Source: Bradyrhizobium lablabi (GTDB lineage: Bacteria; Pseudomonadota; Alphaproteobacteria; Rhizobiales; Xanthobacteraceae). Taken from it: a DNA stretch of 64,000 nucleotides. The DNA is taken from contig NZ_LT670844.1 in the NCBI RefSeq assembly GCF_900141755.1, positions 2,418,001 through 2,482,000 on the forward strand. Direction: 5' to 3'. Every line of letters begins with the position of its first letter. Position 1 is the first letter of the stretch. The notes beneath the pieces are model-generated. The model was not told the origin of the DNA and did no database searches. It saw only the letters and a program-made list of their open reading frames with translations. The translations under genes were made by a program, and so were the position numbers. Shown in pieces: positions 1-64,000 of this stretch.

Positions 1-38
1 GATCGTCGGTTGGTGATGTCATGGCGCATGTCTCCCTG

Positions 39-142
39 CTCGTCATTCCGGGGCACGCCGAAGGCGTGAACCCGGAATCTCGCCGTCGTTTAATCGATCC
101 AGATTCCGGGTTCGCGCTGGCGCGCGCCCCGGAATGACGAGG
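39..142. repeat. Palindromic intergenic repeat, CGTCATTCCGGGG family
   Basis: The ends are inverted copies (cgtcattccgggg and ccccggaatgacg) around an inner inverted pair reading roughly aacccggaatctcg and attccgggttcg. The same family recurs at 583-702, 20259-20381, 35061-35163 and 39403-39509. It lies just past the 3' end of the minus-strand rhodanese gene and could act as a transcript end. Confidence 0.85.
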
Positions 143-147
143 ATACC

Positions 148-564
148 CTAACCCTTCGGCTTCTTCGGTTCCCATTTCTCGATTGGCCCGCCGGCATCGC
201 GCCAGGCGGCAAAGCCGCCGCCCATATGGGCGACCGGCTTCAGTCCCATGTCCTGCGCGGTCTTTGCTGCCAGCGCCGAGCGCATGCCGCCGGCGCAGTG
301 AAAGATGAACTTCTTGTCCTGCTGAAAAACCGGCTTTGCGTAGGGGCTCGCCGGGTCGATCCAGAATTCCAGCATGCCGCGGGTGCAGGAGAAGGCGCCG
401 GGAATCCTGCCATCGCGCTCGATCTCGCGGGGATCGCGGATATCGACGATCACGACGTCATCGCCCTTGGCGGCCTCGATGGCCTGCGATGCGCTCACCG
501 TTTCGATCTGCGCATTGGCCTCATCGATCAGGGATTTTATACCGCGGTGAATGGTCTGGGGCAT
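148..564 (-). CDS. Rhodanese-like sulfurtransferase domain protein
   Basis: A 138-residue single-domain rhodanese of the usual size. The central strand VVIVDIRDPREIER (about 37-50) and the active-site loop HCAGGMRSA with the presumed catalytic cysteine at residue 90 are visible. The GG-GFAAWRDAGGPIEKW tail is typical of the family. Such proteins carry sulfane sulfur as a cysteine persulfide; the donor and acceptor here are unknown. There is no signal peptide, so it is probably cytoplasmic. It stands alone between two palindromic repeats, upstream of but separated from the VWA gene on the same strand. Family assignment is firm; physiological role is not. Confidence 0.9.
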   Translation of the reverse strand: MPQTIHRGIKSLIDEANAQIETVSASQAIEAAKGDDVVIVDIRDPREIERDGRIPGAFSCTRGMLEFWIDPASPYAKPVFQQDKKFIFHCAGGMRSALAAKTAQDMGLKPVAHMGGGFAAWRDAGGPIEKWEPKKPKG

Positions 565-582
565 TTTATCATACCTCTCGCT

Positions 583-702
583 CCGTCATTCCGGGGCGAT
601 GCCAACGGGTCCGGCCTACGGCCGGCCCGATGACAGGCTCCGCATCGAACCCGGAATCTCGAGGTTCCGGGTTCGCGCTAACGCGCGCCCCGGAACGACG
701 AC
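583..702. repeat. Palindromic intergenic repeat, CGTCATTCCGGGG family
   Basis: Outer ends ccgtcattccggggc and gccccggaacgacg are imperfect inverted copies, with an inner gaacccggaatctcg / ggttccgggttcg pair. It fills the gap between the VWA gene and the rhodanese gene, both on the minus strand. Confidence 0.85.
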
Positions 703-709
703 TAGTCTG

Positions 710-1885
710 TTACCGCACCAATTCCTTCATTGCGCCTTCGAGGCCCTCGATCGTGATCGGGAACATGCGGTCCGAAAACAGCCGGCGGATGATGGTGGTG
801 GATTCCGAATAGTCCCAGTGCTTCTGCGCCACCGGATTGAGCCACACCGCGTGCGGATAGGTGCGGGTGATGCGATCGAGCCAGACCGATCCGGCCTCCT
901 CGTTGACATGCTCGACCGAGCCACCGGGGACCATGATCTCGTAAGGCGACATCGAGGCATCGCCGACGAACACCACCTTGTAGTCGTGCGGATATTTGTG
1001 CAGCACATCCCAGGTCGGCGTGCGGTCGGTGAAGCGCCGGCGGTTCTGCTTCCACACGCCCTCATAGAGACAGTTGTGGAAGTAGAAATATTCCATGTGC
1101 TTGAATTCGGTCTTTGCCGCCGAGAACAATTCCTCGACCTGCTCGATATGCGAATCCATCGAGCCGCCGATATCGAAGAACACCAGCACCTTGACCGCGT
1201 TGCGCCGCTCGGGGCGCATGTGGACGTCGAGATAGCCGTGGTTGGCGGTCTCCTTGATCGTGGTGTCGAGATCGAGTTCATCCGGTGCGCCGGTGCGGGC
1301 GAATTTGCGCAGGCGCCGGAGCGCGATCTTGATGTTGCGGATGCCGAGCTCGACATTGCCGTCGAGATCCCTGAATTCGCGCTTGTCCCATACCTTCACC
1401 GCACGGTTGTTGCGGTTCTTCTCCTGCCCGATCCGGATGCCTTCGGGATTATAGCCCTCGGCCCCAAACGGCGAGGTGCCTGCGGTGCCGATCCATTTGT
1501 TGCCGCCCTGATGCCGGCCCTTTTGTTCCTTCAGGCGCTGGCGCAAGGTCTCCATGAGCTTGTCCCAGCCCATCGCCTCGATCTGCTTCTTCTCTTCCTC
1601 GGTGAGATATTTTTCGGCGAGCTTCTTCAGCCATTCGGCCGGAATGTCCGCCTTCTCCATGGCGTCGAGCAGGCTTTCCAGCCCCTTGAACACGGTGCCG
1701 AATACGCGATCGAACTTGTCGAGATTGCGTTCGTCCTTCACCAACGCCGCGCGCGAAAGGTAGTAAAAATTCTCCACCGTCTGCTCGGCGAGGTCGGCGT
1801 CAAGCGCCTCCATCAGCGTCAGATATTCACGCAAGGTCACCGGGACCTGCGCGTCGCGCAGCGATGTGAAAAATTGCAGGAACAT
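710..1885 (-). CDS. VWA domain protein, CoxE-like
   Basis: A 391-residue protein with a helical N-terminal half (about 1-200) and a von Willebrand factor A domain in the C-terminal half. The presumed metal-ion site reads VLVFFDIGGSMDSH around D238-S242, so the usual DxSxS is DxGxS. VWA proteins of this type work with MoxR-class AAA ATPases as maturation chaperones, as CoxE does with CoxD; a MoxR gene sits divergently at 2389. The client protein cannot be read from the sequence. No signal peptide or membrane segment is seen, so it is probably cytoplasmic. Confidence 0.88.
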   Translation of the reverse strand: MFLQFFTSLRDAQVPVTLREYLTLMEALDADLAEQTVENFYYLSRAALVKDERNLDKFDRVFGTVFKGLESLLDAMEKADIPAEWLKKLAEKYLTEEEKKQIEAMGWDKLMETLRQRLKEQKGRHQGGNKWIGTAGTSPFGAEGYNPEGIRIGQEKNRNNRAVKVWDKREFRDLDGNVELGIRNIKIALRRLRKFARTGAPDELDLDTTIKETANHGYLDVHMRPERRNAVKVLVFFDIGGSMDSHIEQVEELFSAAKTEFKHMEYFYFHNCLYEGVWKQNRRRFTDRTPTWDVLHKYPHDYKVVFVGDASMSPYEIMVPGGSVEHVNEEAGSVWLDRITRTYPHAVWLNPVAQKHWDYSESTTIIRRLFSDRMFPITIEGLEGAMKELVR

Positions 1886-2039
1886 GGGCTACAGATTGCT
1901 CGCTGGACCGCGAACGTCAAGGGGCTGGGCCGCGGATCAGGGCAGCGTGCTCACCAAAATCACCTGCCCGGCAGCCTAGACCTGCCGGGTTTTTCAACTA
2001 GAATTGAGCCGACAGGGCATTATATGTGGGGCATCATCA

Positions 2040-2285
2040 ATGGGTATTTTAGCGGCACTCGTGATCGGCGCGATCGCCGGCTGGCTCGCCGGGCTGATCG
2101 TGCGCGGCGCCGGTTTCGGGCTGATCGGAAACATCGTGGTCGGCATCATCGGCGCGCTGGTCGCAAGCTGGCTGTTGCCGCAACTGGGCGTCGTGCTCGC
2201 TTCCGGTACGCTCGGCGCAATCATCGATGCTACCGTCGGCGCGGTGATCGTTCTCGTCATTCTCTCGCTGATCAGGCGCGTTTGA
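2040..2285 (+). CDS. GlsB/YeaQ/YmgE family small membrane protein
   Basis: An 81-residue, strongly hydrophobic protein with about three membrane segments and the family glycine pattern (GAIAGWLAGLIVRG near the N-terminus, then GNIVVGIIGALVASWLL). I chose the ATG at 2040 because relatives begin with MGI-; an in-frame TTG at 2004 would add 12 residues that do not look like family sequence. Members of this family are called transglycosylase-associated or stress-response membrane proteins, but the function is poorly known. It stands between the divergent VWA and moxR genes. Confidence 0.85.
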   Translation: MGILAALVIGAIAGWLAGLIVRGAGFGLIGNIVVGIIGALVASWLLPQLGVVLASGTLGAIIDATVGAVIVLVILSLIRRV

Positions 2286-2388
2286 CGCATAGCTTCATCC
2301 CCGAAAACCCCATGCAATCTGGCTCGATTCCTGCTTGCTTAGCGGCGCATCCTTGCTGCTGAAAAATAACCGACAAGGCAAATGCTCG

Positions 2389-3231
2389 ATGAAATTTACC
2401 GGCACCAAAGACTATGTCGCCACCGATGACCTCAAGGTCGCGGTCAACGCCTCGATCGTGCTCGAGCGCCCGCTTCTGGTGAAGGGCGAGCCCGGCACCG
2501 GCAAGACCGTGCTGGCCGAGGAAGTTGCGAAAGCGATCGGCGCGCCGCTTCTGACCTGGCACATCAAGTCGACCACCAAGGCGCAGCAGGGCCTCTACGA
2601 ATACGACGCGGTGTCGCGCCTGCGCGACAGCCAGCTCGGCGATGCCAGGGTTTCCGACATCTCCAATTACATCAAGCGCGGCAAATTATGGGATGCTTTT
2701 ACGGCCGAGAAGCGCCCGGTGCTTTTGATCGACGAGATCGACAAGGCTGATATCGAATTCCCCAATGACCTGCTGCTCGAACTCGATCGCATGGAGTTCT
2801 TCGTCTACGAGACCGGCGAGAACATCAAGGCGAAACTGCGCCCGATCGTGATGATCACCTCGAACAACGAGAAGGAATTGCCCGACGCGTTCCTGCGGCG
2901 CTGTTTCTTCCACTACATCAAGTTCCCCGACGTCGACACCATGAACCGCATCGTCGACGTGCATTTTCCCGGCATCAAGAAACGCCTGGTGGAAGAAGCG
3001 TTGCGGATCTTCTTCGAGGTGCGCGAAGTGCCGGGCCTGAAGAAGAAGCCGTCGACCTCGGAGCTTCTGGACTGGCTGAAGCTTTTGTTGAACGAGGACA
3101 TCACGCCCGAAATGCTCAGGGAGCGCGACCCGCGCAAGCTGATCCCGCCGCTGCACGGCGCGCTGTTGAAGAACGAGCAGGACGTGCATCTGTTCGAGCG
3201 GCTGGCGTTCTTGAGCCGGCGGGAAGTGTAG
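2389..3231 (+). CDS. MoxR-family AAA ATPase
   Basis: A 280-residue AAA+ ATPase of MoxR type, usual length. Walker A is GEPGTGKT at about 33-40 and Walker B is LLIDEID at about 112-118, followed by ITSNNEKELPDAFLRRC, the sensor and arginine-finger region. The start at 2389 gives MKFTGTKDYVAT, matching relatives; a TTG at 2335 in frame is less likely. MoxR ATPases act with VWA proteins to insert cofactors or activate enzymes, and the nearest VWA gene is the divergent one at 710-1885. The same reading frame continues open for 84 codons after the stop (next entry). Confidence 0.93.
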   Translation: MKFTGTKDYVATDDLKVAVNASIVLERPLLVKGEPGTGKTVLAEEVAKAIGAPLLTWHIKSTTKAQQGLYEYDAVSRLRDSQLGDARVSDISNYIKRGKLWDAFTAEKRPVLLIDEIDKADIEFPNDLLLELDRMEFFVYETGENIKAKLRPIVMITSNNEKELPDAFLRRCFFHYIKFPDVDTMNRIVDVHFPGIKKRLVEEALRIFFEVREVPGLKKKPSTSELLDWLKLLLNEDITPEMLRERDPRKLIPPLHGALLKNEQDVHLFERLAFLSRREV

Positions 3232-3483
3232 CTTCGCGACCAAACGGCACCGGACTTCCGGCGCAGGGCAGACCTATGGGCGAGCTTTTTTGACACGGTT
3301 AATGGATTTTCGCAATCAGACCTGCTGGCAAACCATATCACGCGTCTTTCTAGCGACACCGTCAACCTCGACGAGATCGAGTGCATGCTGATTGCCTTGC
3401 AGCGTGCCGGCCACATCACCCGCGATCGGCTCGTGCACCTCCAGGCCCGCTATCTGCGTGAAGCGGCGGGCTACGCGTCGTAG
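3232..3483 (+). pseudogene. Start-less ORF remnant directly after moxR
   Basis: In the same frame as moxR and directly after its TAG, the DNA stays open for 83 codons and ends at TAG 3481-3483. The product is protein-like and amphipathic, for example DTVNLDEIECMLIALQRAG followed by HITRDRLVHLQARYLREA. There is no ATG, GTG or TTG in frame until an internal ATG at 3385, deep in the conserved-looking part. MoxR itself already has its normal C-terminus, so readthrough is not needed. It resembles small alphaproteobacterial regulatory or antitoxin-like proteins only in general style. I read it as the 3' remnant of a small gene; a gene using a rare start such as CTG is the alternative. Confidence 0.45.
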
Positions 3484-3540
3484 GACGCGCGCACCGGTAG
3501 AGCATATTCCGGGCGGGTCGAATCATCACCCACCAACAGC

Positions 3541-3586
3541 CTCATGGTTCGAGACGCGCGCCGTTGCCGCGCTCCTCACCATGAGG
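3541..3586. repeat. Palindromic repeat (CTCATGGT...ACCATGAG)
   Basis: Perfect 8-base arms CTCATGGT (3541-3548) and ACCATGAG (3578-3585) enclose GC-rich sequence containing gagacgcgcg. A longer relative occurs at 25428-25536 with the same gagacgc and tcaccatgagg words. It is part of the repeat-filled gap 3484-3743. Confidence 0.75.
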
Positions 3587-3649
3587 GTTTAGGAAGACCT
3601 GATCCCGAGAGTCTGACTGAGAATGCAGCCAATAAAATAGAGCATTCTG

Positions 3650-3707
3650 CCACGTCTTTGCTGCACGTAAGCAAGAAAGACGTGGATGGCCGGGACGAGC
3701 CCGGCCA
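3650..3707. repeat. Double hairpin intergenic repeat
   Basis: Two adjacent hairpins: CCACGTCTTT (3650-3659) with AAAGACGTGG (3676-3685), then TGGCCGGG (3687-3694) with CCCGGCCA (3700-3707). Both stems are perfect. The unit lies beyond the 3' end of the minus-strand MFS gene and could end its transcript. No coding sequence was seen in 3484-3743. Confidence 0.75.
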
Positions 3708-3743
3708 TGACGACTGAGCATTCCATCGAAGCGAGGCGGCGCC

Positions 3744-4979
3744 TTAACGATCGGTCCAAAGCGAAGCCATCATTGATATGACGGCAAGCAGGATGATGAC
3801 GGCGCCGTAAATATACGCGGCGGTGGAAAGCCCGATCAGCGGGACTGAAAGTCCAGCGGCGACCGCCGGCAGGCTGAACGCCAGATAGGATTGCAGATAG
3901 AACGCCGAGAGAAGCCCGGCGCGCTGATGGGGCCCTGCCGTGGGCAGCAACGCGCGCAGCGTTCCCGAGAAGGTCGATCCGAATCCCGCTCCGGCGATCA
4001 CCGTCCCGGCCAAGAGCGCGGCGACCTGCTGCTGCTGGATTCCGAACATCGAGACCGCTACCCCCAACGGCAACGTGCTGGTGCCCGTCAAAATCAGCCG
4101 CCGGGCCGGCCAGTCCCTGAACCTCGCTACCGCGACCGCCGCCGTTAACATCAGCGCTGACACCACGACGCCACCGACCCAGGGCGAGTGGACACCCATC
4201 GCCGTCGCTACCACGGTCGGCATCAGCGAGAGGTAGAGGCCGCCGAGCGCCCAGGCCGCCACGTTGGCGGGCGTGAGCCTGATAAGGACAGACCTCGACT
4301 GAGTTGGCACGCTGACTTGTGGGCGCAGCGACGCCAGCGCGCCGGCCTTTCGCGTGGTACTTTCGGGCATGACCCAGAGCAGCGCGATCATCAGCGCGGT
4401 CAGACCAAGCAGAACGTCGTAGACCCTGTGCAGCGGGTCAGGCGCGAAGGTAATCAGTGCCGCAGCTCCCAATGAACCGGCGGTCATACCCAGAAAGGCG
4501 GTGACGCTGTTGAGCAGAGGACCGCGCGCGCGATTGGTATCAAGGATCGCCGCGCCTAACGCAGTTGTGCCGACACCGACGCAAAGTCCCTGGACAGCGC
4601 GTGCCAGAATCAATTGCCCGACGTCCCGGGCCTCCGCGAAAAGGATCATCGCTGCGGCGTTCAGGAGTAGCGCCGCCAGGATCACAGGCCGGCGTCCCAC
4701 ATAATCGGACAATCCGCCGACCGTCAGCAGGGCGGCAAGCAGGCTTGCGACGTAGGTCGCAAATACGATCGTGATCCAGAACGGCGTGAGATGCATCGAC
4801 TCCTGGTAGAGCCGATAAAGCGGCGTGACCGCGGCGCTGCTCGCGGCGATCAGCATCGCCCCTGCGAAACTGAACAACGTCATGGCGCCCGGAGCCAGGG
4901 AGCGGGTCCAGCCCTGGGATTTGCTGGGGAGGGTTTTGGCGGACGCATCACACTGGGGGCTTACTGGGCAGGCTTGCAC
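3744..4979 (-). CDS. MFS transporter, probable drug/metabolite exporter
   Basis: A 411-residue protein with about 12 hydrophobic segments and the MFS loop signature GGLSDYVGRRPVI between helices 2 and 3. It starts at a GTG preceded by AGGAGCC. The gene is divergent from a tetR gene, with paired palindromes in the 116-base gap, the usual arrangement for an exporter repressed by its own TetR regulator and released by the exported compound. Inner membrane location and proton antiport follow from the family. The substrate is unknown. Confidence 0.9.
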   Translation of the reverse strand: MQACPVSPQCDASAKTLPSKSQGWTRSLAPGAMTLFSFAGAMLIAASSAAVTPLYRLYQESMHLTPFWITIVFATYVASLLAALLTVGGLSDYVGRRPVILAALLLNAAAMILFAEARDVGQLILARAVQGLCVGVGTTALGAAILDTNRARGPLLNSVTAFLGMTAGSLGAAALITFAPDPLHRVYDVLLGLTALMIALLWVMPESTTRKAGALASLRPQVSVPTQSRSVLIRLTPANVAAWALGGLYLSLMPTVVATAMGVHSPWVGGVVVSALMLTAAVAVARFRDWPARRLILTGTSTLPLGVAVSMFGIQQQQVAALLAGTVIAGAGFGSTFSGTLRALLPTAGPHQRAGLLSAFYLQSYLAFSLPAVAAGLSVPLIGLSTAAYIYGAVIILLAVISMMASLWTDR

Positions 4980-4987
4980 GGAGGCTC

Positions 4988-5010
4988 CTAAAGCTAATAT
5001 ATTGCTTTAG
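4988..5010. promoter_or_regulatory. Candidate TetR operator 1 (MFS-proximal)
   Basis: Perfect inverted repeat CTAAAGC-N9-GCTTTAG, 23 bases, starting 9 bases upstream of the MFS start codon. The half-site and the 9-base spacer match the second palindrome at 5027-5051. Repressor binding here would block the MFS ribosome-binding region and its promoter. Confidence 0.7.
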
Positions 5011-5026
5011 TTATGCGGACCGAGGC

Positions 5027-5051
5027 CTTAAAGCAAATTATTTGCGTTAAG
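5027..5051. promoter_or_regulatory. Candidate TetR operator 2 (tetR-proximal)
   Basis: Inverted repeat CTTAAAGC-N9-GCGTTAAG, 25 bases, one mismatch between arms. Its core TTAAAGC-N9-GCGTTAA is a near copy of operator 1, and the two centres are 40 bases apart. It lies 44 bases upstream of the tetR start and suggests autoregulation. Confidence 0.68.
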
Positions 5052-5095
5052 ATCGACCTTCCTTTTGGCATGGCAAGGTTGCAGGGAGCACCACA

Positions 5096-5725
5096 GTGGC
5101 CGTCAAGGAACGCGTTCGGGTCGGAGGACGGAGCGCTCGAATCCAAAGCGCGGTGCATGACGCGGTGAGGCGTCTCAGCGCCGAGACCGATCGCGATGAG
5201 CTCACGGTGCCGCAAATAGCTGCCGAGGCCGGCGTGACACCGTCGACGATCTACCGGCGATGGGGCGACCTCGCGGCGCTGCTGGCCGATGTCGCCGTCG
5301 AGCGGTTGCGGCCGATCGCCGATCCCGAAGACACCGGCGCAGTGACCTCAGACCTGCGGGCCTTCATCGAACAATTTATGGAAGAGATGTCATCGCCGGT
5401 CGGCCGGGCGCTGGTCAGGGATGTGTTTTCCCCGCCGGGGGAAACCTACCCGGTCCAGTGCGGAGGCTTTACCCGCGAACATCTGACGACCATCGTTTCG
5501 CGAGCGAAAGCGCGCGGCGAAGCGGCTTTCGATATCGATGAGGTGATCGACCACGTCGTGGCGCCGATCATCTATCATATCTTGTATGGCGATCGGGAAT
5601 TGACCCTGGACTACTGCCATGCCCTGCTGGACCGGGTTCAATCGATGCCTGCCGAGACAGCGCGACCCGCGTCGCGGAGCCTGTCACCGGGCGCGCGTTC
5701 GCGCGACCCGTTGGCTCCTCAATGA
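5096..5725 (+). CDS. TetR family transcriptional regulator
   Basis: A 209-residue TetR-type repressor. The N-terminal helix-turn-helix reads LTVPQIAAEAGVTPSTIYRR (about 37-56), followed by WGDLAALLADV; the C-terminal part is the helical ligand-binding and dimerisation domain. The start is GTG at 5096 after GCAGGGAG. It is divergent from the MFS exporter and probably represses it and itself through the two palindromes in between. The last dozen codons (TGARSRDPLAPQ) coincide with a repeat-like stretch, gggcgcgcgttcgcgcgacc followed by cgttggct, so the C-terminus may have been extended by a repeat. Confidence 0.92.
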   Translation: MAVKERVRVGGRSARIQSAVHDAVRRLSAETDRDELTVPQIAAEAGVTPSTIYRRWGDLAALLADVAVERLRPIADPEDTGAVTSDLRAFIEQFMEEMSSPVGRALVRDVFSPPGETYPVQCGGFTREHLTTIVSRAKARGEAAFDIDEVIDHVVAPIIYHILYGDRELTLDYCHALLDRVQSMPAETARPASRSLSPGARSRDPLAPQ

Positions 5726-5737
5726 CGGAAACTTACC

Positions 5738-7387
5738 TCAGACGCCCGCACCGGGAACAGCGACCGCCTCCAGCGGCGTGCGGCCGCGGATCAGGTCCGA
5801 CGCCTTATCGGCAATCATCAGCGTCGAGGCGTTGAGATTGGCCGAGATCATCCGCGGCATGATGGAAGCATCGACCACGCGCAAACCTTGCAGCCCGTGC
5901 ACACGCAGCTGATCGTCGACCACGGCCCAGGAGCTGTCGGCCGGGCCCATGCGGCAGGTGCAGCCGGGATGGAAGGTGGTGGTACCGCGCTGCGTCGCGG
6001 CGCCCAAAAATTCGTCGTCGGTCTGCACGCCCGGTCCGGGAAAATCCTCATAGGCGTAATAGGGTGCAAGCGGCGCGGAGGCGAGCAATCGCCGCGCCAG
6101 CTTCATGCCGGCGACGATGACGCGGCGGTCGAGTTCGGCGACCAGATAATTGGTCTGGATGATCGGCGGCGCAAACGGATCGGCGGAGCGGATGCGGACA
6201 TAGCCGCGGCTTTCGGGCCGCTGCTGCCAGGAGGCGACGGTCATGCCGGGCTCGTCCTCGAGCTGTCCCTGCACGCCCTCCTTGTAGCTCGCGGGCGTAA
6301 AGGTCAATTGCAGATCGGAGCTCTCGGTGGTCTCGCCGGAGTGCCAGAAGCAGTAGACCATGGTCGGCGACAGCGACAACAGGCCGCGCCGCGTCGTCGC
6401 CCATTTGATCGCCTCCAGCGCGAGGCTCAGCCCGCGCCGGCGTTCGTTGATGGTTTTGATGTTCTTGACGCGGGCGACCGAGCGCGGCGCGTAATGGTCC
6501 TGCAATCCCTCGCCGACGCCCGGTAGCGCATGGCGCACCACGATGCCGTGCGAGCGCAGCAGGTCAGGCGATCCGACGCCGGATAATTGCAAGAGTTGCG
6601 GCGAGTTGTAGGTGCCGCCGGAGAGGATCACTTCCTTGTTGGCGCGCACCTCGAACGGCTTACCGCCCTTGCCGCCCTTGATGTAACGCACGCCGACCGC
6701 GCGCTTGCCCTCGAAGATGATCTCAGTCGCATGCGCGTGGGTACGGACATGGACGTTGGGCCGTTTCTCCGCCGGATGCAGGAACGCGGTCGCGGCACTG
6801 ACGCGCAGGCCGTTCTTGATGGTGCGCTGGGCGTACGAGACGCCCTCCTGGATCGCGCCGTTGTAATCGGGGTTTTTCGGGATGCCGAGCGATATCGCAC
6901 CGGCCATGAAGGCCTCGCAGAGCGGATCCTTCCAGTCCATGGTGGTAACGGTGAGATTGCCCTCGCGGCCGCGAAAAATATCCTCGCCCTCGCCGACCCG
7001 CCGCTCCAGCCGCTTGAAATAAGGCAGCACGTCCGGATAACCCCAGCCGCGATTGCCGAGCTGCGCCCAGGTGTCGAAATCCTGGCGCTGGCCGCGGTTG
7101 TAGATGTGACCGTTGATCGAGGAGGAGCCGCCGAGCGTCTTGCCGCGCGGCGCGTAGATCTTCCGGCCGCCGGTCCACGGGCCCGGCTCCTGCTGGTAGG
7201 CCCAGTTGATGCCCTTCATGTGGAAGGTTTTTATGAAACCCGCCGGCAGATGGATGTAAGGATGCCAATCCTTGGGGCCCGCCTCCAGCACGCAGACGCT
7301 GTTGCAGGCATCTTCGCTCAGCCGGTTCGCCAGCACGCATCCGGCGGAGCCCGCGCCCACGATCACATAGTCGAATGTCTCGGTCAT
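5738..7387 (-). CDS. GMC-family FAD oxidoreductase (choline dehydrogenase-like)
   Basis: A 549-residue glucose-methanol-choline oxidoreductase of normal length. The FAD dinucleotide fold is VIVGAGSAGCVLANRLS (about 8-24), the second GMC signature is TLGGSSSINGHIYNRG (about 84-99), and the C-terminal active site shows FHPGCTCRMG with His473 and SANLN near 514-518 as the second catalytic position. It probably oxidises an alcohol to an aldehyde and passes electrons to the respiratory chain. It resembles BetA, but no betaine genes are nearby, so choline is only one possible substrate. The GNAT gene ends 20 bases upstream of its start on the same strand. Confidence 0.92.
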   Translation of the reverse strand: MTETFDYVIVGAGSAGCVLANRLSEDACNSVCVLEAGPKDWHPYIHLPAGFIKTFHMKGINWAYQQEPGPWTGGRKIYAPRGKTLGGSSSINGHIYNRGQRQDFDTWAQLGNRGWGYPDVLPYFKRLERRVGEGEDIFRGREGNLTVTTMDWKDPLCEAFMAGAISLGIPKNPDYNGAIQEGVSYAQRTIKNGLRVSAATAFLHPAEKRPNVHVRTHAHATEIIFEGKRAVGVRYIKGGKGGKPFEVRANKEVILSGGTYNSPQLLQLSGVGSPDLLRSHGIVVRHALPGVGEGLQDHYAPRSVARVKNIKTINERRRGLSLALEAIKWATTRRGLLSLSPTMVYCFWHSGETTESSDLQLTFTPASYKEGVQGQLEDEPGMTVASWQQRPESRGYVRIRSADPFAPPIIQTNYLVAELDRRVIVAGMKLARRLLASAPLAPYYAYEDFPGPGVQTDDEFLGAATQRGTTTFHPGCTCRMGPADSSWAVVDDQLRVHGLQGLRVVDASIMPRMISANLNASTLMIADKASDLIRGRTPLEAVAVPGAGV

Positions 7388-7407
7388 CTCTGGCTTCTGG
7401 CGGTAAG

Positions 7408-8001
7408 CTACCGCGCCTTTTCATTCAGTTGATAATTCAGATGCGCCCTCACCGTCGGCCATTCGCTGGCGATGATACTGTAGACGACCGTGTCGCGCAG
7501 CGTGCCGTTCGGCGCGATACTATGGTTGCGCAGGATGCCGTCGAGTTTGGCGCCGAGCCGTTCGATGCCGCGCCGGCTCTGGTGATTGAAGAAATGCGTA
7601 CGGAACTCGACCGCGATGCAGTCGAGCTTTTCGAACGCGTGGCCGAGCAGCAACAATTTGCACTGCGTATTGACTGCGCTGCGCTGCACGCGCTGCGCAT
7701 ACCAGGTCGAGCCGATCTCGACGCGCCGGTTCGGCGCATCGACGTTCATGTAAGTGGTCATCCCGGCGATTTTGCCGTCGGCGTCGAATACGGTCCAGGG
7801 CAGCATCGAGCCCGACGCCTGCAGGCCAAGCCGGCGATCGATTTCCTTGCCCATGTCTTCGGCGCGAGGGACGGACGTGTACCAGAGCTTCCACAGTTCG
7901 CCGTCCTTCACGGCCTCGACGAGCCCATCGACATGATCGTGTGACAGGGGTTTTAGCTGCGCGTAGGGACCGCTCAGCGTTACCGGTTCAGGCCAGGGCA
8001 T
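7408..8001 (-). CDS. GNAT family N-acetyltransferase (RimJ/RimL type)
   Basis: A 197-residue acetyltransferase-like protein. The opening PVTLSGPYAQLKPLSHDHV and the later IAGMTTYMNVDAPNRRVEIGSTWY and NTQCKLLLLGHAFEKL blocks follow the RimJ/RimL pattern of a GNAT fold with acetyl-CoA binding in the second half. Relatives acetylate protein N-termini, amino acids or small amines; the target here is unknown. It precedes the GMC gene with 20 bases between them, so the two may be co-transcribed. A palindromic repeat lies just upstream of its start. Confidence 0.85.
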   Translation of the reverse strand: MPWPEPVTLSGPYAQLKPLSHDHVDGLVEAVKDGELWKLWYTSVPRAEDMGKEIDRRLGLQASGSMLPWTVFDADGKIAGMTTYMNVDAPNRRVEIGSTWYAQRVQRSAVNTQCKLLLLGHAFEKLDCIAVEFRTHFFNHQSRRGIERLGAKLDGILRNHSIAPNGTLRDTVVYSIIASEWPTVRAHLNYQLNEKAR

Positions 8002-8021
8002 TAGTTACTCCGCTTTTTAGG

Positions 8022-8106
8022 CCGTCATTGCGAGGAGCACTTGCGACGAAGCAATCCATTCTGCTTCGCGGTGCGATGGATTGCTTCGCTTCGCTCGCAA
8101 TGACGG
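8022..8106. repeat. Palindromic repeat, CGTCATTGCGAG...GCAATCCATT family
   Basis: Outer ends ccgtcattgcgag and ctcgcaatgacgg are inverted copies; inner arms gaagcaatccattctgcttc and gatggattgcttcgcttc also pair. A second full copy is at 36376-36465 and a fragment at 39370-39399. It lies between two minus-strand genes. Confidence 0.85.
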
Positions 8107-8118
8107 AAACCAATATCA

Positions 8119-9048
8119 TCACTTGTTCAAAAAATTCAGCGGCAGGCCGGGCCGCGCCCAGTCCATCGCAATCAGCTCGCCCTTGCCCGACAGCGTGATG
8201 TAGGCGGTCTTCAGCTCCGGTCCGCCGAAGGCGATGTTGGTGGTGACGCGATCGCCGGTCGGCACCTGCTCGACGACCTTGCCGTCCGGCGCGATCACCG
8301 AGATGCAGCCCGAGATCAAGGTCGCGACGCAGACATTGCCGGAAGCCTCCACCGCGAGCGAATCGAACATCTGGTAACCGCCGAGCCCCGCGATCGGCTT
8401 GCCGCGTTCGCCGCGATAGATGACATCGCGCGGTTTTACCTCACCTGGTGCTGCGAGGTCGAACGCCCACAGCCGCGCCGTCGGCGTCTCCGCGACATAG
8501 ACCGTGTTCTCATCCGGCGACAATCCGATACCGTTGGCCGGCAGCATGCCGAAGGAGCCTTCGACGATCTCCTTCATCCCCGGCTTGATGTAATAGAACG
8601 CGCCGACATCCATGTCGCGGGCACGGCGTTTGCCCAAATCGGTGAACCACAGCCCGCCGTGTCTATCGAATACGAGATCGTTCGGCCCCTTCAGGGGATG
8701 CTCGCCGCATTTGTCGAACAGGGTTTCGACCTTGCCGGTTGAAAGATCGACGCGCTGGATCGAGCCACCGATATATTCGGCAGGCGACGGCGGGCCCGGC
8801 ATCATGGTGCCGCGCGAGGCGGTCCAGCTGAAGCCGCCATTATTGCAGATGTAGCATTTGCCGTCGGGCCCGATCGCGGCGCCATTGGGGCCGCCGGGAA
8901 TTTGCGCGACCACCTGCTTGCGTCCATCCGGCCAGACCCGGGTCAGCCGGCGGCCGCGGATTTCGACCAGCACCACCGATCCGTCCGGCATGACAACCGG
9001 GCCTTCGGGAAATTCAAGACCGGTAGCAAGAACGCGGACATCGGGCAT
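8119..9048 (-). CDS. SMP-30/gluconolactonase/LRE family protein
   Basis: A 309-residue six-bladed beta-propeller lactonase-like protein. The start at 9048 gives MPDVRVLATGLEFPEGPVV and has AGGGG upstream; the open frame reaches 20 codons further but that part is not family-like. The metal-site pieces EFPEGP, GPNDLVFD and GLSPDENTVYVAET are in the usual order. Members hydrolyse sugar or other lactones using a divalent metal. The neighbouring GMC enzyme might supply a lactone-forming oxidation, but that is a guess. It is probably cytoplasmic, as no signal peptide is seen. Confidence 0.9.
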   Translation of the reverse strand: MPDVRVLATGLEFPEGPVVMPDGSVVLVEIRGRRLTRVWPDGRKQVVAQIPGGPNGAAIGPDGKCYICNNGGFSWTASRGTMMPGPPSPAEYIGGSIQRVDLSTGKVETLFDKCGEHPLKGPNDLVFDRHGGLWFTDLGKRRARDMDVGAFYYIKPGMKEIVEGSFGMLPANGIGLSPDENTVYVAETPTARLWAFDLAAPGEVKPRDVIYRGERGKPIAGLGGYQMFDSLAVEASGNVCVATLISGCISVIAPDGKVVEQVPTGDRVTTNIAFGGPELKTAYITLSGKGELIAMDWARPGLPLNFLNK

Positions 9049-9102
9049 TCGGAATCCCCTGGCTTTTCTTGGGCGCCGGCGGATTTGAGGCTCATTCCGC
9101 GC

Positions 9103-9122
9103 GCGCAACGATTTCGTTGCGC
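9103..9122. promoter_or_regulatory. Perfect palindrome upstream of the SMP-30 gene
   Basis: GCGCAACGA-TT-TCGTTGCGC, 9-base arms with a 2-base centre, 54 bases upstream of the SMP-30 start codon. It does not belong to the repeat families seen elsewhere in the window, so a repressor operator is possible. Confidence 0.45.
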
Positions 9123-9194
9123 AACGTTATGACAAAGTCGATATCGCTTGCCAAGCCGACATCAGGCTGCGCAAGGCAGCCCAGCGTTGCGGAT

Positions 9195-9283
9195 ATTCGG
9201 TTCTGATTAGATCAGAACCGAATCGGCTCTAGTCTGACGCGTTTTCTTCACGCGAACCGGTATCCACTTCGCTTGAAAACGCT
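9195..9283. repeat. Composite rhizobial repeat with 13-base perfect hairpin
   Basis: ATTCGGTTCTGAT (9195-9207) pairs perfectly with ATCAGAACCGAAT (9211-9223) around TAG. It is followed by gcgttttcttcacgcgaacc and cacttcgcttgaaaacgctc, imperfectly inverted around accggtatcc. The right edge runs directly into the TAG stop codon of the minus-strand araC-like gene at 9284-9286. Confidence 0.8.
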
Positions 9284-10117
9284 CTACTCCCTGACCGGCA
9301 CCCAGATCTCGAACCCGCCATGGCCGGTGAGCGGATCGAATTTCTCGTCATAGCGCTCGAAGTTGGGGGCATCCGCCGCCTTCAATCCCGATGCCGGCAG
9401 CCAGTGATTCCAGATCGTGTTGACGGTGCGGCGAATGGTGGAGATGTGGTCGCGATGGGTGAAGACCGCGTAGCGCTGTTCGGGAATCCGGACGCTTGCG
9501 AATTCGCGCGGCAGGTCGGAGAAGTCCAAAACTTCGACGCCGGCGATATAGTCGAAATTGCCGGCATCGTCGCCATTGCAGCAGACGCCATAAGCGACTT
9601 TCCCGATCCGCCCCGGGATCCTGTCGACGGATTGATGAAAACGCTGCCACTGGTTGGGAATGCCGGCACCGTTCTCGTGGCTGTAGCGATCGCTGAGACC
9701 GGCGATGAGCAGCGGCTTAGAGGTTTGAAAACGCGGCGGTTGAAGATTGTCTGCGGCGGTTGAATCCATCTGGATCGGCTCCTGAAGCTTGATGTGGTCG
9801 ATACACGCCAGGCTGCGCACCGCCCCGGGCGTCACCCCGAAATGGTCACGGAAGGCGCGGGTGAATGCTTCGTGAGAGCCGTAATCCGCATCCAGCGCCA
9901 AAGTGAGGATGTCGGGCGCGCCGTTCGCGAGCGCACGCGCGGCTTCCGAAAGGCGGCGGGCGCGGACGTAACGCATGACGGAAAACCCGGTCGCCGCGGC
10001 GAACGAGCGGACCATGTGAAAGCGCGAGACGCCGGCGACGCCCGAGATCTCGTCAAGCGTCAACGGGTCGGCCAGATGGCTTTCGATAAACCAGAGCGCC
10101 TTCTGGGCTGGATTCAT
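9284..10117 (-). CDS. AraC family regulator with GyrI-like effector domain
   Basis: A 277-residue regulator with an N-terminal AraC DNA-binding region (two helix-turn-helix units in about 1-105: LTLDEISGVAGVSRFHMVRSF and the later HEAFTRAFRDHFGVTPGAVR) and a C-terminal GyrI/Rob-like small-molecule domain (about 135-277, ending GGFEIWVPVRE). This architecture resembles Rob-type regulators that sense hydrophobic or toxic compounds. The stop codon TAG is immediately followed by a repeat element. The divergent gene is the binding-protein gene at 10389, which it might regulate across a 270-base gap. Confidence 0.9.
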   Translation of the reverse strand: MNPAQKALWFIESHLADPLTLDEISGVAGVSRFHMVRSFAAATGFSVMRYVRARRLSEAARALANGAPDILTLALDADYGSHEAFTRAFRDHFGVTPGAVRSLACIDHIKLQEPIQMDSTAADNLQPPRFQTSKPLLIAGLSDRYSHENGAGIPNQWQRFHQSVDRIPGRIGKVAYGVCCNGDDAGNFDYIAGVEVLDFSDLPREFASVRIPEQRYAVFTHRDHISTIRRTVNTIWNHWLPASGLKAADAPNFERYDEKFDPLTGHGGFEIWVPVRE

Positions 10118-10388
10118 GGACGATGAGCCCTCATGCGAAGCGATGGCCTTTTTACTGGGTCACCTGCGTTGCGTTTGACAGTCCTTGCTCTGATGGCCCG
10201 CTTCACGGAACCGTCACCGGACGCTCTCAGACTGACGCCTTCTTCCACCCCACGGAAAATAGCAGCGCAGCCGTCGCTGGCAACCTCGCCCCGATCATGC
10301 ATACTCAAGCGGCATTCAGCTCCGATGGCTCAACGAGCTGCCCCACAAAGAGGCGGCCTGAGCTTCGGCAATGACGTCAGGGAGGACG

Positions 10389-11621
10389 ATGATGCACTAC
10401 CGTGTCTTGAGCCACGTCAAATCCTTATGCCTTGCGGGAATTTTTGCGGTTGCGGTCGCGAGCAGCGCCGCTACTGCAGAGAAAAAATACGATCCCGGCG
10501 CGACCGATACCGAGATCAAGATCGGCAACATCATGCCGTATTCGGGACCGGCGTCGGCCTATGCGACCATCGGCAAGACCGAAGCCGCCTATTTCAACAA
10601 GCTCAATTCCGAAGGCGGCATCAACGGCCGCAAGATCAATTTCATCAGCTATGACGACGGCTACAGCCCGCCGAAGGCGGTCGAGCAGGCGCGCAAGCTG
10701 GTCGAGTCCGACGAGGTGCTCCTGATCTTCAATCCGCTGGGTACGCCGAGCAACAGCGCGATCGAGAAATACATGAACGCGAAAAAGGTGCCGCAAGTCT
10801 TTGTTTCGAGCGGTGCCGCCAAGTGGAACGATCCGAAGAACTTTCCTTGGACCATCGGCTGGCAGCCCAGCTACCAGGTCGAGGCCCGCATCTATGCCGC
10901 CTACATCCTGAAGAATTATCCCGGCAAGACCATCGGCATTCTCTATCAGAACGACGATTTCGGAAAAGATTACGTGATCGGAATGCACGAAGGATTAGGC
11001 GACCAGGCCAGCAAGCTGATCGTCGTCGAAAGCTCCTATGAGACAACTGCGCCGACGGTGGATTCGCAGGTCGTGCAGATCAAGGGTGCGAACCCCGACA
11101 TTTTCATCAATGTCGCGACGCCGAAATTTGCCGCGCAGGCGATCAAGAAAATCGGCGAGCTGGCCTGGCACCCGGTGCAGTTCCTCACCAACGTGTCGGC
11201 TTCGGTCGGCGGCGTGATGAAGCCGGCCGGCTATGAATTCGACCAGGACATTCTCAGCGCGGCGTATCTGAAGGACCCCAAGGATCCGCAATGGAACAAG
11301 GATCCAGCCATGAACGAATGGCGGGCCTTCATGACGAAGTGGTATCCCGAAGGCGATCAGGAGGACGCGTCGACCACATTCGGCTACGGCGTGGCGAAGG
11401 GACTGGAGCAGGTCTTGAGACAGTGCGGTGACGACCTCACCCGGGAAAACGTCATGCGGCAGGCGGCAAGCCTGAACTTCGAGATCGGCGTGTACCTGCC
11501 CGGCACCAAGATCAAGACCAGCCCGACCGATTTTGCCCCGCTCGAGCAATTGCAGATGATGCGCTTCAAGGGCGAAAGTTGGGATTTGTTCGGACCGATC
11601 ATGTCAGGGGAAAAGAGCTAG
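10389..11621 (+). CDS. Branched-chain-type ABC transporter substrate-binding protein (paralogue 1)
   Basis: About 410 residues with a signal peptide (hydrophobic LCLAGIFAVAVASSAATA, then EKKYDPGATD). It is a type I periplasmic binding protein of the LivJ/amide family: IKIGNIMPYSGPAS, GGINGRKINFISYDDG and RKLVESDEVLLI are typical. ATGs at 10389 and 10392 follow AGGGAGG; either may be used. No permease or ATPase genes are adjacent, so it is an orphan. It is clearly paralogous to the protein at 15202-16431 (long identical stretches such as GGINGRKINF and ARKLVESDEVLLIF), and the two flank the Hcp-like gene. Ligand unknown. Confidence 0.9.
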   Translation: MMHYRVLSHVKSLCLAGIFAVAVASSAATAEKKYDPGATDTEIKIGNIMPYSGPASAYATIGKTEAAYFNKLNSEGGINGRKINFISYDDGYSPPKAVEQARKLVESDEVLLIFNPLGTPSNSAIEKYMNAKKVPQVFVSSGAAKWNDPKNFPWTIGWQPSYQVEARIYAAYILKNYPGKTIGILYQNDDFGKDYVIGMHEGLGDQASKLIVVESSYETTAPTVDSQVVQIKGANPDIFINVATPKFAAQAIKKIGELAWHPVQFLTNVSASVGGVMKPAGYEFDQDILSAAYLKDPKDPQWNKDPAMNEWRAFMTKWYPEGDQEDASTTFGYGVAKGLEQVLRQCGDDLTRENVMRQAASLNFEIGVYLPGTKIKTSPTDFAPLEQLQMMRFKGESWDLFGPIMSGEKS

Positions 11622-11649
11622 GTTCAATTCCAAGGAATTGTGACAATCT

Positions 11650-11688
11650 GGCGCATTCCGTCTGGGCGGAATGCGCCATTTCATTTTT
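11650..11688 (+). terminator. Rho-independent terminator after binding protein 1
   Basis: GGCGCATTCCG (11650-11660), a 6-base loop, and CGGAATGCGCC (11667-11677) form a perfect 11-base stem followed by ATTTCATTTTT. A second short palindrome CAATTCC-AA-GGAATTG lies at 11625-11640. This separates the binding-protein transcript from the Hcp-like gene. Confidence 0.85.
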
Positions 11689-11919
11689 GGCATGTGTGAA
11701 GGAATTCACATGCCGCCGGCGGAAGCTGCAGCTAAATTCGGGCGCGTGTTAAACGTCTCCTGGAAGAGATGCTGCACTGCGGTTCGATCAGCTCTACTTG
11801 TGATCCAATCAGCCGTGGATTATTTTGGCTGCTCTTCAAAGACAGGGATTGAACCAAAAATTTTTTTGAACGTGCTGTCACCAAGCTGCTAGTCGCCTCT
11901 CGCTTTAGGGAGATTATCG

Positions 11920-14900
11920 ATGGCAAATGCACAGCTGACATATCTTTTGAAGATTGATGGAATAGCCGGCGATTCGACCATCAAGGGTTTTGAGGGCTAC
12001 TTCACCGTCGACGAATTCACCTTCAACGAATTGACCAGGCTGGCGAACGGTGGCGCTGGCGGCAGTTCCGGCAAAGCGCAGTTCGATCCGTTGATGGTCG
12101 ACATTGCCGGATTGCCGCCGGGTCTCGTTACCCTGCTCAAGGACGCAGCTACCGGCAAGCACATCCCGAGCGTGGAGCTCGTCGGATTGAAGCCGGACAA
12201 AGGCACGTTGGAAAAGGTCTACGATCTCACGCTCAACAACGTCACGCTGGCCGGCTATGCTGCGGACGGCAAGCACGATACGGCCCTCGCGTTCGACTAC
12301 AGCAAGGTGACCGAGACCATCACAGGGCAAAATCCTGACGGCTCGCCGAATACTGGCCAGACTTTTAGCTTCGATCTCGCTCATGGCGGCGGCGCGATCG
12401 CCTCGGTCAACCACGACGCGCTCGCAGCCTTTGCCCATTCCCATAACGGGCCCGCGCTGACCTATCTCTTGAAGGTCGATGGGGTGACCGGCGATTCAAC
12501 GATCAAGGGGTATGAGGGCTACTTCACCGTCGACGAATTCACCTTCAACGAACTGACCAAACTGGCCAATGGTGGCGCTGGCGGCAGTTCCGGCAAGGCG
12601 CAGTTCGATCCATTGATGGTCGACATCGCCGGATTGTCACCGGGTCTCGTCACCCTGCTCAAGGACGCGGCCACCGGCAAACACATTCCGAGCGTGGAGC
12701 TCGTCGGCTTGAAACCGGACAAAGGCGCGCTGGACAAGGTCTACGATCTCACGCTCAACAATGTCACGCTGGCCGGCTATGCCGCTGACGGCAAGCACGA
12801 TACTGCACTTGCGTTCGACTACAGCAAGTTGACCGAGACCATCACAGGCCAGAAGCCCGACGGCTCGCCCGACACGGGCCAGACCTTTACCTTCGATCTT
12901 GCCCGTGGCGGCGGCTCGCTCGCCCCGGTCAACCACGACACCCTCGCAGCCTTTGCCCATTCCCATGTTGGGCCCGCGCTGACCTATCTCTTGAAGGTCG
13001 ATGGGGTGACCGGCGATTCAACGATCAAGGGCTATGAGGGCTACTTCACCGTTGACGAATTCACCTTCAACGAACTGACCAGGCTGGCCAATGGTGGCGC
13101 TGGCGGCAGTGCCGGCAAGGCGCAGTTCGATCCGTTGATGGTCGACATCGCCGGATTGTCGCCGGGTCTCGTTACCCTGCTCAAGGACGCCGCTACCGGC
13201 AAGCACATCCCGAGCGTGGAGCTCGTCGGATTGAAGCCGGACAAAGGCACGCTGGAAAAGGTCTACGATCTCACACTCAACAATGTCACGCTGGCCGGCT
13301 ACGCCGCTGACAGCGGCCACGATACGGCACTCGCCTTCGACTACACCAAGCTGACCGAGACCATCCAAGGACAGAAGCCTGACGGCTCGCTCGACACGGG
13401 CCAGACCTTTAGCTTCGATCTTACCCACAATGGCGGCTCGCTCGCCCCGGTCAACCACGACACCCTCGCGGCCTTTGCCCATTCCCATATTGGGCCTGCA
13501 CTGACCTATCTTCTGAAAGTCGATGGGGTAACCGGCGATTCAAAGGTCGCCGGCTATGAGGGCTACTTCACGGTCGACGAGTTCACTTTCAATGAATTGA
13601 CCAAGCTCGCCAATGGTGGCGCTGGCGGCAGTGCCGGCAAGGCGCAGTTCGATCCGCTGATGGTCGACATCGCAGGATTGTCACCGGGTCTCGTCACCCT
13701 GCTCAAGGATGCCGCTACCGGCAAGCATATCCCGAGCGTAGAACTCGTCGGCTTGAAACCGGACAAAGGCGCGTTGGAAAAGGTCTACGATCTCACGCTC
13801 AACAATGTCGCGCTGGCCGGCTATGCCGCCGACGGCGGCCACGATACGGCGCTTGCCTTCGACTTCACCAAGCTGACCGAGACCATCACAGGCCAGAAGC
13901 CCGACGGCTCGCTCGATACGGGACAGACGTTCACGTTTGATCTTGCCCACAATGGCGGCTCGATCGCCCCCGTCAACCACGACACCCTCGCAGCCTTTGC
14001 CCATTCCCATGTTGAGCCCGCGCTGACCTATCTTTTGAAGATCGATGGAGCGACCGGCGATTCAAAGGTCCACGGCTATGAGGGCTACTTCACCGTCGAC
14101 GAGTTCACCTTCAATGAGCTGACCAAGCTTGCGAATGGTGGTGCTGGCGCCGTTGCCGGCAAGGCCCAGTTCGATCCGTTGACGGTCGATATCGCAGGAT
14201 TGTCGCCGGGTCTCGTTACCCTGCTCAAGGATGCGGCCACCGGAAAGCAAATCCCGAGCGTGGAACTCGTCGGCCTGAAGCCGTCCGGCGACGGCCCGCC
14301 GCAGAAAGTCTACGATCTCACGCTCAACCACGTGACGCTGGCCGGCTACGCCGCTGACAGCGGCCACGATACGGCACTCGCGTTCGACTTCAGCAAGTTG
14401 ACCGAGACCATCACAGGCCAAAAGCCGGACGGCTCGCCCGACACGGGCCAGACGTTTACCTTCGATCTTGCCCACAATGGCGGCTCGATCGCCCCCGTCA
14501 ACCACGACGCCCTCGCGGCCTTTGCTCATTCCCATGTCGGGCCCGCGCTGACCTATCTCTTGAAGGTCGATGGGGTAACCGGCGATTCGATGATCAAGGG
14601 CTATCAGGGCGACTTCACCGTTGACGAGTTCGCTTTCAACGAACTGACCAGGCTGAGCAACGGGGGCGCCGGCGGCAGTTCCAGCAAAGCGCAGTTCGAT
14701 CCGCTGATGGTCGATATCGCAGGATCATCGCCCGGTCTCGTCACCTTGCTCAAGGATGCCGCCACCGGCAAGCATATCCAGAGCGTAGAACTCGTGGGCT
14801 TGAAGTTGGGCGAAGGCACGCCGCAGAAGGTTTACGATCTCACACTCAACAATGTCACGCTCGCCGGCTACGCCGCCGATAGCGGCCACGATACGGCACT

Positions 14901-15078
14901 CGCCTTCGACTATGCCAAAGTGACCGAAACCATCAAAGGGCAGAAACCTGACGGTTCGCTCGACGCGGGCCAGACGTTTAGCTTCGATCTTGTCCACCAT
15001 GGCGGCTCGATCGCCCCGGTCAACCACGACGCGCTTGCGGCCTTTGCCCATGCTCATGACGGATTTTTCATGGTGTGA
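11920..15078 (+). CDS. Six-domain tandem Hcp-like (type VI tube protein family) protein
   Basis: A 1052-residue protein made of six consecutive copies of one domain of about 174 residues, starting near residues 6, 180, 354, 528, 702 and 877. Each copy reads YLLKIDGxxGDS, EGYFTVDEFTFNEL, a glycine-rich loop GGAGGSSGKAQFD, the helix SPGLVTLLKDAATGKHIPSV, KVYDLTLNNVTLAGYAAD, LAFDYSKLTETITGQKPDGS and TGQTFTFDL, the order and spacing of the Hcp beta-barrel. Copies are joined by a linker NHDxLAAFAHSHxGPA. There is no signal peptide and no toxin-like extension; the chain ends eleven residues after the last linker's NHDALAAF. Copies 1-5 have the same length and copy 5 has one extra residue (PSGDGPPQ in place of PDKGTLEK). 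Ordinary Hcp is about 160-180 residues and assembles as a hexameric ring, so six copies in one chain suggest a covalent ring. No other type VI gene is visible. Family is well supported; ring formation and function are inference. The 231 bases upstream are AT-richer and contain AAAAATTTTTTT. Confidence 0.85.
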   Translation: MANAQLTYLLKIDGIAGDSTIKGFEGYFTVDEFTFNELTRLANGGAGGSSGKAQFDPLMVDIAGLPPGLVTLLKDAATGKHIPSVELVGLKPDKGTLEKVYDLTLNNVTLAGYAADGKHDTALAFDYSKVTETITGQNPDGSPNTGQTFSFDLAHGGGAIASVNHDALAAFAHSHNGPALTYLLKVDGVTGDSTIKGYEGYFTVDEFTFNELTKLANGGAGGSSGKAQFDPLMVDIAGLSPGLVTLLKDAATGKHIPSVELVGLKPDKGALDKVYDLTLNNVTLAGYAADGKHDTALAFDYSKLTETITGQKPDGSPDTGQTFTFDLARGGGSLAPVNHDTLAAFAHSHVGPALTYLLKVDGVTGDSTIKGYEGYFTVDEFTFNELTRLANGGAGGSAGKAQFDPLMVDIAGLSPGLVTLLKDAATGKHIPSVELVGLKPDKGTLEKVYDLTLNNVTLAGYAADSGHDTALAFDYTKLTETIQGQKPDGSLDTGQTFSFDLTHNGGSLAPVNHDTLAAFAHSHIGPALTYLLKVDGVTGDSKVAGYEGYFTVDEFTFNELTKLANGGAGGSAGKAQFDPLMVDIAGLSPGLVTLLKDAATGKHIPSVELVGLKPDKGALEKVYDLTLNNVALAGYAADGGHDTALAFDFTKLTETITGQKPDGSLDTGQTFTFDLAHNGGSIAPVNHDTLAAFAHSHVEPALTYLLKIDGATGDSKVHGYEGYFTVDEFTFNELTKLANGGAGAVAGKAQFDPLTVDIAGLSPGLVTLLKDAATGKQIPSVELVGLKPSGDGPPQKVYDLTLNHVTLAGYAADSGHDTALAFDFSKLTETITGQKPDGSPDTGQTFTFDLAHNGGSIAPVNHDALAAFAHSHVGPALTYLLKVDGVTGDSMIKGYQGDFTVDEFAFNELTRLSNGGAGGSSSKAQFDPLMVDIAGSSPGLVTLLKDAATGKHIQSVELVGLKLGEGTPQKVYDLTLNNVTLAGYAADSGHDTALAFDYAKVTETIKGQKPDGSLDAGQTFSFDLVHHGGSIAPVNHDALAAFAHAHDGFFMV
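11935..15075 (+). repeat. Six tandem coding repeats of 522 bp
   Basis: Using the codon CTG of LTYLLK as the marker, copies begin at 11935, 12457, 12979, 13501, 14023 and 14548: four exact 522-base steps and one of 525. Long blocks are identical in DNA between copies, including at silent sites, which points to recent duplication or gene conversion. Confidence 0.95.
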
Positions 15079-15201
15079 GGTTGAGCGTGCGCTCCGGCGC
15101 GAAATGAAGGAACGGAAGCCGCAATCGCTGGACAAGTCCAACGCCCCGACCCTAGACTGCCTTAACGATCGGCAACAGCCGACGGCATAAGGGAGGTCGA
15201 G

Positions 15202-16431
15202 ATGGCGCGCACCCGCGGCATTGTACTGGCGTTTGTCCTGCTCGGCCTTTCATTTAGTATCGATCCTGCCGCGGCGCAGAAGAAATACGACCTCGGTGCC
15301 AGCGACAGCGAGATCAAAATCGGCAACATCATGCCCTATAGCGGGCCGCTGTCGGCCTACGCGCTGATCGGCCGCACGCAGGAGGCCTTTTTCAGGAAGC
15401 TCAACGCCGAGGGCGGCATCAACGGCCGAAAGATCAACTTCGTTTCCTATGACGACGGTTTCAGCCCGGCGAAGACCGTGGAGCAGGCACGCAAGCTCGT
15501 GGAAAGCGATGAGGTGCTGCTGATCTTCCAGAGCCTTGGCACGCCAACCAACAACGCGATTCAGAAATACCTGAATGACAAGAAAGTGCCGCAGCTCTTC
15601 GTCGCCACCGGCGCCACCAAATTCGGCGATCCGAAGAATTTCCCCTGGACCATGGGCTGGCAGCCCACCTACCAGACCGAGGGGCGGATCTACGCAAAAT
15701 ACATTCTGCAAAACCTGCCTCAGGGAAAAATCGGCGTCCTCTACCAGAACGACGATTCCGGCCGCGACTATCTCAAGGGCCTCAAAGACGGGCTCGGCGC
15801 AGAGGCGGCCGCACGGATGATCGTTGGCGAAATCCCCTATGAGCCCACGGACCCTACGGTCGAACGTCAGATCGTGACGTTGAAAACCCTGGGCGCCGAT
15901 ATCTTTTTCAACGAGGCTTCGCCGAAATTTGCCGCCCAGGCGATCCGGAAGGCGGCCGAGATCGGCTGGAAGCCCACATTGTTCCTTGCCAGCATCTCGA
16001 ATTCCGTCGGCTCGGTGCTGAGGCCCGCCGGACTGGAGAACTCGAAGGGCATCTTGTCGACCAACTATTTGAAGGACCCGACCGACCCCACCTGGAAGGA
16101 CGATCCCGCCATCAAGGAGTGGGCCAACTTCATGGACAAGTATTTCCCGGAAGGCGACAAGACCAGCACCTTCAGCGTCTATGGCTATCTGACCGCGCAG
16201 ACCATGGTTCAGGTGCTGAAGCAATGCGGCGACGAACTGACCCGCGAGAACATCATGCGACAGGCCGCCAATCTCCGAGATTTCGAACTCGGATTATTGC
16301 TGCCGGGCATCAGGATCAACACCAGCCCGACTGACTATTTCCCGGTCGAGCAGATGCAGATGTCGCGATTCAACGGTGAACATGGCGAGTTGTTCGGCGC
16401 CGCGATCGGCGGCGAGATCGGGACCCAGTAG
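15202..16431 (+). CDS. Branched-chain-type ABC transporter substrate-binding protein (paralogue 2)
   Basis: A 409-residue type I periplasmic binding protein with a signal peptide ending near SFSIDPAAAQ, just before KKYDLGASDSEIKIGN. The ATG at 15202 follows AAGGGAGG. It is a close paralogue of the protein at 10389-11621 over its whole length, with matching blocks such as NIMPYSGP, VEQARKLVESDEVLLIF, DPKNFPWT and SPKFAAQAI. It lies 123 bases after the Hcp-like gene on the same strand with no clear terminator between, so co-transcription is possible. No transporter membrane or ATPase genes are nearby. Ligand unknown. Confidence 0.9.
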   Translation: MARTRGIVLAFVLLGLSFSIDPAAAQKKYDLGASDSEIKIGNIMPYSGPLSAYALIGRTQEAFFRKLNAEGGINGRKINFVSYDDGFSPAKTVEQARKLVESDEVLLIFQSLGTPTNNAIQKYLNDKKVPQLFVATGATKFGDPKNFPWTMGWQPTYQTEGRIYAKYILQNLPQGKIGVLYQNDDSGRDYLKGLKDGLGAEAAARMIVGEIPYEPTDPTVERQIVTLKTLGADIFFNEASPKFAAQAIRKAAEIGWKPTLFLASISNSVGSVLRPAGLENSKGILSTNYLKDPTDPTWKDDPAIKEWANFMDKYFPEGDKTSTFSVYGYLTAQTMVQVLKQCGDELTRENIMRQAANLRDFELGLLLPGIRINTSPTDYFPVEQMQMSRFNGEHGELFGAAIGGEIGTQ

Positions 16432-16449
16432 CCGCGCCGCCCGAGATCC

Positions 16450-16830
16450 CTACTTGCCGCCATCCTTGACCGGCGGCGAGCCATCCTTGGCGGGCGGAGC
16501 GTCGGCCTTTTTCTTCAAATCCTCCGCCGCTTTCTTCTGCGCAGCCTGCAGATCGTCGACGGTCTTCTGCAAGCCCGCAACGGTCGCCTTCAGCCCCTCG
16601 ATCTGCGCCCTGGCGGCCTCGAGCTTCTGCTGATGGTCGGCGCTAAGTTTGGTGATGGTCTTCTGCAGGAAATCGACATTGCTCTGCAGGCAAGAGGTGC
16701 GCCGTTCCATGGTCTTTTCGACGGTGCAGATTTCGATGCCGGGGACGTCCTGCGCCCGCGCGCCCGCCGGCGCCAGCACGCTGGGCGCAAAAACCAGCGA
16801 TGCGACGAGCGCGATCCGGCCGATCATCAA
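16450..16830 (-). CDS. Secreted small coiled-coil protein, unknown function
   Basis: A 126-residue protein with a signal peptide (IGRIALVASLVFAPSVLAP, cleavage probably after AGARAQ), then a short region with two cysteines (EICTVEKTMERRTSCLQSN), a heptad-rich helix from about 50 to 105 (KLEAARAQIEGLKATVAGLQ and on), and a lysine/proline-rich tail KADAPPAKDGSPPVKDGGK. It is probably periplasmic and elongated. I do not recognise a named family. It converges on the binding-protein gene with an 18-base gap. Confidence 0.75.
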   Translation of the reverse strand: MMIGRIALVASLVFAPSVLAPAGARAQDVPGIEICTVEKTMERRTSCLQSNVDFLQKTITKLSADHQQKLEAARAQIEGLKATVAGLQKTVDDLQAAQKKAAEDLKKKADAPPAKDGSPPVKDGGK

Positions 16831-16965
16831 GATCCCTCATTGTCAGCGAGCGCTCACTACAGTCAATTTGTTGCGAGCAATGTGGAACGAAAGCCAGGAT
16901 ATCATACGGAAACCTCAATCGCGCGTTGAGGTCCGTGGCCAAGACTTTTTCGGAGAATCAATAAA

Positions 16966-17190
16966 ATGGCAACGCGCGAACGACGACTGGCCGAATTCGA
17001 TGGCAACGGACAACCGCCGCCGGATCTGCCGGTGCAGGTTCTGTGCGAGGACCACAGCGGCACCTATCAGCTGCCGTTCGCCTGCCGCTTTGTCGATGGG
17101 GAATGGCGCAACCATGAGTCCGGCGGCACCGTCGAGGCGACCGTGGTCGGCTGGCGCCTGCAGCGCCCCAGGGGAACCGCGCAGCCGTAA
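16966..17190 (+). CDS. Conserved-looking small hypothetical protein
   Basis: A 74-residue soluble protein starting at an ATG preceded by CGGAGAATCAATAAA, a good ribosome-binding site. It reads MATRERRLAEFDGNGQPPPD and later YQLPFACRFVDGEWRNHES, ending VVGWRLQRPRGTAQP, with regular codon use. No domain is recognised. The strong start site and protein-like composition are the main support. It is isolated, with 247 bases of apparently non-coding DNA downstream. Confidence 0.6.
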   Translation: MATRERRLAEFDGNGQPPPDLPVQVLCEDHSGTYQLPFACRFVDGEWRNHESGGTVEATVVGWRLQRPRGTAQP

Positions 17191-17419
17191 GGGCGCGCTG
17201 TGCCAAAATGCGACGGAAACCGCCGGGAATTGCACTCAAGGCTTAAGGTTTGGAACGCGGGCGGAACGAATCGCGCCCGAATCAGCCGTGAAGCTGCGTA
17301 CCCCGATGTTCACGGCTAGATATCGGCTTCAAGCCTGGACGGCGCACCACATCCAGCGGTGCTGTGACGGCCGCAAGCCCGCGGCCGTCGATAAACATTA
17401 ACTCCCCCCGAAGACGGCC

Positions 17420-17453
17420 GTTATTTCCAGGGCGTCGTTATTTCCAGGGCGTC
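17420..17453. repeat. Exact 17-bp tandem duplication at the cupin stop codon
   Basis: GTTATTTCCAGGGCGTC occurs twice head to tail (17420-17436 and 17437-17453). The second copy encodes the last codons and the stop of the minus-strand cupin gene; the first lies just beyond it. The duplication leaves the reading frame intact. Confidence 0.9.
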
Positions 17454-17872
17454 ACTGGCGGCACCTTGTCGACGGCCGGCGGCACGTCGACGGTCTTGAA
17501 ATCGGCTGGGCTGACGATTTCGAGATACTCCATGTCGGGCGAGTAATCGAACAGGTAGTGCACGATGCCGGGCCGCTGATGCACGACGTCGCCGGCCTGC
17601 ACCAGGGTCGGCTTGTCCTCGTACATGAAGCGGGCCCAGCCCTTCATCATGATGACGATCTGGAAGTCGCATTCGTGCTTGTGCCAGCCGGTGCCTTCTT
17701 CCGGCGGCATGTCGGCATTGGCCTTGACCAGATGGCAGATCACCTGGCCGCCGGTGGCGTCCGCAATGCCGAGATCGCGGTACAGGAAGAAGTCGCGCAA
17801 ACCCCCTCCCGTGAATTCGGTATCGGTTGGTTTGACGTGGGAAAATTTGCTGACGACCGCGTGCTGATTCAT
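17438..17872 (-). CDS. Cupin domain protein
   Basis: A 144-residue single-domain cupin. The metal-binding motif GTGWHKHECDFQ places histidines at 64 and 66, and the second motif GDVVHQRPGIVHY carries H105. Small cupins of this form may be dioxygenases, isomerases or simple ligand binders, so the reaction is unknown. No signal peptide. The gene stands alone; its 3' end carries the 17-base tandem duplication. Confidence 0.85.
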   Translation of the reverse strand: MNQHAVVSKFSHVKPTDTEFTGGGLRDFFLYRDLGIADATGGQVICHLVKANADMPPEEGTGWHKHECDFQIVIMMKGWARFMYEDKPTLVQAGDVVHQRPGIVHYLFDYSPDMEYLEIVSPADFKTVDVPPAVDKVPPVTPWK

Positions 17873-18185
17873 CTCAATGCCTCCACCGCTCTTTTCGCGC
17901 GATCGCGACGATCGCCGGCGTCCAATTTTTTGGCAGCGCGGATCGGCGCGTTCGAACCATCATTGTGCTATGCGAAAATCACGCCAGCCCGGTTGCAGCG
18001 CGGCGGTTTCCACAAGCGCTGCCGCGAACACGCCGAAGCTCTTGGATCGAAGCCAAAATTTGAGCTCAACGATTTTAAGCCCGGCGTCGCCGCGGCGGCG
18101 GAGCAGGCTGTCGAAGCGGCCTGGATGGCAGCAAGTTGAGCAAGGCTGCCCGATGCTTGAGCCCTTCAAACAGGCATCTGGGTGC
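17873..18185. other. Gap without a supported gene
   Basis: The 313 bases between the cupin start and the glutathione transferase stop contain no ORF with both a convincing start and recognisable composition. A minus-strand frame at 17960-18169 is open for 69 codons but lacks any family feature. The gap holds the cupin promoter region by position. Confidence 0.5.
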
Positions 18186-18839
18186 CTAATATTCGACCTC
18201 GAGCTCCTCGATGTCGGCAGGCTCGGCTTTGGCGGCGGCGATCCATTCCACCATCTCCGGCATCGCCATGATCATGTCGGCATAGGCCTTGAGCCGGGGC
18301 TCGAGCTTGACGTCGTAGGTCGTGAAGCGGGTCACCACCGGCGCGTACATGGCGTCCGCCATGGTGCGTTCGCCATACAGGAACGGCCCGCCGGACTTGG
18401 CCAGGCATTCGCGCCAGATCGTGCAGACCCGATCGATATCGGCCTGCGCGCGCGACCAGATCTTGAAGCCGGGGAAATGACCTTTCAGATTGACCGGCAG
18501 CGAGGCGCGGAGCGTGGTGAATCCCGAATGGATCTCGCCGCAGATCGATCGGCAATGCGCCCGCAAGATGCGGTCCGCCGGCAATAGGCCGGCATCCGGC
18601 ATGACCTCGTTGAGATAGTCCGCAATCGCCAGAGTATCCCATACGGTAACGCCGTCATGGCGCAGGCACGGCACCAATATCGACGACGACAGCAAGAGGA
18701 TTTCGGCCCGCGCCGAGGCATCGTCCGGCGCGGTGATGATCTCTTCGAACTCGAGCCCGGAAAACTTGGTCAGCAGCCAGCCGCGCAGCGACCAGGAAGA
18801 ATAATTCTTGCTGCTGATGGTAAGTGTCGCTTTCGCCAT
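18186..18839 (-). CDS. Glutathione S-transferase family protein
   Basis: A 217-residue glutathione transferase. The thioredoxin-like N-terminal domain begins KATLTISSKNYSSWSLRGWL, with the active-site serine region SSWS and the glutathione-binding VPCLRHDGVTVWDTLAIADY (about 53-72); the C-terminal helical domain contains GPFLYGERTMADAMYAPVV. The start at 18839 matches relatives; the longer frame to 18914 does not. It conjugates or transfers glutathione onto an electrophile whose identity is not apparent. It is divergent from the PHB depolymerase gene. Confidence 0.92.
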   Translation of the reverse strand: MAKATLTISSKNYSSWSLRGWLLTKFSGLEFEEIITAPDDASARAEILLLSSSILVPCLRHDGVTVWDTLAIADYLNEVMPDAGLLPADRILRAHCRSICGEIHSGFTTLRASLPVNLKGHFPGFKIWSRAQADIDRVCTIWRECLAKSGGPFLYGERTMADAMYAPVVTRFTTYDVKLEPRLKAYADMIMAMPEMVEWIAAAKAEPADIEELEVEY

Positions 18840-19032
18840 TTGGCTCTTCCTCACACCTGAACGCCCGCCAGGGCCATGCGGGCACCGCTTCCCGCCGAAG
18901 CGTGCCGCGGCCAAGCGCCCATAATCTACACATTACGGGCTTTGCGCAGCAAGCGACGTGCCAATTTACAAGGCTGATTGACTCCGCTCTGGCTTCGATA
19001 TTGCATAGCAACACGGGCAGGGGCGGATCCGG

Positions 19033-20256
19033 ATGATGTCTATGATGTATCAGGCGTATCAGAACCACATGGACCTCACGGCGCCATGGCGGAGCGGGGC
19101 TGCTCATGCGCTGAAATATCTCAATCTGGTTCCGCAAGGCGTCTCCGACAAACTGTTCGGGCGGCTCGCGGCGGCGCTGGAGCTGATCTCGCGCACCTCG
19201 CTCACCTATGCGCGCCCGGCTTACGGCATCGACAAGGTGCTGGTCGGTAACCAGGAACTGGAGGTGACCGAGGAAGTCGCTTACGCGACGCCGTTCGGTT
19301 CGCTCTTACATTTCAAGAAGGAGAATTCGCCGGAGCAGCCGCGCCTGTTGCTGGTGGCGCCGATGTCCGGTCATTTTGCCACGCTGTTGCGCGGCACGGT
19401 GAAGACGCTGTTGCAGGACCACGACGTCTACATCACCGACTGGCATAACCCGCGCGACATTCCCGTCAATCAGGGCAGGTTCGGTCTCGACGATTATACC
19501 GAGCACCTCATCGACTTTCTCGATCAACTGGGCCCGCGCGCGCATATGGTCGCGATCTGCCAGCCGTCGGTATCGGCGCTGGCGGCGGCCGCGATCATGT
19601 CGGAAGACAATCACCCTGCGCGCCCTGCGACGCTGACGCTAATGGCCGGGCCGATCGATACGCGAATCCAGCCGACCAAGGTCAACGAGTTCGCCAAGAG
19701 CAAGCCGCTGAAATGGTTCGAGGACAATCTGATCAATTACGTGCCGGTGCAGTGCAAGGGCGCGTTCCGCCAGGTCTACCCGGGCTTTGTGCAACTCACC
19801 GCCTTTGTCTCGATGAATCTCGAGCGCCATATCAAGCAGCACATCGATCTCGCCGATCATCTGGCCAAGGGCGAGACGGAAAAGGCCGAGACGATCAAGA
19901 CGTTCTACGATGAATATTTCGCGGTGATGGACCTGCCCGCGGAATTCTACATCGAAACCATCCGCGACGTGTTTCAGGAACACCTTTTGCCGCAGGGCAA
20001 GCTGACCTATCGCGGCCGCCCGGTGAACCCCGCCTCGATCAAACGGATGGGCCTGATGACGGTCGAAGGCGAGAAGGACGACATCTGCTCGATCGGCCAG
20101 ACCTTGGCGGCGCAAGATCTCTGCACCGGCGTGCGCGCCTATCGCCGGGTGCATCACATGCAGGCCGGCGTCGGCCATTACGGCGTGTTCTCTGGCCGCC
20201 GCTGGAACAACGAAATCTATCCGCTGCTGCGGGATTTCGTGCACGTCAATTCGTAA
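19033..20256 (+). CDS. phaZ: Intracellular polyhydroxyalkanoate depolymerase
   Basis: A 407-residue PhaZ of the intracellular amorphous-PHB type, the usual length. The N-terminus MYQAYQNHMDLTAPWRSG and the C-terminal VHHMQAGVGHYGVFSGRRWN are hallmarks. The nucleophile motif is AICQPSV with Cys176 in place of serine, as in the Ralstonia intracellular enzyme. It releases 3-hydroxybutyrate units from storage granules in the cytoplasm. Two ATGs (19033 and 19042 region) are possible starts. No phaC or phasin gene is nearby. Confidence 0.93.
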   Translation: MMSMMYQAYQNHMDLTAPWRSGAAHALKYLNLVPQGVSDKLFGRLAAALELISRTSLTYARPAYGIDKVLVGNQELEVTEEVAYATPFGSLLHFKKENSPEQPRLLLVAPMSGHFATLLRGTVKTLLQDHDVYITDWHNPRDIPVNQGRFGLDDYTEHLIDFLDQLGPRAHMVAICQPSVSALAAAAIMSEDNHPARPATLTLMAGPIDTRIQPTKVNEFAKSKPLKWFEDNLINYVPVQCKGAFRQVYPGFVQLTAFVSMNLERHIKQHIDLADHLAKGETEKAETIKTFYDEYFAVMDLPAEFYIETIRDVFQEHLLPQGKLTYRGRPVNPASIKRMGLMTVEGEKDDICSIGQTLAAQDLCTGVRAYRRVHHMQAGVGHYGVFSGRRWNNEIYPLLRDFVHVNS

Positions 20257-20258
20257 GC

Positions 20259-20381
20259 CCGTCATTCCCCGATGTGCAATTGCACATCTGAGGGCGCGCG
20301 TGAAACGCGCGAACCCGGAATCTCGCGCCGTTGCTTCGAGATTCCGGATCGGTCCGCGTCGCGGACCGTCCGGAATGACGG
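20259..20381. repeat. Palindromic intergenic repeat, CGTCATTCC family
   Basis: Ends cccgtcattcc and ggaatgacgg, with inner cgaacccggaatctcg and cgagattccgg arms. It also contains the small palindrome gatgtgcaattgcacatc. It lies just beyond the phaZ stop. Confidence 0.85.
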
Positions 20382-20483
20382 AAGAGCGGAAGCAGTAACT
20401 CCAGGCTAGCTCCGATTTGCCCGCTACGATCGTCTCGGGTAATCAAGGACGACCGCTCAAGAGCCGTCCCGGGAGGAATAACC

Positions 20484-21281
20484 ATGAGTCTTGTATCCGT
20501 AAAAATCCGCAGTCTCGCACTCGGCGTCACCGCCGCGCTGCTGCTGGCGGGCACCGCGAGCGCGGCCGAGGTCCGGGTAATGATCTCCGGCGGACTGACG
20601 GCGGCCTTCAAGGAGCTGGTACCGGAGTTCGAGCGCACGACCGGCAACAAGGTGCTGATCGCATACGGGCCCTCGATGGGCACCACGGTCAACGCGATCC
20701 CGGTGCGGCTCGAACGCGGCGAGCCCGCCGATGTCCTGATCATGGTCGGCTATGCGCTCGGCGACCTCATCAAGCAGGGCAAGGTCAACGCCGACAGCCG
20801 CGTCGATCTCGTGAAATCGCCGATCGGGATCGCGGTGAAAGCCGGCGCGCCGAAACCCGACATCTCCTCGGCGGAATCGGTCAAGCGCGCGCTGCTGGCG
20901 GCGAAAACCATCGCCTATTCCGACAGCGCCAGCGGCGTCTATGTTTCGACTGAAATGTTCAAAAAGCTCGGCATTGCCGACGAGATGAAGGACAAGGCCA
21001 GGAAGATTCCCGCAACGCCGGTGGGTGAAATCGTGGCGCACGGTGACGCCGAGATCGGCTTTCAGCAGATCAGCGAATTAAAACCCGTCGCCGGCATCGA
21101 CATTGTCGGGCCGTTGCCCGACGCGCTGCAGCAGATCACGGTGTTTTCAGCTGGGATCGCGACCGTCTCCAAAGAGCCCGAAGCCGGAAAGGCGCTGATC
21201 AAGTTTCTGGCTTCCCCCGCCGCCCGCGACGTGATCGTCAAGAGCGGGATGGACCCGATCGCGGCTGGCGCGACGCATTAA
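20484..21281 (+). CDS. ModA-like periplasmic substrate-binding protein
   Basis: A 265-residue protein with a signal peptide (LALGVTAALLLAGTASAAEV) and a type II binding-protein fold of the molybdate-binding group: VMISGGLTAAFKELVPEFE, IAYGPSMGTTVNAIPVRLER and GEPADVLIMVG. The ATG follows CGGGAGGAATAACC. Molybdate permease genes modB and modC are absent, so this is an orphan and its ligand may be a different oxyanion or organic acid. A membrane protein gene starts 12 bases after its stop and may be co-transcribed. Confidence 0.87.
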   Translation: MSLVSVKIRSLALGVTAALLLAGTASAAEVRVMISGGLTAAFKELVPEFERTTGNKVLIAYGPSMGTTVNAIPVRLERGEPADVLIMVGYALGDLIKQGKVNADSRVDLVKSPIGIAVKAGAPKPDISSAESVKRALLAAKTIAYSDSASGVYVSTEMFKKLGIADEMKDKARKIPATPVGEIVAHGDAEIGFQQISELKPVAGIDIVGPLPDALQQITVFSAGIATVSKEPEAGKALIKFLASPAARDVIVKSGMDPIAAGATH

Positions 21282-21293
21282 GGTAATGCCAGC

Positions 21294-22139
21294 ATGAGCG
21301 CAATCGTTAGTCCCGCGGATTCACACTTTCCGAAGTTGCCATTGTGGCCGACTATCCGCCTCTCCTACGCGACTTATTTCCAGCATTTTGGGGATGGGCT
21401 GCGAATAGCCGCGCTTTGGCTGCCCGTGATTGCAACGCTTGACGGAATAGTGGGTTGGCTGCAGGCATCTTGGATGGCCGAACTGACAGCGAATCCGCAG
21501 ATGCAAGCGAAGCTGGCACAATCGATGCCCGTGGTGGTCCTTGGTAACGTCGCAGGTTTGGGTCTCACATGTGCTGCAGTCAGCATCGCGGTCGCCTGGC
21601 ACCGGTTGCTGCTTTTGAACGAAGCACCGGGTCTTAGCGGAAGCAATATCGGCACGCGTAGCCTATGGCGCTATGTTGGCATCGGCATCTTGATCAGCCT
21701 GATTGCAGCTCTCCCGGTGGCGGTCACCCTTTTGCCGATGTGGCCGCTGGGATTGTTGCCCGGCGTCGGTAGGGCGCCGGCGTTAATCGCCGTGGGTGTT
21801 CTGGCGTACATCGTCGGTGTCACGCTCGTGCTGCGCTTGTGTTTGCTTCTTCCCGCGCGCGCGGCCGGGGATTTTAATCTGACGTTCAAGGAGGCCTGGC
21901 GTCGCACCCGCGGAAATGTCTGGCGGATTTTTTGGGGCATCTTGGCCTGCGCGGTACCACCGTTCGTTCTTACCGACCTAGCTTACGTGGCTGTGATTTT
22001 GGTTCCTCTCGGAGCCGACATCAATCCCGCACAATGGGCCGCCGCCACCGCGATTGGCACATGCTGCTGGCTGCTCGCCTGGCCGATCTGGGTCGGCTTT
22101 CTCTCCCACACGTATCGACACTTTTTGAGCGCAGTGTGA
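21294..22139 (+). CDS. Polytopic membrane protein of unknown function
   Basis: A 281-residue protein with about six membrane segments, for example MPVVVLGNVAGLGLTCAAVS, VGIGILISLIAALPVAVTLL and GILACAVPPFVLTDLAYVAV. The tract FNLTFKEAWRRTRGNVWRIF before a hydrophobic segment is like uncharacterised proteins that resemble glycerophosphoryl-diester-phosphodiesterase membrane regions, but I do not assign a family. It starts 12 bases after the ModA-like gene. Confidence 0.75.
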   Translation: MSAIVSPADSHFPKLPLWPTIRLSYATYFQHFGDGLRIAALWLPVIATLDGIVGWLQASWMAELTANPQMQAKLAQSMPVVVLGNVAGLGLTCAAVSIAVAWHRLLLLNEAPGLSGSNIGTRSLWRYVGIGILISLIAALPVAVTLLPMWPLGLLPGVGRAPALIAVGVLAYIVGVTLVLRLCLLLPARAAGDFNLTFKEAWRRTRGNVWRIFWGILACAVPPFVLTDLAYVAVILVPLGADINPAQWAAATAIGTCCWLLAWPIWVGFLSHTYRHFLSAV

Positions 22140-22153
22140 GACGAGGCGTTTCT

Positions 22154-22954
22154 CTACTTTGTCCGGATCGGCGTGTCCTTCAGACCGTTATTGTCATAAG
22201 CCTTGCGCAGCACGCCGTTTGATAGGGCTTCCGTCATGAATTTGGTCACGAACGCCTGCGCCAGCGGATGATTTAATGGCACCGCCACCGCGGTCACGGT
22301 CTGTTTAAACGTTTCGTCCAGCACCCGCGTTCCCGGGATTTTCTTCGCCATGGCGTTGAGCTGGTCGCGCGACAGCGCGAAGGCATCGACCTCGCCGTTC
22401 TCGAGGAGGCCGAAGATCTCGTCATAGGTCTGATATCCCACGACCTTGGCGTTTTTCAGATGCGCTATCGCGCCGCGCATGGTGGTGGTGTTATTGACGG
22501 CGGCGACCTTGACCCCCGGCTGATCGAGCGACTTGAAATCCGTCACCGATGAACCCGGCTTCACGATGTAGGTCGCGTCAGCAACTTCATAAGTCGGCCC
22601 GAACGACATCCTGGTCTCGCGCTCTGGGTCTTTCGGCAGAAAGCTGACGTCCCAGGCGCCTTTCGATACCGCATCCGTGATCTCACCCGAATTCGGGTAG
22701 GCGACATATTCGACGGGAATACCGAGCTGCGCCGCCATCTCCTTGCCGAGATCGACTGGCACCCCGGCATATCCGCCGGCTTCGTTTTTGGTGGACCAGA
22801 ACGCGCCGCCGGCCGGCGAGATCCCGATCGCCACCCGCAGTCTGCCAGTCGGCGCGATTTCGTCCTTCAAAGCATCGGCGCGTGCGGGGCCGGCGATCAT
22901 GACCGCTACACCCAGAACGAGACCGGCGATGCGCGGCAACGACTGACCAGACAT
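22154..22954 (-). CDS. Amino-acid-type ABC transporter substrate-binding protein
   Basis: A 266-residue type II binding protein of the bacterial extracellular solute-binding family 3. The start at 22954 (MSGQSLPRIAGLVLGVAVM, preceded by AAAGGATGGAGA) gives a signal peptide cleaved near GPARA. Core blocks are GRLRVAIGISPAG, GGYAGVPVDLGKEMAAQLG and ITDAVSKGAWDVSFLPKDPE. These usually feed polar amino acids to an ABC permease, but none is adjacent. It shares the minus strand with the TPR gene, which ends 61 bases upstream. Confidence 0.9.
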   Translation of the reverse strand: MSGQSLPRIAGLVLGVAVMIAGPARADALKDEIAPTGRLRVAIGISPAGGAFWSTKNEAGGYAGVPVDLGKEMAAQLGIPVEYVAYPNSGEITDAVSKGAWDVSFLPKDPERETRMSFGPTYEVADATYIVKPGSSVTDFKSLDQPGVKVAAVNNTTTMRGAIAHLKNAKVVGYQTYDEIFGLLENGEVDAFALSRDQLNAMAKKIPGTRVLDETFKQTVTAVAVPLNHPLAQAFVTKFMTEALSNGVLRKAYDNNGLKDTPIRTK

Positions 22955-23015
22955 GAATTCTCCATCCTTTTTATTCCTCAACCCCTTGGCTCGTTATGGT
23001 CGAGCCTTCATCCCT

Positions 23016-23648
23016 TCACTTCACCCCGTAACCGTTCATTTCCTCGGTCAGGTCCTTGATCGCTTTCGACGCCGCGATGTCGGCCTTGCCGGCGGCGGCA
23101 TCGCCTTTCCTCAGTTTCGCCATTCCCCTCCCGTACAAGGAATAGGCGGACTTTGGATTGATCTGCAGGGCGGCGTTGTAGGTGGCAATGGCATCATCGA
23201 GCTTACCTTGCTTCAGATAGACGAAGCCGAGCGAGTTCAGCGTCGGCGCGGAGCCCGGCCGCAGCCGCAGCGATTCCTTGCAATCCTTCAACGCGTCGTC
23301 GAGCTTGTCGGTGATCATGCGCGTCCAGCATCGATTGTCGAAGGCATCGCTATATCGGGAATCGAGGTTGATCGCCTGATCATAATCCTGGATCGCCCGC
23401 TCATAATCGCGTCTGGAAAAATACGCGAGGCCGCGCTCGCGATAGGTAAAGGCCAGTTGTTTTGAAGACTGCGGTCCGGCTTGAAGCACGGCCGTGCAGC
23501 TATCGATCCGAAGTTCCGGCGTCACTCCGGCCTTGCCGGCACACCAATTGCGCTCCTGGTTCAGTTGCGCGACCGCGACCGTCGGCACGAGCGACGCCAG
23601 GGCTGCCGTTAAGAGCAACGCAGGCAATAAGCACTTTCGAAAACGCAT
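23016..23648 (-). CDS. Secreted TPR-repeat protein
   Basis: A 210-residue protein with a signal peptide (RFRKCLLPALLLTAALASLV, cleavage near AVAQ), a short region with cysteines (WCAGKAGVTPELRIDSC), and about three tetratricopeptide repeats (RERGLAYFSRRDYERAIQDY; LDDALKDCKESLRLRPGS; KLDDAIATYNAALQINPKS). The start at 23648 has GGAGGGG six bases upstream. The frame stays open far upstream on the minus strand, but that part is antisense to the peptide-binding-protein gene. Probably a periplasmic scaffold; partners unknown. Confidence 0.88.
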   Translation of the reverse strand: MRFRKCLLPALLLTAALASLVPTVAVAQLNQERNWCAGKAGVTPELRIDSCTAVLQAGPQSSKQLAFTYRERGLAYFSRRDYERAIQDYDQAINLDSRYSDAFDNRCWTRMITDKLDDALKDCKESLRLRPGSAPTLNSLGFVYLKQGKLDDAIATYNAALQINPKSAYSLYGRGMAKLRKGDAAAGKADIAASKAIKDLTEEMNGYGVK

Positions 23649-23855
23649 GTCCCCTCCGCGGCCGAAGCACAAGCATATCAGTGAACCGAAGGAAGTCACC
23701 AGAGGGACCACAGCGGGAAAACCGTTCGCAGCAACGTCACGAAGCTTTAAAAATCGACAGCTGTCCAATTTTTGGTCGCCCTTTGTCGACAGTTTCGCCT
23801 TGCGGCAAGCATTGCCACCATGTGAGCCTCGGCTCGAACCATCATAGGGTAACTC

Positions 23856-25403
23856 ATGCTGAAGAAAATCATGCTCGGCCTCGTTATGATCCTTGGCGCA
23901 AGCGCCGCGCTGGCGCAGCAGCCAAAGCCGGGGGGCGTCGTCAACGCCGTGATCCAGCCGGAGCCGCCCGGCCTGATGCTGGCGATGATCCAGAATGGCC
24001 CGACCCAGATGGTGTCCGGCAACATCTTTGAAGGGTTGTTGCGCTACAGCCCGAAACTGGAGCCGCTGCCCGGGCTGGCCGAAAGCTGGACCGTCAGCGA
24101 TGACGCCAAGGTCTACACCTTCAAGCTCAAGCCGGGCGTGACCTGGCATGACGGCAAGCCGTTCACCTCGGCCGACGTGCTGTTCTCGCTTGAGATGCTC
24201 AAGGAGACCCATGCGCGGGCGCGCAACAATCTGGTGCAGGTCGAAAAGGTCGAGGCGCCGGACGATCTGACGGTGGTCTTCACTTTGAAACAGCCGTTCG
24301 GCCCATTCCTCGGCATCTTCGAAGTCGGCTCGATGCCGATCGTCCCAAAACATCTTTATGCGGGAACCGACTTCAAGACCAATCCCTACAACAACGCGCC
24401 GATCGGAACCGGTCCGTTCATGTTCAAGGAATGGCAGAAGGGCTCCTTCATCCACCTCGTTAAAAATCCGAACTATCACGTCAAGGGCAAGCCCTATATC
24501 GACGAGATCTACTGGCAGATCATCCCGGATGCCGCGGCGCGTGCGGTGGCGTTTGAGACCGGCAAGATCGACGTGCTGCCCGGCGGCGCGGTGGAAAATT
24601 TCGATGTGCCGCGGCTGAGCAAGCTGAAAGATACCTGCGTCACCGGCGCCGGCTGGGAGTTCTTCAGCCCGCTCTCCTGGTTGTGGCTCAACAATCGCGC
24701 AGGCCCGACCGCCGACAAGCGGATTCGCCAGGCCATCATGTATGCGATGGACCGCGACTTCGCCAAGGACGTGATCTGGAACGGGCTCGGCAAGGTCGCG
24801 ACCGGCCCATCGGCCTCCAGCATCAAGTTCTATACCGACGACGTGCGGAAATATCCTTATGACCCGGCCAAGGCCAAGGCGCTGTTGAAGGAAGCCGGCT
24901 ACAACGGCGAGAAGATCCGGATGCTGCCGCTGCCTTATGGCGAGACCTGGCAGCGCTGGGGTGAAGCCGTGAAGCAGAACCTGCAGGACGTCGGCTTGAA
25001 TATCGAAACAATTGCCACCGACGTGCCCGGCATGAACCAGAAGATCGGCGACTGGGATTACGACATCGCCTTCACCTATCTCTATCAGTATGGCGATCCC
25101 GCGCTCGGCGTCGGCCGCAACTATATCTCGAGCCAGATCATCAAGGGCCAGGTGTTCAACAATGTCGAGGGCTATTCCAACCCCGAGATCGACAAGCTGT
25201 TTGCCGACGGCGCGGTCGCGACGCCCGATTCGAAGCGCAAGGAGATTTACGACAAGGCGCAGAAAATCCTGGTCGAAGACGTGCCGGTGGCGTGGATGCT
25301 GGAATTGCAATTTCCGACCATCACAAGGTGCAAGGTCAAGGACCTGATCACGACGGCGATCGGCGTCAATGACGGCTTTCGCGATGCCTGGATCGACAAG
25401 TGA
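23856..25403 (+). CDS. Peptide/nickel-type ABC transporter substrate-binding protein (family 5)
   Basis: A 515-residue DppA/OppA-family binding protein of standard length with a signal peptide (IMLGLVMILGASAALAQQPK). Typical blocks are NIFEGLLRYSPKLEPLPGLA, YTFKLKPGVTWHDGKPFTSA and DKRIRQAIMYAMDRDF. Such proteins bring peptides, opines or other bulky ligands to an ABC permease. No dppB, C, D or F genes follow; the next gene is kup on the opposite strand. Ligand unknown. Confidence 0.92.
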   Translation: MLKKIMLGLVMILGASAALAQQPKPGGVVNAVIQPEPPGLMLAMIQNGPTQMVSGNIFEGLLRYSPKLEPLPGLAESWTVSDDAKVYTFKLKPGVTWHDGKPFTSADVLFSLEMLKETHARARNNLVQVEKVEAPDDLTVVFTLKQPFGPFLGIFEVGSMPIVPKHLYAGTDFKTNPYNNAPIGTGPFMFKEWQKGSFIHLVKNPNYHVKGKPYIDEIYWQIIPDAAARAVAFETGKIDVLPGGAVENFDVPRLSKLKDTCVTGAGWEFFSPLSWLWLNNRAGPTADKRIRQAIMYAMDRDFAKDVIWNGLGKVATGPSASSIKFYTDDVRKYPYDPAKAKALLKEAGYNGEKIRMLPLPYGETWQRWGEAVKQNLQDVGLNIETIATDVPGMNQKIGDWDYDIAFTYLYQYGDPALGVGRNYISSQIIKGQVFNNVEGYSNPEIDKLFADGAVATPDSKRKEIYDKAQKILVEDVPVAWMLELQFPTITRCKVKDLITTAIGVNDGFRDAWIDK

Positions 25404-25427
25404 GCCGTGACGGCCACGTTGCGGGCT

Positions 25428-25536
25428 TCATCCTTCGAGACGCCGCGCAAGAGCGCGGCTCCTCAGGATGAGGTCTAGACCCTCATGGTGAGGAGCGCGG
25501 CAAACGCCGCGCGTCTCGAACCACGAGGCCGTTGGA
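25428..25536. repeat. Palindromic repeat, CATCCTTCGAGACGC family
   Basis: Left arm catccttcgagacgccgcgc and right arm gcgcgtctcgaaccacgag are imperfectly inverted, with an inner pair ctcctcaggatgag / ctcatggtgaggag. It sits between the convergent binding-protein and kup genes and shares words with 3541-3586. Confidence 0.8.
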
Positions 25537-25548
25537 GGCGCGAAGAAT

Positions 25549-27522
25549 TCAGATCGCCGCCCGGAATCCGACCTCGATGATGGCGTCCTGCGGAATCTTG
25601 AAGAAGTCGGGGGCCCGGCTTGCGATCCGGTTGAGAAACGAGAAAACCGCAAAGGTGATCGGCCCCATCGACGAGCCTTCTTCGCTGCGAACGATGGTCT
25701 CGTGGGCGATGTAATAGTTCTTGTGCTCGAGATCGGCGTCGAAGCCGAGCCGGTTGCAGTTGATCAGGGTCAGCGGAATATCCGGCGTCTGCATGAACCC
25801 GAGCCGGACCTGGATCCGGTAGAAGCCGTGGCCGAGGCGGTGGACCGAATGGCGTTCGTGAAACGGCACCCGCGGCCGGCGATCGGATATGAACGTCAAC
25901 AGCACCACGGTCTCGTGCAATACCCTGTTGTGCTCGATGTGACGCAGCAGCATCGGCGAGGCGCCGTGATCGACCTTGGTCAGCCACACCCCCATTCCCG
26001 GCGCCCGGCCGATCACGGCGTTGTCGGCGTAGACGAGAAATTCCGGCAGCGGCATCGACATCTCGTGCAGACGATGTTTGACTTCCCACGAGCCTTTGCG
26101 CCAGCACAGCATCAGGATCGCGATCACGGTGCCGACGATGAGCGGGAACCAGCCGCCTTCGACGATCTTGATGGAATTCGATACCAGGAACGTGGCGTCG
26201 ATGGCGCCGAACACCGCGATGACCGGGATCGCGACAGCGGCCGGCCATTGCCAGCGCGACACCGTGACCCGATACAGAAGTATCGTGGTGATCAGCATGG
26301 TGCCCGACACCGCGATGCCATAGGCCGCCGCCAAATTTTCCGAAGATCGAAACAACACCACGGTGAACAAGGTGCCCACCATCAATAGCCAATTGGCGGC
26401 AGGCACATAGATTTGCCCGGCCTCGTCAAACGATGTCGGCGTTATCTTTGCCCGCGGCGACAATCCCATCTGCATGGCTTGCCGCGTCAGCGAAAACACC
26501 CCGGAGATCAGCGCCTGTGAGGCGATGATGGTGGCGAAGGTCGCCAGCAGCAGCATCGGGATCAGCGCCCAGCCAGGTGCCAGTTTGTAGAAAGGATTAT
26601 CGGCGGCAGTAGGGTCAGCAAGGATCAGCGCACCCTGGCCGAAATAATTCAAAAGCAGCGCCGGCAGCACCAGGCCGAACCACGCCCGGCGGATCGCCGA
26701 GGCGCCGACATGGCCCATATCGGCGTACAGCGCCTCGCCGCCGGTGAGCGCCAGAAATACCGCGCCAATCACGACGAACGAGACTTTGGGGTCGGCAATC
26801 AAGAACTGCGCGGCCTCGGCGGGGTTGACCGCCCTGAGGATGGCGGGCGCCAGCCAGATGTTGGCGGCGCCCAGTCCGCCGATAACGACAAACCAGACCA
26901 CCATGATCGGGCCGAACAGCTTGCCGATGATCCCGGTGCCGTGTTGCTGGATCACGAACAATCCGACCAGCACGGCGATCGTGGCCGGCACGATGAAATG
27001 CTCAAATCCCGGCGCGACCAGTTTTAGGCCTTCCATCGCCGACAGCACCGAGATCGCCGGCGTGATGACGCCGTCACCGTAAAGCAGGGAGGCGCCGATC
27101 ACGCCAAGCAGGACAATGGCGGGAAGTTTTGCGCCCTTGGCGACCTGGTCGGCACCGACGAGCGAGAGCAATGCCAGGATACCGCCTTCGCCGTCATTGT
27201 CGGCACGCAGGACAAAGACCACGTATTTCAGCGAGACCATGACCATCAGCGCCCAAAGAATGAGCGAGACAATCCCCAAAACGTCGGCCGCGGTCGGCGC
27301 CGGATGGCCCGTGCCCGTCAAAGCCACCTGGAATGCATAAAGCGGGCTGGTGCCGATGTCGCCGAACACGACGCCGAGCGCGGTCAATGCCAAAAACCAG
27401 GGACTGCCCGCATGATGAAGGTATTTGGCCTGGTCGAGCCTGGCGTCCGAGGGACTTGAAACAACGCCCGTCGCCGAGCGATCGATCAAGCCGCCGACCG
27501 GGGCATCCGATGGCATATCCAT
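25549..27522 (-). CDS. kup: Low-affinity potassium transport system protein Kup
   Basis: A 657-residue KUP/HAK potassium:proton symporter of normal length. The signature GVVFGDIGTSPLYAFQ lies near residues 48-63, followed by DNDGEGGILALLSL and about 12 membrane segments; the last 180 or so residues are a cytoplasmic tail. It imports potassium in the inner membrane. The ATG at 27522 begins MDMPSDAPVGGL. It is monocistronic, between a repeat at its 3' end and a 258-base gap at its 5' side. Confidence 0.95.
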   Translation of the reverse strand: MDMPSDAPVGGLIDRSATGVVSSPSDARLDQAKYLHHAGSPWFLALTALGVVFGDIGTSPLYAFQVALTGTGHPAPTAADVLGIVSLILWALMVMVSLKYVVFVLRADNDGEGGILALLSLVGADQVAKGAKLPAIVLLGVIGASLLYGDGVITPAISVLSAMEGLKLVAPGFEHFIVPATIAVLVGLFVIQQHGTGIIGKLFGPIMVVWFVVIGGLGAANIWLAPAILRAVNPAEAAQFLIADPKVSFVVIGAVFLALTGGEALYADMGHVGASAIRRAWFGLVLPALLLNYFGQGALILADPTAADNPFYKLAPGWALIPMLLLATFATIIASQALISGVFSLTRQAMQMGLSPRAKITPTSFDEAGQIYVPAANWLLMVGTLFTVVLFRSSENLAAAYGIAVSGTMLITTILLYRVTVSRWQWPAAVAIPVIAVFGAIDATFLVSNSIKIVEGGWFPLIVGTVIAILMLCWRKGSWEVKHRLHEMSMPLPEFLVYADNAVIGRAPGMGVWLTKVDHGASPMLLRHIEHNRVLHETVVLLTFISDRRPRVPFHERHSVHRLGHGFYRIQVRLGFMQTPDIPLTLINCNRLGFDADLEHKNYYIAHETIVRSEEGSSMGPITFAVFSFLNRIASRAPDFFKIPQDAIIEVGFRAAI

Positions 27523-27780
27523 ATCAGCCTCGCGACGAGATCACATTGTCTTCGCTCGAAAGTTAGGCATTCAAGATTTAGGCCATGTCGGGGAATGGCG
27601 GGGCGCGACGCCGCCAGGGAAGCGGCAATGAAACCAGCAGGATCGCAAGCCCCTCTTCGTCGTGGGTATGGCGCTTGAGAGGTCTACGACAACGAAGGCG
27701 CGAGCGTTGCCGCACGCATTGTCGAGCAATGGCACGAAGGCCTGCCCAGCCGTCACGCGACGGCATTGGAGAGCAGCCTT

Positions 27781-28728
27781 TCATCCTGATGCGACAAAAC
27801 TTGCGTGAGGCGGCGCGAGGCCGCGATCCCAGGGCGGTTCGGGTAAAAAACGGGTCGCAAGGAAGTCAATGAACCCGCGCACTTTCGCGGGCGGATGGCG
27901 ATCGGGCAGGAAAACCGCATAGATGCCGGCCAGGTCGACGGTCGGCTGGTCCAGCGTGAGCGCCACCAGTGTGCCGGCACGCAGGTCATCGGCAACGATG
28001 AAGGTCGGCTGGTGGATCACGCCCTGTCCCGCGACCGCGGCGACCAGCAGGGCATCGCCGTTGTTGGCGCGCAGATTGCCCGCGATTTGAATGTCGACGT
28101 CCGCGCGAGCGCCAAACGCCCATTGGTCCACGGGCCGCTGCGATAACGTGTAGCCAAGACAATTATGGTCAGAGAGGTTTGAGACCGTGCGCGGTGTGCC
28201 GCGCGCCCCAAGATAAGACGGCGCGGCACAAACGACGATGCGACAGGGCGCAATTCGTCGCGCGATCAGGCTTGAAGTGCCGAGATTGCCGATCCGGATG
28301 GCGAGATCCCAGCCTTCTTCCGCAAGATCGACCAACCGGTCGTTGAGGCCAAGCTCGACGGTCACGAGCGGATGGCGCGCCGCGAACTCCGGCAGCAGAG
28401 GCGCGATCTGCCGCGTGCCGAACGAGACCGGAGCATTGATCCGCAACAGCCCCCTCGGCTCGACCCGATCGGCCGCAACCGCGGCTTCGGCTGCTTCGAT
28501 TTCCGCAAGGATGCGGCCGGAGGATTCGAGGTAGTTGCGGCCTGCCTCGGTGATCGAAAGCCGCCGCGTCGTGCGATGGAAAAGCTTGACGCCCAATCGG
28601 GCCTCGATGGCTGCGATGTGTTTGGTGACCATGGTCTGCGACATCCCCATGGCCCGGGCGGCCGACGACAGGCTGCCGGAAGCCGCGACCTTCACGAACA
28701 CTTCGAGACCGGTCAGGCGGTCCAGCAT
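27781..28728 (-). CDS. LysR family transcriptional regulator
   Basis: A 315-residue LysR-type regulator. The N-terminal winged helix reads LEVFVKVAASGSLSSAARAM (about 8-27), then SQTMVTKHIAAIEARLGVKLF and HRTTRRLSITEAG; the remainder is the effector-binding domain (INAPVSFGTRQIAPLLPEF onward). It is of the CrgA/DmlR-like subgroup. It is divergent from the DoxX gene, and the 102-base gap has a short palindrome next to the LysR start, so DoxX is the likely target. Confidence 0.93.
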   Translation of the reverse strand: MLDRLTGLEVFVKVAASGSLSSAARAMGMSQTMVTKHIAAIEARLGVKLFHRTTRRLSITEAGRNYLESSGRILAEIEAAEAAVAADRVEPRGLLRINAPVSFGTRQIAPLLPEFAARHPLVTVELGLNDRLVDLAEEGWDLAIRIGNLGTSSLIARRIAPCRIVVCAAPSYLGARGTPRTVSNLSDHNCLGYTLSQRPVDQWAFGARADVDIQIAGNLRANNGDALLVAAVAGQGVIHQPTFIVADDLRAGTLVALTLDQPTVDLAGIYAVFLPDRHPPAKVRGFIDFLATRFLPEPPWDRGLAPPHASFVASG

Positions 28729-28737
28729 GGATCATCT

Positions 28738-28750
28738 CACTCTAAGAGTG
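28738..28750. promoter_or_regulatory. Short palindrome in the LysR/DoxX intergenic region
   Basis: CACTCT-A-AGAGTG, perfect 6-base arms, 9 bases upstream of the lysR start and within the divergent promoter region. A plausible regulator half-site pair, though shorter than a full LysR box. Confidence 0.35.
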
Positions 28751-28830
28751 TGAACTGTATTTCCAAATTACCAGATTATCCCCTCAAAAAGAATAGATCA
28801 TACGTCCTTCAGAGAAATCAGGAGACCAAA

Positions 28831-29271
28831 ATGATCGATACCCGGACCGCTCCCTACGCCGCGCTGTTGCTGCGCGTCAGCCTCGGCATCCTCTTCCTGG
28901 CGCATGTCAGCCTGAAATTGTTCGTCTTCACCCCGGCGGGCACGGCGAAGTTCTTCGGCAGCCTCGGACTGCCGCCCGAACTCGCCTATCTCGTCATGAC
29001 CGCGGAAGTGCTGGGCGGCATCGCGCTGGTCCTGGGCCTGTGGACCCGCATCGTTGCGATCGCGGTCACGCCGGTTTTGCTGGGCGCCATTTTTTCGGTG
29101 CATGGCGCCGCCGGATTCTTCTTCACCAATCCCCATGGCGGCTGGGAATTCCCGGCATTCTGGATCATCGCGCTGATCGTCCAGGCGCTGCTCGGCGACG
29201 GCATCTATGCGCTGCGCTTGTCGCCGGGGGCTTCTTCCGTCAGCGGTCTGAGCAGCGCACATTCGCGTTGA
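28831..29271 (+). CDS. DoxX family membrane protein
   Basis: A 146-residue protein with four membrane segments in the DoxX pattern: LLLRVSLGILFLAHVSLKLF, LAYLVMTAEVLGGIALVLGL, IVAIAVTPVLLGAIFSVHGA and FWIIALIVQALLGDGIYAL. The ATG at 28831 follows TCAGGAGACCAAA. DoxX proteins are inner-membrane proteins linked to thiol or quinone redox roles in a few bacteria; the function here is unknown. The divergent LysR regulator probably controls it. Confidence 0.9.
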   Translation: MIDTRTAPYAALLLRVSLGILFLAHVSLKLFVFTPAGTAKFFGSLGLPPELAYLVMTAEVLGGIALVLGLWTRIVAIAVTPVLLGAIFSVHGAAGFFFTNPHGGWEFPAFWIIALIVQALLGDGIYALRLSPGASSVSGLSSAHSR

Positions 29272-29293
29272 ACGAATACTGGCGGCGCCACGT

Positions 29294-29719
29294 CTACTTG
29301 ATCCTAATGGTAATCTTGTCTGAGACGACCGGAGGGTTGAACGGATAATGAGCGGCGTCACCCAACACCAGTTGCAAGGTATGCTTGCCGGGCGGAAGTT
29401 CGATGCGCGCCTCGGTCTGGCCTGCTCCAAAATGAAGATGTGACTTGTCTTGCGGAATCGGTTCGTTGGGTTCGAGCGGTTCATTCACGTCGACCAGCAA
29501 ATGGTGGTGGCCGCTGTTTTGGAAATTATCGCCTGCGTGAGTTACGCCCATGTTGCGCAGCCCGAAACGACACCAGAAACCGCCTTTGATCGTGGCGCCG
29601 TCCTGCGGCCAGACAAAATAGAGAAGGGCATCCTTTGGCGCGGGCTTTCCTTGAGCGCAGGCGGCAAACGGCAGAAAACTCAGAACTATGGATAGCGCGA
29701 TCAGCCTCGTAATCTTCAT
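29294..29719 (-). CDS. DUF4399 domain secreted protein
   Basis: A 141-residue protein with a signal peptide (TRLIALSIVLSFLPFAACAQ) and a DUF4399 beta-sandwich: FVWPQDGATIKGGFWCRFGL, NSGHHHLLVDV, KSHLHFGAGQTEARIELPPG and HTLQLVLGDAAHYPF. The clustered histidines (GHHH, HLHFG) may bind metal. It is periplasmic, or a lipoprotein if the ACAQ cysteine is modified. It lies 19 bases after the stop of the cyclase-SUMF1 gene and is probably co-transcribed with it. Confidence 0.88.
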   Translation of the reverse strand: MKITRLIALSIVLSFLPFAACAQGKPAPKDALLYFVWPQDGATIKGGFWCRFGLRNMGVTHAGDNFQNSGHHHLLVDVNEPLEPNEPIPQDKSHLHFGAGQTEARIELPPGKHTLQLVLGDAAHYPFNPPVVSDKITIRIK

Positions 29720-29738
29720 GATACGTCCTCTTCTCAAT

Positions 29739-31355
29739 TTAAGGGGACAGTGCCACGCGGAATCCGTGGGTGGGATATCGGACGTTGGTGTCGTAGCTGT
29801 CGCGGTTTGATGGCCGGACATAACGGGCGTCATTCTTCCAGGAACCGGATCGAATGACGTGCGAGCCGCATTCGCCCTCGACCCATGCTGAACCGTCCGC
29901 CGGAGCGCCCTGGTAATTCTTGTGCCAGCAGTCCTCGACCCACTGATCGACGCCGCCACCCATATCGTATAGTCCAAACGGATTTGGCTTGAAGCTGCCG
30001 ACCTTCACCGGCTGCTCGGCGCCCGCGATGTCGTTGCAATTCTTGCAATTGGCCATATCGGATTGAAACTGATCGCCCCACCAGTACTTTGTTTGCGTGC
30101 CCCCGCGCGCTGCATACTCCCATTCGGCTTCGCTTGGCAGCCGATAGGCCTTTCGCGTTGCGCCCGCGAGCCAGGTGACAAATTGTTTTGCATCGCTCCA
30201 GCTTACGTTCGTGATGGGTGCATCATCTTTGCCGGTTGCCGCGAACGAACATGCCTTCGCAGCGGCGCATTCGTTCCAGTCGCGAACGGAAATCGGGTAC
30301 TGACTCATCGCAAACGGCTTGATCGTCACCTGGTGAGTTGGTTTTTCGGTCACATCGTCATTGCTACCCATGGTGAAGATGCCGGCGCGCATCGTTTTCA
30401 TCTCGGGCTCTCGGACCACTGAGGCCGGCTGCGTGGCAGGCGTGGCGCTGGACTCGGGTTTAGGTTGCCGCGCTGCTTGTTGGGTGGCTGGTGCCGCCGA
30501 AGGAGTGGGCGAAGGCCGTGGCGCCGCTTGTTGCGGAATTGGTGCTACGGAGGGAGCGGGCTGAGGTTGCGGTGCTGCCGGTCCCGCGGCGGGTGCCGGC
30601 AAGGAGGGCGCACTCGGCGGTGCCGCTGGGGCCGTGACCGGAGCTGACGCCAGGTTGCCCATTTTGCCCCGCGATTGCGAAAGCAGGTACCAGAGAGCCC
30701 CACCGGCGATAACCATCAAAGCAATGCTCAGCAAAAAAAGCAGAAAGTTCTCGCGCCGCCTCCGGGTCCTGTGAAAAGCGGCCGGGTCGGGCAGCACACG
30801 ATAGACCCTTACCGGATCGGTGATATTCTTGACTCGACGATCGCCGAGCGACTCGTATCCGCAAACCAATTTGTGTTTTATCTGCTCGTAAATGCCGCCC
30901 GAGATGTAGACCTGGCCGGGATCGGCGATGCTCTCCAGCCGCGATGCAATGTTGACGCCGTCGCCGTAGATGTCGTCGGTCTCGATAATGACGTCGCCAA
31001 GGTTGACACCGATCCGATACTCAACCCAATAATCCCTTGGAAGTGATGCGTTGCGACCAACCAAATTTTGTTGGATGACAATGCTGCACCGCACCGCCTC
31101 GACCGGACTGTCGAAAATCGCAATAAAACCGTCGCCGGTGGTTTTGACGAGTCGTCCGTGGTGTTCTGTTATGGTGGGCTCAATCAGGTCACGCTCAATC
31201 CGCTTGACGCGATTGTGCGTGCCTTCTTCGTCCAATTGCATCAAGCGGCTGTAGCCCGCGATGTCGCCAGCGACGATCGCGGCAAGGCGACGTGGCGTCG
31301 CATCGTCCGGCGGCCCACGGTTTTTGCCCGATTTGAAGTTACGAATTTCAGCCAT
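29739..31355 (-). CDS. Class III adenylate/guanylate cyclase fused to SUMF1/FGE-like domain
   Basis: About 538 residues from the ATG at 31355 (an ATG at 31379 would add 8). Domains in order: class III cyclase (about 12-185) with metal-site pieces AAIVAGDIAGYSRLM and KTTGDGFIAIFDS and the later YGDGVNIASRLESIA; one membrane helix LLFLLSIALMVIAGGALWYL near 210-230; a long proline/alanine-rich linker (about 240-320); and a formylglycine-generating-enzyme-like fold (about 325-538: SQYPISVRDWNECAA, YRLPSEAEWEYAARGG, GLYDMGGGVDQWVEDCW, PTHGFRVAL). The NRDSYDTNV segment lacks the paired catalytic cysteines of true FGE, so this domain is probably a sensor or binding module. With the linker outside, the SUMF1 domain would be periplasmic and the cyclase cytoplasmic. 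The signal is unknown. Confidence 0.88.
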   Translation of the reverse strand: MAEIRNFKSGKNRGPPDDATPRRLAAIVAGDIAGYSRLMQLDEEGTHNRVKRIERDLIEPTITEHHGRLVKTTGDGFIAIFDSPVEAVRCSIVIQQNLVGRNASLPRDYWVEYRIGVNLGDVIIETDDIYGDGVNIASRLESIADPGQVYISGGIYEQIKHKLVCGYESLGDRRVKNITDPVRVYRVLPDPAAFHRTRRRRENFLLFLLSIALMVIAGGALWYLLSQSRGKMGNLASAPVTAPAAPPSAPSLPAPAAGPAAPQPQPAPSVAPIPQQAAPRPSPTPSAAPATQQAARQPKPESSATPATQPASVVREPEMKTMRAGIFTMGSNDDVTEKPTHQVTIKPFAMSQYPISVRDWNECAAAKACSFAATGKDDAPITNVSWSDAKQFVTWLAGATRKAYRLPSEAEWEYAARGGTQTKYWWGDQFQSDMANCKNCNDIAGAEQPVKVGSFKPNPFGLYDMGGGVDQWVEDCWHKNYQGAPADGSAWVEGECGSHVIRSGSWKNDARYVRPSNRDSYDTNVRYPTHGFRVALSP

Positions 31356-31518
31356 GGATCGAGTCTCCATGAACCGCAAACGGCGGTTCTAGAGGCGCAA
31401 AAAAATTGCCCCCGAAGACCTGACTTTACTTAGCCACCAAAAGGCTATCATATTCCCGGGTCGGAACAAGCCTGCCCCACACGAATGGACGCGCGAGTGA
31501 CGCGGGAAATCGCCGCAC

Positions 31519-32697
31519 TCAGTTCGCGCCCGCAGCAGGCACCTTGATCTCCGCCGGCAAAATGATCGCCGCCGCGATCACCAGCAAACATAACCCGGCG
31601 AAGGCATGCAGCATGGTGACAAAGCCGCCCTGCTGGTACAACCATGCCACCAGGCCGACGGACGCGCCGGCCGCGGTGAAGCCGATGAAATAGCGCACCG
31701 CATAGGCGCGCGAGCGCCATTCCTCGCTGGTGTATTTGCCGACCATGGCGTCGTTGACGGTGACCTGTCCGAACGCGCCCATCACGATGCCGATCGACAC
31801 CAGAATCAGCGGCAGGTTCGACAGGGTCGCCGCCAGATACAGGAACGGCGCCAATACGAACGACAGCGGCAGCGAGACCGTTTTCAGCGAATGCCGATCG
31901 AGCAATTTGCCGATGGTGTATTGCGTCATCGCGCCGAACACGTAGACGCAGGCCGCGATGACGCCGAGCAGCGCCGGGCTCTTGGTCAGATCGGCCAATC
32001 GTTCGGCAAACAGTTTCGGTAGCGCCACCGTCACCGCGTTGAAGGTCGTGGAGATCGCGATCACCACGATCAACAGCGCCACGATCACCCGCCACATGTC
32101 CTCTTTCGCCACGCGCGCCTGCGCCGCCGCCTGCCTCGCACCGGTGCGGTCCTCATGGACCACTGAAAGCGCAAAGGCCACGCCGATCAGGATCGTCACG
32201 ATGCCGGGAATGATGAAGGCAAAACGCCAGCCGAGATATTGGCCGATCACACCGGTGACCAGCGCCGAGGAGGCGACGCCGAGATTGCCCCAGACGCCGT
32301 TGACCCCCATCTCGCGGCCAAGCCGCTCGGCGTAGGACACGATCATGGCGGTGCCGACCGGATGATAGATCGATGCGAACACGCCGATCGACAGTAACGC
32401 CGCGCCGAGCTGAAGCTGGGTCTGCACCAGGCCGACGGCGATCATCGAGGCGCCGATGCCGACAAAAAAGATCACCATCATGTGGCGGCGGCTCCAGCGA
32501 TCTCCTAACCAGCCGGTCAACAGCGAGCCGGCGCCGAACGCCACAAATGCCGGCGTGGCGTAGGGCAAGAGCTCCGAATAGGCCATGCCGAGCGCCGGCC
32601 CCATGACGATGACGGCGGCGGCAAAAATCAGCATCGAATAATGGTCGATGAAATGGGCGGCGTTGACAAACCCGATCACCCGGGCGGGGCTGTTCAT
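31519..32697 (-). CDS. MFS transporter
   Basis: A 392-residue MFS protein with about 12 membrane segments; loop 2-3 reads GWLGDRWSRRHMM. The ATG at 32697 follows AGAGGAATC and gives MNSPARVIGFVNAAHFIDHY, a histidine-containing first helix seen in fosmidomycin-resistance-like and related MFS proteins. The open frame extends 37 codons further but without family likeness. It is divergent from an AraC-type regulator with a 52-base gap, so that regulator probably controls it. Substrate unknown. Confidence 0.9.
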   Translation of the reverse strand: MNSPARVIGFVNAAHFIDHYSMLIFAAAVIVMGPALGMAYSELLPYATPAFVAFGAGSLLTGWLGDRWSRRHMMVIFFVGIGASMIAVGLVQTQLQLGAALLSIGVFASIYHPVGTAMIVSYAERLGREMGVNGVWGNLGVASSALVTGVIGQYLGWRFAFIIPGIVTILIGVAFALSVVHEDRTGARQAAAQARVAKEDMWRVIVALLIVVIAISTTFNAVTVALPKLFAERLADLTKSPALLGVIAACVYVFGAMTQYTIGKLLDRHSLKTVSLPLSFVLAPFLYLAATLSNLPLILVSIGIVMGAFGQVTVNDAMVGKYTSEEWRSRAYAVRYFIGFTAAGASVGLVAWLYQQGGFVTMLHAFAGLCLLVIAAAIILPAEIKVPAAGAN

Positions 32698-32749
32698 GGA
32701 CGATTCCTCTAATTTCTTGGGATAGGTTATATGTCCTTGCCCTGACGGG

Positions 32750-33559
32750 ATGTCGCCAATGAGTATCGCCGAGACGCCAATCGCGGCCCTTCTGAGAGGC
32801 CAACGCACGACCGGCGATGGCGTGCATCTGGTGGCGCGCCATTACAAAAAGGGCGTGCGGCTCGACACCCACATGCACCGCGAGGCGCAATTGGTGTATG
32901 CGGCGCGCGGCACCATGCAGGTCACGACCCCGAAAGGACGCTGGCTGGTGCCGCCCGACCGCGCGGTGTGGGTGCCCGCGCGGCTCGAACATGCGATCGA
33001 CGTGCTCGCCGATATCGACATGCGCACGCTGTATTTTGATGTGGCGTGGCTCAGGCGGGAACAGCGCAGCGCGAGCCTGGAAGCGGAATTCGTGGTGCGG
33101 GTGTCGCGGCTGTTGCACGAGACCATCCTCGCGCTGTTCGACGGCCGCAATAATTCCGAACGCACCGGGCTGCTGGTCCGATTGGCCATGCTCGAACTGC
33201 ATCAGGCCGAGGATTCCGCGACCTTCATTCCATTGCCGCACGAGCCGCGCTGCCGGCGCGCGGCGGACATCGTGCTCGCCGATCCGACCGCGTCGCATGA
33301 GATCGAGACGCTGGCGCGCGAGGTCGGCACCTCGGCGCGGACGCTGTCGCGGCTGTTTTCATCGGAGACGCAACTAAGTTTCAAAAGCTGGTGCCAGCGC
33401 GCGCGCATTGCAGCCGCAATCGAAAGATTGTCGATGGAGCCCAATGTCCCGGTCAAGCAGCTCGCCTCTGAGCTGGGCTATGCCAGCATACCCGCCTTTT
33501 CCCACGCGTTCCGGCAGGTCACCGGCAAGACGCCGACGGAATATTGGGAACTGAAATAA
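32750..33559 (+). CDS. AraC family regulator with cupin sensor domain
   Basis: A 269-residue regulator with an N-terminal cupin domain (VRLDTHMHREAQLVYAARG, GRWLVPPDRAVWVPARLEH) and a C-terminal AraC DNA-binding domain with two helix-turn-helix units (EIETLAREVGTSARTLSRLF and VPVKQLASELGYASIPAFSH, ending FRQVTGKTPTEYW). The start is ATG 32750 or the second ATG at 32759. It is divergent from the MFS gene at 31519-32697 and probably regulates it in response to a small ligand bound in the cupin pocket. Confidence 0.92.
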   Translation: MSPMSIAETPIAALLRGQRTTGDGVHLVARHYKKGVRLDTHMHREAQLVYAARGTMQVTTPKGRWLVPPDRAVWVPARLEHAIDVLADIDMRTLYFDVAWLRREQRSASLEAEFVVRVSRLLHETILALFDGRNNSERTGLLVRLAMLELHQAEDSATFIPLPHEPRCRRAADIVLADPTASHEIETLAREVGTSARTLSRLFSSETQLSFKSWCQRARIAAAIERLSMEPNVPVKQLASELGYASIPAFSHAFRQVTGKTPTEYWELK

Positions 33560-33688
33560 GGCCGTTTCGGCCCGTGACCGATGGTGCCGCCGATCGGGCA
33601 AGAGCATGACGGAGTTGCGCTTGAATGTGATCCGCTCCGCCTTAAATCCATGTAATGTTCCGCCGTGCCTGGATTCGAATTGCCCGCC

Positions 33689-35041
33689 ATGAACAACGCC
33701 TTTTTCTCGGACCTGCTGGCCTCGATTTCCGAGCGCGGCCGGACGCTGCTGCGCCGCGGAACGTCAGCGAACGGAAAACAGGATTCCTCCGGGCTGATCG
33801 AATTATGCGATGCATTGCTGTCGGGCCGGGGCGAAGCCTCCGGTACCGCGATGGCGAGCGAGGTGCTCGATCATTATCGCCATCTTGACGACGCCGGCCG
33901 GCTTGAGTTCTTCGAAACCCTGGCGCGTCACTTCGGTCCGGACCGCGAAAGGCTGGCGCAGGCGATCGAGAGCTGGCGCGCGCAGCCCAACGATGCCGAC
34001 GCGGGCGAGCTGCATTTTGCTTCCGAACCACGCCGGCAGGAGCTGATCCGCCGGTTGAACCGCGCGCCCGGCGGCACCAGCGAGCTGGTGGCGATGCGCG
34101 CCGATCTGCTTCGCCTCATGAACGGCCACAGGGATCTCGCCGCGCTCGACCGCGACGTCGTTCATCTGTTGTCGTCATGGTTCAACAGGGGATTTCTCGT
34201 GCTGCGCAGGATAGATTGGTCGACGCCCGCCAACATTCTGGAACAGATCATCCGCTACGAGGCGGTGCACGAGATCCGCGACTGGAACGATCTGCGCCGC
34301 CGCATCGATCCCGACGATCGCCGCTGCTACGCGTTCTTTCATCCCGCCCTGATCGACGAACCGCTGATTTTCGTCGAGGTGGCGCTGACCGAGGCGATCC
34401 CCGGCGCCATTGCGCCGCTGCTCGCCGAAGACCGAAAACCGGTGCCGATCGAGCGCGCCCGCACCGCGGTGTTTTACTCGATCTCCAACACCCAGCGCGG
34501 CTTGGGCGGAATTTCCTTCGGCAATTTCCTGATCAAGCAGGTGGTCGAGGAATTGCGGCGCGAATTGCCGAAACTGGACACGTTCGTGACGCTGTCGCCA
34601 GTGCCGGGCTTCATGCAATGGCTGAAGCAGGCGGGCGACGTTCCGGTATCGGACGAAGACCGGGCACTGCTGGAAAGTCTCGACAAGCCCGACTGGTTTG
34701 GGAATGCGGAGCTCGCGGCGCAATTGCGGGCGTTGCTGGAGCCGCTCGCGGCGCATTATTTCCTGAAAGCGCGGACGCCGAAGGGACGGCTGATCGATTC
34801 GGTCGCGCGGTTCCATCTCGGCAATGGCGCGCGGCTGGAACGGATCGACTGGCTCGGCGATCTCTCGCCGAAGGGTCTTCGCGAGTCGGCCGGCATCATG
34901 GTCAACTATCTCTATCGCCTCGAGGATATCGAGAAGAACCACGAGGCCTACGCCAATCAGGGCGAGATCGCCGCGTCGAGTGCGGTGAAGAAGCTGTTGA
35001 AGAGCGAAGGCCGGCGGTTATTGGATATGCGGCTGTCGTAA
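33689..35041 (+). CDS. Malonyl-CoA decarboxylase
   Basis: About 450 residues, the family's usual size; an in-frame GTG at 33665 would add 8. The helical N-terminal domain (about 1-135) is followed by the acetyltransferase-like catalytic domain with RRIDWSTPANILEQIIRYEA, VHEIRDWNDLRRRI, FHPALIDEPLIFVEVALTE, STQ-like NTQRGLGGISFGNFLIKQV and FVTLSPVPGFMQWL; the HLGNGARLERIDW block near the end carries the conserved histidine. It converts malonyl-CoA to acetyl-CoA. In rhizobia the homologue is MatA; matB and matC are not beside it here, so the symbol is left out. A repeat follows the stop. Confidence 0.95.
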   Translation: MNNAFFSDLLASISERGRTLLRRGTSANGKQDSSGLIELCDALLSGRGEASGTAMASEVLDHYRHLDDAGRLEFFETLARHFGPDRERLAQAIESWRAQPNDADAGELHFASEPRRQELIRRLNRAPGGTSELVAMRADLLRLMNGHRDLAALDRDVVHLLSSWFNRGFLVLRRIDWSTPANILEQIIRYEAVHEIRDWNDLRRRIDPDDRRCYAFFHPALIDEPLIFVEVALTEAIPGAIAPLLAEDRKPVPIERARTAVFYSISNTQRGLGGISFGNFLIKQVVEELRRELPKLDTFVTLSPVPGFMQWLKQAGDVPVSDEDRALLESLDKPDWFGNAELAAQLRALLEPLAAHYFLKARTPKGRLIDSVARFHLGNGARLERIDWLGDLSPKGLRESAGIMVNYLYRLEDIEKNHEAYANQGEIAASSAVKKLLKSEGRRLLDMRLS

Positions 35042-35060
35042 CGGCGCCTTCTACCACGCG

Positions 35061-35163
35061 CCGTCATTCCGCGGCGCGTTGAAAACGCGAACCTCAGATG
35101 TGCCATTGCACATCGGGGAATCTCGAGATTCCGGGTTCCTGCTTCGCAGGCCCCGGAATGACA
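35061..35163. repeat. Palindromic intergenic repeat, CGTCATTCC family
   Basis: Ends ccgtcattccgcggcgcg and ggccccggaatgac with inner atctcgagattccgggttc. It also holds gatgtgccattgcacatc. It fills the gap between the convergent decarboxylase and tartrate dehydratase genes. Confidence 0.85.
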
Positions 35164-35168
35164 GCACA

Positions 35169-36338
35169 TTACGCCGCGAGCGCCTTCATCTCCGCATAGA
35201 GATCGGATTTCCCCTCAAAGCCGATACCCGGCAAATCCGGCATCGTGATGTGGCCGTTCTCGACGCGCACGCCGTCGGGGAAACCGCCATAGGGCTGGAA
35301 CAGATCGGGATAGCTCTCATTGCCGCCAAGCCCGAGGCCGGCGGCGATATTGAGTGACATCTGATGGCCGCCATGGGGGATGCAGCGGCTTGGCGACCAG
35401 CCCTGGATTTTCAGCACTTCAAGCGTGCGCTGATATTCGCACAGCCCGTAGGACAGCGCGCAATCGAACTGCAGCCAGTCGCGGTCCGGCCGCATCCCGC
35501 CGTAACGAAGGAGATTGCGGGCATCTTGATGGCTGAAGAGATTTTCGCCGGTCGCCATCGGCGCGGGATAGAATTCCGCAAGGGCTGCCTGCAATTGGAA
35601 ATCCAGGGGATCGCCGGCTTCCTCGTACCAGAACAAGGGATAGTCGCGCAGCATCTTGGCATAGGCGATCGCGGTTTCGAGATCGAAGCGGCCGTTGGCG
35701 TCGACCGCGAGTTGCGCCCCCTTGCCGATCTCGTTGAGCACCGCTTCGATGCGCTGGCGGTCTTCCTCGATCGGCGCGCCGCCGATCTTCATCTTGACGA
35801 CGTTGTAGCCGCGGTCGAGATAGCCGCGCATCTCGCCGCGCAGCGCGGAGAGGTCCTTGCCCGGATAATAATAGCCGCCGGCGGCATAGACGAACACGCG
35901 CGGATTTGCGTTTCGCCCGTGGCGCTCGGCTAGCAGACGAAATAGCGGTTTGCCTGCGATCTTCGCCACCGCATCCCACACCGCCATGTCGATGGTACCG
36001 ACCGCGACCGAGCGCTCGCCATGGCCGCCCGGCTTTTCGTTCGACATGAGCGTCGCCCAGATCTTGTCGGGGTCGAGATTATCGCCGCCCTCATCGAGCA
36101 GTTTCTTGGGATCGGCTTCCAAGAGGCGCGGCGCAAACCGCTCGCGGATCAGGCCGCCCTGCCCGTAGCGGCCGTTGGAATTGAAGCCGTAACCGACCAC
36201 GCGCTTGCCCTCGCGCATGACATCGGTGACGACCGCGACGAGGCTCGTCGTCATTTTTGTGAAGTCGATATAGGCGTTTCGGATGGGTGACGAGATCGGT
36301 TTTGTAACTTCGCGGACGTCGACGATACGGACGGACAT
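35169..36338 (-). CDS. tarD: D-tartrate dehydratase (enolase superfamily)
   Basis: A 389-residue mandelate-racemase-subgroup enolase-superfamily enzyme. It matches, from memory, the structurally studied Bradyrhizobium japonicum D(-)-tartrate dehydratase nearly throughout: MSVRIVDVREVTKPISSPIR, VVKMKIGGAPIEEDR (general base lysine), AVDANGRF, FWYEEAGDP and MATGENLF (metal ligands) and CIPHGGHQMS (catalytic histidine). It dehydrates D-tartrate to oxaloacetate via its enol. The start at 36338 is chosen for the MSVR N-terminus. It stands alone between two repeats. Confidence 0.93.
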   Translation of the reverse strand: MSVRIVDVREVTKPISSPIRNAYIDFTKMTTSLVAVVTDVMREGKRVVGYGFNSNGRYGQGGLIRERFAPRLLEADPKKLLDEGGDNLDPDKIWATLMSNEKPGGHGERSVAVGTIDMAVWDAVAKIAGKPLFRLLAERHGRNANPRVFVYAAGGYYYPGKDLSALRGEMRGYLDRGYNVVKMKIGGAPIEEDRQRIEAVLNEIGKGAQLAVDANGRFDLETAIAYAKMLRDYPLFWYEEAGDPLDFQLQAALAEFYPAPMATGENLFSHQDARNLLRYGGMRPDRDWLQFDCALSYGLCEYQRTLEVLKIQGWSPSRCIPHGGHQMSLNIAAGLGLGGNESYPDLFQPYGGFPDGVRVENGHITMPDLPGIGFEGKSDLYAEMKALAA

Positions 36339-36375
36339 GGCTTTTGCTTTCGAGGGATGGCTAAAACTATCTACA

Positions 36376-36465
36376 CCGTCATTGCGAGCGAAGCGAAGCA
36401 ATCCATTGCTGCGTCACAAGCGGAAGAGTGGATTGCTTCGTCGCAAGGGCTCCTCGCAATGACGG
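36376..36465. repeat. Palindromic repeat, CGTCATTGCGAG...GCAATCCATT family
   Basis: Second full copy of the element at 8022-8106: ends ccgtcattgcgagcgaagcg and ctcgcaatgacgg, inner gaagcaatccattgc and agtggattgcttcgtc. It lies between DUF3297 and tarD on the minus strand. Confidence 0.85.
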
Positions 36466-36474
36466 GGAAACGAA

Positions 36475-36744
36475 TCAGGACGGCCCCTTGTCGCGAAAAT
36501 AAGGCTCGACCGGGCCGTGCACCTTGATGGTGAGCGGGTTGCCGTAGCGGTCTTTCGCGTTGCCGGCGGTGACGCGGACCCAGCCTTCGCTGACGCAATA
36601 CTCCTCGACATTGGTCTTCTCGACGCCCTTGAAGCGAATGCCGACATCGCGCGCGAGGAGTTCGGCGTTGTAGTAAGGGCTTTTCGGATCGGTCGACAGG
36701 CGATCCGGCAATTGGTCGCTGACGGCGTCTTCGTTCTCGTTCAT
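36475..36744 (-). CDS. DUF3297 family small protein
   Basis: An 89-residue protein with the family core LSTDPKSPYYNAELLARDVG, IRFKGVEKTNVEEYCVSEGW and YGNPLTIKVHGPVEPYF. Function is unknown; the family is widespread in proteobacteria as a glutathione-peroxidase or stress-gene neighbour. Its ATG overlaps the stop codon of the upstream glutathione peroxidase gene by four bases (ATGA), so translation is coupled and the two are one operon. Confidence 0.9.
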   Translation of the reverse strand: MNENEDAVSDQLPDRLSTDPKSPYYNAELLARDVGIRFKGVEKTNVEEYCVSEGWVRVTAGNAKDRYGNPLTIKVHGPVEPYFRDKGPS

Positions 36745-37217
36745 AGCAGGGCCTCGATTTCTTTGATCAGTCCTTCGGGCTTCGCGGTCGGCGCATGCCG
36801 CGCCGCCACCGTCCCAGCGCGATCGACCAGGAATTTTGTAAAATTCCATTTGATCGACGAACCCAGTAGTCCGGATTTTTCCCTCTTCAAATACTCGTAG
36901 AGCGGGTGGGCACCAGAGCCATTGACGTCGATCTTGGCGAACATCGGGAAGGTGATGGCATAATTGCTGGTGCAGAACTGCTCGATTTGTTTTGCGTCGC
37001 CCGGCTCCTGGTTGCCGAACTGATTGCAGGGAAATCCGAGCACCGAAAAGCCGCGCTGACTGAGTTCCTGATGCAGCGCCTCAAGCCCCTTGTATTGCGG
37101 GGTGAAGCCGCAGGCGCTCGCGGTGTTGACGATCAGCAACACCTGCCCCTCGAATCGCTTTAATGGCACGTCCTCGCCGGCAAGCGACTTTGCCGTGAAA
37201 TCATAAACGCCAGACAT
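36741..37217 (-). CDS. Glutathione peroxidase (cysteine type)
   Basis: A 158-residue enzyme of normal bacterial length. The active site NTASACGFTPQY puts the peroxidatic cysteine at 36; the FPCNQFGNQEPG loop (about 62-73) and the KWNFTKF tryptophan complete the tetrad region. It reduces hydrogen or lipid peroxides in the cytoplasm, in bacteria often with thioredoxin. The start at 37217 is supported by the MSGVYDFTAKSL N-terminus. It is followed by the overlapping DUF3297 gene. Confidence 0.94.
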   Translation of the reverse strand: MSGVYDFTAKSLAGEDVPLKRFEGQVLLIVNTASACGFTPQYKGLEALHQELSQRGFSVLGFPCNQFGNQEPGDAKQIEQFCTSNYAITFPMFAKIDVNGSGAHPLYEYLKREKSGLLGSSIKWNFTKFLVDRAGTVAARHAPTAKPEGLIKEIEALL

Positions 37218-37260
37218 CGCGCTGCTTCTCCGCGGGATCAGGTCATTGGTCTTTTTGTTT

Positions 37261-37311
37261 GAGCATGATCTTTTCGGAAAACCGGTTCCCACTTTTCCGG
37301 ATCATGCTCTA
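37261..37311. repeat. Palindromic repeat, AGCATGATCCGGAAAAGTGG family
   Basis: Near-perfect 51-base palindrome: gagcatgatcttttcggaaa and ttttccggatcatgctc around accggttcccac. It abuts the TAG stop of the minus-strand amidase gene (37309-37311). Other copies are at 43506-43557 and 55054-55104. Confidence 0.9.
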
Positions 37312-38706
37312 GCTAACGGGATCGATCGGCATCCGCGGCGTTCCACCCGCCTCGATCGCCACACCCGCGGCCAAGCACAGATCCTCGCGGTAACGGGTGG
37401 AGACAATCTGAACGCCGACCGGTACGCGCCCGACCAATCCGGTGGAGACCGTTAGCGCAGGCAGGCCCATGAAGGGAATAGCAATTTGCGGCATCTGCGC
37501 CCGCCAGACCCGGGCAAACGAGGCGTCGTCGCGCCGGTCGAGGCCGTCGGGAAACGGCAGTTCGCCGGATACCGGTGTCAGCAACACGGCGTAGGTCTCG
37601 AAAAACTGCAGCCATTCGCGGGTCAATGTCGCCCGCCGCGTCAGCGCCTGCGAGAACGCCGCCGCGTCGAATGGAAACACTTTTGCCCTATTGCCGCGCA
37701 GGCAGGCAAGCGCGCCGGGATCGCCTTCGCGCTCGGCGGCTTCGAGTTGCGCTTCATAGCCGTCGCCGAGCCAAAGCTTGGTCTGCAGTTCGGCGGCCTC
37801 GCGCAGCGGCGGCGGCTCGACCTCTTCGACCACCCATCCGGCACGCTCCAGGCGCTTGCCCGCATCCGCGACCGCGGCTTTCACTTCCGCGACCGTCTCG
37901 AGGCCATCCGGCGCTAGACACAGCGCGGCGCGTTTCGGCATCGCGGGCCCCTCCAAGGGCGCCGGCACCCACCAGGGATCGCGCGCATCCCTGCCGGACA
38001 TGACCTGGAGCGCAATCCTTATGTCGCCGATGGTGCGCGCGAGCGGGCCCGACACCGCGGAAATCTGCGGCCCGATCGGGCGCTCCGGCAGCGAGGCATT
38101 GAAGGCCGCGATGCGGCCGACGGTCGGCCGCAGGCCATGAACGCCGCAGGCATAGGCGGGATAGCGGATCGATCCGGCAATATCAGTGCCGTGCGCGATA
38201 TGCCCGATCCCGGCCGCTGCCGCCGCCCCTGCCCCTCCGGACGAACCGCCCGGCGTGATGCCAGCGTCGCGAGGATTTTTGGTGTCGCCATGGATCAGAT
38301 TGGTGGTGAACCAGCGGTACGAAAACGCCGGGCAGTTTGTGCGCCCCAGAATGACAGCGCCGGCCTTGCGCAGATTGTCGACCACGGGATTGTTGCTCTT
38401 AGCAATCACGTCGCGCTGCAGTTTGAGGCCGTTGGTGGTGGCAAACCCTTGCTGGTCGATATTGACCTTGACGGTGACCGGTACACCCGCAAGCCGGCCC
38501 AAATCTTCGTTTCGCGCGATCGCCGCATCGACGGCGCCGGCCTGGGCCAGCACGTCTTCCGGGCGGTGGTCGATAACGGCGTTGATCTTGGGGTTGACCG
38601 CGTCGAGGCGAGCCAGCGCCGCCAAGGCCGCCTCCTTCGCCGACACCTTTTTTGACCGTATCAGGGCAGCAATATCGGTGGCCGACAGGCGCCAGAGATC
38701 TTCCAT
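37309..38706 (-). CDS. Amidase (amidase signature family)
   Basis: A 465-residue amidase-signature hydrolase. The Ser-cisSer-Lys triad is visible: K80 in VTVKVNIDQQG, S155 in TPGGSSGGAGAAAAAGIG and S179 in GTDIAGSIRYPA, with the usual spacing. The family hydrolyses amides such as indoleacetamide, acetamide or aryl amides; the substrate is not evident, and GatA is unlikely without gatB and gatC. Its TAG stop is the edge of a palindromic repeat. It may be co-oriented with, but is 73 bases from, the cytochrome gene. Confidence 0.92.
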   Translation of the reverse strand: MEDLWRLSATDIAALIRSKKVSAKEAALAALARLDAVNPKINAVIDHRPEDVLAQAGAVDAAIARNEDLGRLAGVPVTVKVNIDQQGFATTNGLKLQRDVIAKSNNPVVDNLRKAGAVILGRTNCPAFSYRWFTTNLIHGDTKNPRDAGITPGGSSGGAGAAAAAGIGHIAHGTDIAGSIRYPAYACGVHGLRPTVGRIAAFNASLPERPIGPQISAVSGPLARTIGDIRIALQVMSGRDARDPWWVPAPLEGPAMPKRAALCLAPDGLETVAEVKAAVADAGKRLERAGWVVEEVEPPPLREAAELQTKLWLGDGYEAQLEAAEREGDPGALACLRGNRAKVFPFDAAAFSQALTRRATLTREWLQFFETYAVLLTPVSGELPFPDGLDRRDDASFARVWRAQMPQIAIPFMGLPALTVSTGLVGRVPVGVQIVSTRYREDLCLAAGVAIEAGGTPRMPIDPVS

Positions 38707-38779
38707 GAGTAGCTCCGCTTGAACGCCCGCTTGTAGCGCCGCCTTGACGGCAGCGCCAGCGGGCGAACGTCATGGGGGA

Positions 38780-39346
38780 TCAGCGCAGGCGGGCGATATA
38801 ATAGGCAAGATCGGCGATCTGATCTGATGTCACCGGCTGCAGCACCTCGGCCATGGTGCCGTCATAGCCGTGGCGGGTATTGTCCTTGTATTCCCGCATG
38901 GTTTTGGTGAGGTAATCCTCGCGCTGATCGGCGATGCGCGGAACATTGTCTTTGCCGGAGAAATCGGTGTTGTGGCAGGAATTGCAGCGATGCTGCTGCA
39001 CCAGCGCCTGGGCGCGAGCCAGCCGCGCCGGGTCGCCGGCGTCGGGCGGAGGCTGCGGTTTCGGCAATTTGGCGATGAAGTCGGAGAACGCGCGAAGATC
39101 GTCGTCGGTGAGCGGCTTCGCCATTTCGTTCATCGGCTCGAAGTCACGCAGCTTCTCGCGGAACATGAAAAGCTGGATCAGCGCATAGGGCGCCTGTTGG
39201 CCGCCGAGCGAGGGGGTAATTTCGGTCTCGGACTGTCCGTGCTCGCCATGACAGGCAAAGCAGGTCACGGCGCGCTCTTCGATGGTTTCGGCTTTGACGG
39301 AGGATGCAAGAAGCACGAGCGCGAGGGCGGCAAAAATTTTATGCAT
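38780..39346 (-). CDS. Diheme cytochrome c (c4-like)
   Basis: A 188-residue periplasmic cytochrome with a signal peptide ([19 protein letters not shown]) and two heme attachment sites, CFACH at 29-33 and CNSCH at 121-125, each followed by a class I cytochrome half-domain. It carries electrons between a periplasmic dehydrogenase and the respiratory chain. The PQQ-type dehydrogenase gene at 39517-40788, just upstream on the same strand, is the likely donor, although a repeat separates the two genes. Confidence 0.92.
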
Positions 39347-39369
39347 CGGTTAGTCCTGGCACCCTCATT

Positions 39370-39509
39370 CGTCATTACGAAGCGACGAAGCAATCCCGTC
39401 ACTCCGTCATTCCGGGATGGTGCGTTAGCACCAGACCCCAGATGCGCAATTGCGCATCGGGGAATCTCGAGATTCCGGGTTCGATGCATCGCATCGCCCC
39501 GGAATGACT
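39370..39509. repeat. Two repeat families side by side
   Basis: A fragment of the CGTCATT...GAAGCAATCC family (39370-39399) precedes a full CGTCATTCCGGG element (39403-39509) with inner ggaatctcgagattccggg and the palindrome gatgcgcaattgcgcatc. They fill the gap between the cytochrome and dehydrogenase genes. Confidence 0.8.
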
Positions 39510-39516
39510 GCATCAC

Positions 39517-40788
39517 TTACTGCGACGCCACCTTCGGCTTGCCGTAGGTGATGCGGTAGACGGCGCCGTTCCAGTCGTCGGAGACGAGAAGCGAACCGTC
39601 CTTCATCTGCAGCACGTCCACCGGACGGCCGACATATTTGTTGTCTTCCAGGAAGCCGGTGATGAACGGCTCGATCGACTTCACCGTGCCGTCCTTGTTC
39701 AATTTGACGACGACGACGTCACCGCCGGCCTTGTTGGACCTGTTCCACGAGCCGTGCCGGGCCACGATGATGGCGTCCTTGTAGCTCTTCGGGAACATGT
39801 TGCCGGTATAGAAGCGCATGCCGAGCGAAGCGGTATGCGGTCCCATCAGGCCGACCGGCGCGGTGAATTCGCTGCAGGAACGTCCCCAGCCGAATTCGGG
39901 ATCCGGGATATTGCCCTGGTAGCAGTAGGGCGCGCCGAAATCCTCACCCACTTTGGTGACGCGATTGAGTTCGTCCTGCGGCACGTCTTCCGACAGCCAG
40001 TCGCGGCCATTGTCGGTGAAGTAGAGCTGCTTGGTTTCCGGATGCCAGTCGAAGCCGACTGAATTGCGGACGCCGAGTGCGACCACTTCCGCGCCCGTGC
40101 CGTCGAGATTGATCCGCCTGATCTGGCCATGGGCGTCGTCATGCAACACGTTGTTGCCGGGCTGCCCGACCGGAATATAAAGCTTGTTGTCGGGTCCGAT
40201 GGCGATGAACTTCCAGCCATGGGCCTCGTCCTTCGGCAAATTGTCGTAGATCACCGTCGGCTTCGGCGGATTATCAAGATTGTCCTCGACCTTGTCGATC
40301 TTGGAGATTTTCGACAGTTCGGCGATGTAGAGCGTGCCGTTCTTGAACGCGACGCCATTCGGGCGGTAGAGGCCTGAGGCCAGAACCTTGACCGTCCGCT
40401 TGCCGTCCTTGTCGGAGATCGCATAGACCTTGTCGACGAGGCGGCTGCCGACAAACACCGTGCCCTTGTCGCCGAGCGCCAGCGAACGCGCATTGGCCAT
40501 GCCGGCGGCATAGACCTCGATATTGAATCCGGCCGGTACCTTGAGCTTCGCCAATGGCAGTTTGTCAGTTGCCGCCGGGAGCGGCGGCGCCACGACTGGG
40601 GCCAATTTCGCCGCCGCCACGTTGTCGGGACGCCCGATCAGCGGTGAACCCGGCGGAAGCGGCGCGGCGGCAGCGGGCGCCGCCGCGGCGGGCGGATTGG
40701 CCGGCTGCTGCGCGGCGGCGGCACACGTGAATGCGCCGATAAAAGCGCCGGCGAGCAACAGGCTGCGCGGCGGTGAATAGATTCTCAT
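39517..40788 (-). CDS. PQQ-type sugar/sorbosone dehydrogenase-like protein
   Basis: A 423-residue secreted beta-propeller protein. Signal peptide RSLLLAGAFIGAFTCAAAAQ, an alanine/proline-rich stretch (about 25-75), then a soluble glucose/sorbosone dehydrogenase-like propeller: GFNIEVYAAGMANARSLALG, VLASGLYRPNGVAFKNGTLY, GWKFIAIGPDNKLYIPVGQP, VRNSVGFDWHPETKQLYFTD and GSLLVSDDWNGAVYRITYG. The start at 40788 has AGGGGAGAACGTC upstream. It probably oxidises an aldose or sorbosone-like aldehyde in the periplasm with PQQ; the adjacent cytochrome c and pqq genes support this. The substrate and PQQ binding are inferred. Confidence 0.85.
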   Translation of the reverse strand: MRIYSPPRSLLLAGAFIGAFTCAAAAQQPANPPAAAAPAAAAPLPPGSPLIGRPDNVAAAKLAPVVAPPLPAATDKLPLAKLKVPAGFNIEVYAAGMANARSLALGDKGTVFVGSRLVDKVYAISDKDGKRTVKVLASGLYRPNGVAFKNGTLYIAELSKISKIDKVEDNLDNPPKPTVIYDNLPKDEAHGWKFIAIGPDNKLYIPVGQPGNNVLHDDAHGQIRRINLDGTGAEVVALGVRNSVGFDWHPETKQLYFTDNGRDWLSEDVPQDELNRVTKVGEDFGAPYCYQGNIPDPEFGWGRSCSEFTAPVGLMGPHTASLGMRFYTGNMFPKSYKDAIIVARHGSWNRSNKAGGDVVVVKLNKDGTVKSIEPFITGFLEDNKYVGRPVDVLQMKDGSLLVSDDWNGAVYRITYGKPKVASQ

Positions 40789-40978
40789 GACGTTCTCCCC
40801 TATGGTGGAAGCCCTTTCCACGCGGCAACACGATGCCGGCGCCAAGTGAGCTTTCCTGGACGGCAGTCTCCGATATTTCTCCGCCCATGCGCAATCGGAA
40901 ACATACGGGGTGAGATCGTAAGGTGAGACGCGACGCGGTGGAATATCGGCGAGCCGGGGGTGTCGCGCCCCGAGCGCG

Positions 40979-41236
40979 TCAGTGTTTTGTCGCGGGAATA
41001 TCGGAGCGACCGAGAAGCGCCTCGGTAAACGGAAACTCCAGCACGATCTCGCCTTCATCGTCGGTCACTTCGATGACCGCATTCAACAAGCCCGCTTGCG
41101 CGCCTTCGGTTTTTAATAGTTCCCGGATCATCGCGCGCGCGACTTCCCAGGCGCGGTCCGCATTGCGCAGAGTTTCACCTTCGGGATCGGCGATCAGTTC
41201 ATCACCGATACGGGTATTGAAGAAATAGCGCGGCAT
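40979..41236 (-). CDS. DUF6894 family small protein
   Basis: An 85-residue protein beginning MPRYFFNTRIGDELIADPEG, followed by ETLRNADRAWEVARAMIREL and VIEVTDDEGEIVLEFPFTEA, the typical pattern of a small rhizobial family with unknown function. No signal peptide. It is divergent from pqqA with a 305-base gap and 190 bases upstream of the dehydrogenase start. Confidence 0.82.
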   Translation of the reverse strand: MPRYFFNTRIGDELIADPEGETLRNADRAWEVARAMIRELLKTEGAQAGLLNAVIEVTDDEGEIVLEFPFTEALLGRSDIPATKH

Positions 41237-41407
41237 AGCTTGAAATCCACTTTGGCTGGGGCCGGGCTGTTAGGAACCGGCGAGTTCTCACGAGTTCTTT
41301 ATCTGGAGTGCGCCGGACGGTCTCGACGTGGCGCGCGTGTCCGGATCAGCGTGCCCAGTCTGAACCCGTTGATCCATCTTTGGTTTGACAGCGGCGGCGC
41401 ACAAATA

Positions 41408-41467
41408 AGTGAAATCCTTTCGCGATGCAGCATAGGAATCCAAGGCTTTATGACAAAAGATTTCACT
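41408..41467. promoter_or_regulatory. Spaced inverted repeat upstream of pqqA
   Basis: AGTGAAATC (41408-41416) and GATTTCACT (41459-41467) are perfect inverted 9-base copies separated by 42 bases, ending 74 bases before pqqA. The 305-base gap 41237-41541 holds no gene; its AT-richer part here is the probable pqq promoter region. The two half-sites could bind a regulator by looping. Confidence 0.4.
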
Positions 41468-41541
41468 GGCGAACTTTTCAATCCCGATTAGTTTATCTTG
41501 GGTGAGGGCGGAGTTCGTCCGGTTTAACAAGGAGAGCCAAA

Positions 41542-41622
41542 ATGGCCTGGAAGACCCCGAAGATCGTCGAAGTGCCGGTCGGCATGGAAATCAACATGTA
41601 TGCGTGCGCCGCCCGCAAATAA
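41542..41622 (+). CDS. pqqA: PQQ precursor peptide PqqA
   Basis: A 26-residue peptide, MAWKTPKIVEVPVGMEINMY followed by ACAARK, preceded by AAGGAGAGCC. Glu16 and Tyr20, in the EINMY motif, are the residues that PqqE cross-links and that become the PQQ skeleton. Length and motif are standard. It heads the pqqABCDE cluster. Confidence 0.97.
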   Translation: MAWKTPKIVEVPVGMEINMYACAARK

Positions 41623-41634
41623 GCGGCTGCGAGG

Positions 41635-41750
41635 GCTTCAGGTTTTGAAGCTTCACGTTTTGACTTAAGGTGGACCTCCAGGCGTGACACGTTCCTGAAT
41701 CGAGGATCGTGGCCATTCCCGGTGTCCACCTTCGAGCTTTTTCAAGCTCG
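41635..41750 (+). promoter_or_regulatory. Stem-loop cluster between pqqA and pqqB
   Basis: Three potential hairpins: GCTTCA-GGTTT-TGAAGC (41635-41651), a long-range AAGGTGGAC (41667-41675) with GTCCACCTT (41724-41732), and CGAGCTT-TTTC-AAGCTCG (41733-41750). None has a clear U-tract. They could stabilise or partly end the pqqA transcript so that more PqqA is made than the downstream enzymes. Confidence 0.5.
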
Positions 41751-41787
41751 GAATCTCTCAAAGCTTGGATTCTCCGGGAGACGGATC

Positions 41788-42717
41788 ATGCTTCGCGTCG
41801 TCGTCCTGGGCGCCGCGGCAGGTGGTGGCGTTCCGCAATGGAATTGCGGATGTGCGGTTTGCAGGACAGCGCGAACCGAGCAACCCGAACTTCAGAGCAC
41901 CCAGGCTTCGGTCGCGGTCAGCCGTGATGGTGAGCATTGGTTCTTGATCAATGCGTCTCCCGATCTGCGCCAGCAACTGATCGGAACACCGCAGCTTCAT
42001 CCGAAAGCAGGTGAGCTTCGCCATTCTCCGATATCGGGCGTCATCCTGACCAACGGAGAAATTGATGCGGTCGCAGGGCTGTTGTCGATGCGCGAAGGCT
42101 CGCCGTTTTCGATCTACGCGCACGCAAAAGTGCTTGCGATCCTCAAGGCCAACAGCATCTTCAACGTGCTGAACGAGAAGAACGTGCGCCGCGAGGCGAT
42201 CGAGGTGGACCAGGCATTCGAGCCGGCATTGCCCGACGGCTCGCCGTCCGGCATCGAGGTGCTGCCGTTCACGGTTCCCGGCAAGAGCGCGTGGTATCTC
42301 GAAGGCGAGACTCACCCCGGCGGCGATGACGGCGCCGGCGACACGCTTGGACTTCGGGTCAGCGACAGAGCGACGGCAAAACATTTCTATTTTCTCGCCG
42401 CCTGCGCCGGTGTCACGGACGAGTTGAAATCCCGGCTTGCCGGTGCGCCTTTGGTCTTCTTCGATGGCACGGTGTGGCGCGACGATGAGTTGATTGCCGC
42501 CGGCCTCGGTAACAAGACCGGGCAGAGCATGGGACATATCGCGATGTCGGGCGAACATGGCGCGATCGAGGCGCTGGCTCAGCTTGATATCGGGAAGAAG
42601 ATGTTTCTGCATATCAACAATTCGAATCCGGCGCTGCTGCCCTCCTCGCCTGAGCGCAAGATGGCCGAGCGCGCGGGCTGGCAGATTCCCGCCGATGGAA
42701 CGGAGATCGTGCTTTGA
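41788..42717 (+). CDS. pqqB: PQQ biosynthesis protein PqqB
   Basis: A 309-residue metallo-beta-lactamase-fold protein of normal length. The start at 41788 gives LRVVVLGAAAGGGVPQWNCG and is preceded by GGGAGACGG; the frame reaches 41722 but relatives start here. The cysteine cluster CGCAVC (about 19-24) binds structural zinc. Later blocks FLINASPDLRQQL, PISGVILTNGEIDAVAGLL and GHIAMSGEHGAIEAL are typical. PqqB is thought to hydroxylate the tyrosine ring of the cross-linked Glu-Tyr intermediate. Its TGA overlaps the TTG start proposed for pqqC. Confidence 0.96.
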   Translation: MLRVVVLGAAAGGGVPQWNCGCAVCRTARTEQPELQSTQASVAVSRDGEHWFLINASPDLRQQLIGTPQLHPKAGELRHSPISGVILTNGEIDAVAGLLSMREGSPFSIYAHAKVLAILKANSIFNVLNEKNVRREAIEVDQAFEPALPDGSPSGIEVLPFTVPGKSAWYLEGETHPGGDDGAGDTLGLRVSDRATAKHFYFLAACAGVTDELKSRLAGAPLVFFDGTVWRDDELIAAGLGNKTGQSMGHIAMSGEHGAIEALAQLDIGKKMFLHINNSNPALLPSSPERKMAERAGWQIPADGTEIVL

Positions 42718-43508
42718 ACGTAGTAACCTCGAACGCAGCGACCTTGAACGGGATGACCGCGTTTTCGCTCGGCAGCGACACACCGCTGAACACACCTGCG
42801 GAACTGGAAGCGGCGCTGCGCCAGATCGGGGCCACCCGCTATCACAATCTGCACCCGTTTCACCGGCTGTTGCATGGCGGCAAGCTGAACAAGGGACAGG
42901 TGCAGGCCTGGGCGCTGAACCGCTATTATTACCAGAGCACGATCCCCATCAAAGACGCGGTGGTGATCTCGCGCTTCCGCGACCGCGGCACCCGGCTGGA
43001 ATGGCGGCACCGCATCGAAGACCATGACGGCGATCTCGGCACCGAAGGCGGCATCGAGCGCTGGCTCAAGCTGACCGAAGGGCTAGGGCTCGACAGCGCC
43101 TATGTGGAATCCGCCGAAGGCATCCTGCCCGCGACGCGCTTTGCGGTGGACGCCTATGTGCATTTCGTCCGGGACAAGTCCCCGCTGGAAGCCATCGCCT
43201 CCTCGCTGACGGAACTGTTCGCGCCGAACCTGCACGAGGAACGCATCTCGGGCATGCTGGCGCATTACGACTTCGTCAATCCCGACATCATGAGCTATTT
43301 CAGCCGGCGGATGCAGCAGGCGCCGCGCGACGCCAATTTTGCCCTTGATTACGTCAAGGCCAATGCCAAAACGCCGGCGGAGCGCGAAGCCGTCTGTAAT
43401 GCGCTATTGTTCAAGACCAATGTGCTTTGGGTCCAGCTCGATGCGCTGTATCATGCCTATGTCGAGGGCCATGTGCCGCCGGGCGCGTTTGTGCCCAAAG
43501 CCAACTAG
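42714..43508 (+). CDS. pqqC: Pyrroloquinoline-quinone synthase PqqC
   Basis: A 264-residue all-helical oxidase. Typical blocks are YHNLHPFHRLLHGGKLNKGQ, RYYYQSTIPIKDAVVISRF, WRHRIEDHDG and HVDLALDYV-like NFALDYVKANAKTPAEREAV. It performs the final ring closure and eight-electron oxidation to PQQ. The start is TTG at 42714, overlapping the pqqB stop by four bases, or the ATG at 42753 (MTAFSLGSDTPLN). Its stop TAG is the first triplet of a palindromic repeat that separates it from pqqD. Confidence 0.96.
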   Translation: MNVVTSNAATLNGMTAFSLGSDTPLNTPAELEAALRQIGATRYHNLHPFHRLLHGGKLNKGQVQAWALNRYYYQSTIPIKDAVVISRFRDRGTRLEWRHRIEDHDGDLGTEGGIERWLKLTEGLGLDSAYVESAEGILPATRFAVDAYVHFVRDKSPLEAIASSLTELFAPNLHEERISGMLAHYDFVNPDIMSYFSRRMQQAPRDANFALDYVKANAKTPAEREAVCNALLFKTNVLWVQLDALYHAYVEGHVPPGAFVPKAN

Positions 43509-43557
43509 AGCATGATCCGGAAAAGTGGGAACCGGTTTTCCGAAAAGATCATGCTCA
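43506..43557. repeat. Palindromic repeat, AGCATGATCCGGAAAAGTGG family, inside the pqq operon
   Basis: TAGAGCATGATCCGGAAAAG and ttttccgaaaagatcatgct form a near-perfect palindrome around tgggaaccgg. The first TAG is the pqqC stop codon. pqqD starts 20 bases beyond the element. Confidence 0.9.
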
Positions 43558-43576
43558 AACAACTAGAGGCAAAGCG

Positions 43577-43888
43577 ATGGCAGGCAGCCGCAACATCAAT
43601 GTCAGCGAGGCGAGCCGGCCCGTGCTGCCGCGGCATGCCAAGCTGAAATTCGATGAGACGCGGCAGGTCTGGGTGATCCTGGCGCCGGAGCGCGTGCTGG
43701 CCCCGGACGAGATCGCGGTAGAGGTGCTAAGGCTTTGCGATGGCGTCCGCAGCGTCGGCGAGATGGTCGACCAGCTCGCCGCGAAATACACAGCCGACCG
43801 CGGCGCGATTGCGACCGATGTCGTCGCCATGCTGCAGGACCTTGCCGACAAGGGATTTTTGATTGAAGCGCGGGAGAAGGCTTCGTGA
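43577..43888 (+). CDS. pqqD: PqqA peptide chaperone PqqD
   Basis: A 103-residue protein with the family core PVLPRHAKLKFDETRQVWVI, LAPERVLAPDEIAVEVLRLC, DGVRSVGEMVDQLAAKY and MLQDLADKGFL. The ATG at 43577 follows AGAGGCAAAGC. PqqD binds PqqA and presents it to PqqE. Its TGA overlaps the GTG start of pqqE by four bases, so the two are translationally coupled. Confidence 0.96.
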   Translation: MAGSRNINVSEASRPVLPRHAKLKFDETRQVWVILAPERVLAPDEIAVEVLRLCDGVRSVGEMVDQLAAKYTADRGAIATDVVAMLQDLADKGFLIEAREKAS

Positions 43889-45093
43889 GTCCGACGCTAA
43901 CCGATGCCGGCGTAGCGGCAAGCGAACCCTCCGACGGGCTCGCGGTGCTGGAGGGCCGCGGCTCGACCGCCGAGACGTTCGGGATTCCACTCGCGGTGCT
44001 CGCCGAATTGACGCATCGCTGTCCCCTCCAATGCCCCTACTGCTCCAATCCGGTCGAGCTGGACCGCAGTGGCAGTGAACTCACCACCGAGGAATGGAAG
44101 AAGGTCCTTTCCGAGTTGGCCGAGATCGGTGTGCTGCAAATCCATTTCTCCGGCGGCGAGCCGACCGCGCGCAAGGATCTGGTCGAGCTGGTACAGCACG
44201 CCAGCGATGTCGGGCTTTACTCCAATCTCATCACGTCGGCGGTGCTGCTGACCAAGGAAAAGCTTGGCGCGCTGGCCGACGCCGGGCTGTGTCATGTGCA
44301 GATCAGCTTTCAAGGCAACGAGCCGGTGGTCGCCGATCGGGTCGCCGGCTTCAAGGATGCGCACAAAAAGAAAATAGAAGTCGCAAAATGGACGCGCGAA
44401 CTGGATTTGCCGCTGACGGTCAATGCGGTCATGCATCGGCAAAACCTGCATCAGCTTTGCGACATCATCCAGATGGCGGTCGATCTCGACGCCGACCGGC
44501 TGGAAGTCGCCAATGTGCAATATTACGGCTGGGCCCTTAAGAACCGCGCAGCGCTGATGCCGACCCTGGCGCAGATCGAGGAAACTAGCCGCCTTGTCGA
44601 GGAGGCGCAGGCGCGGCTGAAGGGCGTCCTCGCCATCGACTATGTGGTGCCGGATTATTACGCGCTGCGCCCGAAGAAATGCATGGGCGGCTGGGGCCGG
44701 CAGTTCTTCAACATCTCGCCTGCCGGCAAGATTTTGCCATGCCATGCCGCCGAAAGCATTACCGGGCTCGAATTCCTCTCGGTACGTTCAAATCATTCGA
44801 TCGCCTGGATCTGGCAGAATTCCGAAGCCTTCAATCGTTATCGCGGCACCGGCTGGATGCCCGAGCCCTGCAAGAGCTGCGAATTCAGGGAAGTCGATTT
44901 CGGCGGCTGCCGCTGCCAGGCTTTTGCCCTGACCGGCAATGCCGGCAATACCGACCCGGCCTGCACGCTGTCGCCGATGCATGAGCAGATCTTCAAACTG
45001 GCCGAGGCCGAGGCCGCCAGCAACAACAATCGTTTCATCTATCGCAATTTCGCCGGTGGCACGCTGGAGACAGGCGGCGACGATGGCGCCTGA
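43885..45093 (+). CDS. pqqE: PqqA peptide cyclase PqqE (radical SAM)
   Basis: A 402-residue radical SAM enzyme starting at GTG 43885 within the pqqD stop. The SAM cluster motif is HRCPLQCPYCSN with C46, C50 and C53; the C-terminal SPASM region has KCMGGWGRQFF, LPCHAAESI and CKSCEFREVDFGGCRCQ. It forms the carbon-carbon bond between Glu16 and Tyr20 of PqqA. The last 11 bases overlap the start of the peptidase-like gene at 45083. Confidence 0.97.
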   Translation: MSPTLTDAGVAASEPSDGLAVLEGRGSTAETFGIPLAVLAELTHRCPLQCPYCSNPVELDRSGSELTTEEWKKVLSELAEIGVLQIHFSGGEPTARKDLVELVQHASDVGLYSNLITSAVLLTKEKLGALADAGLCHVQISFQGNEPVVADRVAGFKDAHKKKIEVAKWTRELDLPLTVNAVMHRQNLHQLCDIIQMAVDLDADRLEVANVQYYGWALKNRAALMPTLAQIEETSRLVEEAQARLKGVLAIDYVVPDYYALRPKKCMGGWGRQFFNISPAGKILPCHAAESITGLEFLSVRSNHSIAWIWQNSEAFNRYRGTGWMPEPCKSCEFREVDFGGCRCQAFALTGNAGNTDPACTLSPMHEQIFKLAEAEAASNNNRFIYRNFAGGTLETGGDDGA

Positions 45094-46072
45094 CGCCGAC
45101 GCCGGCAAATCCCTAAACCAACGCGCCGATCCGTTCGCGCCGCTGACGTCAGAATGGCTATCGGTCGGCGACGGCCATGAGGTCTACGTCGAAACCCTCG
45201 GCCGCGCCGGCGGCATTCCCGCGGTCTACCTGCATGGCGGGCCCGGCAGCGGCTGCCAACCGGATCACCGCCGGTTGTTCGATCCCGAGCGCTTTCACGC
45301 CGTCTTGTTCGACCAGCGCGGCGCGGGCCGCAGCCGCCCCAAGGGCGGCCGCGAAAACAATACGCTCTCCCATCTGATCGCGGACATGGAGATCATCCGC
45401 GAGAAATTTGCCATCCCGCGCTGGATGGTTGTCGGCGGCTCCTGGGGTGCGACCTTGGCGCTGGCTTACGCGCAGGCGCACCCCGACCGGGTCACGGGCA
45501 TCGTGTTGCGCGCGACTTTTCTCGGCACGCGCGAAGAATTGGAAGGCGCATTTCTCCACGCGCTGCCGCGCTTCCATCCGGACCTCAGCGACGATTTCCT
45601 TAAAGTCTTGCCGAGGAAAGAGCGCGTGAAGCCGCTCGATGCCTACTGGCGCCGCATTCTCTCTCCCGATCCAGCCGTGCACGGCCCGGCCGCCCGCGCC
45701 TGGCACGACACCGAGCGGGTCCTTTCCGAACACGCGCCCGGGCGTCTCCGGCTCGATCCTAATTCGCTCAATTCGACGCGCACCCTGCCCGCCACGCCGT
45801 TCATGGAAGCGCATTACTTCCAGAACGAGTGCTTTATGCGACCGGGTCAACTCCTGGCGGACGCGAAAAAGCTTAATCGAATTCATGGCATGATCGTGCA
45901 AGGCCGCTACGATCTGCTGTGCCCGCCGGCGACATCGCATGCGCTAAACGCCGCATGGCCGGACTCTGAAATTCGCATGGTCGAGGGCGCCGGCCATTCG
46001 CTGTACGATCCCGGCGTCAGGGATGCCGTGATGAAGGCGATCGCGGATCTGGCCTCAGAAATCACTCAATAG
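45083..46072 (+). CDS. Proline iminopeptidase-like alpha/beta hydrolase, coupled to pqqE
   Basis: A 329-residue peptidase family S33 enzyme. The oxyanion segment is HGGPGSG (51-57), the nucleophile elbow GGSWGA with S120, then GRYDLLCPP (aspartate) and GAGHS (histidine) late in the chain. The ATG at 45083 lies inside pqqE (11-base overlap), so it belongs to the pqq operon. Proline iminopeptidases remove N-terminal residues from peptides; here it may help trim modified PqqA, which needs proteolysis to release the Glu-Tyr unit. No pqqF/pqqG-type metalloprotease is visible. Housekeeping peptide turnover is the alternative. Confidence 0.92.
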   Translation: MAPDADAGKSLNQRADPFAPLTSEWLSVGDGHEVYVETLGRAGGIPAVYLHGGPGSGCQPDHRRLFDPERFHAVLFDQRGAGRSRPKGGRENNTLSHLIADMEIIREKFAIPRWMVVGGSWGATLALAYAQAHPDRVTGIVLRATFLGTREELEGAFLHALPRFHPDLSDDFLKVLPRKERVKPLDAYWRRILSPDPAVHGPAARAWHDTERVLSEHAPGRLRLDPNSLNSTRTLPATPFMEAHYFQNECFMRPGQLLADAKKLNRIHGMIVQGRYDLLCPPATSHALNAAWPDSEIRMVEGAGHSLYDPGVRDAVMKAIADLASEITQ

Positions 46073-46085
46073 GGATTTTCACAAC

Positions 46086-46754
46086 ATGCCGCTTGCCGGA
46101 AAAGGAATGCTGCTGACCTCGATGCACATCGATCCATCCGATGAGGCCGACTTCAATCGGTGGTATGACCGTGAACATCTATTGGAGCGGGTCGCCATCG
46201 AAGGTTTTCTGGAAGCCCGGCGCTATGTCGCGCATCAGGGTTCTCCAAAATATCTCTGCCTCTATTCCACCGCGACCTTCGACGTGCTTGACAGCCCGAC
46301 CTACCGCACCGCATTGATGAATCCGACCGATTGGTCGAAGAAAAACCTCGCGCGCTTCAAGAACATGATCCGCGCGGTCGCGCGCATCACCATCAGCCGC
46401 GGACAGGGCCGCGGCGCGGCGCTCGGCATCATCCGCCTCCGCCCCGCTGCCGGCAGCGGGGATAAATTGCGTAGCGCATTGCGAGACAAACTCGATCCGG
46501 AAAAACTCGACGGTATCCTCTCTATGCATTTGATCGAGAACGATCCCGTGCTTTCCAAGCCGCTCACCGACGATCCCCCGGTGTCAGATCCCGGCGCCGG
46601 CGACTGGTTCGTCCTGATCGATGCCACAGATGTGAACGCGGTCGCTGGCGCGATCGCTGCGCGCTTCACCGGACCCGCTGCCTTCGAGGGAGGAATACAG
46701 GTGTCCGCTGGGAGTTATAAATTGATGTGGGATTTGGCGAAGAGCGACATTTGA
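46086..46754 (+). CDS. Hypothetical protein with two dimeric alpha/beta-barrel-like halves
   Basis: A 222-residue soluble protein, 13 bases after the iminopeptidase-like gene. The first half GMLLTSMHIDPSDEADFNRW followed by YDREHLLERVAIEGFLEARR resembles EthD/DUF4286-type ferredoxin-like barrels; the second half (FVLIDATDVNAVAGAIAARF, ending SAGSYKLMWDL) looks like a degenerate copy. Such domains often bind or transform small organic ligands. It may be the last gene of the pqq transcript by spacing, but a role in PQQ is not shown. Confidence 0.72.
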   Translation: MPLAGKGMLLTSMHIDPSDEADFNRWYDREHLLERVAIEGFLEARRYVAHQGSPKYLCLYSTATFDVLDSPTYRTALMNPTDWSKKNLARFKNMIRAVARITISRGQGRGAALGIIRLRPAAGSGDKLRSALRDKLDPEKLDGILSMHLIENDPVLSKPLTDDPPVSDPGAGDWFVLIDATDVNAVAGAIAARFTGPAAFEGGIQVSAGSYKLMWDLAKSDI

Positions 46755-47022
46755 TTGTCCTGATTCAAGGCGTGTGCCCAACAAGACGACAATGCTGCAG
46801 TGCCGCATGCATTGCAGCCGCGTTAAATGCTGGGCGGCTAATCCACCAGGGAATGACGATTAAGCAAATAATGGCTTTTCAGTGCAGCGCCGATCATGTT
46901 GAATGCTTGGATTCACTAAGCCCATGATATGGCAGGCAAACCACAAGAGCGCCGTGATGAGCGTTCACAACAGAAGTCAAAGGCCGAGCGGCTTCGCTTA
47001 AACCGCACGGAACAAGGTAGGA

Positions 47023-48822
47023 ATGAAACCGACTGATATCGCGCCACCCGACTATTTTCACAAAGTGGTCGACTGCCAGTGGGCCTGTCCCGCACATACG
47101 CCCGTTCCCGAATACATCCGCCTGATCGCCGAGGGCCGCTACAGCGACGCTTACATGATCAATTGGAAATCGAACGTGTTTCCCGGAATTTTGGGGCGCA
47201 CCTGCGATCGTCCATGCGAGCCCGCGTGCCGCCGCGGCCGTGTCGAGGAAACGCCCGTCGCGATCTGCCGGTTGAAGCGCGTCGCCGCCGACTTCAAGGA
47301 CGACGTCAAGCACCGCATGCCGCGGCCGTCGGCGAAGAACGGCAAGCGCATCGCGATCATCGGCGGCGGCCCCGCCTCGCTCGCGGTCGCCCGCGATCTC
47401 GCGCCGATCGGCTATCACTGCACCGTGTTCGACCAGGACCCCAAGGCCGGCGGCATGATGCGCACGCAGATCCCGAAATTCCGGCTGCCGGATTCGGTGA
47501 TCGACGAGGAAACCGACTACATTCTCGATCTCGGCATCGAGTTCAAAGGCGGGCATCGCATCGACAGCCTGAAGAAACTGCTCAGCGAAAATTACGACGC
47601 GATCTTTGTCGGCTCCGGCGCGCCGCGCGGCCGCGAGCTCGATATTCCCGGCCGCAAGGAAGCAGCCAGCAATGTCCACATCGGCATCGACTGGCTCTCC
47701 AGCGTGTCGTTCGGCCACACCGACAAGATCGGCAAGCGCGTGATCGTGCTCGGCGGCGGCAACACCGCGATGGATTGCTGCCGCACCGCGCGCCGTCTCG
47801 GTGGCGAGGACGTCAAGGTGATCGTGCGCTCCGGCTTCGAGGAGATGAAGGCGAGCCCTTGGGAAAAAGAAGACGCCATGCATGAGGACATCCCGATCCT
47901 CAATTTCATGGTGCCGGTCGCTTTCACCCACGACAATGGCAAGCTCACCGGCGTCACCTTCCAGAAGGTGAAGGCCGAATACGATGCCAAGGGCCGGCGC
48001 AATCTGGTGCCGACGGGCGAACCGGATCAGACCATCGCATGCGACGACGTGCTGGTGGCGGTCGGCCAGGAAAATGCGTTCCCCTGGATCGAGCGCGACT
48101 GCGGTGTCGAATTCGACAAATGGGACATGCCCAAGGTCGATCCGAAAACCATGGGCTCGACCAATCCAAAGGTGTTTTTCGGCGGCGACGCCGCGTTCGG
48201 CCCAAAGAACATCATCTGGGCGGTGGCGCACGGCCACGACGCTGCGCTGTCGATCCACAAGCTTTGCTCCGGCGAGGATATCACCGAGCGTCCGTTGCCT
48301 GAGGTGCAGATCTCCTCGCAGAAGATGGGCATCCACGAATGGAGCTACGACAACGACATCTCCGCCGACAAGCGTTACAGGGTGCCGCATCGCGACAAGG
48401 TGGTGGCGCTCAAGGACATCCGCGCCGAGGTCGAGCTCGGCTATGACGTCAAGCTGGCGCTCGGCGAGGCGCAGCGCTGCCTTAACTGCGATATTCAGAC
48501 CGTGTTCACCGCGCCGCTCTGCATCGAATGCGACGCCTGCGTCGATATCTGCCCGATGGACTGCATCACCTTCACCGAGAATGGCGAGGAAGCCGATCTG
48601 CGCGGGCGGCTGAAGGCGCCCTCGCCGCATCCGGACCAGGACCTCTATGTCGCCGACGGCCTCAAGACCGGGCGGGTGATGGTGAAGGATGAAGACGTCT
48701 GTCTGCATTGCGGGCTGTGCGCCGAACGCTGTCCGACCGGCGCCTGGGACATGCAAAAATACCTCATCGATATGACTTACGCAGGTTCATCATGCCCGTC
48801 CAAAAGCCGATCAGCAGCGTAA
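47023..48822 (+). CDS. GltD-like FAD/NAD(P) oxidoreductase with C-terminal 2x[4Fe-4S] ferredoxin domain
   Basis: A 599-residue protein. The N-terminal GltD-type iron-sulfur region has C18, C22, C61, C65, C69 and C82 (DCQWACPAHTPVPEY, GRTCDRPCEPACRRG). Two nucleotide folds follow: IAIIGGGPASLAVARDLA for FAD and VIVLGGGNTAMDCCRTARRL for NAD(P). The C-terminal ferredoxin part has CIECDACVDICPMDC (500-514) and CLHCGLCAERCPTG (560-573). It probably shuttles electrons between NAD(P) and the 2-oxoacid oxidoreductase encoded next, whose start codon it overlaps by 31 bases. This makes it a built-in electron-transfer subunit rather than a glutamate synthase, as gltB is absent. Confidence 0.92.
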   Translation: MKPTDIAPPDYFHKVVDCQWACPAHTPVPEYIRLIAEGRYSDAYMINWKSNVFPGILGRTCDRPCEPACRRGRVEETPVAICRLKRVAADFKDDVKHRMPRPSAKNGKRIAIIGGGPASLAVARDLAPIGYHCTVFDQDPKAGGMMRTQIPKFRLPDSVIDEETDYILDLGIEFKGGHRIDSLKKLLSENYDAIFVGSGAPRGRELDIPGRKEAASNVHIGIDWLSSVSFGHTDKIGKRVIVLGGGNTAMDCCRTARRLGGEDVKVIVRSGFEEMKASPWEKEDAMHEDIPILNFMVPVAFTHDNGKLTGVTFQKVKAEYDAKGRRNLVPTGEPDQTIACDDVLVAVGQENAFPWIERDCGVEFDKWDMPKVDPKTMGSTNPKVFFGGDAAFGPKNIIWAVAHGHDAALSIHKLCSGEDITERPLPEVQISSQKMGIHEWSYDNDISADKRYRVPHRDKVVALKDIRAEVELGYDVKLALGEAQRCLNCDIQTVFTAPLCIECDACVDICPMDCITFTENGEEADLRGRLKAPSPHPDQDLYVADGLKTGRVMVKDEDVCLHCGLCAERCPTGAWDMQKYLIDMTYAGSSCPSKSRSAA

Positions 48823-50639
48823 ACGACTTCGTCGTCCGCTTCGCCAACGTCAATGGCTCGGGTTCGGCGAGCGCCAACGAACTGTTCGCTCGCTCCATCC
48901 TGCGCCATGGCGTGCCGGTTTCACCGCGCAACATCTTCCCGTCGAACATCCAGGGCCTGCCGACCTGGTACGAGGTGCGGGTCACCGAGGACGGCCATCT
49001 CGGCGCCCGCGGTGGCGTCGACATGATGGTGGCGATGAACCCGCAGACCTGGGACAACGACCTCGCCTCGATCGAGCCCGGCGGCTATTTGTTCTACGAC
49101 TCGACCAAGCCGATGCCGCAGTCGAAATTCCGCGCCGACATCTCCGTGATCGGCGTGCCGCTGACCGCGATCACCAACTCGACCTATACCGATCCCCGCC
49201 AGCGCCAGCTGTTCAAGAACATCATCTATCTCGGCGCGCTGTGCGCGCTGCTCGACATGGACCCGAAGCTGGTCGAGCAATTGATCGCCGAACAATATAA
49301 GGGCAAGGAAAAGTTGTTGTCCTCGAACGTCCACGCGCTGCATCTCGGCCGCGACTGGGCGTTGCAAAATCTGAAATGCCCGATCGGCCTGCGGGTCAAG
49401 AAAGCCGACAAGGTCGGCGACCGCATCTTCATCGAGGGCAACAGCGCGGCGGCGCTAGGGGCGGTCTATGGCGGCGCCACCGTGTGCGCGTGGTACCCGA
49501 TCACGCCGTCGTCCTCGCTTGCCGACGCCTTCGCCAGCCACTGCAAGAAGCTGCGGCACGATCCCGAGACCGGCAAGGCCAAATACGCCATCGTCCAGGG
49601 CGAGGACGAACTCGCCTCGATCGGCATCGTGATAGGTGCGTCGTGGAACGGCGCGCGCGCCTTTACCGCGACCTCCGGCCCCGGCATCTCGCTGATGCAG
49701 GAGTTCATTGGGCTTTCCTACTTCGCCGAGATTCCGGCCGTGATCATGGACGTGCAGCGCGCCGGTCCCTCGACCGGCATGCCGACGCGGACCCAGCAAT
49801 GCGACATCCTGGCCTGCGCCTATGCTTCGCATGGCGACACCAAGCACGTGTTGCTGTTTCCGGAAGACCCGGCGGAGGCCTTCGAATTCGCCGCCACCGC
49901 CTTCGATCTTGCCGAACGGCTGCAGACCACGATCTTCGTGATGCTCGATCTCGATATCGGCATGAATCACAGGCTGTGCCGCCCGCTGCGCTGGGACGAC
50001 GCCAGGCAATATGACCGCGGCAAGGTGATGACCGCGGAGATGCTGGAAGCGGGCCGCGATTTCGGCCGCTATCTCGACGTCGACGGCGACGGCATTCCCT
50101 ACCGCACCTATCCGGGCACCCATCCGACCAAAGGCTCGTTTTTCACCCGCGGCACCTCGCGCGACCGTTACGCGCGCTATTCCGAGGAAGGCGCGGTTTA
50201 CGCCGACAACATGCAGCGGCTGGTGCGCAAGTTCGAAACCGCCCAGGACATGGTGCCGCGACCGTTGCAGGCCAACGCCGCCAAGCCGACCAAATACGGC
50301 GTGATCTATTTCGGCTCGACCTCACCGGCGATGGACGAGGCGATCGGGCTGTTGGAAGCACGCGGGCACGAGCTCGACCGCTTGCGGATCCGCGCCTTCC
50401 CCTTCCATTCCAGCGTCGCGAGTTTTATTGCCGACCATGACTTTGTGTATGTGGTCGAGCAGAACCGCGATGCGCAGCTGCGCTCGCTGATCGTCAACGA
50501 GAACGGCATCGATCCGGTCCGGCTGGTTCCGATCGTGCATTATGACGGTACGCCAATCACCGCGCGCTTCATCGCCGGCGCCATCGGCGACCATCAGGAC
50601 CACCTCAAGGTTACACCGCTCCGCAAGGCTGTCACATGA
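48792..50639 (+). CDS. korA: 2-oxoacid:acceptor oxidoreductase, fused gamma-alpha subunit (KorA-like)
   Basis: A 615-residue subunit of the pyruvate/2-oxoglutarate ferredoxin oxidoreductase family. The N-terminal gamma domain (about 1-190: VVRFANVNGSGSASANELFA) is fused to the pyrimidine-binding alpha domain (about 215-615: GNSAAALGAVYGGATVCAWY, PITPSSSLADAFASHC, TATSGPGISLMQEFIGLSYF). The start at 48792 lies inside the upstream gene; its stop overlaps korB by four bases. With KorB it oxidatively decarboxylates a 2-oxoacid, most likely 2-oxoglutarate, to an acyl-CoA. Substrate identity is inferred from subunit layout only. Confidence 0.92.
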   Translation: MPVQKPISSVNDFVVRFANVNGSGSASANELFARSILRHGVPVSPRNIFPSNIQGLPTWYEVRVTEDGHLGARGGVDMMVAMNPQTWDNDLASIEPGGYLFYDSTKPMPQSKFRADISVIGVPLTAITNSTYTDPRQRQLFKNIIYLGALCALLDMDPKLVEQLIAEQYKGKEKLLSSNVHALHLGRDWALQNLKCPIGLRVKKADKVGDRIFIEGNSAAALGAVYGGATVCAWYPITPSSSLADAFASHCKKLRHDPETGKAKYAIVQGEDELASIGIVIGASWNGARAFTATSGPGISLMQEFIGLSYFAEIPAVIMDVQRAGPSTGMPTRTQQCDILACAYASHGDTKHVLLFPEDPAEAFEFAATAFDLAERLQTTIFVMLDLDIGMNHRLCRPLRWDDARQYDRGKVMTAEMLEAGRDFGRYLDVDGDGIPYRTYPGTHPTKGSFFTRGTSRDRYARYSEEGAVYADNMQRLVRKFETAQDMVPRPLQANAAKPTKYGVIYFGSTSPAMDEAIGLLEARGHELDRLRIRAFPFHSSVASFIADHDFVYVVEQNRDAQLRSLIVNENGIDPVRLVPIVHYDGTPITARFIAGAIGDHQDHLKVTPLRKAVT

Positions 50640-51691
50640 CCTACATCGCAAAGCCGAAGTTCCATCATCCGGGCCTTCCGAAAAACGATCTCGGCTTCAC
50701 CCACCGCGATTACGAAGGCAAGATCTCGACGCTGTGCGCCGGCTGCGGCCACGACTCGATCACGGCTTCCATCATCGAAGCCTGCTACGAGCTGTCGATC
50801 GAGCCGCATCGGGTGGCAAAAATTTCGGGTATTGGCTGCTCCTCGAAGACGCCGGACTATTTCCTCGGCAATTCGCACGGCTTCAATTCGGTTCATGGCC
50901 GCATGCCGTCGGTCCTGACCGGCGCCAATCTCGCCAACCGCGACCTGATCTATCTCGGCGTCTCCGGCGACGGCGATTCCGCCTCGATCGGCTTCGGCCA
51001 GTTCGCGCATTCGATCCGGCGCGGCGTCAACATGACCTATATCGTCGAGAACAACGGCGTTTACGGCCTCACCAAAGGCCAGTTCTCGGCCACCGCCGAC
51101 CGCGGCTCGAAATCCAAGAAGGGCGTGGTGAATACCGACAACGCCATCGACCTGGTCGCGATCGCGCTGCAGCTCGGCGCTAGTTTTGTGGCGCGGAGCT
51201 TTTCCGGCGACAAGACCCAGTTGGTGCCGCTGATTGCCGCTGCGATCCAGCACAAGGGCTCGGCCTTTATCGACGTGATCAGCCCGTGCGTGGCATTCAA
51301 CAATCACGCCGGTTCGACCAAGAGCTTCGATTATGTGCGCGAGCACAATGATGCGGTGAACCGGCTCGACGTCATCACCGGCCGCGACCCGATCACGGTG
51401 GATTACGCGCCGGGGACGGTGCAGGTGGTCGAGCAGCACGACGGCACGCGGCTGGCATTGCGCAAGATCGACGCGGATTACGACGCGCATGATCGCGTCG
51501 CTGCGATGGCGTTCCTGCAGAAGCACGCCGCCAAGGGTCAGATCGTCACCGGATTGCTCTATGTCGATCCCGACTCGGAAGACCTGCACCACCATCTTGA
51601 CACGGTCGAGACGCCGCTCAACGGGCTCGACGAGAAAGCGCTGTGCCCCGGCTCCGCGGCGCTGGACAAGATCAACGCCAGCCTGCGGTAA
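50636..51691 (+). CDS. korB: 2-oxoacid:acceptor oxidoreductase, beta subunit (KorB-like)
   Basis: A 351-residue thiamine-diphosphate-binding subunit. The metal/ThDP motif is GVSGDGDSASIGFGQF with GDGD at 111-114 and the distal NNGVYGLTKGQF near 139-150. Cluster cysteines are in STLCAGCGHDS (34 and 37), GIGCSS (68) and ISPCVAFNN. It pairs with the overlapping korA. The unit resembles mycobacterial and alphaproteobacterial KorAB, which supply succinyl-CoA independently of NAD-linked 2-oxoglutarate dehydrogenase. Confidence 0.93.
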   Translation: MTYIAKPKFHHPGLPKNDLGFTHRDYEGKISTLCAGCGHDSITASIIEACYELSIEPHRVAKISGIGCSSKTPDYFLGNSHGFNSVHGRMPSVLTGANLANRDLIYLGVSGDGDSASIGFGQFAHSIRRGVNMTYIVENNGVYGLTKGQFSATADRGSKSKKGVVNTDNAIDLVAIALQLGASFVARSFSGDKTQLVPLIAAAIQHKGSAFIDVISPCVAFNNHAGSTKSFDYVREHNDAVNRLDVITGRDPITVDYAPGTVQVVEQHDGTRLALRKIDADYDAHDRVAAMAFLQKHAAKGQIVTGLLYVDPDSEDLHHHLDTVETPLNGLDEKALCPGSAALDKINASLR

Positions 51692-51810
51692 GTGGGAGCC
51701 TATAAACCCAAAATGCATACACCGCGGTTACTTGGTTGTGCCGTAGCCTTCCCTCGCCGGCCGCGCGATGATAGCAGTGAGGGATTGGTCCATGCAGCTG
51801 GAGGATTCCG

Positions 51811-52704
51811 ATGGCTCTGAGCGTCGAGCGTGGTGTTTCAGGCGACGCCAGTGGGCCGATCGATGAGATTCCGACCGGAGCGGCGCTGGGCGCCGAGATA
51901 CGCGGCATCGATCTCAGATATCTCGACGCATTGCAGTTCGAGGCCGTCAAGCGTGCCTGGCACGACCATCAGGTCATTTTGGTGCGTGGCCAGACGCTCA
52001 GCGACCAGGACCTCATCGCGTTCAGCCGCCGCTTCGGCGACCTCGACTGGGCGCCGGTACAGGAGACGGGCCGGCGCTTCGTCGACGGGCTGCCTGAAAT
52101 CTACATCGTTTCAAACGTCACCGTGAACGGTCAGGCGATCGGCAGCCTCGGCGCCGGCGAAGCCGTGTGGCATACCGACATGTCGTATCTCGATGTACCG
52201 CCGATGGCGAGCATGCTTTACGCGCTTGAGGTGCCGCCGGCCGGCGGCAACACCTCGTTTTGCAGCATGTACGCGGTTTACGAAGCACTGCCGGACAAGT
52301 TGAAGCGCCGGATCGCGAACCTGAAAATCAAGCACGACGGCACCTACAATAGCGGCGGCTATCTGCGCCAGGGCGTCACCGCAACCGACGATCCGCGGAC
52401 GTCACCAGGCGCCGTACACCCGCTGGTCTGCACCCACCCCGACACCGGGCGGCGCATGCTTTACCTCGGCCGCCGGCGCAATGCGTATCTCATGGGGCTC
52501 GAACTTGCCGACTCCGAGGCGCTGCTCGACGAATTGTGGGATTACGTCGCTCGCCCGGAGTTTGCCTGGGAGCACGTGTGGCGGGTCGGCGATCTGGTAC
52601 TGTGGGACAACCGCTGCACCATGCATCGGCGCGACCCGTTCGACGCCTCGGCACGGCGCATCATGCATCGAACCCAGATCAAGGGCAGCGCGGCGCCCCT
52701 CTGA
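51811..52704 (+). CDS. TauD/TfdA family Fe(II)/2-oxoglutarate dioxygenase
   Basis: A 297-residue dioxygenase. The iron ligands appear as VWHTDMSY (H121, D123) and the distal CTMHRRDPFD (H272), with the 2-oxoglutarate-binding arginine in the following DASARRIMHRTQ. The N-terminus PTGAALGAEIRGIDLRYL is typical of TfdA/TauD. The ATG at 51811 follows GGAGGATTCCG. It oxidises an organic substrate, releasing succinate and CO2; alkylsulfonates or phenoxyalkanoates are family precedents only. Its stop overlaps the MFS start by one base, so uptake and oxidation are likely coupled. Confidence 0.93.
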   Translation: MALSVERGVSGDASGPIDEIPTGAALGAEIRGIDLRYLDALQFEAVKRAWHDHQVILVRGQTLSDQDLIAFSRRFGDLDWAPVQETGRRFVDGLPEIYIVSNVTVNGQAIGSLGAGEAVWHTDMSYLDVPPMASMLYALEVPPAGGNTSFCSMYAVYEALPDKLKRRIANLKIKHDGTYNSGGYLRQGVTATDDPRTSPGAVHPLVCTHPDTGRRMLYLGRRRNAYLMGLELADSEALLDELWDYVARPEFAWEHVWRVGDLVLWDNRCTMHRRDPFDASARRIMHRTQIKGSAAPL

Positions 52705-53948
52705 TGCGCTGGTTGAGTGTCTCCAATACGGTCCTGCTGATCATTTGCCTGATGTACCTGATCCTCTATGTGGATCGGGTCAACATCTCGACGGCCGCGC
52801 CGCTGATCAAGGCGGACCTCAATCTAAGCAATACCCAACTCGGCCTGGCTTTCTCGGCATTCGCCTATCCCTACGCGCTGTTCCAGCTGATCGGAGGCTA
52901 TTTCGGCGACAGATTCGGTGCCCGGCTGACGCTGTTCGTCAGCGGTCTGATCGTATGCGCGGCAACGGCGGCAACCGGCGCCGTCGGCGGACTCGCGAGC
53001 CTGTTCGCCGCACGGCTCGTTCTCGGGATCGGCGAAGGCGCGACTTTTCCGACCGCGACGCGCGCGATGGCGGCATGGGTGCCGGAACGCAGTTGGGGTT
53101 TCGCCCAGGGCATTACGCATTCCTCGGCCCGAATCGGAAACGCGGTAACGCCACCTCTGATCGCCTTGCTGGTCGGGCTGGTGTCGTGGCGCGGTGCGTT
53201 CGTAGTCCTGGCACTGTTGAGCCTGATCTGGGTCGTGGTCTGGTTGTGGAATTTCCGCGATATACCAGCAGCGCCGCCCCTGACCGCCGAGGAACTTGCG
53301 AGGCTTCCCACACGCAGCCGTGGAAGTGCGACCACGCCGGTGCCCTGGCTCAAATTATTTCGTCGCATGCTGCCGGTGACCGCGGTCGATTTTTGCTACG
53401 GCTGGACGCTGTGGCTGTTCCTGAGCTGGATACCATCGTTTTTTTACCAGAACTATCAGCAGAATCTGATGCAATCGGCATTCTATTCAGCGGGCATCTT
53501 CCTTGCCGGCGTGATCGGCGACACCTTGGGCGGTGTGGTGAGCGACCAGATCCTGCACCGTACGGGCGACCGGACCAAGGCACGGCGCAACGTTATCGTC
53601 GCCGGTATGCTCGGCGGCTTTCTGTTCCTGATTCCAGTGATGCTGGTTCACGATGTCAACGTTGCGGCGATCTCGCTCGCGGCGGCATTCTTTTCTGTCG
53701 AATTGGTGGTAGCACCGATCTGGGCAGTTCCGATGGACATTGCGCCAAAATATTCCGGATCCGCGAGCGGCATGATGAATTTCGGCTTCGGCGTTGCCGG
53801 CATCATTTCGCCCTTCGTGTTTGGTTATTTGATCGACCGAACCGGCAGCTGGACTTTGCCGTTTGCCGGCTCAATTTGTCTGTTGTTGTTAGGTGCCGGA
53901 CTTGCCTTTCGCATGCATCCGGACCGGCCATTCGACGTGGGGCCTTAG
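52704..53948 (+). CDS. MFS transporter, anion:cation symporter type
   Basis: A 414-residue protein with about 12 membrane segments. ILYVDRVNISTAAPLIKADL and GGYFGDRFGARLT in the first half, and the segment GIGEGATFPTATRAMAAWVP, are typical of the ACS family that imports organic anions (hexuronates, phthalate, tartrate). The ATG at 52704 sits in the TGATG junction with the dioxygenase, so it most likely imports that enzyme's substrate. It converges on the next gene with a four-base overlap of the 3' ends. Confidence 0.92.
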   Translation: MRWLSVSNTVLLIICLMYLILYVDRVNISTAAPLIKADLNLSNTQLGLAFSAFAYPYALFQLIGGYFGDRFGARLTLFVSGLIVCAATAATGAVGGLASLFAARLVLGIGEGATFPTATRAMAAWVPERSWGFAQGITHSSARIGNAVTPPLIALLVGLVSWRGAFVVLALLSLIWVVVWLWNFRDIPAAPPLTAEELARLPTRSRGSATTPVPWLKLFRRMLPVTAVDFCYGWTLWLFLSWIPSFFYQNYQQNLMQSAFYSAGIFLAGVIGDTLGGVVSDQILHRTGDRTKARRNVIVAGMLGGFLFLIPVMLVHDVNVAAISLAAAFFSVELVVAPIWAVPMDIAPKYSGSASGMMNFGFGVAGIISPFVFGYLIDRTGSWTLPFAGSICLLLLGAGLAFRMHPDRPFDVGP

Positions 53949-54751
53949 GCGTATCGCTCGGTTCCGTATGGCGGCGTCTGGACGAAAGTGACGTTGCCGC
54001 CGGCATTCGCAAAGGCGGCGGTGAGCAGCGACGTCAGCTTTGGGTTGAAAAAATGATCGTTTTCCGCCGATACCCAGAGCAAGGGTGTGCGGGATGTCTT
54101 GCCATATTGGGCGAAGGCCGCGACAAGCTGCTTTTCGCCGCAAACCGTATCGTCGCTGGTGGATCCCCTTCCCGGCGCAAAGGCGATGGCGGCGGCGAGA
54201 TCACGCGGCGGGTCGGCGGTCAGCGCCACCGTTGCGAAAGCACCGGCCGAAACCCCGACGCTGATCCACTTGCCCTTACTGACATAGGGCTGCGCGGTCA
54301 TGAATTTTGCGACGGCGGCGATATCGGCCGCCCCGGCGCGCCCGGCATTGGCGTAATTCGGATTGGCGCAGGAGCCATAATCTTCGGCCCACCCTCCCTC
54401 GGAAAGACCATAGCCGCGGCGCAGGAAGGCGACCGCGACAAAGCCACGTCGCGCAAACGCCATCGCCTCCGACCACATCCGGTACGGCGACGTCTTGGGG
54501 CGGTCGCTCCGGCTTCGTGGCGAGCCGTGATTGAGCAGTGCGAGCGGATGGGGCAAATTGTCGTCCGGCCGAAGCACGATCGCTTCCAGCTTGACCGACA
54601 CTGAGCCGCCCGACCAGGAAACGGCCGCCGGTATTATCAGCGCGTCAAGATGGATTTCCTCGGCCCAGCCTTGCCCGGCCGAAATGGCTGCAAGTGTAAG
54701 CGCCAGCAGGAACGCTTTCGCAGAAATTCCAATACGTGCCGTGTAACTCAT
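53945..54751 (-). CDS. Secreted alpha/beta hydrolase (dienelactone hydrolase-like)
   Basis: A 268-residue protein with a signal peptide (AKAFLLALTLAAISAGQGWA). The fold markers are LALLNHGSPRSR (oxyanion side), FVAVAFLRRGYGLSEGG, the nucleophile elbow SVGVSAGAFAT with S168, and WVSAENDHFFNPKLTSLLTA, which carries the acidic residue; the terminal histidine is not obvious, as the chain ends TPPYGTERYA. It is periplasmic or secreted. The substrate is unknown. Its 3' end overlaps that of the MFS gene by four bases on opposite strands. Confidence 0.85.
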   Translation of the reverse strand: MSYTARIGISAKAFLLALTLAAISAGQGWAEEIHLDALIIPAAVSWSGGSVSVKLEAIVLRPDDNLPHPLALLNHGSPRSRSDRPKTSPYRMWSEAMAFARRGFVAVAFLRRGYGLSEGGWAEDYGSCANPNYANAGRAGAADIAAVAKFMTAQPYVSKGKWISVGVSAGAFATVALTADPPRDLAAAIAFAPGRGSTSDDTVCGEKQLVAAFAQYGKTSRTPLLWVSAENDHFFNPKLTSLLTAAFANAGGNVTFVQTPPYGTERYA

Positions 54752-55186
54752 TGATCCCGCCCGCTACTTGCGGGGCTAATCTGCATCGATCGGCGCGCAT
54801 CCGGCAATCGCCGCCAGGGCGCAATACCCAGATATCGCGAAACATCAAGGGGCTGATCACAATTGGTGTGAATGAGGCCGGTTCTGATCGATCGCGTCGG
54901 TTTCGCCGTCGCTAAACAGCCGATTTCTGAGGGGATCGAGCGGTTGTGAATGGCGTTATGTCGGGGGGATTACGACATATTTTCCTCGCGAGCGCGGGCT
55001 AAGGACAGGTTGACAACATTCGGCGTCCGGCCGGAAGGTGCGGAACCCCAAAGCATGATCCGGAAAAGTGGGTACCGGTTTTCCGAAAAGATCATGCTCA
55101 AACAAAAAGTTAGAGCGGGATGACGTTTCAAAGAAAAGTCATCACGCTCTAGGAAATAGACCAAGCTCGAACAGAAGCAGGGCATC
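54752..55186. other. Repeat-bearing intergenic region before the pentose-phosphate operon
   Basis: This 435-base gap has no supported gene. It holds a third copy of the AGCATGATCCGGAAAAGTGG palindrome at 55054-55104 (agcatgatccggaaaagtgg to gaaaagatcatgct) and directly after it agagcgggatgacgtttc and gaaaagtcatcacgctct, another inverted pair (55112-55151). The promoter for tal-pgi is expected at or before these repeats. Confidence 0.7.
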
Positions 55187-58033
55187 ATGAATCCCGTCAA
55201 AGCACTCGAAAATCACAGCCAGTCGGTCTGGCTCGACTTCCTGGCCCGCGGCTTCGTCGCCAAGGGCGACCTGCAGAAGCTGATCGACAGCGACGGGGTC
55301 AAGGGCGTCACGTCGAACCCGTCGATTTTCGAGAAGGCGATCGGAAGTTCGGACGAATATGACGGCGCGATCGGCAACGCCTTGAAAAAAGGCGATCGCC
55401 CGGTGGCCGAGTTGTTCGAGCATCTCGCCGTCGAGGACATCCAGCACGCGGCCGACGTGCTGCGCCCGGTCTACGATCAGCTCAACGGCAACGACGGCTT
55501 TGTCAGCCTGGAAGTGTCGCCCTATCTGGCGATGGATACCAAGGGCACCATCGCCGAGGCCGAGCGGCTGTGGAAGGACGTCAGCCGCAAGAATTTGATG
55601 GTCAAGGTGCCGGCGACGCCGGAAGGCCTTCCCGCGATCGCGCATCTGATCGGCGAAGGCATCAGCATCAACATCACGCTATTGTTCTCGCAAAAGGTCT
55701 ATGTGCAGGTCGCCGAAGCCTACCTGAAGGGGCTTGAAAAATATGTCGCCGGCGGCGGCGATCCCTCCCATGTCGCAAGCGTCGCCAGCTTCTTCGTCAG
55801 CCGCATCGACAGCGCGGTCGACAAGCAGCTCGACGAGAAGATCGCCCGCGCCAACGACCCGACCGAAAAGGAGCGCCTCGCCGCGCTGAAGGGCAAGGTC
55901 GCCATCGCCAACGCAAAACTCGCTTATCAGGAATATAAGCGGCTGTTTTCGGGGCCGCGCTGGAACAAGCTGGCCGCCAAGGGGGCAAAACCGCAGCGCC
56001 TGCTGTGGGCCTCGACCGGCACCAAGAACAAGGACTATCGCGACGTGCTCTATGTTGAGGAGCTGATCGGCCCCAACACCGTCAATACCGTGCCGCCGGC
56101 AACGCTCGACGCCTTTCGCGATCACGGCAAGGTGCGCGACAGTCTCGAAGAAAATGTCGACGAGGCGCGGCACGTGCTGGCCGAGCTCGAGAAATCCGGC
56201 ATCTCGCTCGATGCGATCACGGCTGAACTCGTCAAGGACGGCGTCAAACTGTTCGCGGACGCCGCCGACAAGCTTTACGGCGCGGTCGCGCACAAGCGCG
56301 CCACCGTGCTCGGCGGCACCATCGACCGCCAGGACCTGAAACTCGGAAGTGATATCGGCAAGGCGGTCGAGACCGCCACCGAGGAATGGCGCCTCTCGGC
56401 GAAAATACGCCGGCTCTGGAGCCACGATAAATCAGTATGGACCGGAACCGACGAGGACAGATGGCTGGGTTGGCTGAACAGCCCCGCCGCCGCCGATGTC
56501 GCCGATTACGAGGATTTCGCGCGGCGCGTGAAAGGACAAAATTTCAGCGACGCCGTGGTGCTCGGCATGGGCGGATCGAGCTTGGGTCCGGAAGTGCTGG
56601 CGGAGACTTTTGCGAAGAAGCCCGGCTTCCCGAAATTGCACGTGCTGGACTCGACCGATCCCGCGCAGGTCCGCGCCATGGAGAAGGCGGTCGATATCGC
56701 AAAAACCCTGTTCATCGTCTCCAGCAAGTCCGGCGGCACCACCGAACCCAATGTGATGAAGGACTATTTCTTCGCCTGCGTCTCGAAGGCGATCGGCGCT
56801 GAGAAGGCCGGGCATCGCTTCATCGCGGTGACCGATCCCGGCTCGTCGTTGGAGAAGCTAGCGACCAAGCAGGGCTTTGCCCGCATCTTCCACGGCGATC
56901 CCACGATCGGCGGGCGCTACTCGGTGCTCTCGCCGTTCGGGCTGGTACCGGCCGCGGCCGCCGGCATCGACGTCCGCACGCTGATAAAGCAGACGCTGGC
57001 GATGGTGCGCTCCTGCGGGCCGGACGTGCCGCCGCAGGAAAATCCGGGCGTCCAGCTTGGCCTCGCCATGGGGCTCGCCGGCCTCGACGGCCGCGACAAG
57101 GTGACGATCGTCTCGTCGAAGAAGATTTCCGATTTCGGTGCCTGGGCCGAGCAATTGATCGCGGAATCCACCGGCAAGGAAGGCAAGGGCCTGATCCCGA
57201 TCGACGGCGAGCCGCTGGGCGAGCCAGAGATCTATGGCAACGACCGCTTCTTCATCGACATTTCAACCGAAGGCGAAAGCGATGCCGCGCATGAGGACAA
57301 GCTCGCCGCGCTGGAAAAGGCCGGGCACCCGGTCGTGCGCATCGTCATGAAATCGGTCGACCACATCGGCCAGGAATTTTTCCGGTTTGAAGTGGCAACC
57401 GCTGTCGCCGGCGCAATCCTCGGCATCAATCCGTTCAACCAGCCCGACGTCGAGGCCGCCAAGATCAAGACCCGGGAATTGACCGCGGCGTTCGAGAAAT
57501 CCGGCACACTGCCGCCGGAGCAGCCGGTGATGTCCACGGCGCAAGCCGATCTCTACACCGACCAGAAAAATGCCGCTGACTTGCGCAAGGCCGGCGCCGA
57601 TGGCGATCTCAGCTCCTGGCTGAAAGCCCACCTCTCCCGCATCCATGCGGACGACTATATGGCGCTGCTTGCTTATATCGAGCGCGATCATGCGCATATC
57701 GACACGTTGCAGCACATGCGGCTCGAAGTGCGCGACAAGCGCCATGTCGCGACCTGCGCCGAATTCGGCCCGCGTTTCCTGCATTCCACCGGCCAGGCCT
57801 ACAAGGGTGGCCCGGACAGCGGGGTATTTTTGCAGATCACCGCGGATGATGCCGAAGACGTCCCCGTCCCCGGCCAAAAAGCGAGCTTTGGCGTGATCAA
57901 GGCCGCCCAGGCCCGCGGCGATTTCGACGTACTGACCGAGCGCGGCCGCCGTGCGCTGCGCGTGCATCTGAAGGGCGATCTCGACGCTGGCTTAAAGATG
58001 CTCGATCGTGCGATTGTCGAGGCATTGAACTAG
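55187..58033 (+). CDS. tal-pgi: Bifunctional transaldolase / glucose-6-phosphate isomerase
   Basis: A 948-residue fusion. Residues about 1-370 are transaldolase: GVTSNPSIFEKAI, EVSPYLAMDT and NLMVKVPATPEG with the Schiff-base lysine at 140. Residues about 385-948 are phosphoglucose isomerase: VVLGMGGSSLGPEVLAETFA, FIVSSKSGGTTEPN, GGRYSVLSPFGLVPAAAAGI and GQEFFRFEVATAVAGAILGI. It joins the non-oxidative pentose-phosphate step with isomerisation of hexose phosphates. The start at 55187 gives MNPVKALENHSQSVW. It heads a six-gene operon. Its TAG stop abuts a short repeat before gnd. Confidence 0.95.
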   Translation: MNPVKALENHSQSVWLDFLARGFVAKGDLQKLIDSDGVKGVTSNPSIFEKAIGSSDEYDGAIGNALKKGDRPVAELFEHLAVEDIQHAADVLRPVYDQLNGNDGFVSLEVSPYLAMDTKGTIAEAERLWKDVSRKNLMVKVPATPEGLPAIAHLIGEGISINITLLFSQKVYVQVAEAYLKGLEKYVAGGGDPSHVASVASFFVSRIDSAVDKQLDEKIARANDPTEKERLAALKGKVAIANAKLAYQEYKRLFSGPRWNKLAAKGAKPQRLLWASTGTKNKDYRDVLYVEELIGPNTVNTVPPATLDAFRDHGKVRDSLEENVDEARHVLAELEKSGISLDAITAELVKDGVKLFADAADKLYGAVAHKRATVLGGTIDRQDLKLGSDIGKAVETATEEWRLSAKIRRLWSHDKSVWTGTDEDRWLGWLNSPAAADVADYEDFARRVKGQNFSDAVVLGMGGSSLGPEVLAETFAKKPGFPKLHVLDSTDPAQVRAMEKAVDIAKTLFIVSSKSGGTTEPNVMKDYFFACVSKAIGAEKAGHRFIAVTDPGSSLEKLATKQGFARIFHGDPTIGGRYSVLSPFGLVPAAAAGIDVRTLIKQTLAMVRSCGPDVPPQENPGVQLGLAMGLAGLDGRDKVTIVSSKKISDFGAWAEQLIAESTGKEGKGLIPIDGEPLGEPEIYGNDRFFIDISTEGESDAAHEDKLAALEKAGHPVVRIVMKSVDHIGQEFFRFEVATAVAGAILGINPFNQPDVEAAKIKTRELTAAFEKSGTLPPEQPVMSTAQADLYTDQKNAADLRKAGADGDLSSWLKAHLSRIHADDYMALLAYIERDHAHIDTLQHMRLEVRDKRHVATCAEFGPRFLHSTGQAYKGGPDSGVFLQITADDAEDVPVPGQKASFGVIKAAQARGDFDVLTERGRRALRVHLKGDLDAGLKMLDRAIVEALN

Positions 58034-58071
58034 CGCATGATCGGCTTTCGGAAAGAGTTCATGCTCAGGGA
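58031..58071. repeat. Short palindrome at the tal-pgi stop
   Basis: TAGCGCATGATCGGCTTTCG and gaaagagttcatgctcaggg form an imperfect palindrome, a shortened relative of the AGCATGATCCGG family. The initial TAG is the stop codon of tal-pgi. It occupies most of the 52-base gap before gnd. Confidence 0.65.
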
Positions 58072-58085
58072 ATAAAGGTGCAAAG

Positions 58086-59090
58086 ATGCAGCTCGGCATG
58101 ATCGGCCTGGGCCGGATGGGCGGTAATATCGTCCGCCGGCTGATGAAGCGCGGACACTCAACCGTGGTCTACGACAAGGACCCGAAGGCGGTTGCGGCCA
58201 TCGCCGCCGACGGCGCGGTCGGCTCAACCGCCCTGGAAGATTTTGTCAAGAAACTCGAGAAGCCGCGAACCGCCTGGGTGATGCTGCCGGCGGGCAAGAT
58301 CACCGAAGCCACCATCGATGCATTGTCGAAGCTGATGGAGAGCGGCGACGTCATCATCGACGGCGGCAACACGTTCTGGCAGGACGACGTCCGCCGCGGC
58401 AAGGCGCTGAAGGAGCGCGGCATCCACTATGTCGACGTCGGCACCTCGGGCGGCGTCTGGGGCATCGATCGCGGCTACTGCATGATGATCGGCGGCGACA
58501 AGGCCGTGGTCGACCGCCTCGACCCGATCTTCGCGGCACTGGCGCCGGGTGCCGGCGACATCCCGCGCACCGAGGGACGCGAGGGACGCGATCCGCGCAT
58601 CGAGCAGGGCTACATTCACGCCGGCCCTGTCGGCGCCGGGCACTTCGTCAAGATGGTTCACAACGGCATCGAGTATGGCCTGATGCAGGCCTATGCCGAA
58701 GGTTTTGACATTTTGAAGAACGCCAATATCGAGGCGCTGCCGCCGGAGCATCGCTTCGATCTGGATATTGCCGACATTGCCGAGGTCTGGCGGCGCGGCA
58801 GCGTGATCCCGTCATGGCTGCTCGATCTCACGGCCTCGGCGCTCGCGCAAAATCAGACGCTGGATAATTATTCGGGGTTCGTGGAGGATTCCGGCGAAGG
58901 CCGCTGGACGGTGAACGCCGCCGTCGACGAAGCCGTCCCGGCCGAAGTGCTGACCGCGGCGCTGTTTGCGCGCTTCCGCTCGCGCAAGGAGCATACCTTC
59001 GCGGAAAAAATTCTCTCCGCCATGCGTGCCGGTTTCGGCGGCCACAGGGAGCCGCCGAAGCAGTCCGGTTCGAAGGCTGATGCAAAATGA
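58086..59090 (+). CDS. gnd: 6-phosphogluconate dehydrogenase, decarboxylating (short form)
   Basis: A 334-residue short-form 6-phosphogluconate dehydrogenase. N-terminal NAD(P) fold [20 protein letters not shown]; substrate motif [20 protein letters not shown]; catalytic region [20 protein letters not shown] with the conserved lysine and asparagine. It converts 6-phosphogluconate to ribulose 5-phosphate. This short form, also called GndA/YqeC-like, is often NAD-linked. It overlaps zwf by four bases (ATGA). Confidence 0.95.
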
Positions 59091-60598
59091 CCGTCAGTCA
59101 AGCAAAACAAAAAAAGCCCGATCCCTGCTCCATTGTGATCTTCGGCGTGACCGGCGATCTCGCACACCGGCTGGTGGTCCCTTCTCTCTATAACCTTGCA
59201 GCTAACGATCTTTTGCCGGACAATTTCTGCATCGTCGGTATCGCCCGCAAGGCCATGTCGAACGAGGAATTGACCGACAGCCTGACCAAAGGACTCCACC
59301 AGTTTGCCACCCGCAAGGTAGACGACGCTCTCGCCAGACGCCTGCTGGCATGTGTCACTTGCATCGAGGCCGATCCGAAAGACCCGGCGTCGTTCGATGC
59401 GATGCGCGAGCAGCTCGACAGGCTGGAGGCCGCGCGGAAAACCGGCGGCAACCGGCTGTTCTATCTGGCGACCCCGCCCGATGCCTTCCTTCCGATCAGC
59501 AAGGAGCTCGGCCGCACCGGCATGCTGACGGAAAATGGTGCATGGCGGCGGCTGGTGGTGGAAAAGCCCTTCGGTACCGATCTCGCCTCGGCGGAGGCGT
59601 TGAACAGCGAACTGCTGAAGCTTGTCGACGAGCACCAGATTTACCGGATCGATCATTATCTCGGCAAGGAGACCGTCCAGAACATCCTGGTGCTGCGCTT
59701 CGCCAATGGCATGTTCGAACCGATCTGGAATCGCAATCACATCGACCATATCCAGATCACCGTCGACGAGAAACTTGGCGTCGGCCATCGCGGCAGCTTC
59801 TACGACGCGACCGGAGCCTTGCGCGACATGGTGCCGAACCATCTGTTCCAGTTGCTGTCGCTGGTCGCAATGGAGCCGCCGGCGAAATTCAATGCCCATG
59901 CGGTGCGCTCGGAAAAAGCCGAAGTGCTGGCGGCGATCCAGACCCAGAGCGAGGAAGAGGCGCTGCGCAATTCGGTGCGCGGGCAATATCGGGCGGGCAA
60001 GGTCGGCGATACCGAGATCGACGACTATCGCAAGACCGAAAACGTCAACCCCGGCAGCACCACGGAGACCTATGCCGCACTGAAGCTGACGATCGACAAC
60101 TGGCGCTGGGCCGGCGTGCCGTTTTACCTGCGCACCGGCAAGGCGCTTGGCATCAAGCGCACCGAGATCGCGATCAAGTTCAAGCAGGCGCCGTTTGCGA
60201 TGTTCCGCGACACGCCGGTGGAAAGGCTTTCGCAAAATTTCCTGATCATCTCGACCGAGCCGACCGAAGGCATCGCGTTGCAGTTCAATACCAAGGTGCC
60301 GGGACCGGCGATCGATATCGACGGCGTCGAGATGAAGTTCCGCTACAAGGATTACTTCCAGGCCGAACCCTCAACCGGTTACGAGACGCTGATCTATGAC
60401 TGCATGATCGGCGACAACATCCTGTTTCAGCGCGCCGATGGCGTGGAAGCCGGCTGGCAGGCGGTACAGCCATTCCTCGATGCCTGGAAGAAGGCCGGTG
60501 GCAAGGGGCTGAAGGTTTACGAACCCGGCAGCGAAGGGCCCGAAGAGGCCAGCGAACTGTTGGAACGCGACGGCCGAAACTGGCGGAAGCTCACTTGA
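59087..60598 (+). CDS. zwf: Glucose-6-phosphate 1-dehydrogenase
   Basis: A 503-residue enzyme of normal length. The nucleotide-binding start is [20 protein letters not shown] (about 16-35), and the active-site signature is [20 protein letters not shown], followed by [19 protein letters not shown]. It oxidises glucose 6-phosphate to 6-phosphogluconolactone. It overlaps gnd upstream; the pgl start is at or just after its stop, so the oxidative pentose-phosphate steps are translated together. Confidence 0.97.
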
Positions 60599-60600
60599 CG

Positions 60601-61344
60601 ATGGCAGCCGGCGATCAACGCAAGGTCATCCCGGTTGCCGATCCGGCGGCGCTTGCGCAAATCGCCGCGGACCGCGTCCTGGCAAGAATTTCAGCCAACA
60701 GCGGTCGGGTGGCGATCTGCCTGACCGGCGGATCGAGCCCGACAAAGCTCTATCGATTGCTCGCGACCGATCCCTATCGAAGCCGGATCCCGTGGCATCG
60801 CGTGCACTGGTTCATCGGCGATGAGCGCTTCGTTCCCGCCAGCGATCCGCGCAACAACATGGCGATGGCGCGACGGACATTTCTCGACGCTTGCGCGCCG
60901 GCGGCCAACGTACATCCGATTGCGACCGACACCGCCGATCCCGAACAATCGGCGCATGCCTATGAACGCGAGTTGAAATCGTTTTATGGCGCTGAAAACC
61001 TCGATCCGGCCAGGCCATTATTCGAGATGGTGTTGTTGGGAGTTGGCCCGGACGGTCATATCGCATCGCTATTTCCGGAATATCCGGCGATCAAAGAGGC
61101 CACGCGCTGGGTGGTCGGTGTCCCCGAGGCCCATGTCGAACCCTTCGTGCCGCGGGTGTCGCTGACGCTGCCGGCGCTGAATTCTTGCCGCGAAATCCTG
61201 TTCGAAATCGCAGGCGCCGAAAAGCGCGCGATCTTGACGCGCGTGTTTGATGGCGAGAACCTGCCGGCGAGCCGCGCGCGTGCCATGGGCGAGACGATCT
61301 GGCTCGTGGATCAGGCCGCGCTGCCGGAGGATTTTCGTGGGTGA
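60601..61344 (+). CDS. pgl: 6-phosphogluconolactonase
   Basis: A 247-residue DevB/SOL-type lactonase. Blocks: RVAICLTGGSSPTKLYRLLA, WHRVHWFIGDERFVPASDPR with NNMAMARRTFL, and FEMVLLGVGPDGHIASLFPE carrying the catalytic histidine. It hydrolyses 6-phosphogluconolactone. I prefer the ATG at 60601, three bases after the zwf stop; a TTG at 60595 overlapping that stop is also possible and would add two residues. Its TGA overlaps the GTG start of gntK. Confidence 0.95.
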   Translation: MAAGDQRKVIPVADPAALAQIAADRVLARISANSGRVAICLTGGSSPTKLYRLLATDPYRSRIPWHRVHWFIGDERFVPASDPRNNMAMARRTFLDACAPAANVHPIATDTADPEQSAHAYERELKSFYGAENLDPARPLFEMVLLGVGPDGHIASLFPEYPAIKEATRWVVGVPEAHVEPFVPRVSLTLPALNSCREILFEIAGAEKRAILTRVFDGENLPASRARAMGETIWLVDQAALPEDFRG

Positions 61345-61897
61345 TCAATCCAGCCAAATGCCCTGCGTGCTGGTCGTGATGGGCGTATCGGGATCGGGCA
61401 AGAGCACAATTGGGGAGAAGCTCGCCGCGCAGCTCGGCTGCATTTACGAGGATGGCGACAGGTTTCACCCCGCCAGCAATGTCGCGAAGATGAGCGCCGG
61501 CCAGCCCCTGGCCGATGAAGACCGCTGGCCCTGGCTGCGCGCGATCGCCGAGGAGATCGACCGGGTCTGCGAGGCCGGCGAACACGCGGTGATCGCCTGC
61601 TCCGCGCTGAAGCGGGCCTATCGCGAGATCCTCGTGCATGGACGGACCGATGTCCGCATCATCTATCTCAAGGGCACGCAGGACCTGATCGCAGGCCGCC
61701 TCACCCGCCGCAAAGGTCATTTCATGCCGCCAGGGTTATTGGAGAGCCAGTTCAAGACGCTCGAGCCGCCAGGCGAGAGCGAGAATCCCCTGACGGTATC
61801 CATCGACGCGCCGGCCGACGCCATTGTCGATGACATCGTCCGCCAGTTGCGACAAACACCCGCTGTCGTCAGCGCACCGCGCAGGAACCGATCATGA
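61337..61897 (+). CDS. gntK: Gluconokinase
   Basis: A 186-residue P-loop carbohydrate kinase: VLVVMGVSGSGKSTIGEKLA (Walker A GVSGSGKS), then EDGDRFHPASNVAKMSAGQP, LADEDRWPWLRAIAEE and IIYLKGTQDLIAGRLTRRKG with HFMPPGLLESQF. The start is GTG at 61337, overlapping the pgl stop by eight bases, or the ATG at 61358. It phosphorylates gluconate to 6-phosphogluconate, feeding gnd. It overlaps the HAD gene by four bases. Confidence 0.94.
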   Translation: MGDQSSQMPCVLVVMGVSGSGKSTIGEKLAAQLGCIYEDGDRFHPASNVAKMSAGQPLADEDRWPWLRAIAEEIDRVCEAGEHAVIACSALKRAYREILVHGRTDVRIIYLKGTQDLIAGRLTRRKGHFMPPGLLESQFKTLEPPGESENPLTVSIDAPADAIVDDIVRQLRQTPAVVSAPRRNRS

Positions 61898-62706
61898 CCC
61901 GCATCGCGCTCGTTGTATCCGATGTCGACGGCACGCTCGTGACCAAAGACAAGACCCTGACCGACCGCGCCAGGGCTGCGGTGCGGCGATTGCACGATGC
62001 CGGCATCGGATTCACCGTCACGTCCAGCCGCCCGACCATCGGCATGCGGTTTCTGATCGAGCCGCTAGCGATCACGCTGCCGGTCGGGGCTTTCAACGGC
62101 AGCTGCATCGTCGATCCGCAACTGAACCCGATCGAGCAGCACCTGATCCCGCCGGCCGCGGTGCAGCGCAGTCTCGATATCATGAACCAATTCGGTGTCG
62201 ATATCTGGCTGTTCACCAGCGACCTCTGGCTCACCCGGCATCCCGATGGCGATTACGTCCCGCATGAGAAGCGCGCGATCCGTGCCGATCCGACCATCGT
62301 TGCGGATTTTGCGCCGTACCTTGAGACCGCCTGCAAGATCGTCGGCTCATCCGCCGATGCGGCGCTGCTGCAACGCTGCGAAGCCACGATGCAGCAGGCA
62401 TTGGGGTCAGCGGCCACCGCCGTCCGCTCGCAAAGCTATTATCTCGACATCACGCCGCCGGGCTACGATAAGGGCACCTTTGTCGAGGCGATCGCGAAGC
62501 GTCTCGGTATTTCGACCGATGCGGTCGCGACCATCGGCGACATGCAGAACGATCTCGCGATGTTTCGCAAGAGCGGCATGTCGATCGCGATGGGCAATGC
62601 CACCGACGACGTCAAGAAGATAGCGACGCAGGTCACGACCTCCAATGAGGACGAAGGCTTTGCCGGGGCGATCGAGATGATCTTGAAGCGGAACGAGGCG
62701 GGCTAG
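61894..62706 (+). CDS. HAD-superfamily phosphatase (Cof type)
   Basis: A 270-residue Cof/IIB HAD hydrolase. Motif I is VVSDVDGTLVTKDKTLTDRA (nucleophile aspartate near 10), motif II VTSSRP, and the C-terminal motif IV TIGDMQNDLAMFRKSGMSIA followed by MGNATDDVKKIATQVT. These dephosphorylate sugar phosphates or cofactors. Position at the end of the pentose-phosphate operon, overlapping gntK by four bases, suggests a sugar-phosphate substrate. Its TAG stop is the first triplet of the nested repeat that follows. Confidence 0.92.
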   Translation: MTRIALVVSDVDGTLVTKDKTLTDRARAAVRRLHDAGIGFTVTSSRPTIGMRFLIEPLAITLPVGAFNGSCIVDPQLNPIEQHLIPPAAVQRSLDIMNQFGVDIWLFTSDLWLTRHPDGDYVPHEKRAIRADPTIVADFAPYLETACKIVGSSADAALLQRCEATMQQALGSAATAVRSQSYYLDITPPGYDKGTFVEAIAKRLGISTDAVATIGDMQNDLAMFRKSGMSIAMGNATDDVKKIATQVTTSNEDEGFAGAIEMILKRNEAG

Positions 62707-62988
62707 AGCGTGATGACTTTAGGTTGAGGCACAGCGGTGACTTCTCCCTCGCCCCGCTCTTGCGGGGAGAGGGTTGGGGTGAGGGGCTGTTTCCGCGAAT
62801 GCTGAAGCACAACGCATGCGGAGAATCCCCCTCACCCGGATCGCTGCGCGACATAGCCGAAGCTTCGCTTCGGCGTCCTTCTTATCTAAGGACGGCCGCC
62901 GAAGGCGGCCTATGCCTCTCCCCGCAAGCGGGGCGAGGTGATCGAACTTGCGCAGGCGACGATTCAACTCAAAATCATCATGCTCTAG
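62704..62988. repeat. Nested intergenic repeats after the pentose-phosphate operon
   Basis: Outer arms TAGAGCGTGATGACTTT (62704-62720) and AAAATCATCATGCTCTA (62971-62987) pair at 15 of 17 positions. Between them lies another palindromic element with ctcgccccgctcttgcgggg near 62750 and ccccgcaagcggggcgagg near 62920 as its ends, and inner hairpins such as gccgaagcttcgcttcggc. The 358-base gap 62707-63064 holds no gene; its right part has a ggcggcgctttgcgccg hairpin near 63003. Confidence 0.8.
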
Positions 62989-63064
62989 TCGATTGCTCAT
63001 CGGGCGGCGCTTTGCGCCGACCCGTTGGCTTGGCCGGGACGACGTCTATTATTTGTCTGCGGAG

Positions 63065-64000
63065 CTAAGTCGCCCGCTGCATCACCCGCTTCTCCAGCGG
63101 CCGCCTCGCATCGCTGAGATTGTGGGCGGTATTGATCAGCGCGATATGGGTCAGCGCCTGCGGGAAATTGCCGGTCTGGCGGCCGACGCCGGGATCGTAT
63201 TCCTCCGCCAACAGGCCGAGATCGTTGGCGACCGCGACCACGCGGCCGAACAGCGCCTCCGCTTTGGCAGTCTCGCCGGCCAGCACATAGGCATCCGCCA
63301 GCCAGAGGCTGCAGGCGAGGAAGGCGCCTTCGATCGGCTGCTTCTCATCCGAGATTTCGCGAGGATCGTGCCGCAGCACGAATCCATCCCGCATCATATA
63401 TTTTTCGATGGCCCTGATCGTGCCGAGAACGCGCGGGTCGGAGGCGGGCAGAAAGCCGACGCAGGGCATCAAGAGGATGCTGGCATCGAGCAGATCCGAG
63501 CCGTAAGATTCGACGAACGCGTTCAACTTGGGATCAAATCCCTTCTCGCAGACATCGCGGCAGATGCTATCGCGCAATCCTCGCCAGCGATCGAGCGGCG
63601 CGTCGAAGCCGAATTTTTCGGCGCTCTTGATGCCGCGGTCGAACGCGACCCAGGTCATCACCTTCGACGAAACATAATGCTTGCCCGCGCCACGGCGCTC
63701 CCAGATACCGTGGTCGGGCTCGTCCCATACCTCCTCCAGATGCTGAAGTACCGCGAGTTCCAGGGCCCAGGTCTCTTCGTCGAGCTTCAGATTGGCCACG
63801 CGCGATTGGTGAAACGCGTCGATCAATTCGCCATAGACATCGAGCTGAAGCTGGGCATGGGCGGCATTGCCGACCCGAACCGGCCGCGCGCCTTCGTAAC
63901 CCAACAACCAGCCGGCCTCCCATTCCAACAGGCGCCGCTGACCCATGATGCCGTACATGATCTGCATGTTCGCCGGCCAGCCGGCGGCGGCGCGCAGCAG
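63065..64000 (-). CDS. Glycoside hydrolase family 15 protein (glucoamylase/trehalase-like), 5' part cut off
   Basis: The last 311 codons of a larger gene that runs off the window; the frame is open to base 64000, so the ATG at 63967 is internal. Blocks WEAGWLLGYEGARPVRVGNA, HAQLQLDVYGELIDAFHQSR, GIWERRGAGKHYVSSKVMTW and LLAEEYDPGVGRQTGNFPQA (with a catalytic-type glutamate) are typical of GH15 (alpha/alpha)6 barrels, including bacterial trehalases of about 600 residues. It would release glucose from an alpha-glucan or trehalose, which fits next to the glucose-6-phosphate operon, though it is on the opposite strand. Confidence 0.92.
   Translation of the reverse strand: MLRAAAGWPANMQIMYGIMGQRRLLEWEAGWLLGYEGARPVRVGNAAHAQLQLDVYGELIDAFHQSRVANLKLDEETWALELAVLQHLEEVWDEPDHGIWERRGAGKHYVSSKVMTWVAFDRGIKSAEKFGFDAPLDRWRGLRDSICRDVCEKGFDPKLNAFVESYGSDLLDASILLMPCVGFLPASDPRVLGTIRAIEKYMMRDGFVLRHDPREISDEKQPIEGAFLACSLWLADAYVLAGETAKAEALFGRVVAVANDLGLLAEEYDPGVGRQTGNFPQALTHIALINTAHNLSDARRPLEKRVMQRAT

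Follow-up and report, generated by a model that had tools for sequence, protein, structure and literature searches.

A six-domain Hcp chain as a putative exported single-chain ring outside type VI secretion

Hcp and tail-tube proteins build six-fold rings that are normally put together from six chains and, in some phages, from three. Tandem tube domains within one chain are found in the tail tubes of phages T5 (pb6) and P74-26, where they give rise to a pseudohexamer, as set out in the parts of PMC10034513 drawn on here. The Hcp fold and the logic of the pseudohexamer are already known; what would be new, as far as we found, is a single chain that supplies the entire ring independently of type VI secretion, and no description of a natural six-domain Hcp stood among the open-access literature matches listed. 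The gene described here, which we label hcp6, lies in a window of 64,000 nucleotides (the whole stretch of DNA analysed), and the reading that we moderately favour for its product is that of a one-chain Hcp ring which is exported and, outside type VI, acts as a scaffold at the surface or in the matrix.

The hcp6 frame runs from ATG to stop at 11920..15078 of the forward strand (stop included) and encodes an acidic protein of 1052 aa (109 kDa) that has no Cys. Comparison of the repeats, together with PF05638, divides it into domain 1 and its linker (residues 6–179, 11935..12456), domain 2 and its linker (residues 180–353, 12457..12978), domain 3 and its linker (residues 354–527, 12979..13500), domain 4 and its linker (residues 528–701, 13501..14022), domain 5 and its linker (residues 702–876, 14023..14547) and domain 6 with the C-terminal tail (residues 877–1052, 14548..15075), all on the forward strand. 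The units, 174, 174, 174, 174, 175 and 176 aa long, are 79–92% identical to one another. PF05638 (T6SS_HCP) gives six separate matches to the protein (whole-protein E 5.5e-79), and in the whole-genome search each stretch alone scores 43–52 bits against a cut-off of 23.5, which bears out the six consecutive Hcp-like domains claimed in a first-pass annotation of this DNA. Its further statement, that the protein has neither toxin domain nor signal peptide, agrees with Pfam, which shows no toxin domain, and with inspection, by which no hydrophobic N-terminal stretch or N-terminal signal is seen. The identity of an AA9 lytic polysaccharide monooxygenase was rejected, since a score of 45 bits on the whole protein falls to 13.9 bits (E 0.052) once a single unit is searched and is thus a chance similarity added up over the repeats; matches of the whole protein to DUF5624 and ribosomal L5 are gone when one unit is searched, and we read the remaining odd Pfam/NCBIfam matches as sums over repeats as well. 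The AA9-like segment comprises residues 164–210 and their equivalents, i.e., linker and first strand, and is probably a chance likeness. The linkers (e.g., residues 339–353) carry an NHDxLAAFAHSH-like motif, and with the C-terminal AHAH included each chain has six His-rich sites; a metal site is conceivable.

Between the repeats, dN/dS is 0.12–0.24 at a dS of 0.23–0.71 (all 15 pairs), which indicates that they do not stem from a recent duplication and are under purifying selection. GC and GC3 of the gene (0.60 and 0.76) lie near the values of four adjoining genes (0.58–0.63 and 0.77–0.81). An assembly artefact or a decaying pseudogene, as might be suspected because 70 of the 150 proteins collected below look broken or partial, is hardly credible in view of the low dN/dS and the inter-repeat dS of up to 0.71, of an open frame in a single-contig genome of 7.91 Mb, and of the same architecture in other records.

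This genome, one contig, was searched whole for TssB, TssC, VgrG and further Hcp. TssB, TssC and VgrG gave 0 matches each, every one of these searches being positive in an E. coli control, and no second Hcp (PF05638) was found elsewhere in the genome, so that the hcp6 product does not belong to a type VI tube of the usual kind. On these genome-wide absences we rejected type VI membership of hcp6; the lack of tss genes first noted within 64 kb thereby holds for the whole genome as regards TssB, TssC, VgrG and a second Hcp. PF05638 matches occur in 32 of 146 genomes of the same genus, where the most frequent Hcp is a 165-aa protein that scores 141–146 bits (17 rows), against 43–52 for each hcp6 domain; the remaining rows of this sample, fragments left out, score 73–134 bits. 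The authors of PMC8262886 state that their tree was built after removal of those Hcp genes that carry a PEP-CTERM sorting signal. That hcp6 encodes some left-over or alternative tube part, a decoy or a cargo carrier for type VI secretion is quite improbable, given the unmatched TssB, TssC, VgrG and other Hcp, the intact selection on the gene, and relatives whose modules are instead those usual in type I substrates. For the nanocompartment, decoy and cargo-adaptor ideas of the first-pass annotation we found no specific evidence.

Relatives were taken from three protein searches and number 150 with the window protein (P0001) included. The length window of 578–1841 aa leaves room for some 4 to 10 domains, and a peak at six is therefore not imposed by length; scoring was confined to the 7999 candidates with the most shared words, a limit that may bias the set towards repetitive proteins. 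By the domain profile, six full domains are present in 33 of the 150 proteins and more than six in none. Under a loose completeness rule (n = 150) one domain is found in 30, two in 10, three in 3, four in 2 and five in 2, the 70 broken or partial proteins being excluded from these counts. A strict rule, by which a protein must begin with Met and end in the expected type of C-terminal tail, leaves 27 proteins with six domains, two with five and ten with a lower count (one domain in seven, two domains in one and three domains in two). Six of these ten lie on contigs of 863–3017 bases, too short for a six-domain gene, which takes about 3.1 kb, two are without a contig given and two (P0055 and P0030) are on longer contigs; for all 33 six-domain proteins the longest contig is at least 4 kb. 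Clear exceptions are P0055, with one domain on a 32-kb contig, P0030, with three on a 6.6-kb contig, and P0019 and P0024, with five each on adequate contigs. The domains of P0019 group with domains 1, 5 and 6 of P0008, as would be expected had a single middle unit been lost, and those of P0024 have diverged from each other and hence look genuine. Mixed cases comprise P0044 (two domains, tail apparently frame-shifted), P0135 (four domains, cut inside the last) and genome G461 (two weak and two canonical Hcp domains). In this G461 protein (911 aa, locus L108, 7956–10691) two divergent Hcp-like copies are followed by cadherin/Ig and then by two Hcp domains that are identical by eye, possibly through repeat collapse. 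P0118 (three domains) and P0132 (two) have one C-terminus in common and may differ as repeat collapse in assembly would have it. Relatives on long contigs whose ends look cut or frame-shifted (P0021, P0023, P0075, P0112, P0117, P0125 and P0146, among others) were excluded from the counts by judgement, none being mended; in many of them (P0021, P0023, P0117 and P0125, among others) the frame is broken within the repeat block, by gene decay or assembly error.

Freely varying copy number among homologues, which the first-pass annotation had named as an argument against a ring-specific role, is mostly not what we see: six prevails, with exceptions at five, five, three and one and the mixed cases. 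The six-domain block recurs at 20–41% identity, down to P0042 and P0043, both six-domain and 20–21% identical to the window protein. The PF05638 totals of these two are very strong (609 and 580 bits, respectively), and their N-termini may resemble those of planctomycete exported proteins. Because relatives as diverged as these mostly keep six copies, one chain probably makes up a complete ring.

The domain tree, built from 133 domains of 23 proteins, shows domains that are often closer to their chain-mates than to the same position in other proteins. Exclusive within-protein clades are formed by P0020, P0029, P0031, P0033, P0042 and P0137 (six domains each), P0024 (five) and P0030 (three), with a support of 0.80 for P0031 and at least 0.99 for the others, and in P0027 and P0028 each domain pairs with its positional counterpart in the other protein. 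The exclusive clades point to repeats homogenised or re-amplified in several lineages, a process that would be expected to alter copy number, yet six is usually found. The keeping of six despite repeat turnover is, as far as sequence can tell, the strongest argument for a structural constraint.

Two AlphaFold models of about 1050 residues each (pTM 0.77 and 0.75) have neighbouring domains that in both cases superpose on the pseudohexameric tail-tube proteins of T5 and P74-26, with 8ed0_A and 9iny_A covering two adjacent Hcp domains of the predicted models. These superposed pairs and the pTM of 0.75–0.77 count against an open string of beads, in which the domains would be adhesin-like repeats of an extended secreted protein without a ring, as does the absence of any protein with more than six domains beside the 33 with six; the cadherin/Ig and RTX modules to which relatives have the block fused, modules that are usually extended, and the few relatives with five, three or one domains keep such a string as a minor possibility. 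As to a ring, seven of the 50 structural alignments listed, all weak rows, take in domains 1 to 6 with 171–190 aligned residues, and 9ndy_E, also a weak row, spans domains 1 to 6 in the second model; as 171–190 aligned residues are more than one domain supplies, some pairing of domain 1 with domain 6 is suggested. A full-chain model, one of the checks proposed in the first-pass annotation, has thus returned tube-like packing of neighbours, with contact between domains 6 and 1 suggested by weak alignments. The single-chain ring of the first-pass annotation has gained from the prevailing six, from the clustering of chain-mates with six kept and from the neighbour geometry in the models, its closure being supported only indirectly. 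We consider it fairly likely that a single hcp6 chain forms a ring, in which neighbours would be arranged as modelled and domain 6 would close on domain 1.

In the Gly-rich loop of domain 1 (residues 41–50, 12040..12069, forward strand) pLDDT falls below 50, and low-confidence segments recur at the equivalent place in domains 2–6. According to the sections of PMC10034513 on P74-26 simulations, one loop orders only when another ring binds; the Gly-rich hcp6 loop may correspond to this loop, and stacking of hcp6 rings is possible. The same paper describes two-domain phage tube proteins that ring as trimers, a precedent for a chain that is not self-closing and that would contribute its domains, e.g., as three-domain halves, to rings or a polymer of two or more chains, an arrangement to which models of one chain only are also open. 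We regard this as unlikely, for the prevailing count is six, neither two nor three, and the domain 1-to-6 alignments (seven of the 50 listed, and 9ndy_E with the second model), weak as they are, point to closure within the chain.

The six-domain form is rare in isolate-type collections. Within the genus it occurs in 1 of 146 genomes, the window's own, and at family level the window protein matched 20 of 391 genomes, the family, order and phylum searches having scored at most two candidates per genome. Of the family matches looked into, L109 (G149, another genus of the family) has exactly six Hcp domains in 1996 aa, above the length window of the protein search, L108 is the mixed case given above, and L061 and L063 are single; a frame of 847 aa in G240 is also among the family matches. 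Apart from hcp6 itself, no listed frame is longer than 401 aa in the order sample (397 genomes) or 332 aa in the class sample (385 genomes), and two very long frames of the phylum sample (398 genomes; G992 and G138) match only profile positions past 1000. A one-domain search of genome contigs gave a single locus (L037), where a Bradyrhizobium record has an interrupted stretch of 43% identity. No relatives were found in viral contigs (the alignment pattern search gave 32 matches), and the window protein had no match in the plasmid collection. Relative P0034 matched 174 plasmid records; the best 20 of these consist of Hcp, Ig-like, adhesin and unannotated stretches, each covering less than 80% of the query. 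The host of hcp6 is likely a soil bacterium.

The company that the six-domain block keeps bears on its secretion. The block stands alone or behind cadherin/Ig domains (P0020), and is followed by an Ig-type domain and RTX repeats in P0033, by Ig domains and a serralysin C-terminal domain in P0034 and by a PKD domain in P0042; the L109 protein (734–6724) has the unusual architecture of six Hcp domains, a Hint_2 domain and a glycosyltransferase-like region. In the hcp6 protein itself Pfam finds neither RTX nonapeptide repeats nor an Ig domain. Its C-terminus, HDGFFMV, sets an acidic residue before hydrophobic ones, and by inspection DGFFMV (15058..15075, forward strand) is a candidate type I secretion motif; relatives end in HDVFLV, GDYFIT, SDFLFT or DFVL. 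Such an acidic-hydrophobic end is described for one class of type I substrates in the part of PMC2642768 drawn on here, which also cites work where it proved non-essential. The relatives' partner modules and the DGFFMV terminus together suggest type I secretion, which from these sequence features we hold to be the probable export route of the hcp6 protein; the first-pass annotation mentions neither this route nor the adhesin- and RTX-type modules joined to the block in relatives. Six HlyD-family genes score over the cut-off in the genome, which also encodes an unlinked 3846-aa Cys-free protein with cadherin/Ig domains and the C-terminus SDFIFHV. No exporter gene was recognised among the seven neighbours of hcp6, and none of the listed Cys-free acidic ORFs of at least 200 aa in the six exporter regions has an hcp6-like C-terminus, the candidate substrates beside the exporters ending in WHT, PHA, HHTL or SMLS; the type I route therefore rests on the VCBS/RTX-type relatives and the unlinked 3846-aa giant. 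The one- and two-domain relatives P0079, P0080 and P0133 end in QPHA, like an exporter-linked TPHA protein here. In the same genome a 1047-aa Cys-free protein (L049, 12738–15881, reverse strand), with three repeats by eye and the end LATPHA, adjoins a type I exporter pair.

The seven genes scanned around hcp6 include those for an SMP-30/gluconolactonase-like protein, an AraC-type regulator, a small protein with weak coiled-coil matches, a cupin, a GST-like protein and two periplasmic binding proteins, and phage genes are absent from these seven. The binding-protein genes flank hcp6 (10371–11621 and 15202–16431) and are 60% identical to each other, and hcp6 looks as if inserted between two tandem paralogues. 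Between the upstream one and hcp6 a consensus scan places a terminator-like hairpin of 13 pairs with a T-rich tail (11649..11678, forward strand), by far the longest stem of the 4 sites in the window, where 3.5 are expected by chance; with this hairpin upstream, hcp6 is probably on its own transcript.

We propose that the chain would be exported unfolded, via its C-terminal signal, by one of the type I systems of the genome and would fold into a ring outside the cell. There the six Hcp-fold domains would pack side by side in tube-ring geometry and close as one pseudohexameric ring, the covalent chain fixing the subunit number and letting the ring form from a single molecule, which could solve the assembly of six dilute subunits outside the cell. 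The ring would then most likely serve as a surface or matrix scaffold, a role to which the adhesin-type modules fused in some relatives lend moderate support. More tentatively, and with somewhat less confidence than doubt, we envisage a class of exported, type VI-independent Hcp rings, a portable six-domain module occurring alone or with adhesin, RTX, PKD or Hint partners that may stack into tubes or bind ligands in the lumen. If this is true, the six-subunit chain would be the end point of a fusion series, a ring detached from contractile injection systems; genes annotated as type VI Hcp could be secreted structural proteins; and a ready single-chain ring would be at hand to probe closure, subunit asymmetry and stacking.

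Set against known systems, the hcp6 domains share the PF05638 domain and the predicted three-dimensional fold of ordinary Hcp, which is a single-domain subunit of about 160 aa forming homohexamers, whereas hcp6 has six domains in one 1052-aa chain; ordinary type VI Hcp is accompanied by genes for the sheath (TssB/TssC) and the spike (VgrG), for which the hcp6 genome has no matches. With type I adhesins of the RTX/VCBS kind hcp6 has in common the Cys-poor acidic chain, the acidic-hydrophobic C-terminus and, via its relatives, cadherin/Ig, RTX and serralysin C-terminal modules; adhesin repeat numbers vary, unlike that of the hcp6 block, which is mostly fixed. DNA polymerase sliding clamps have a different fold from Hcp and more than one chain per ring. 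They too are rings that evolved by domain duplication, a comparison drawn in the sections of PMC10034513 used here. The likeness to the T5 and P74-26 tail tubes lies in the tandem tube domains, and the difference in the number of chains: those rings need three, whereas the hcp6 chain has all six domains.
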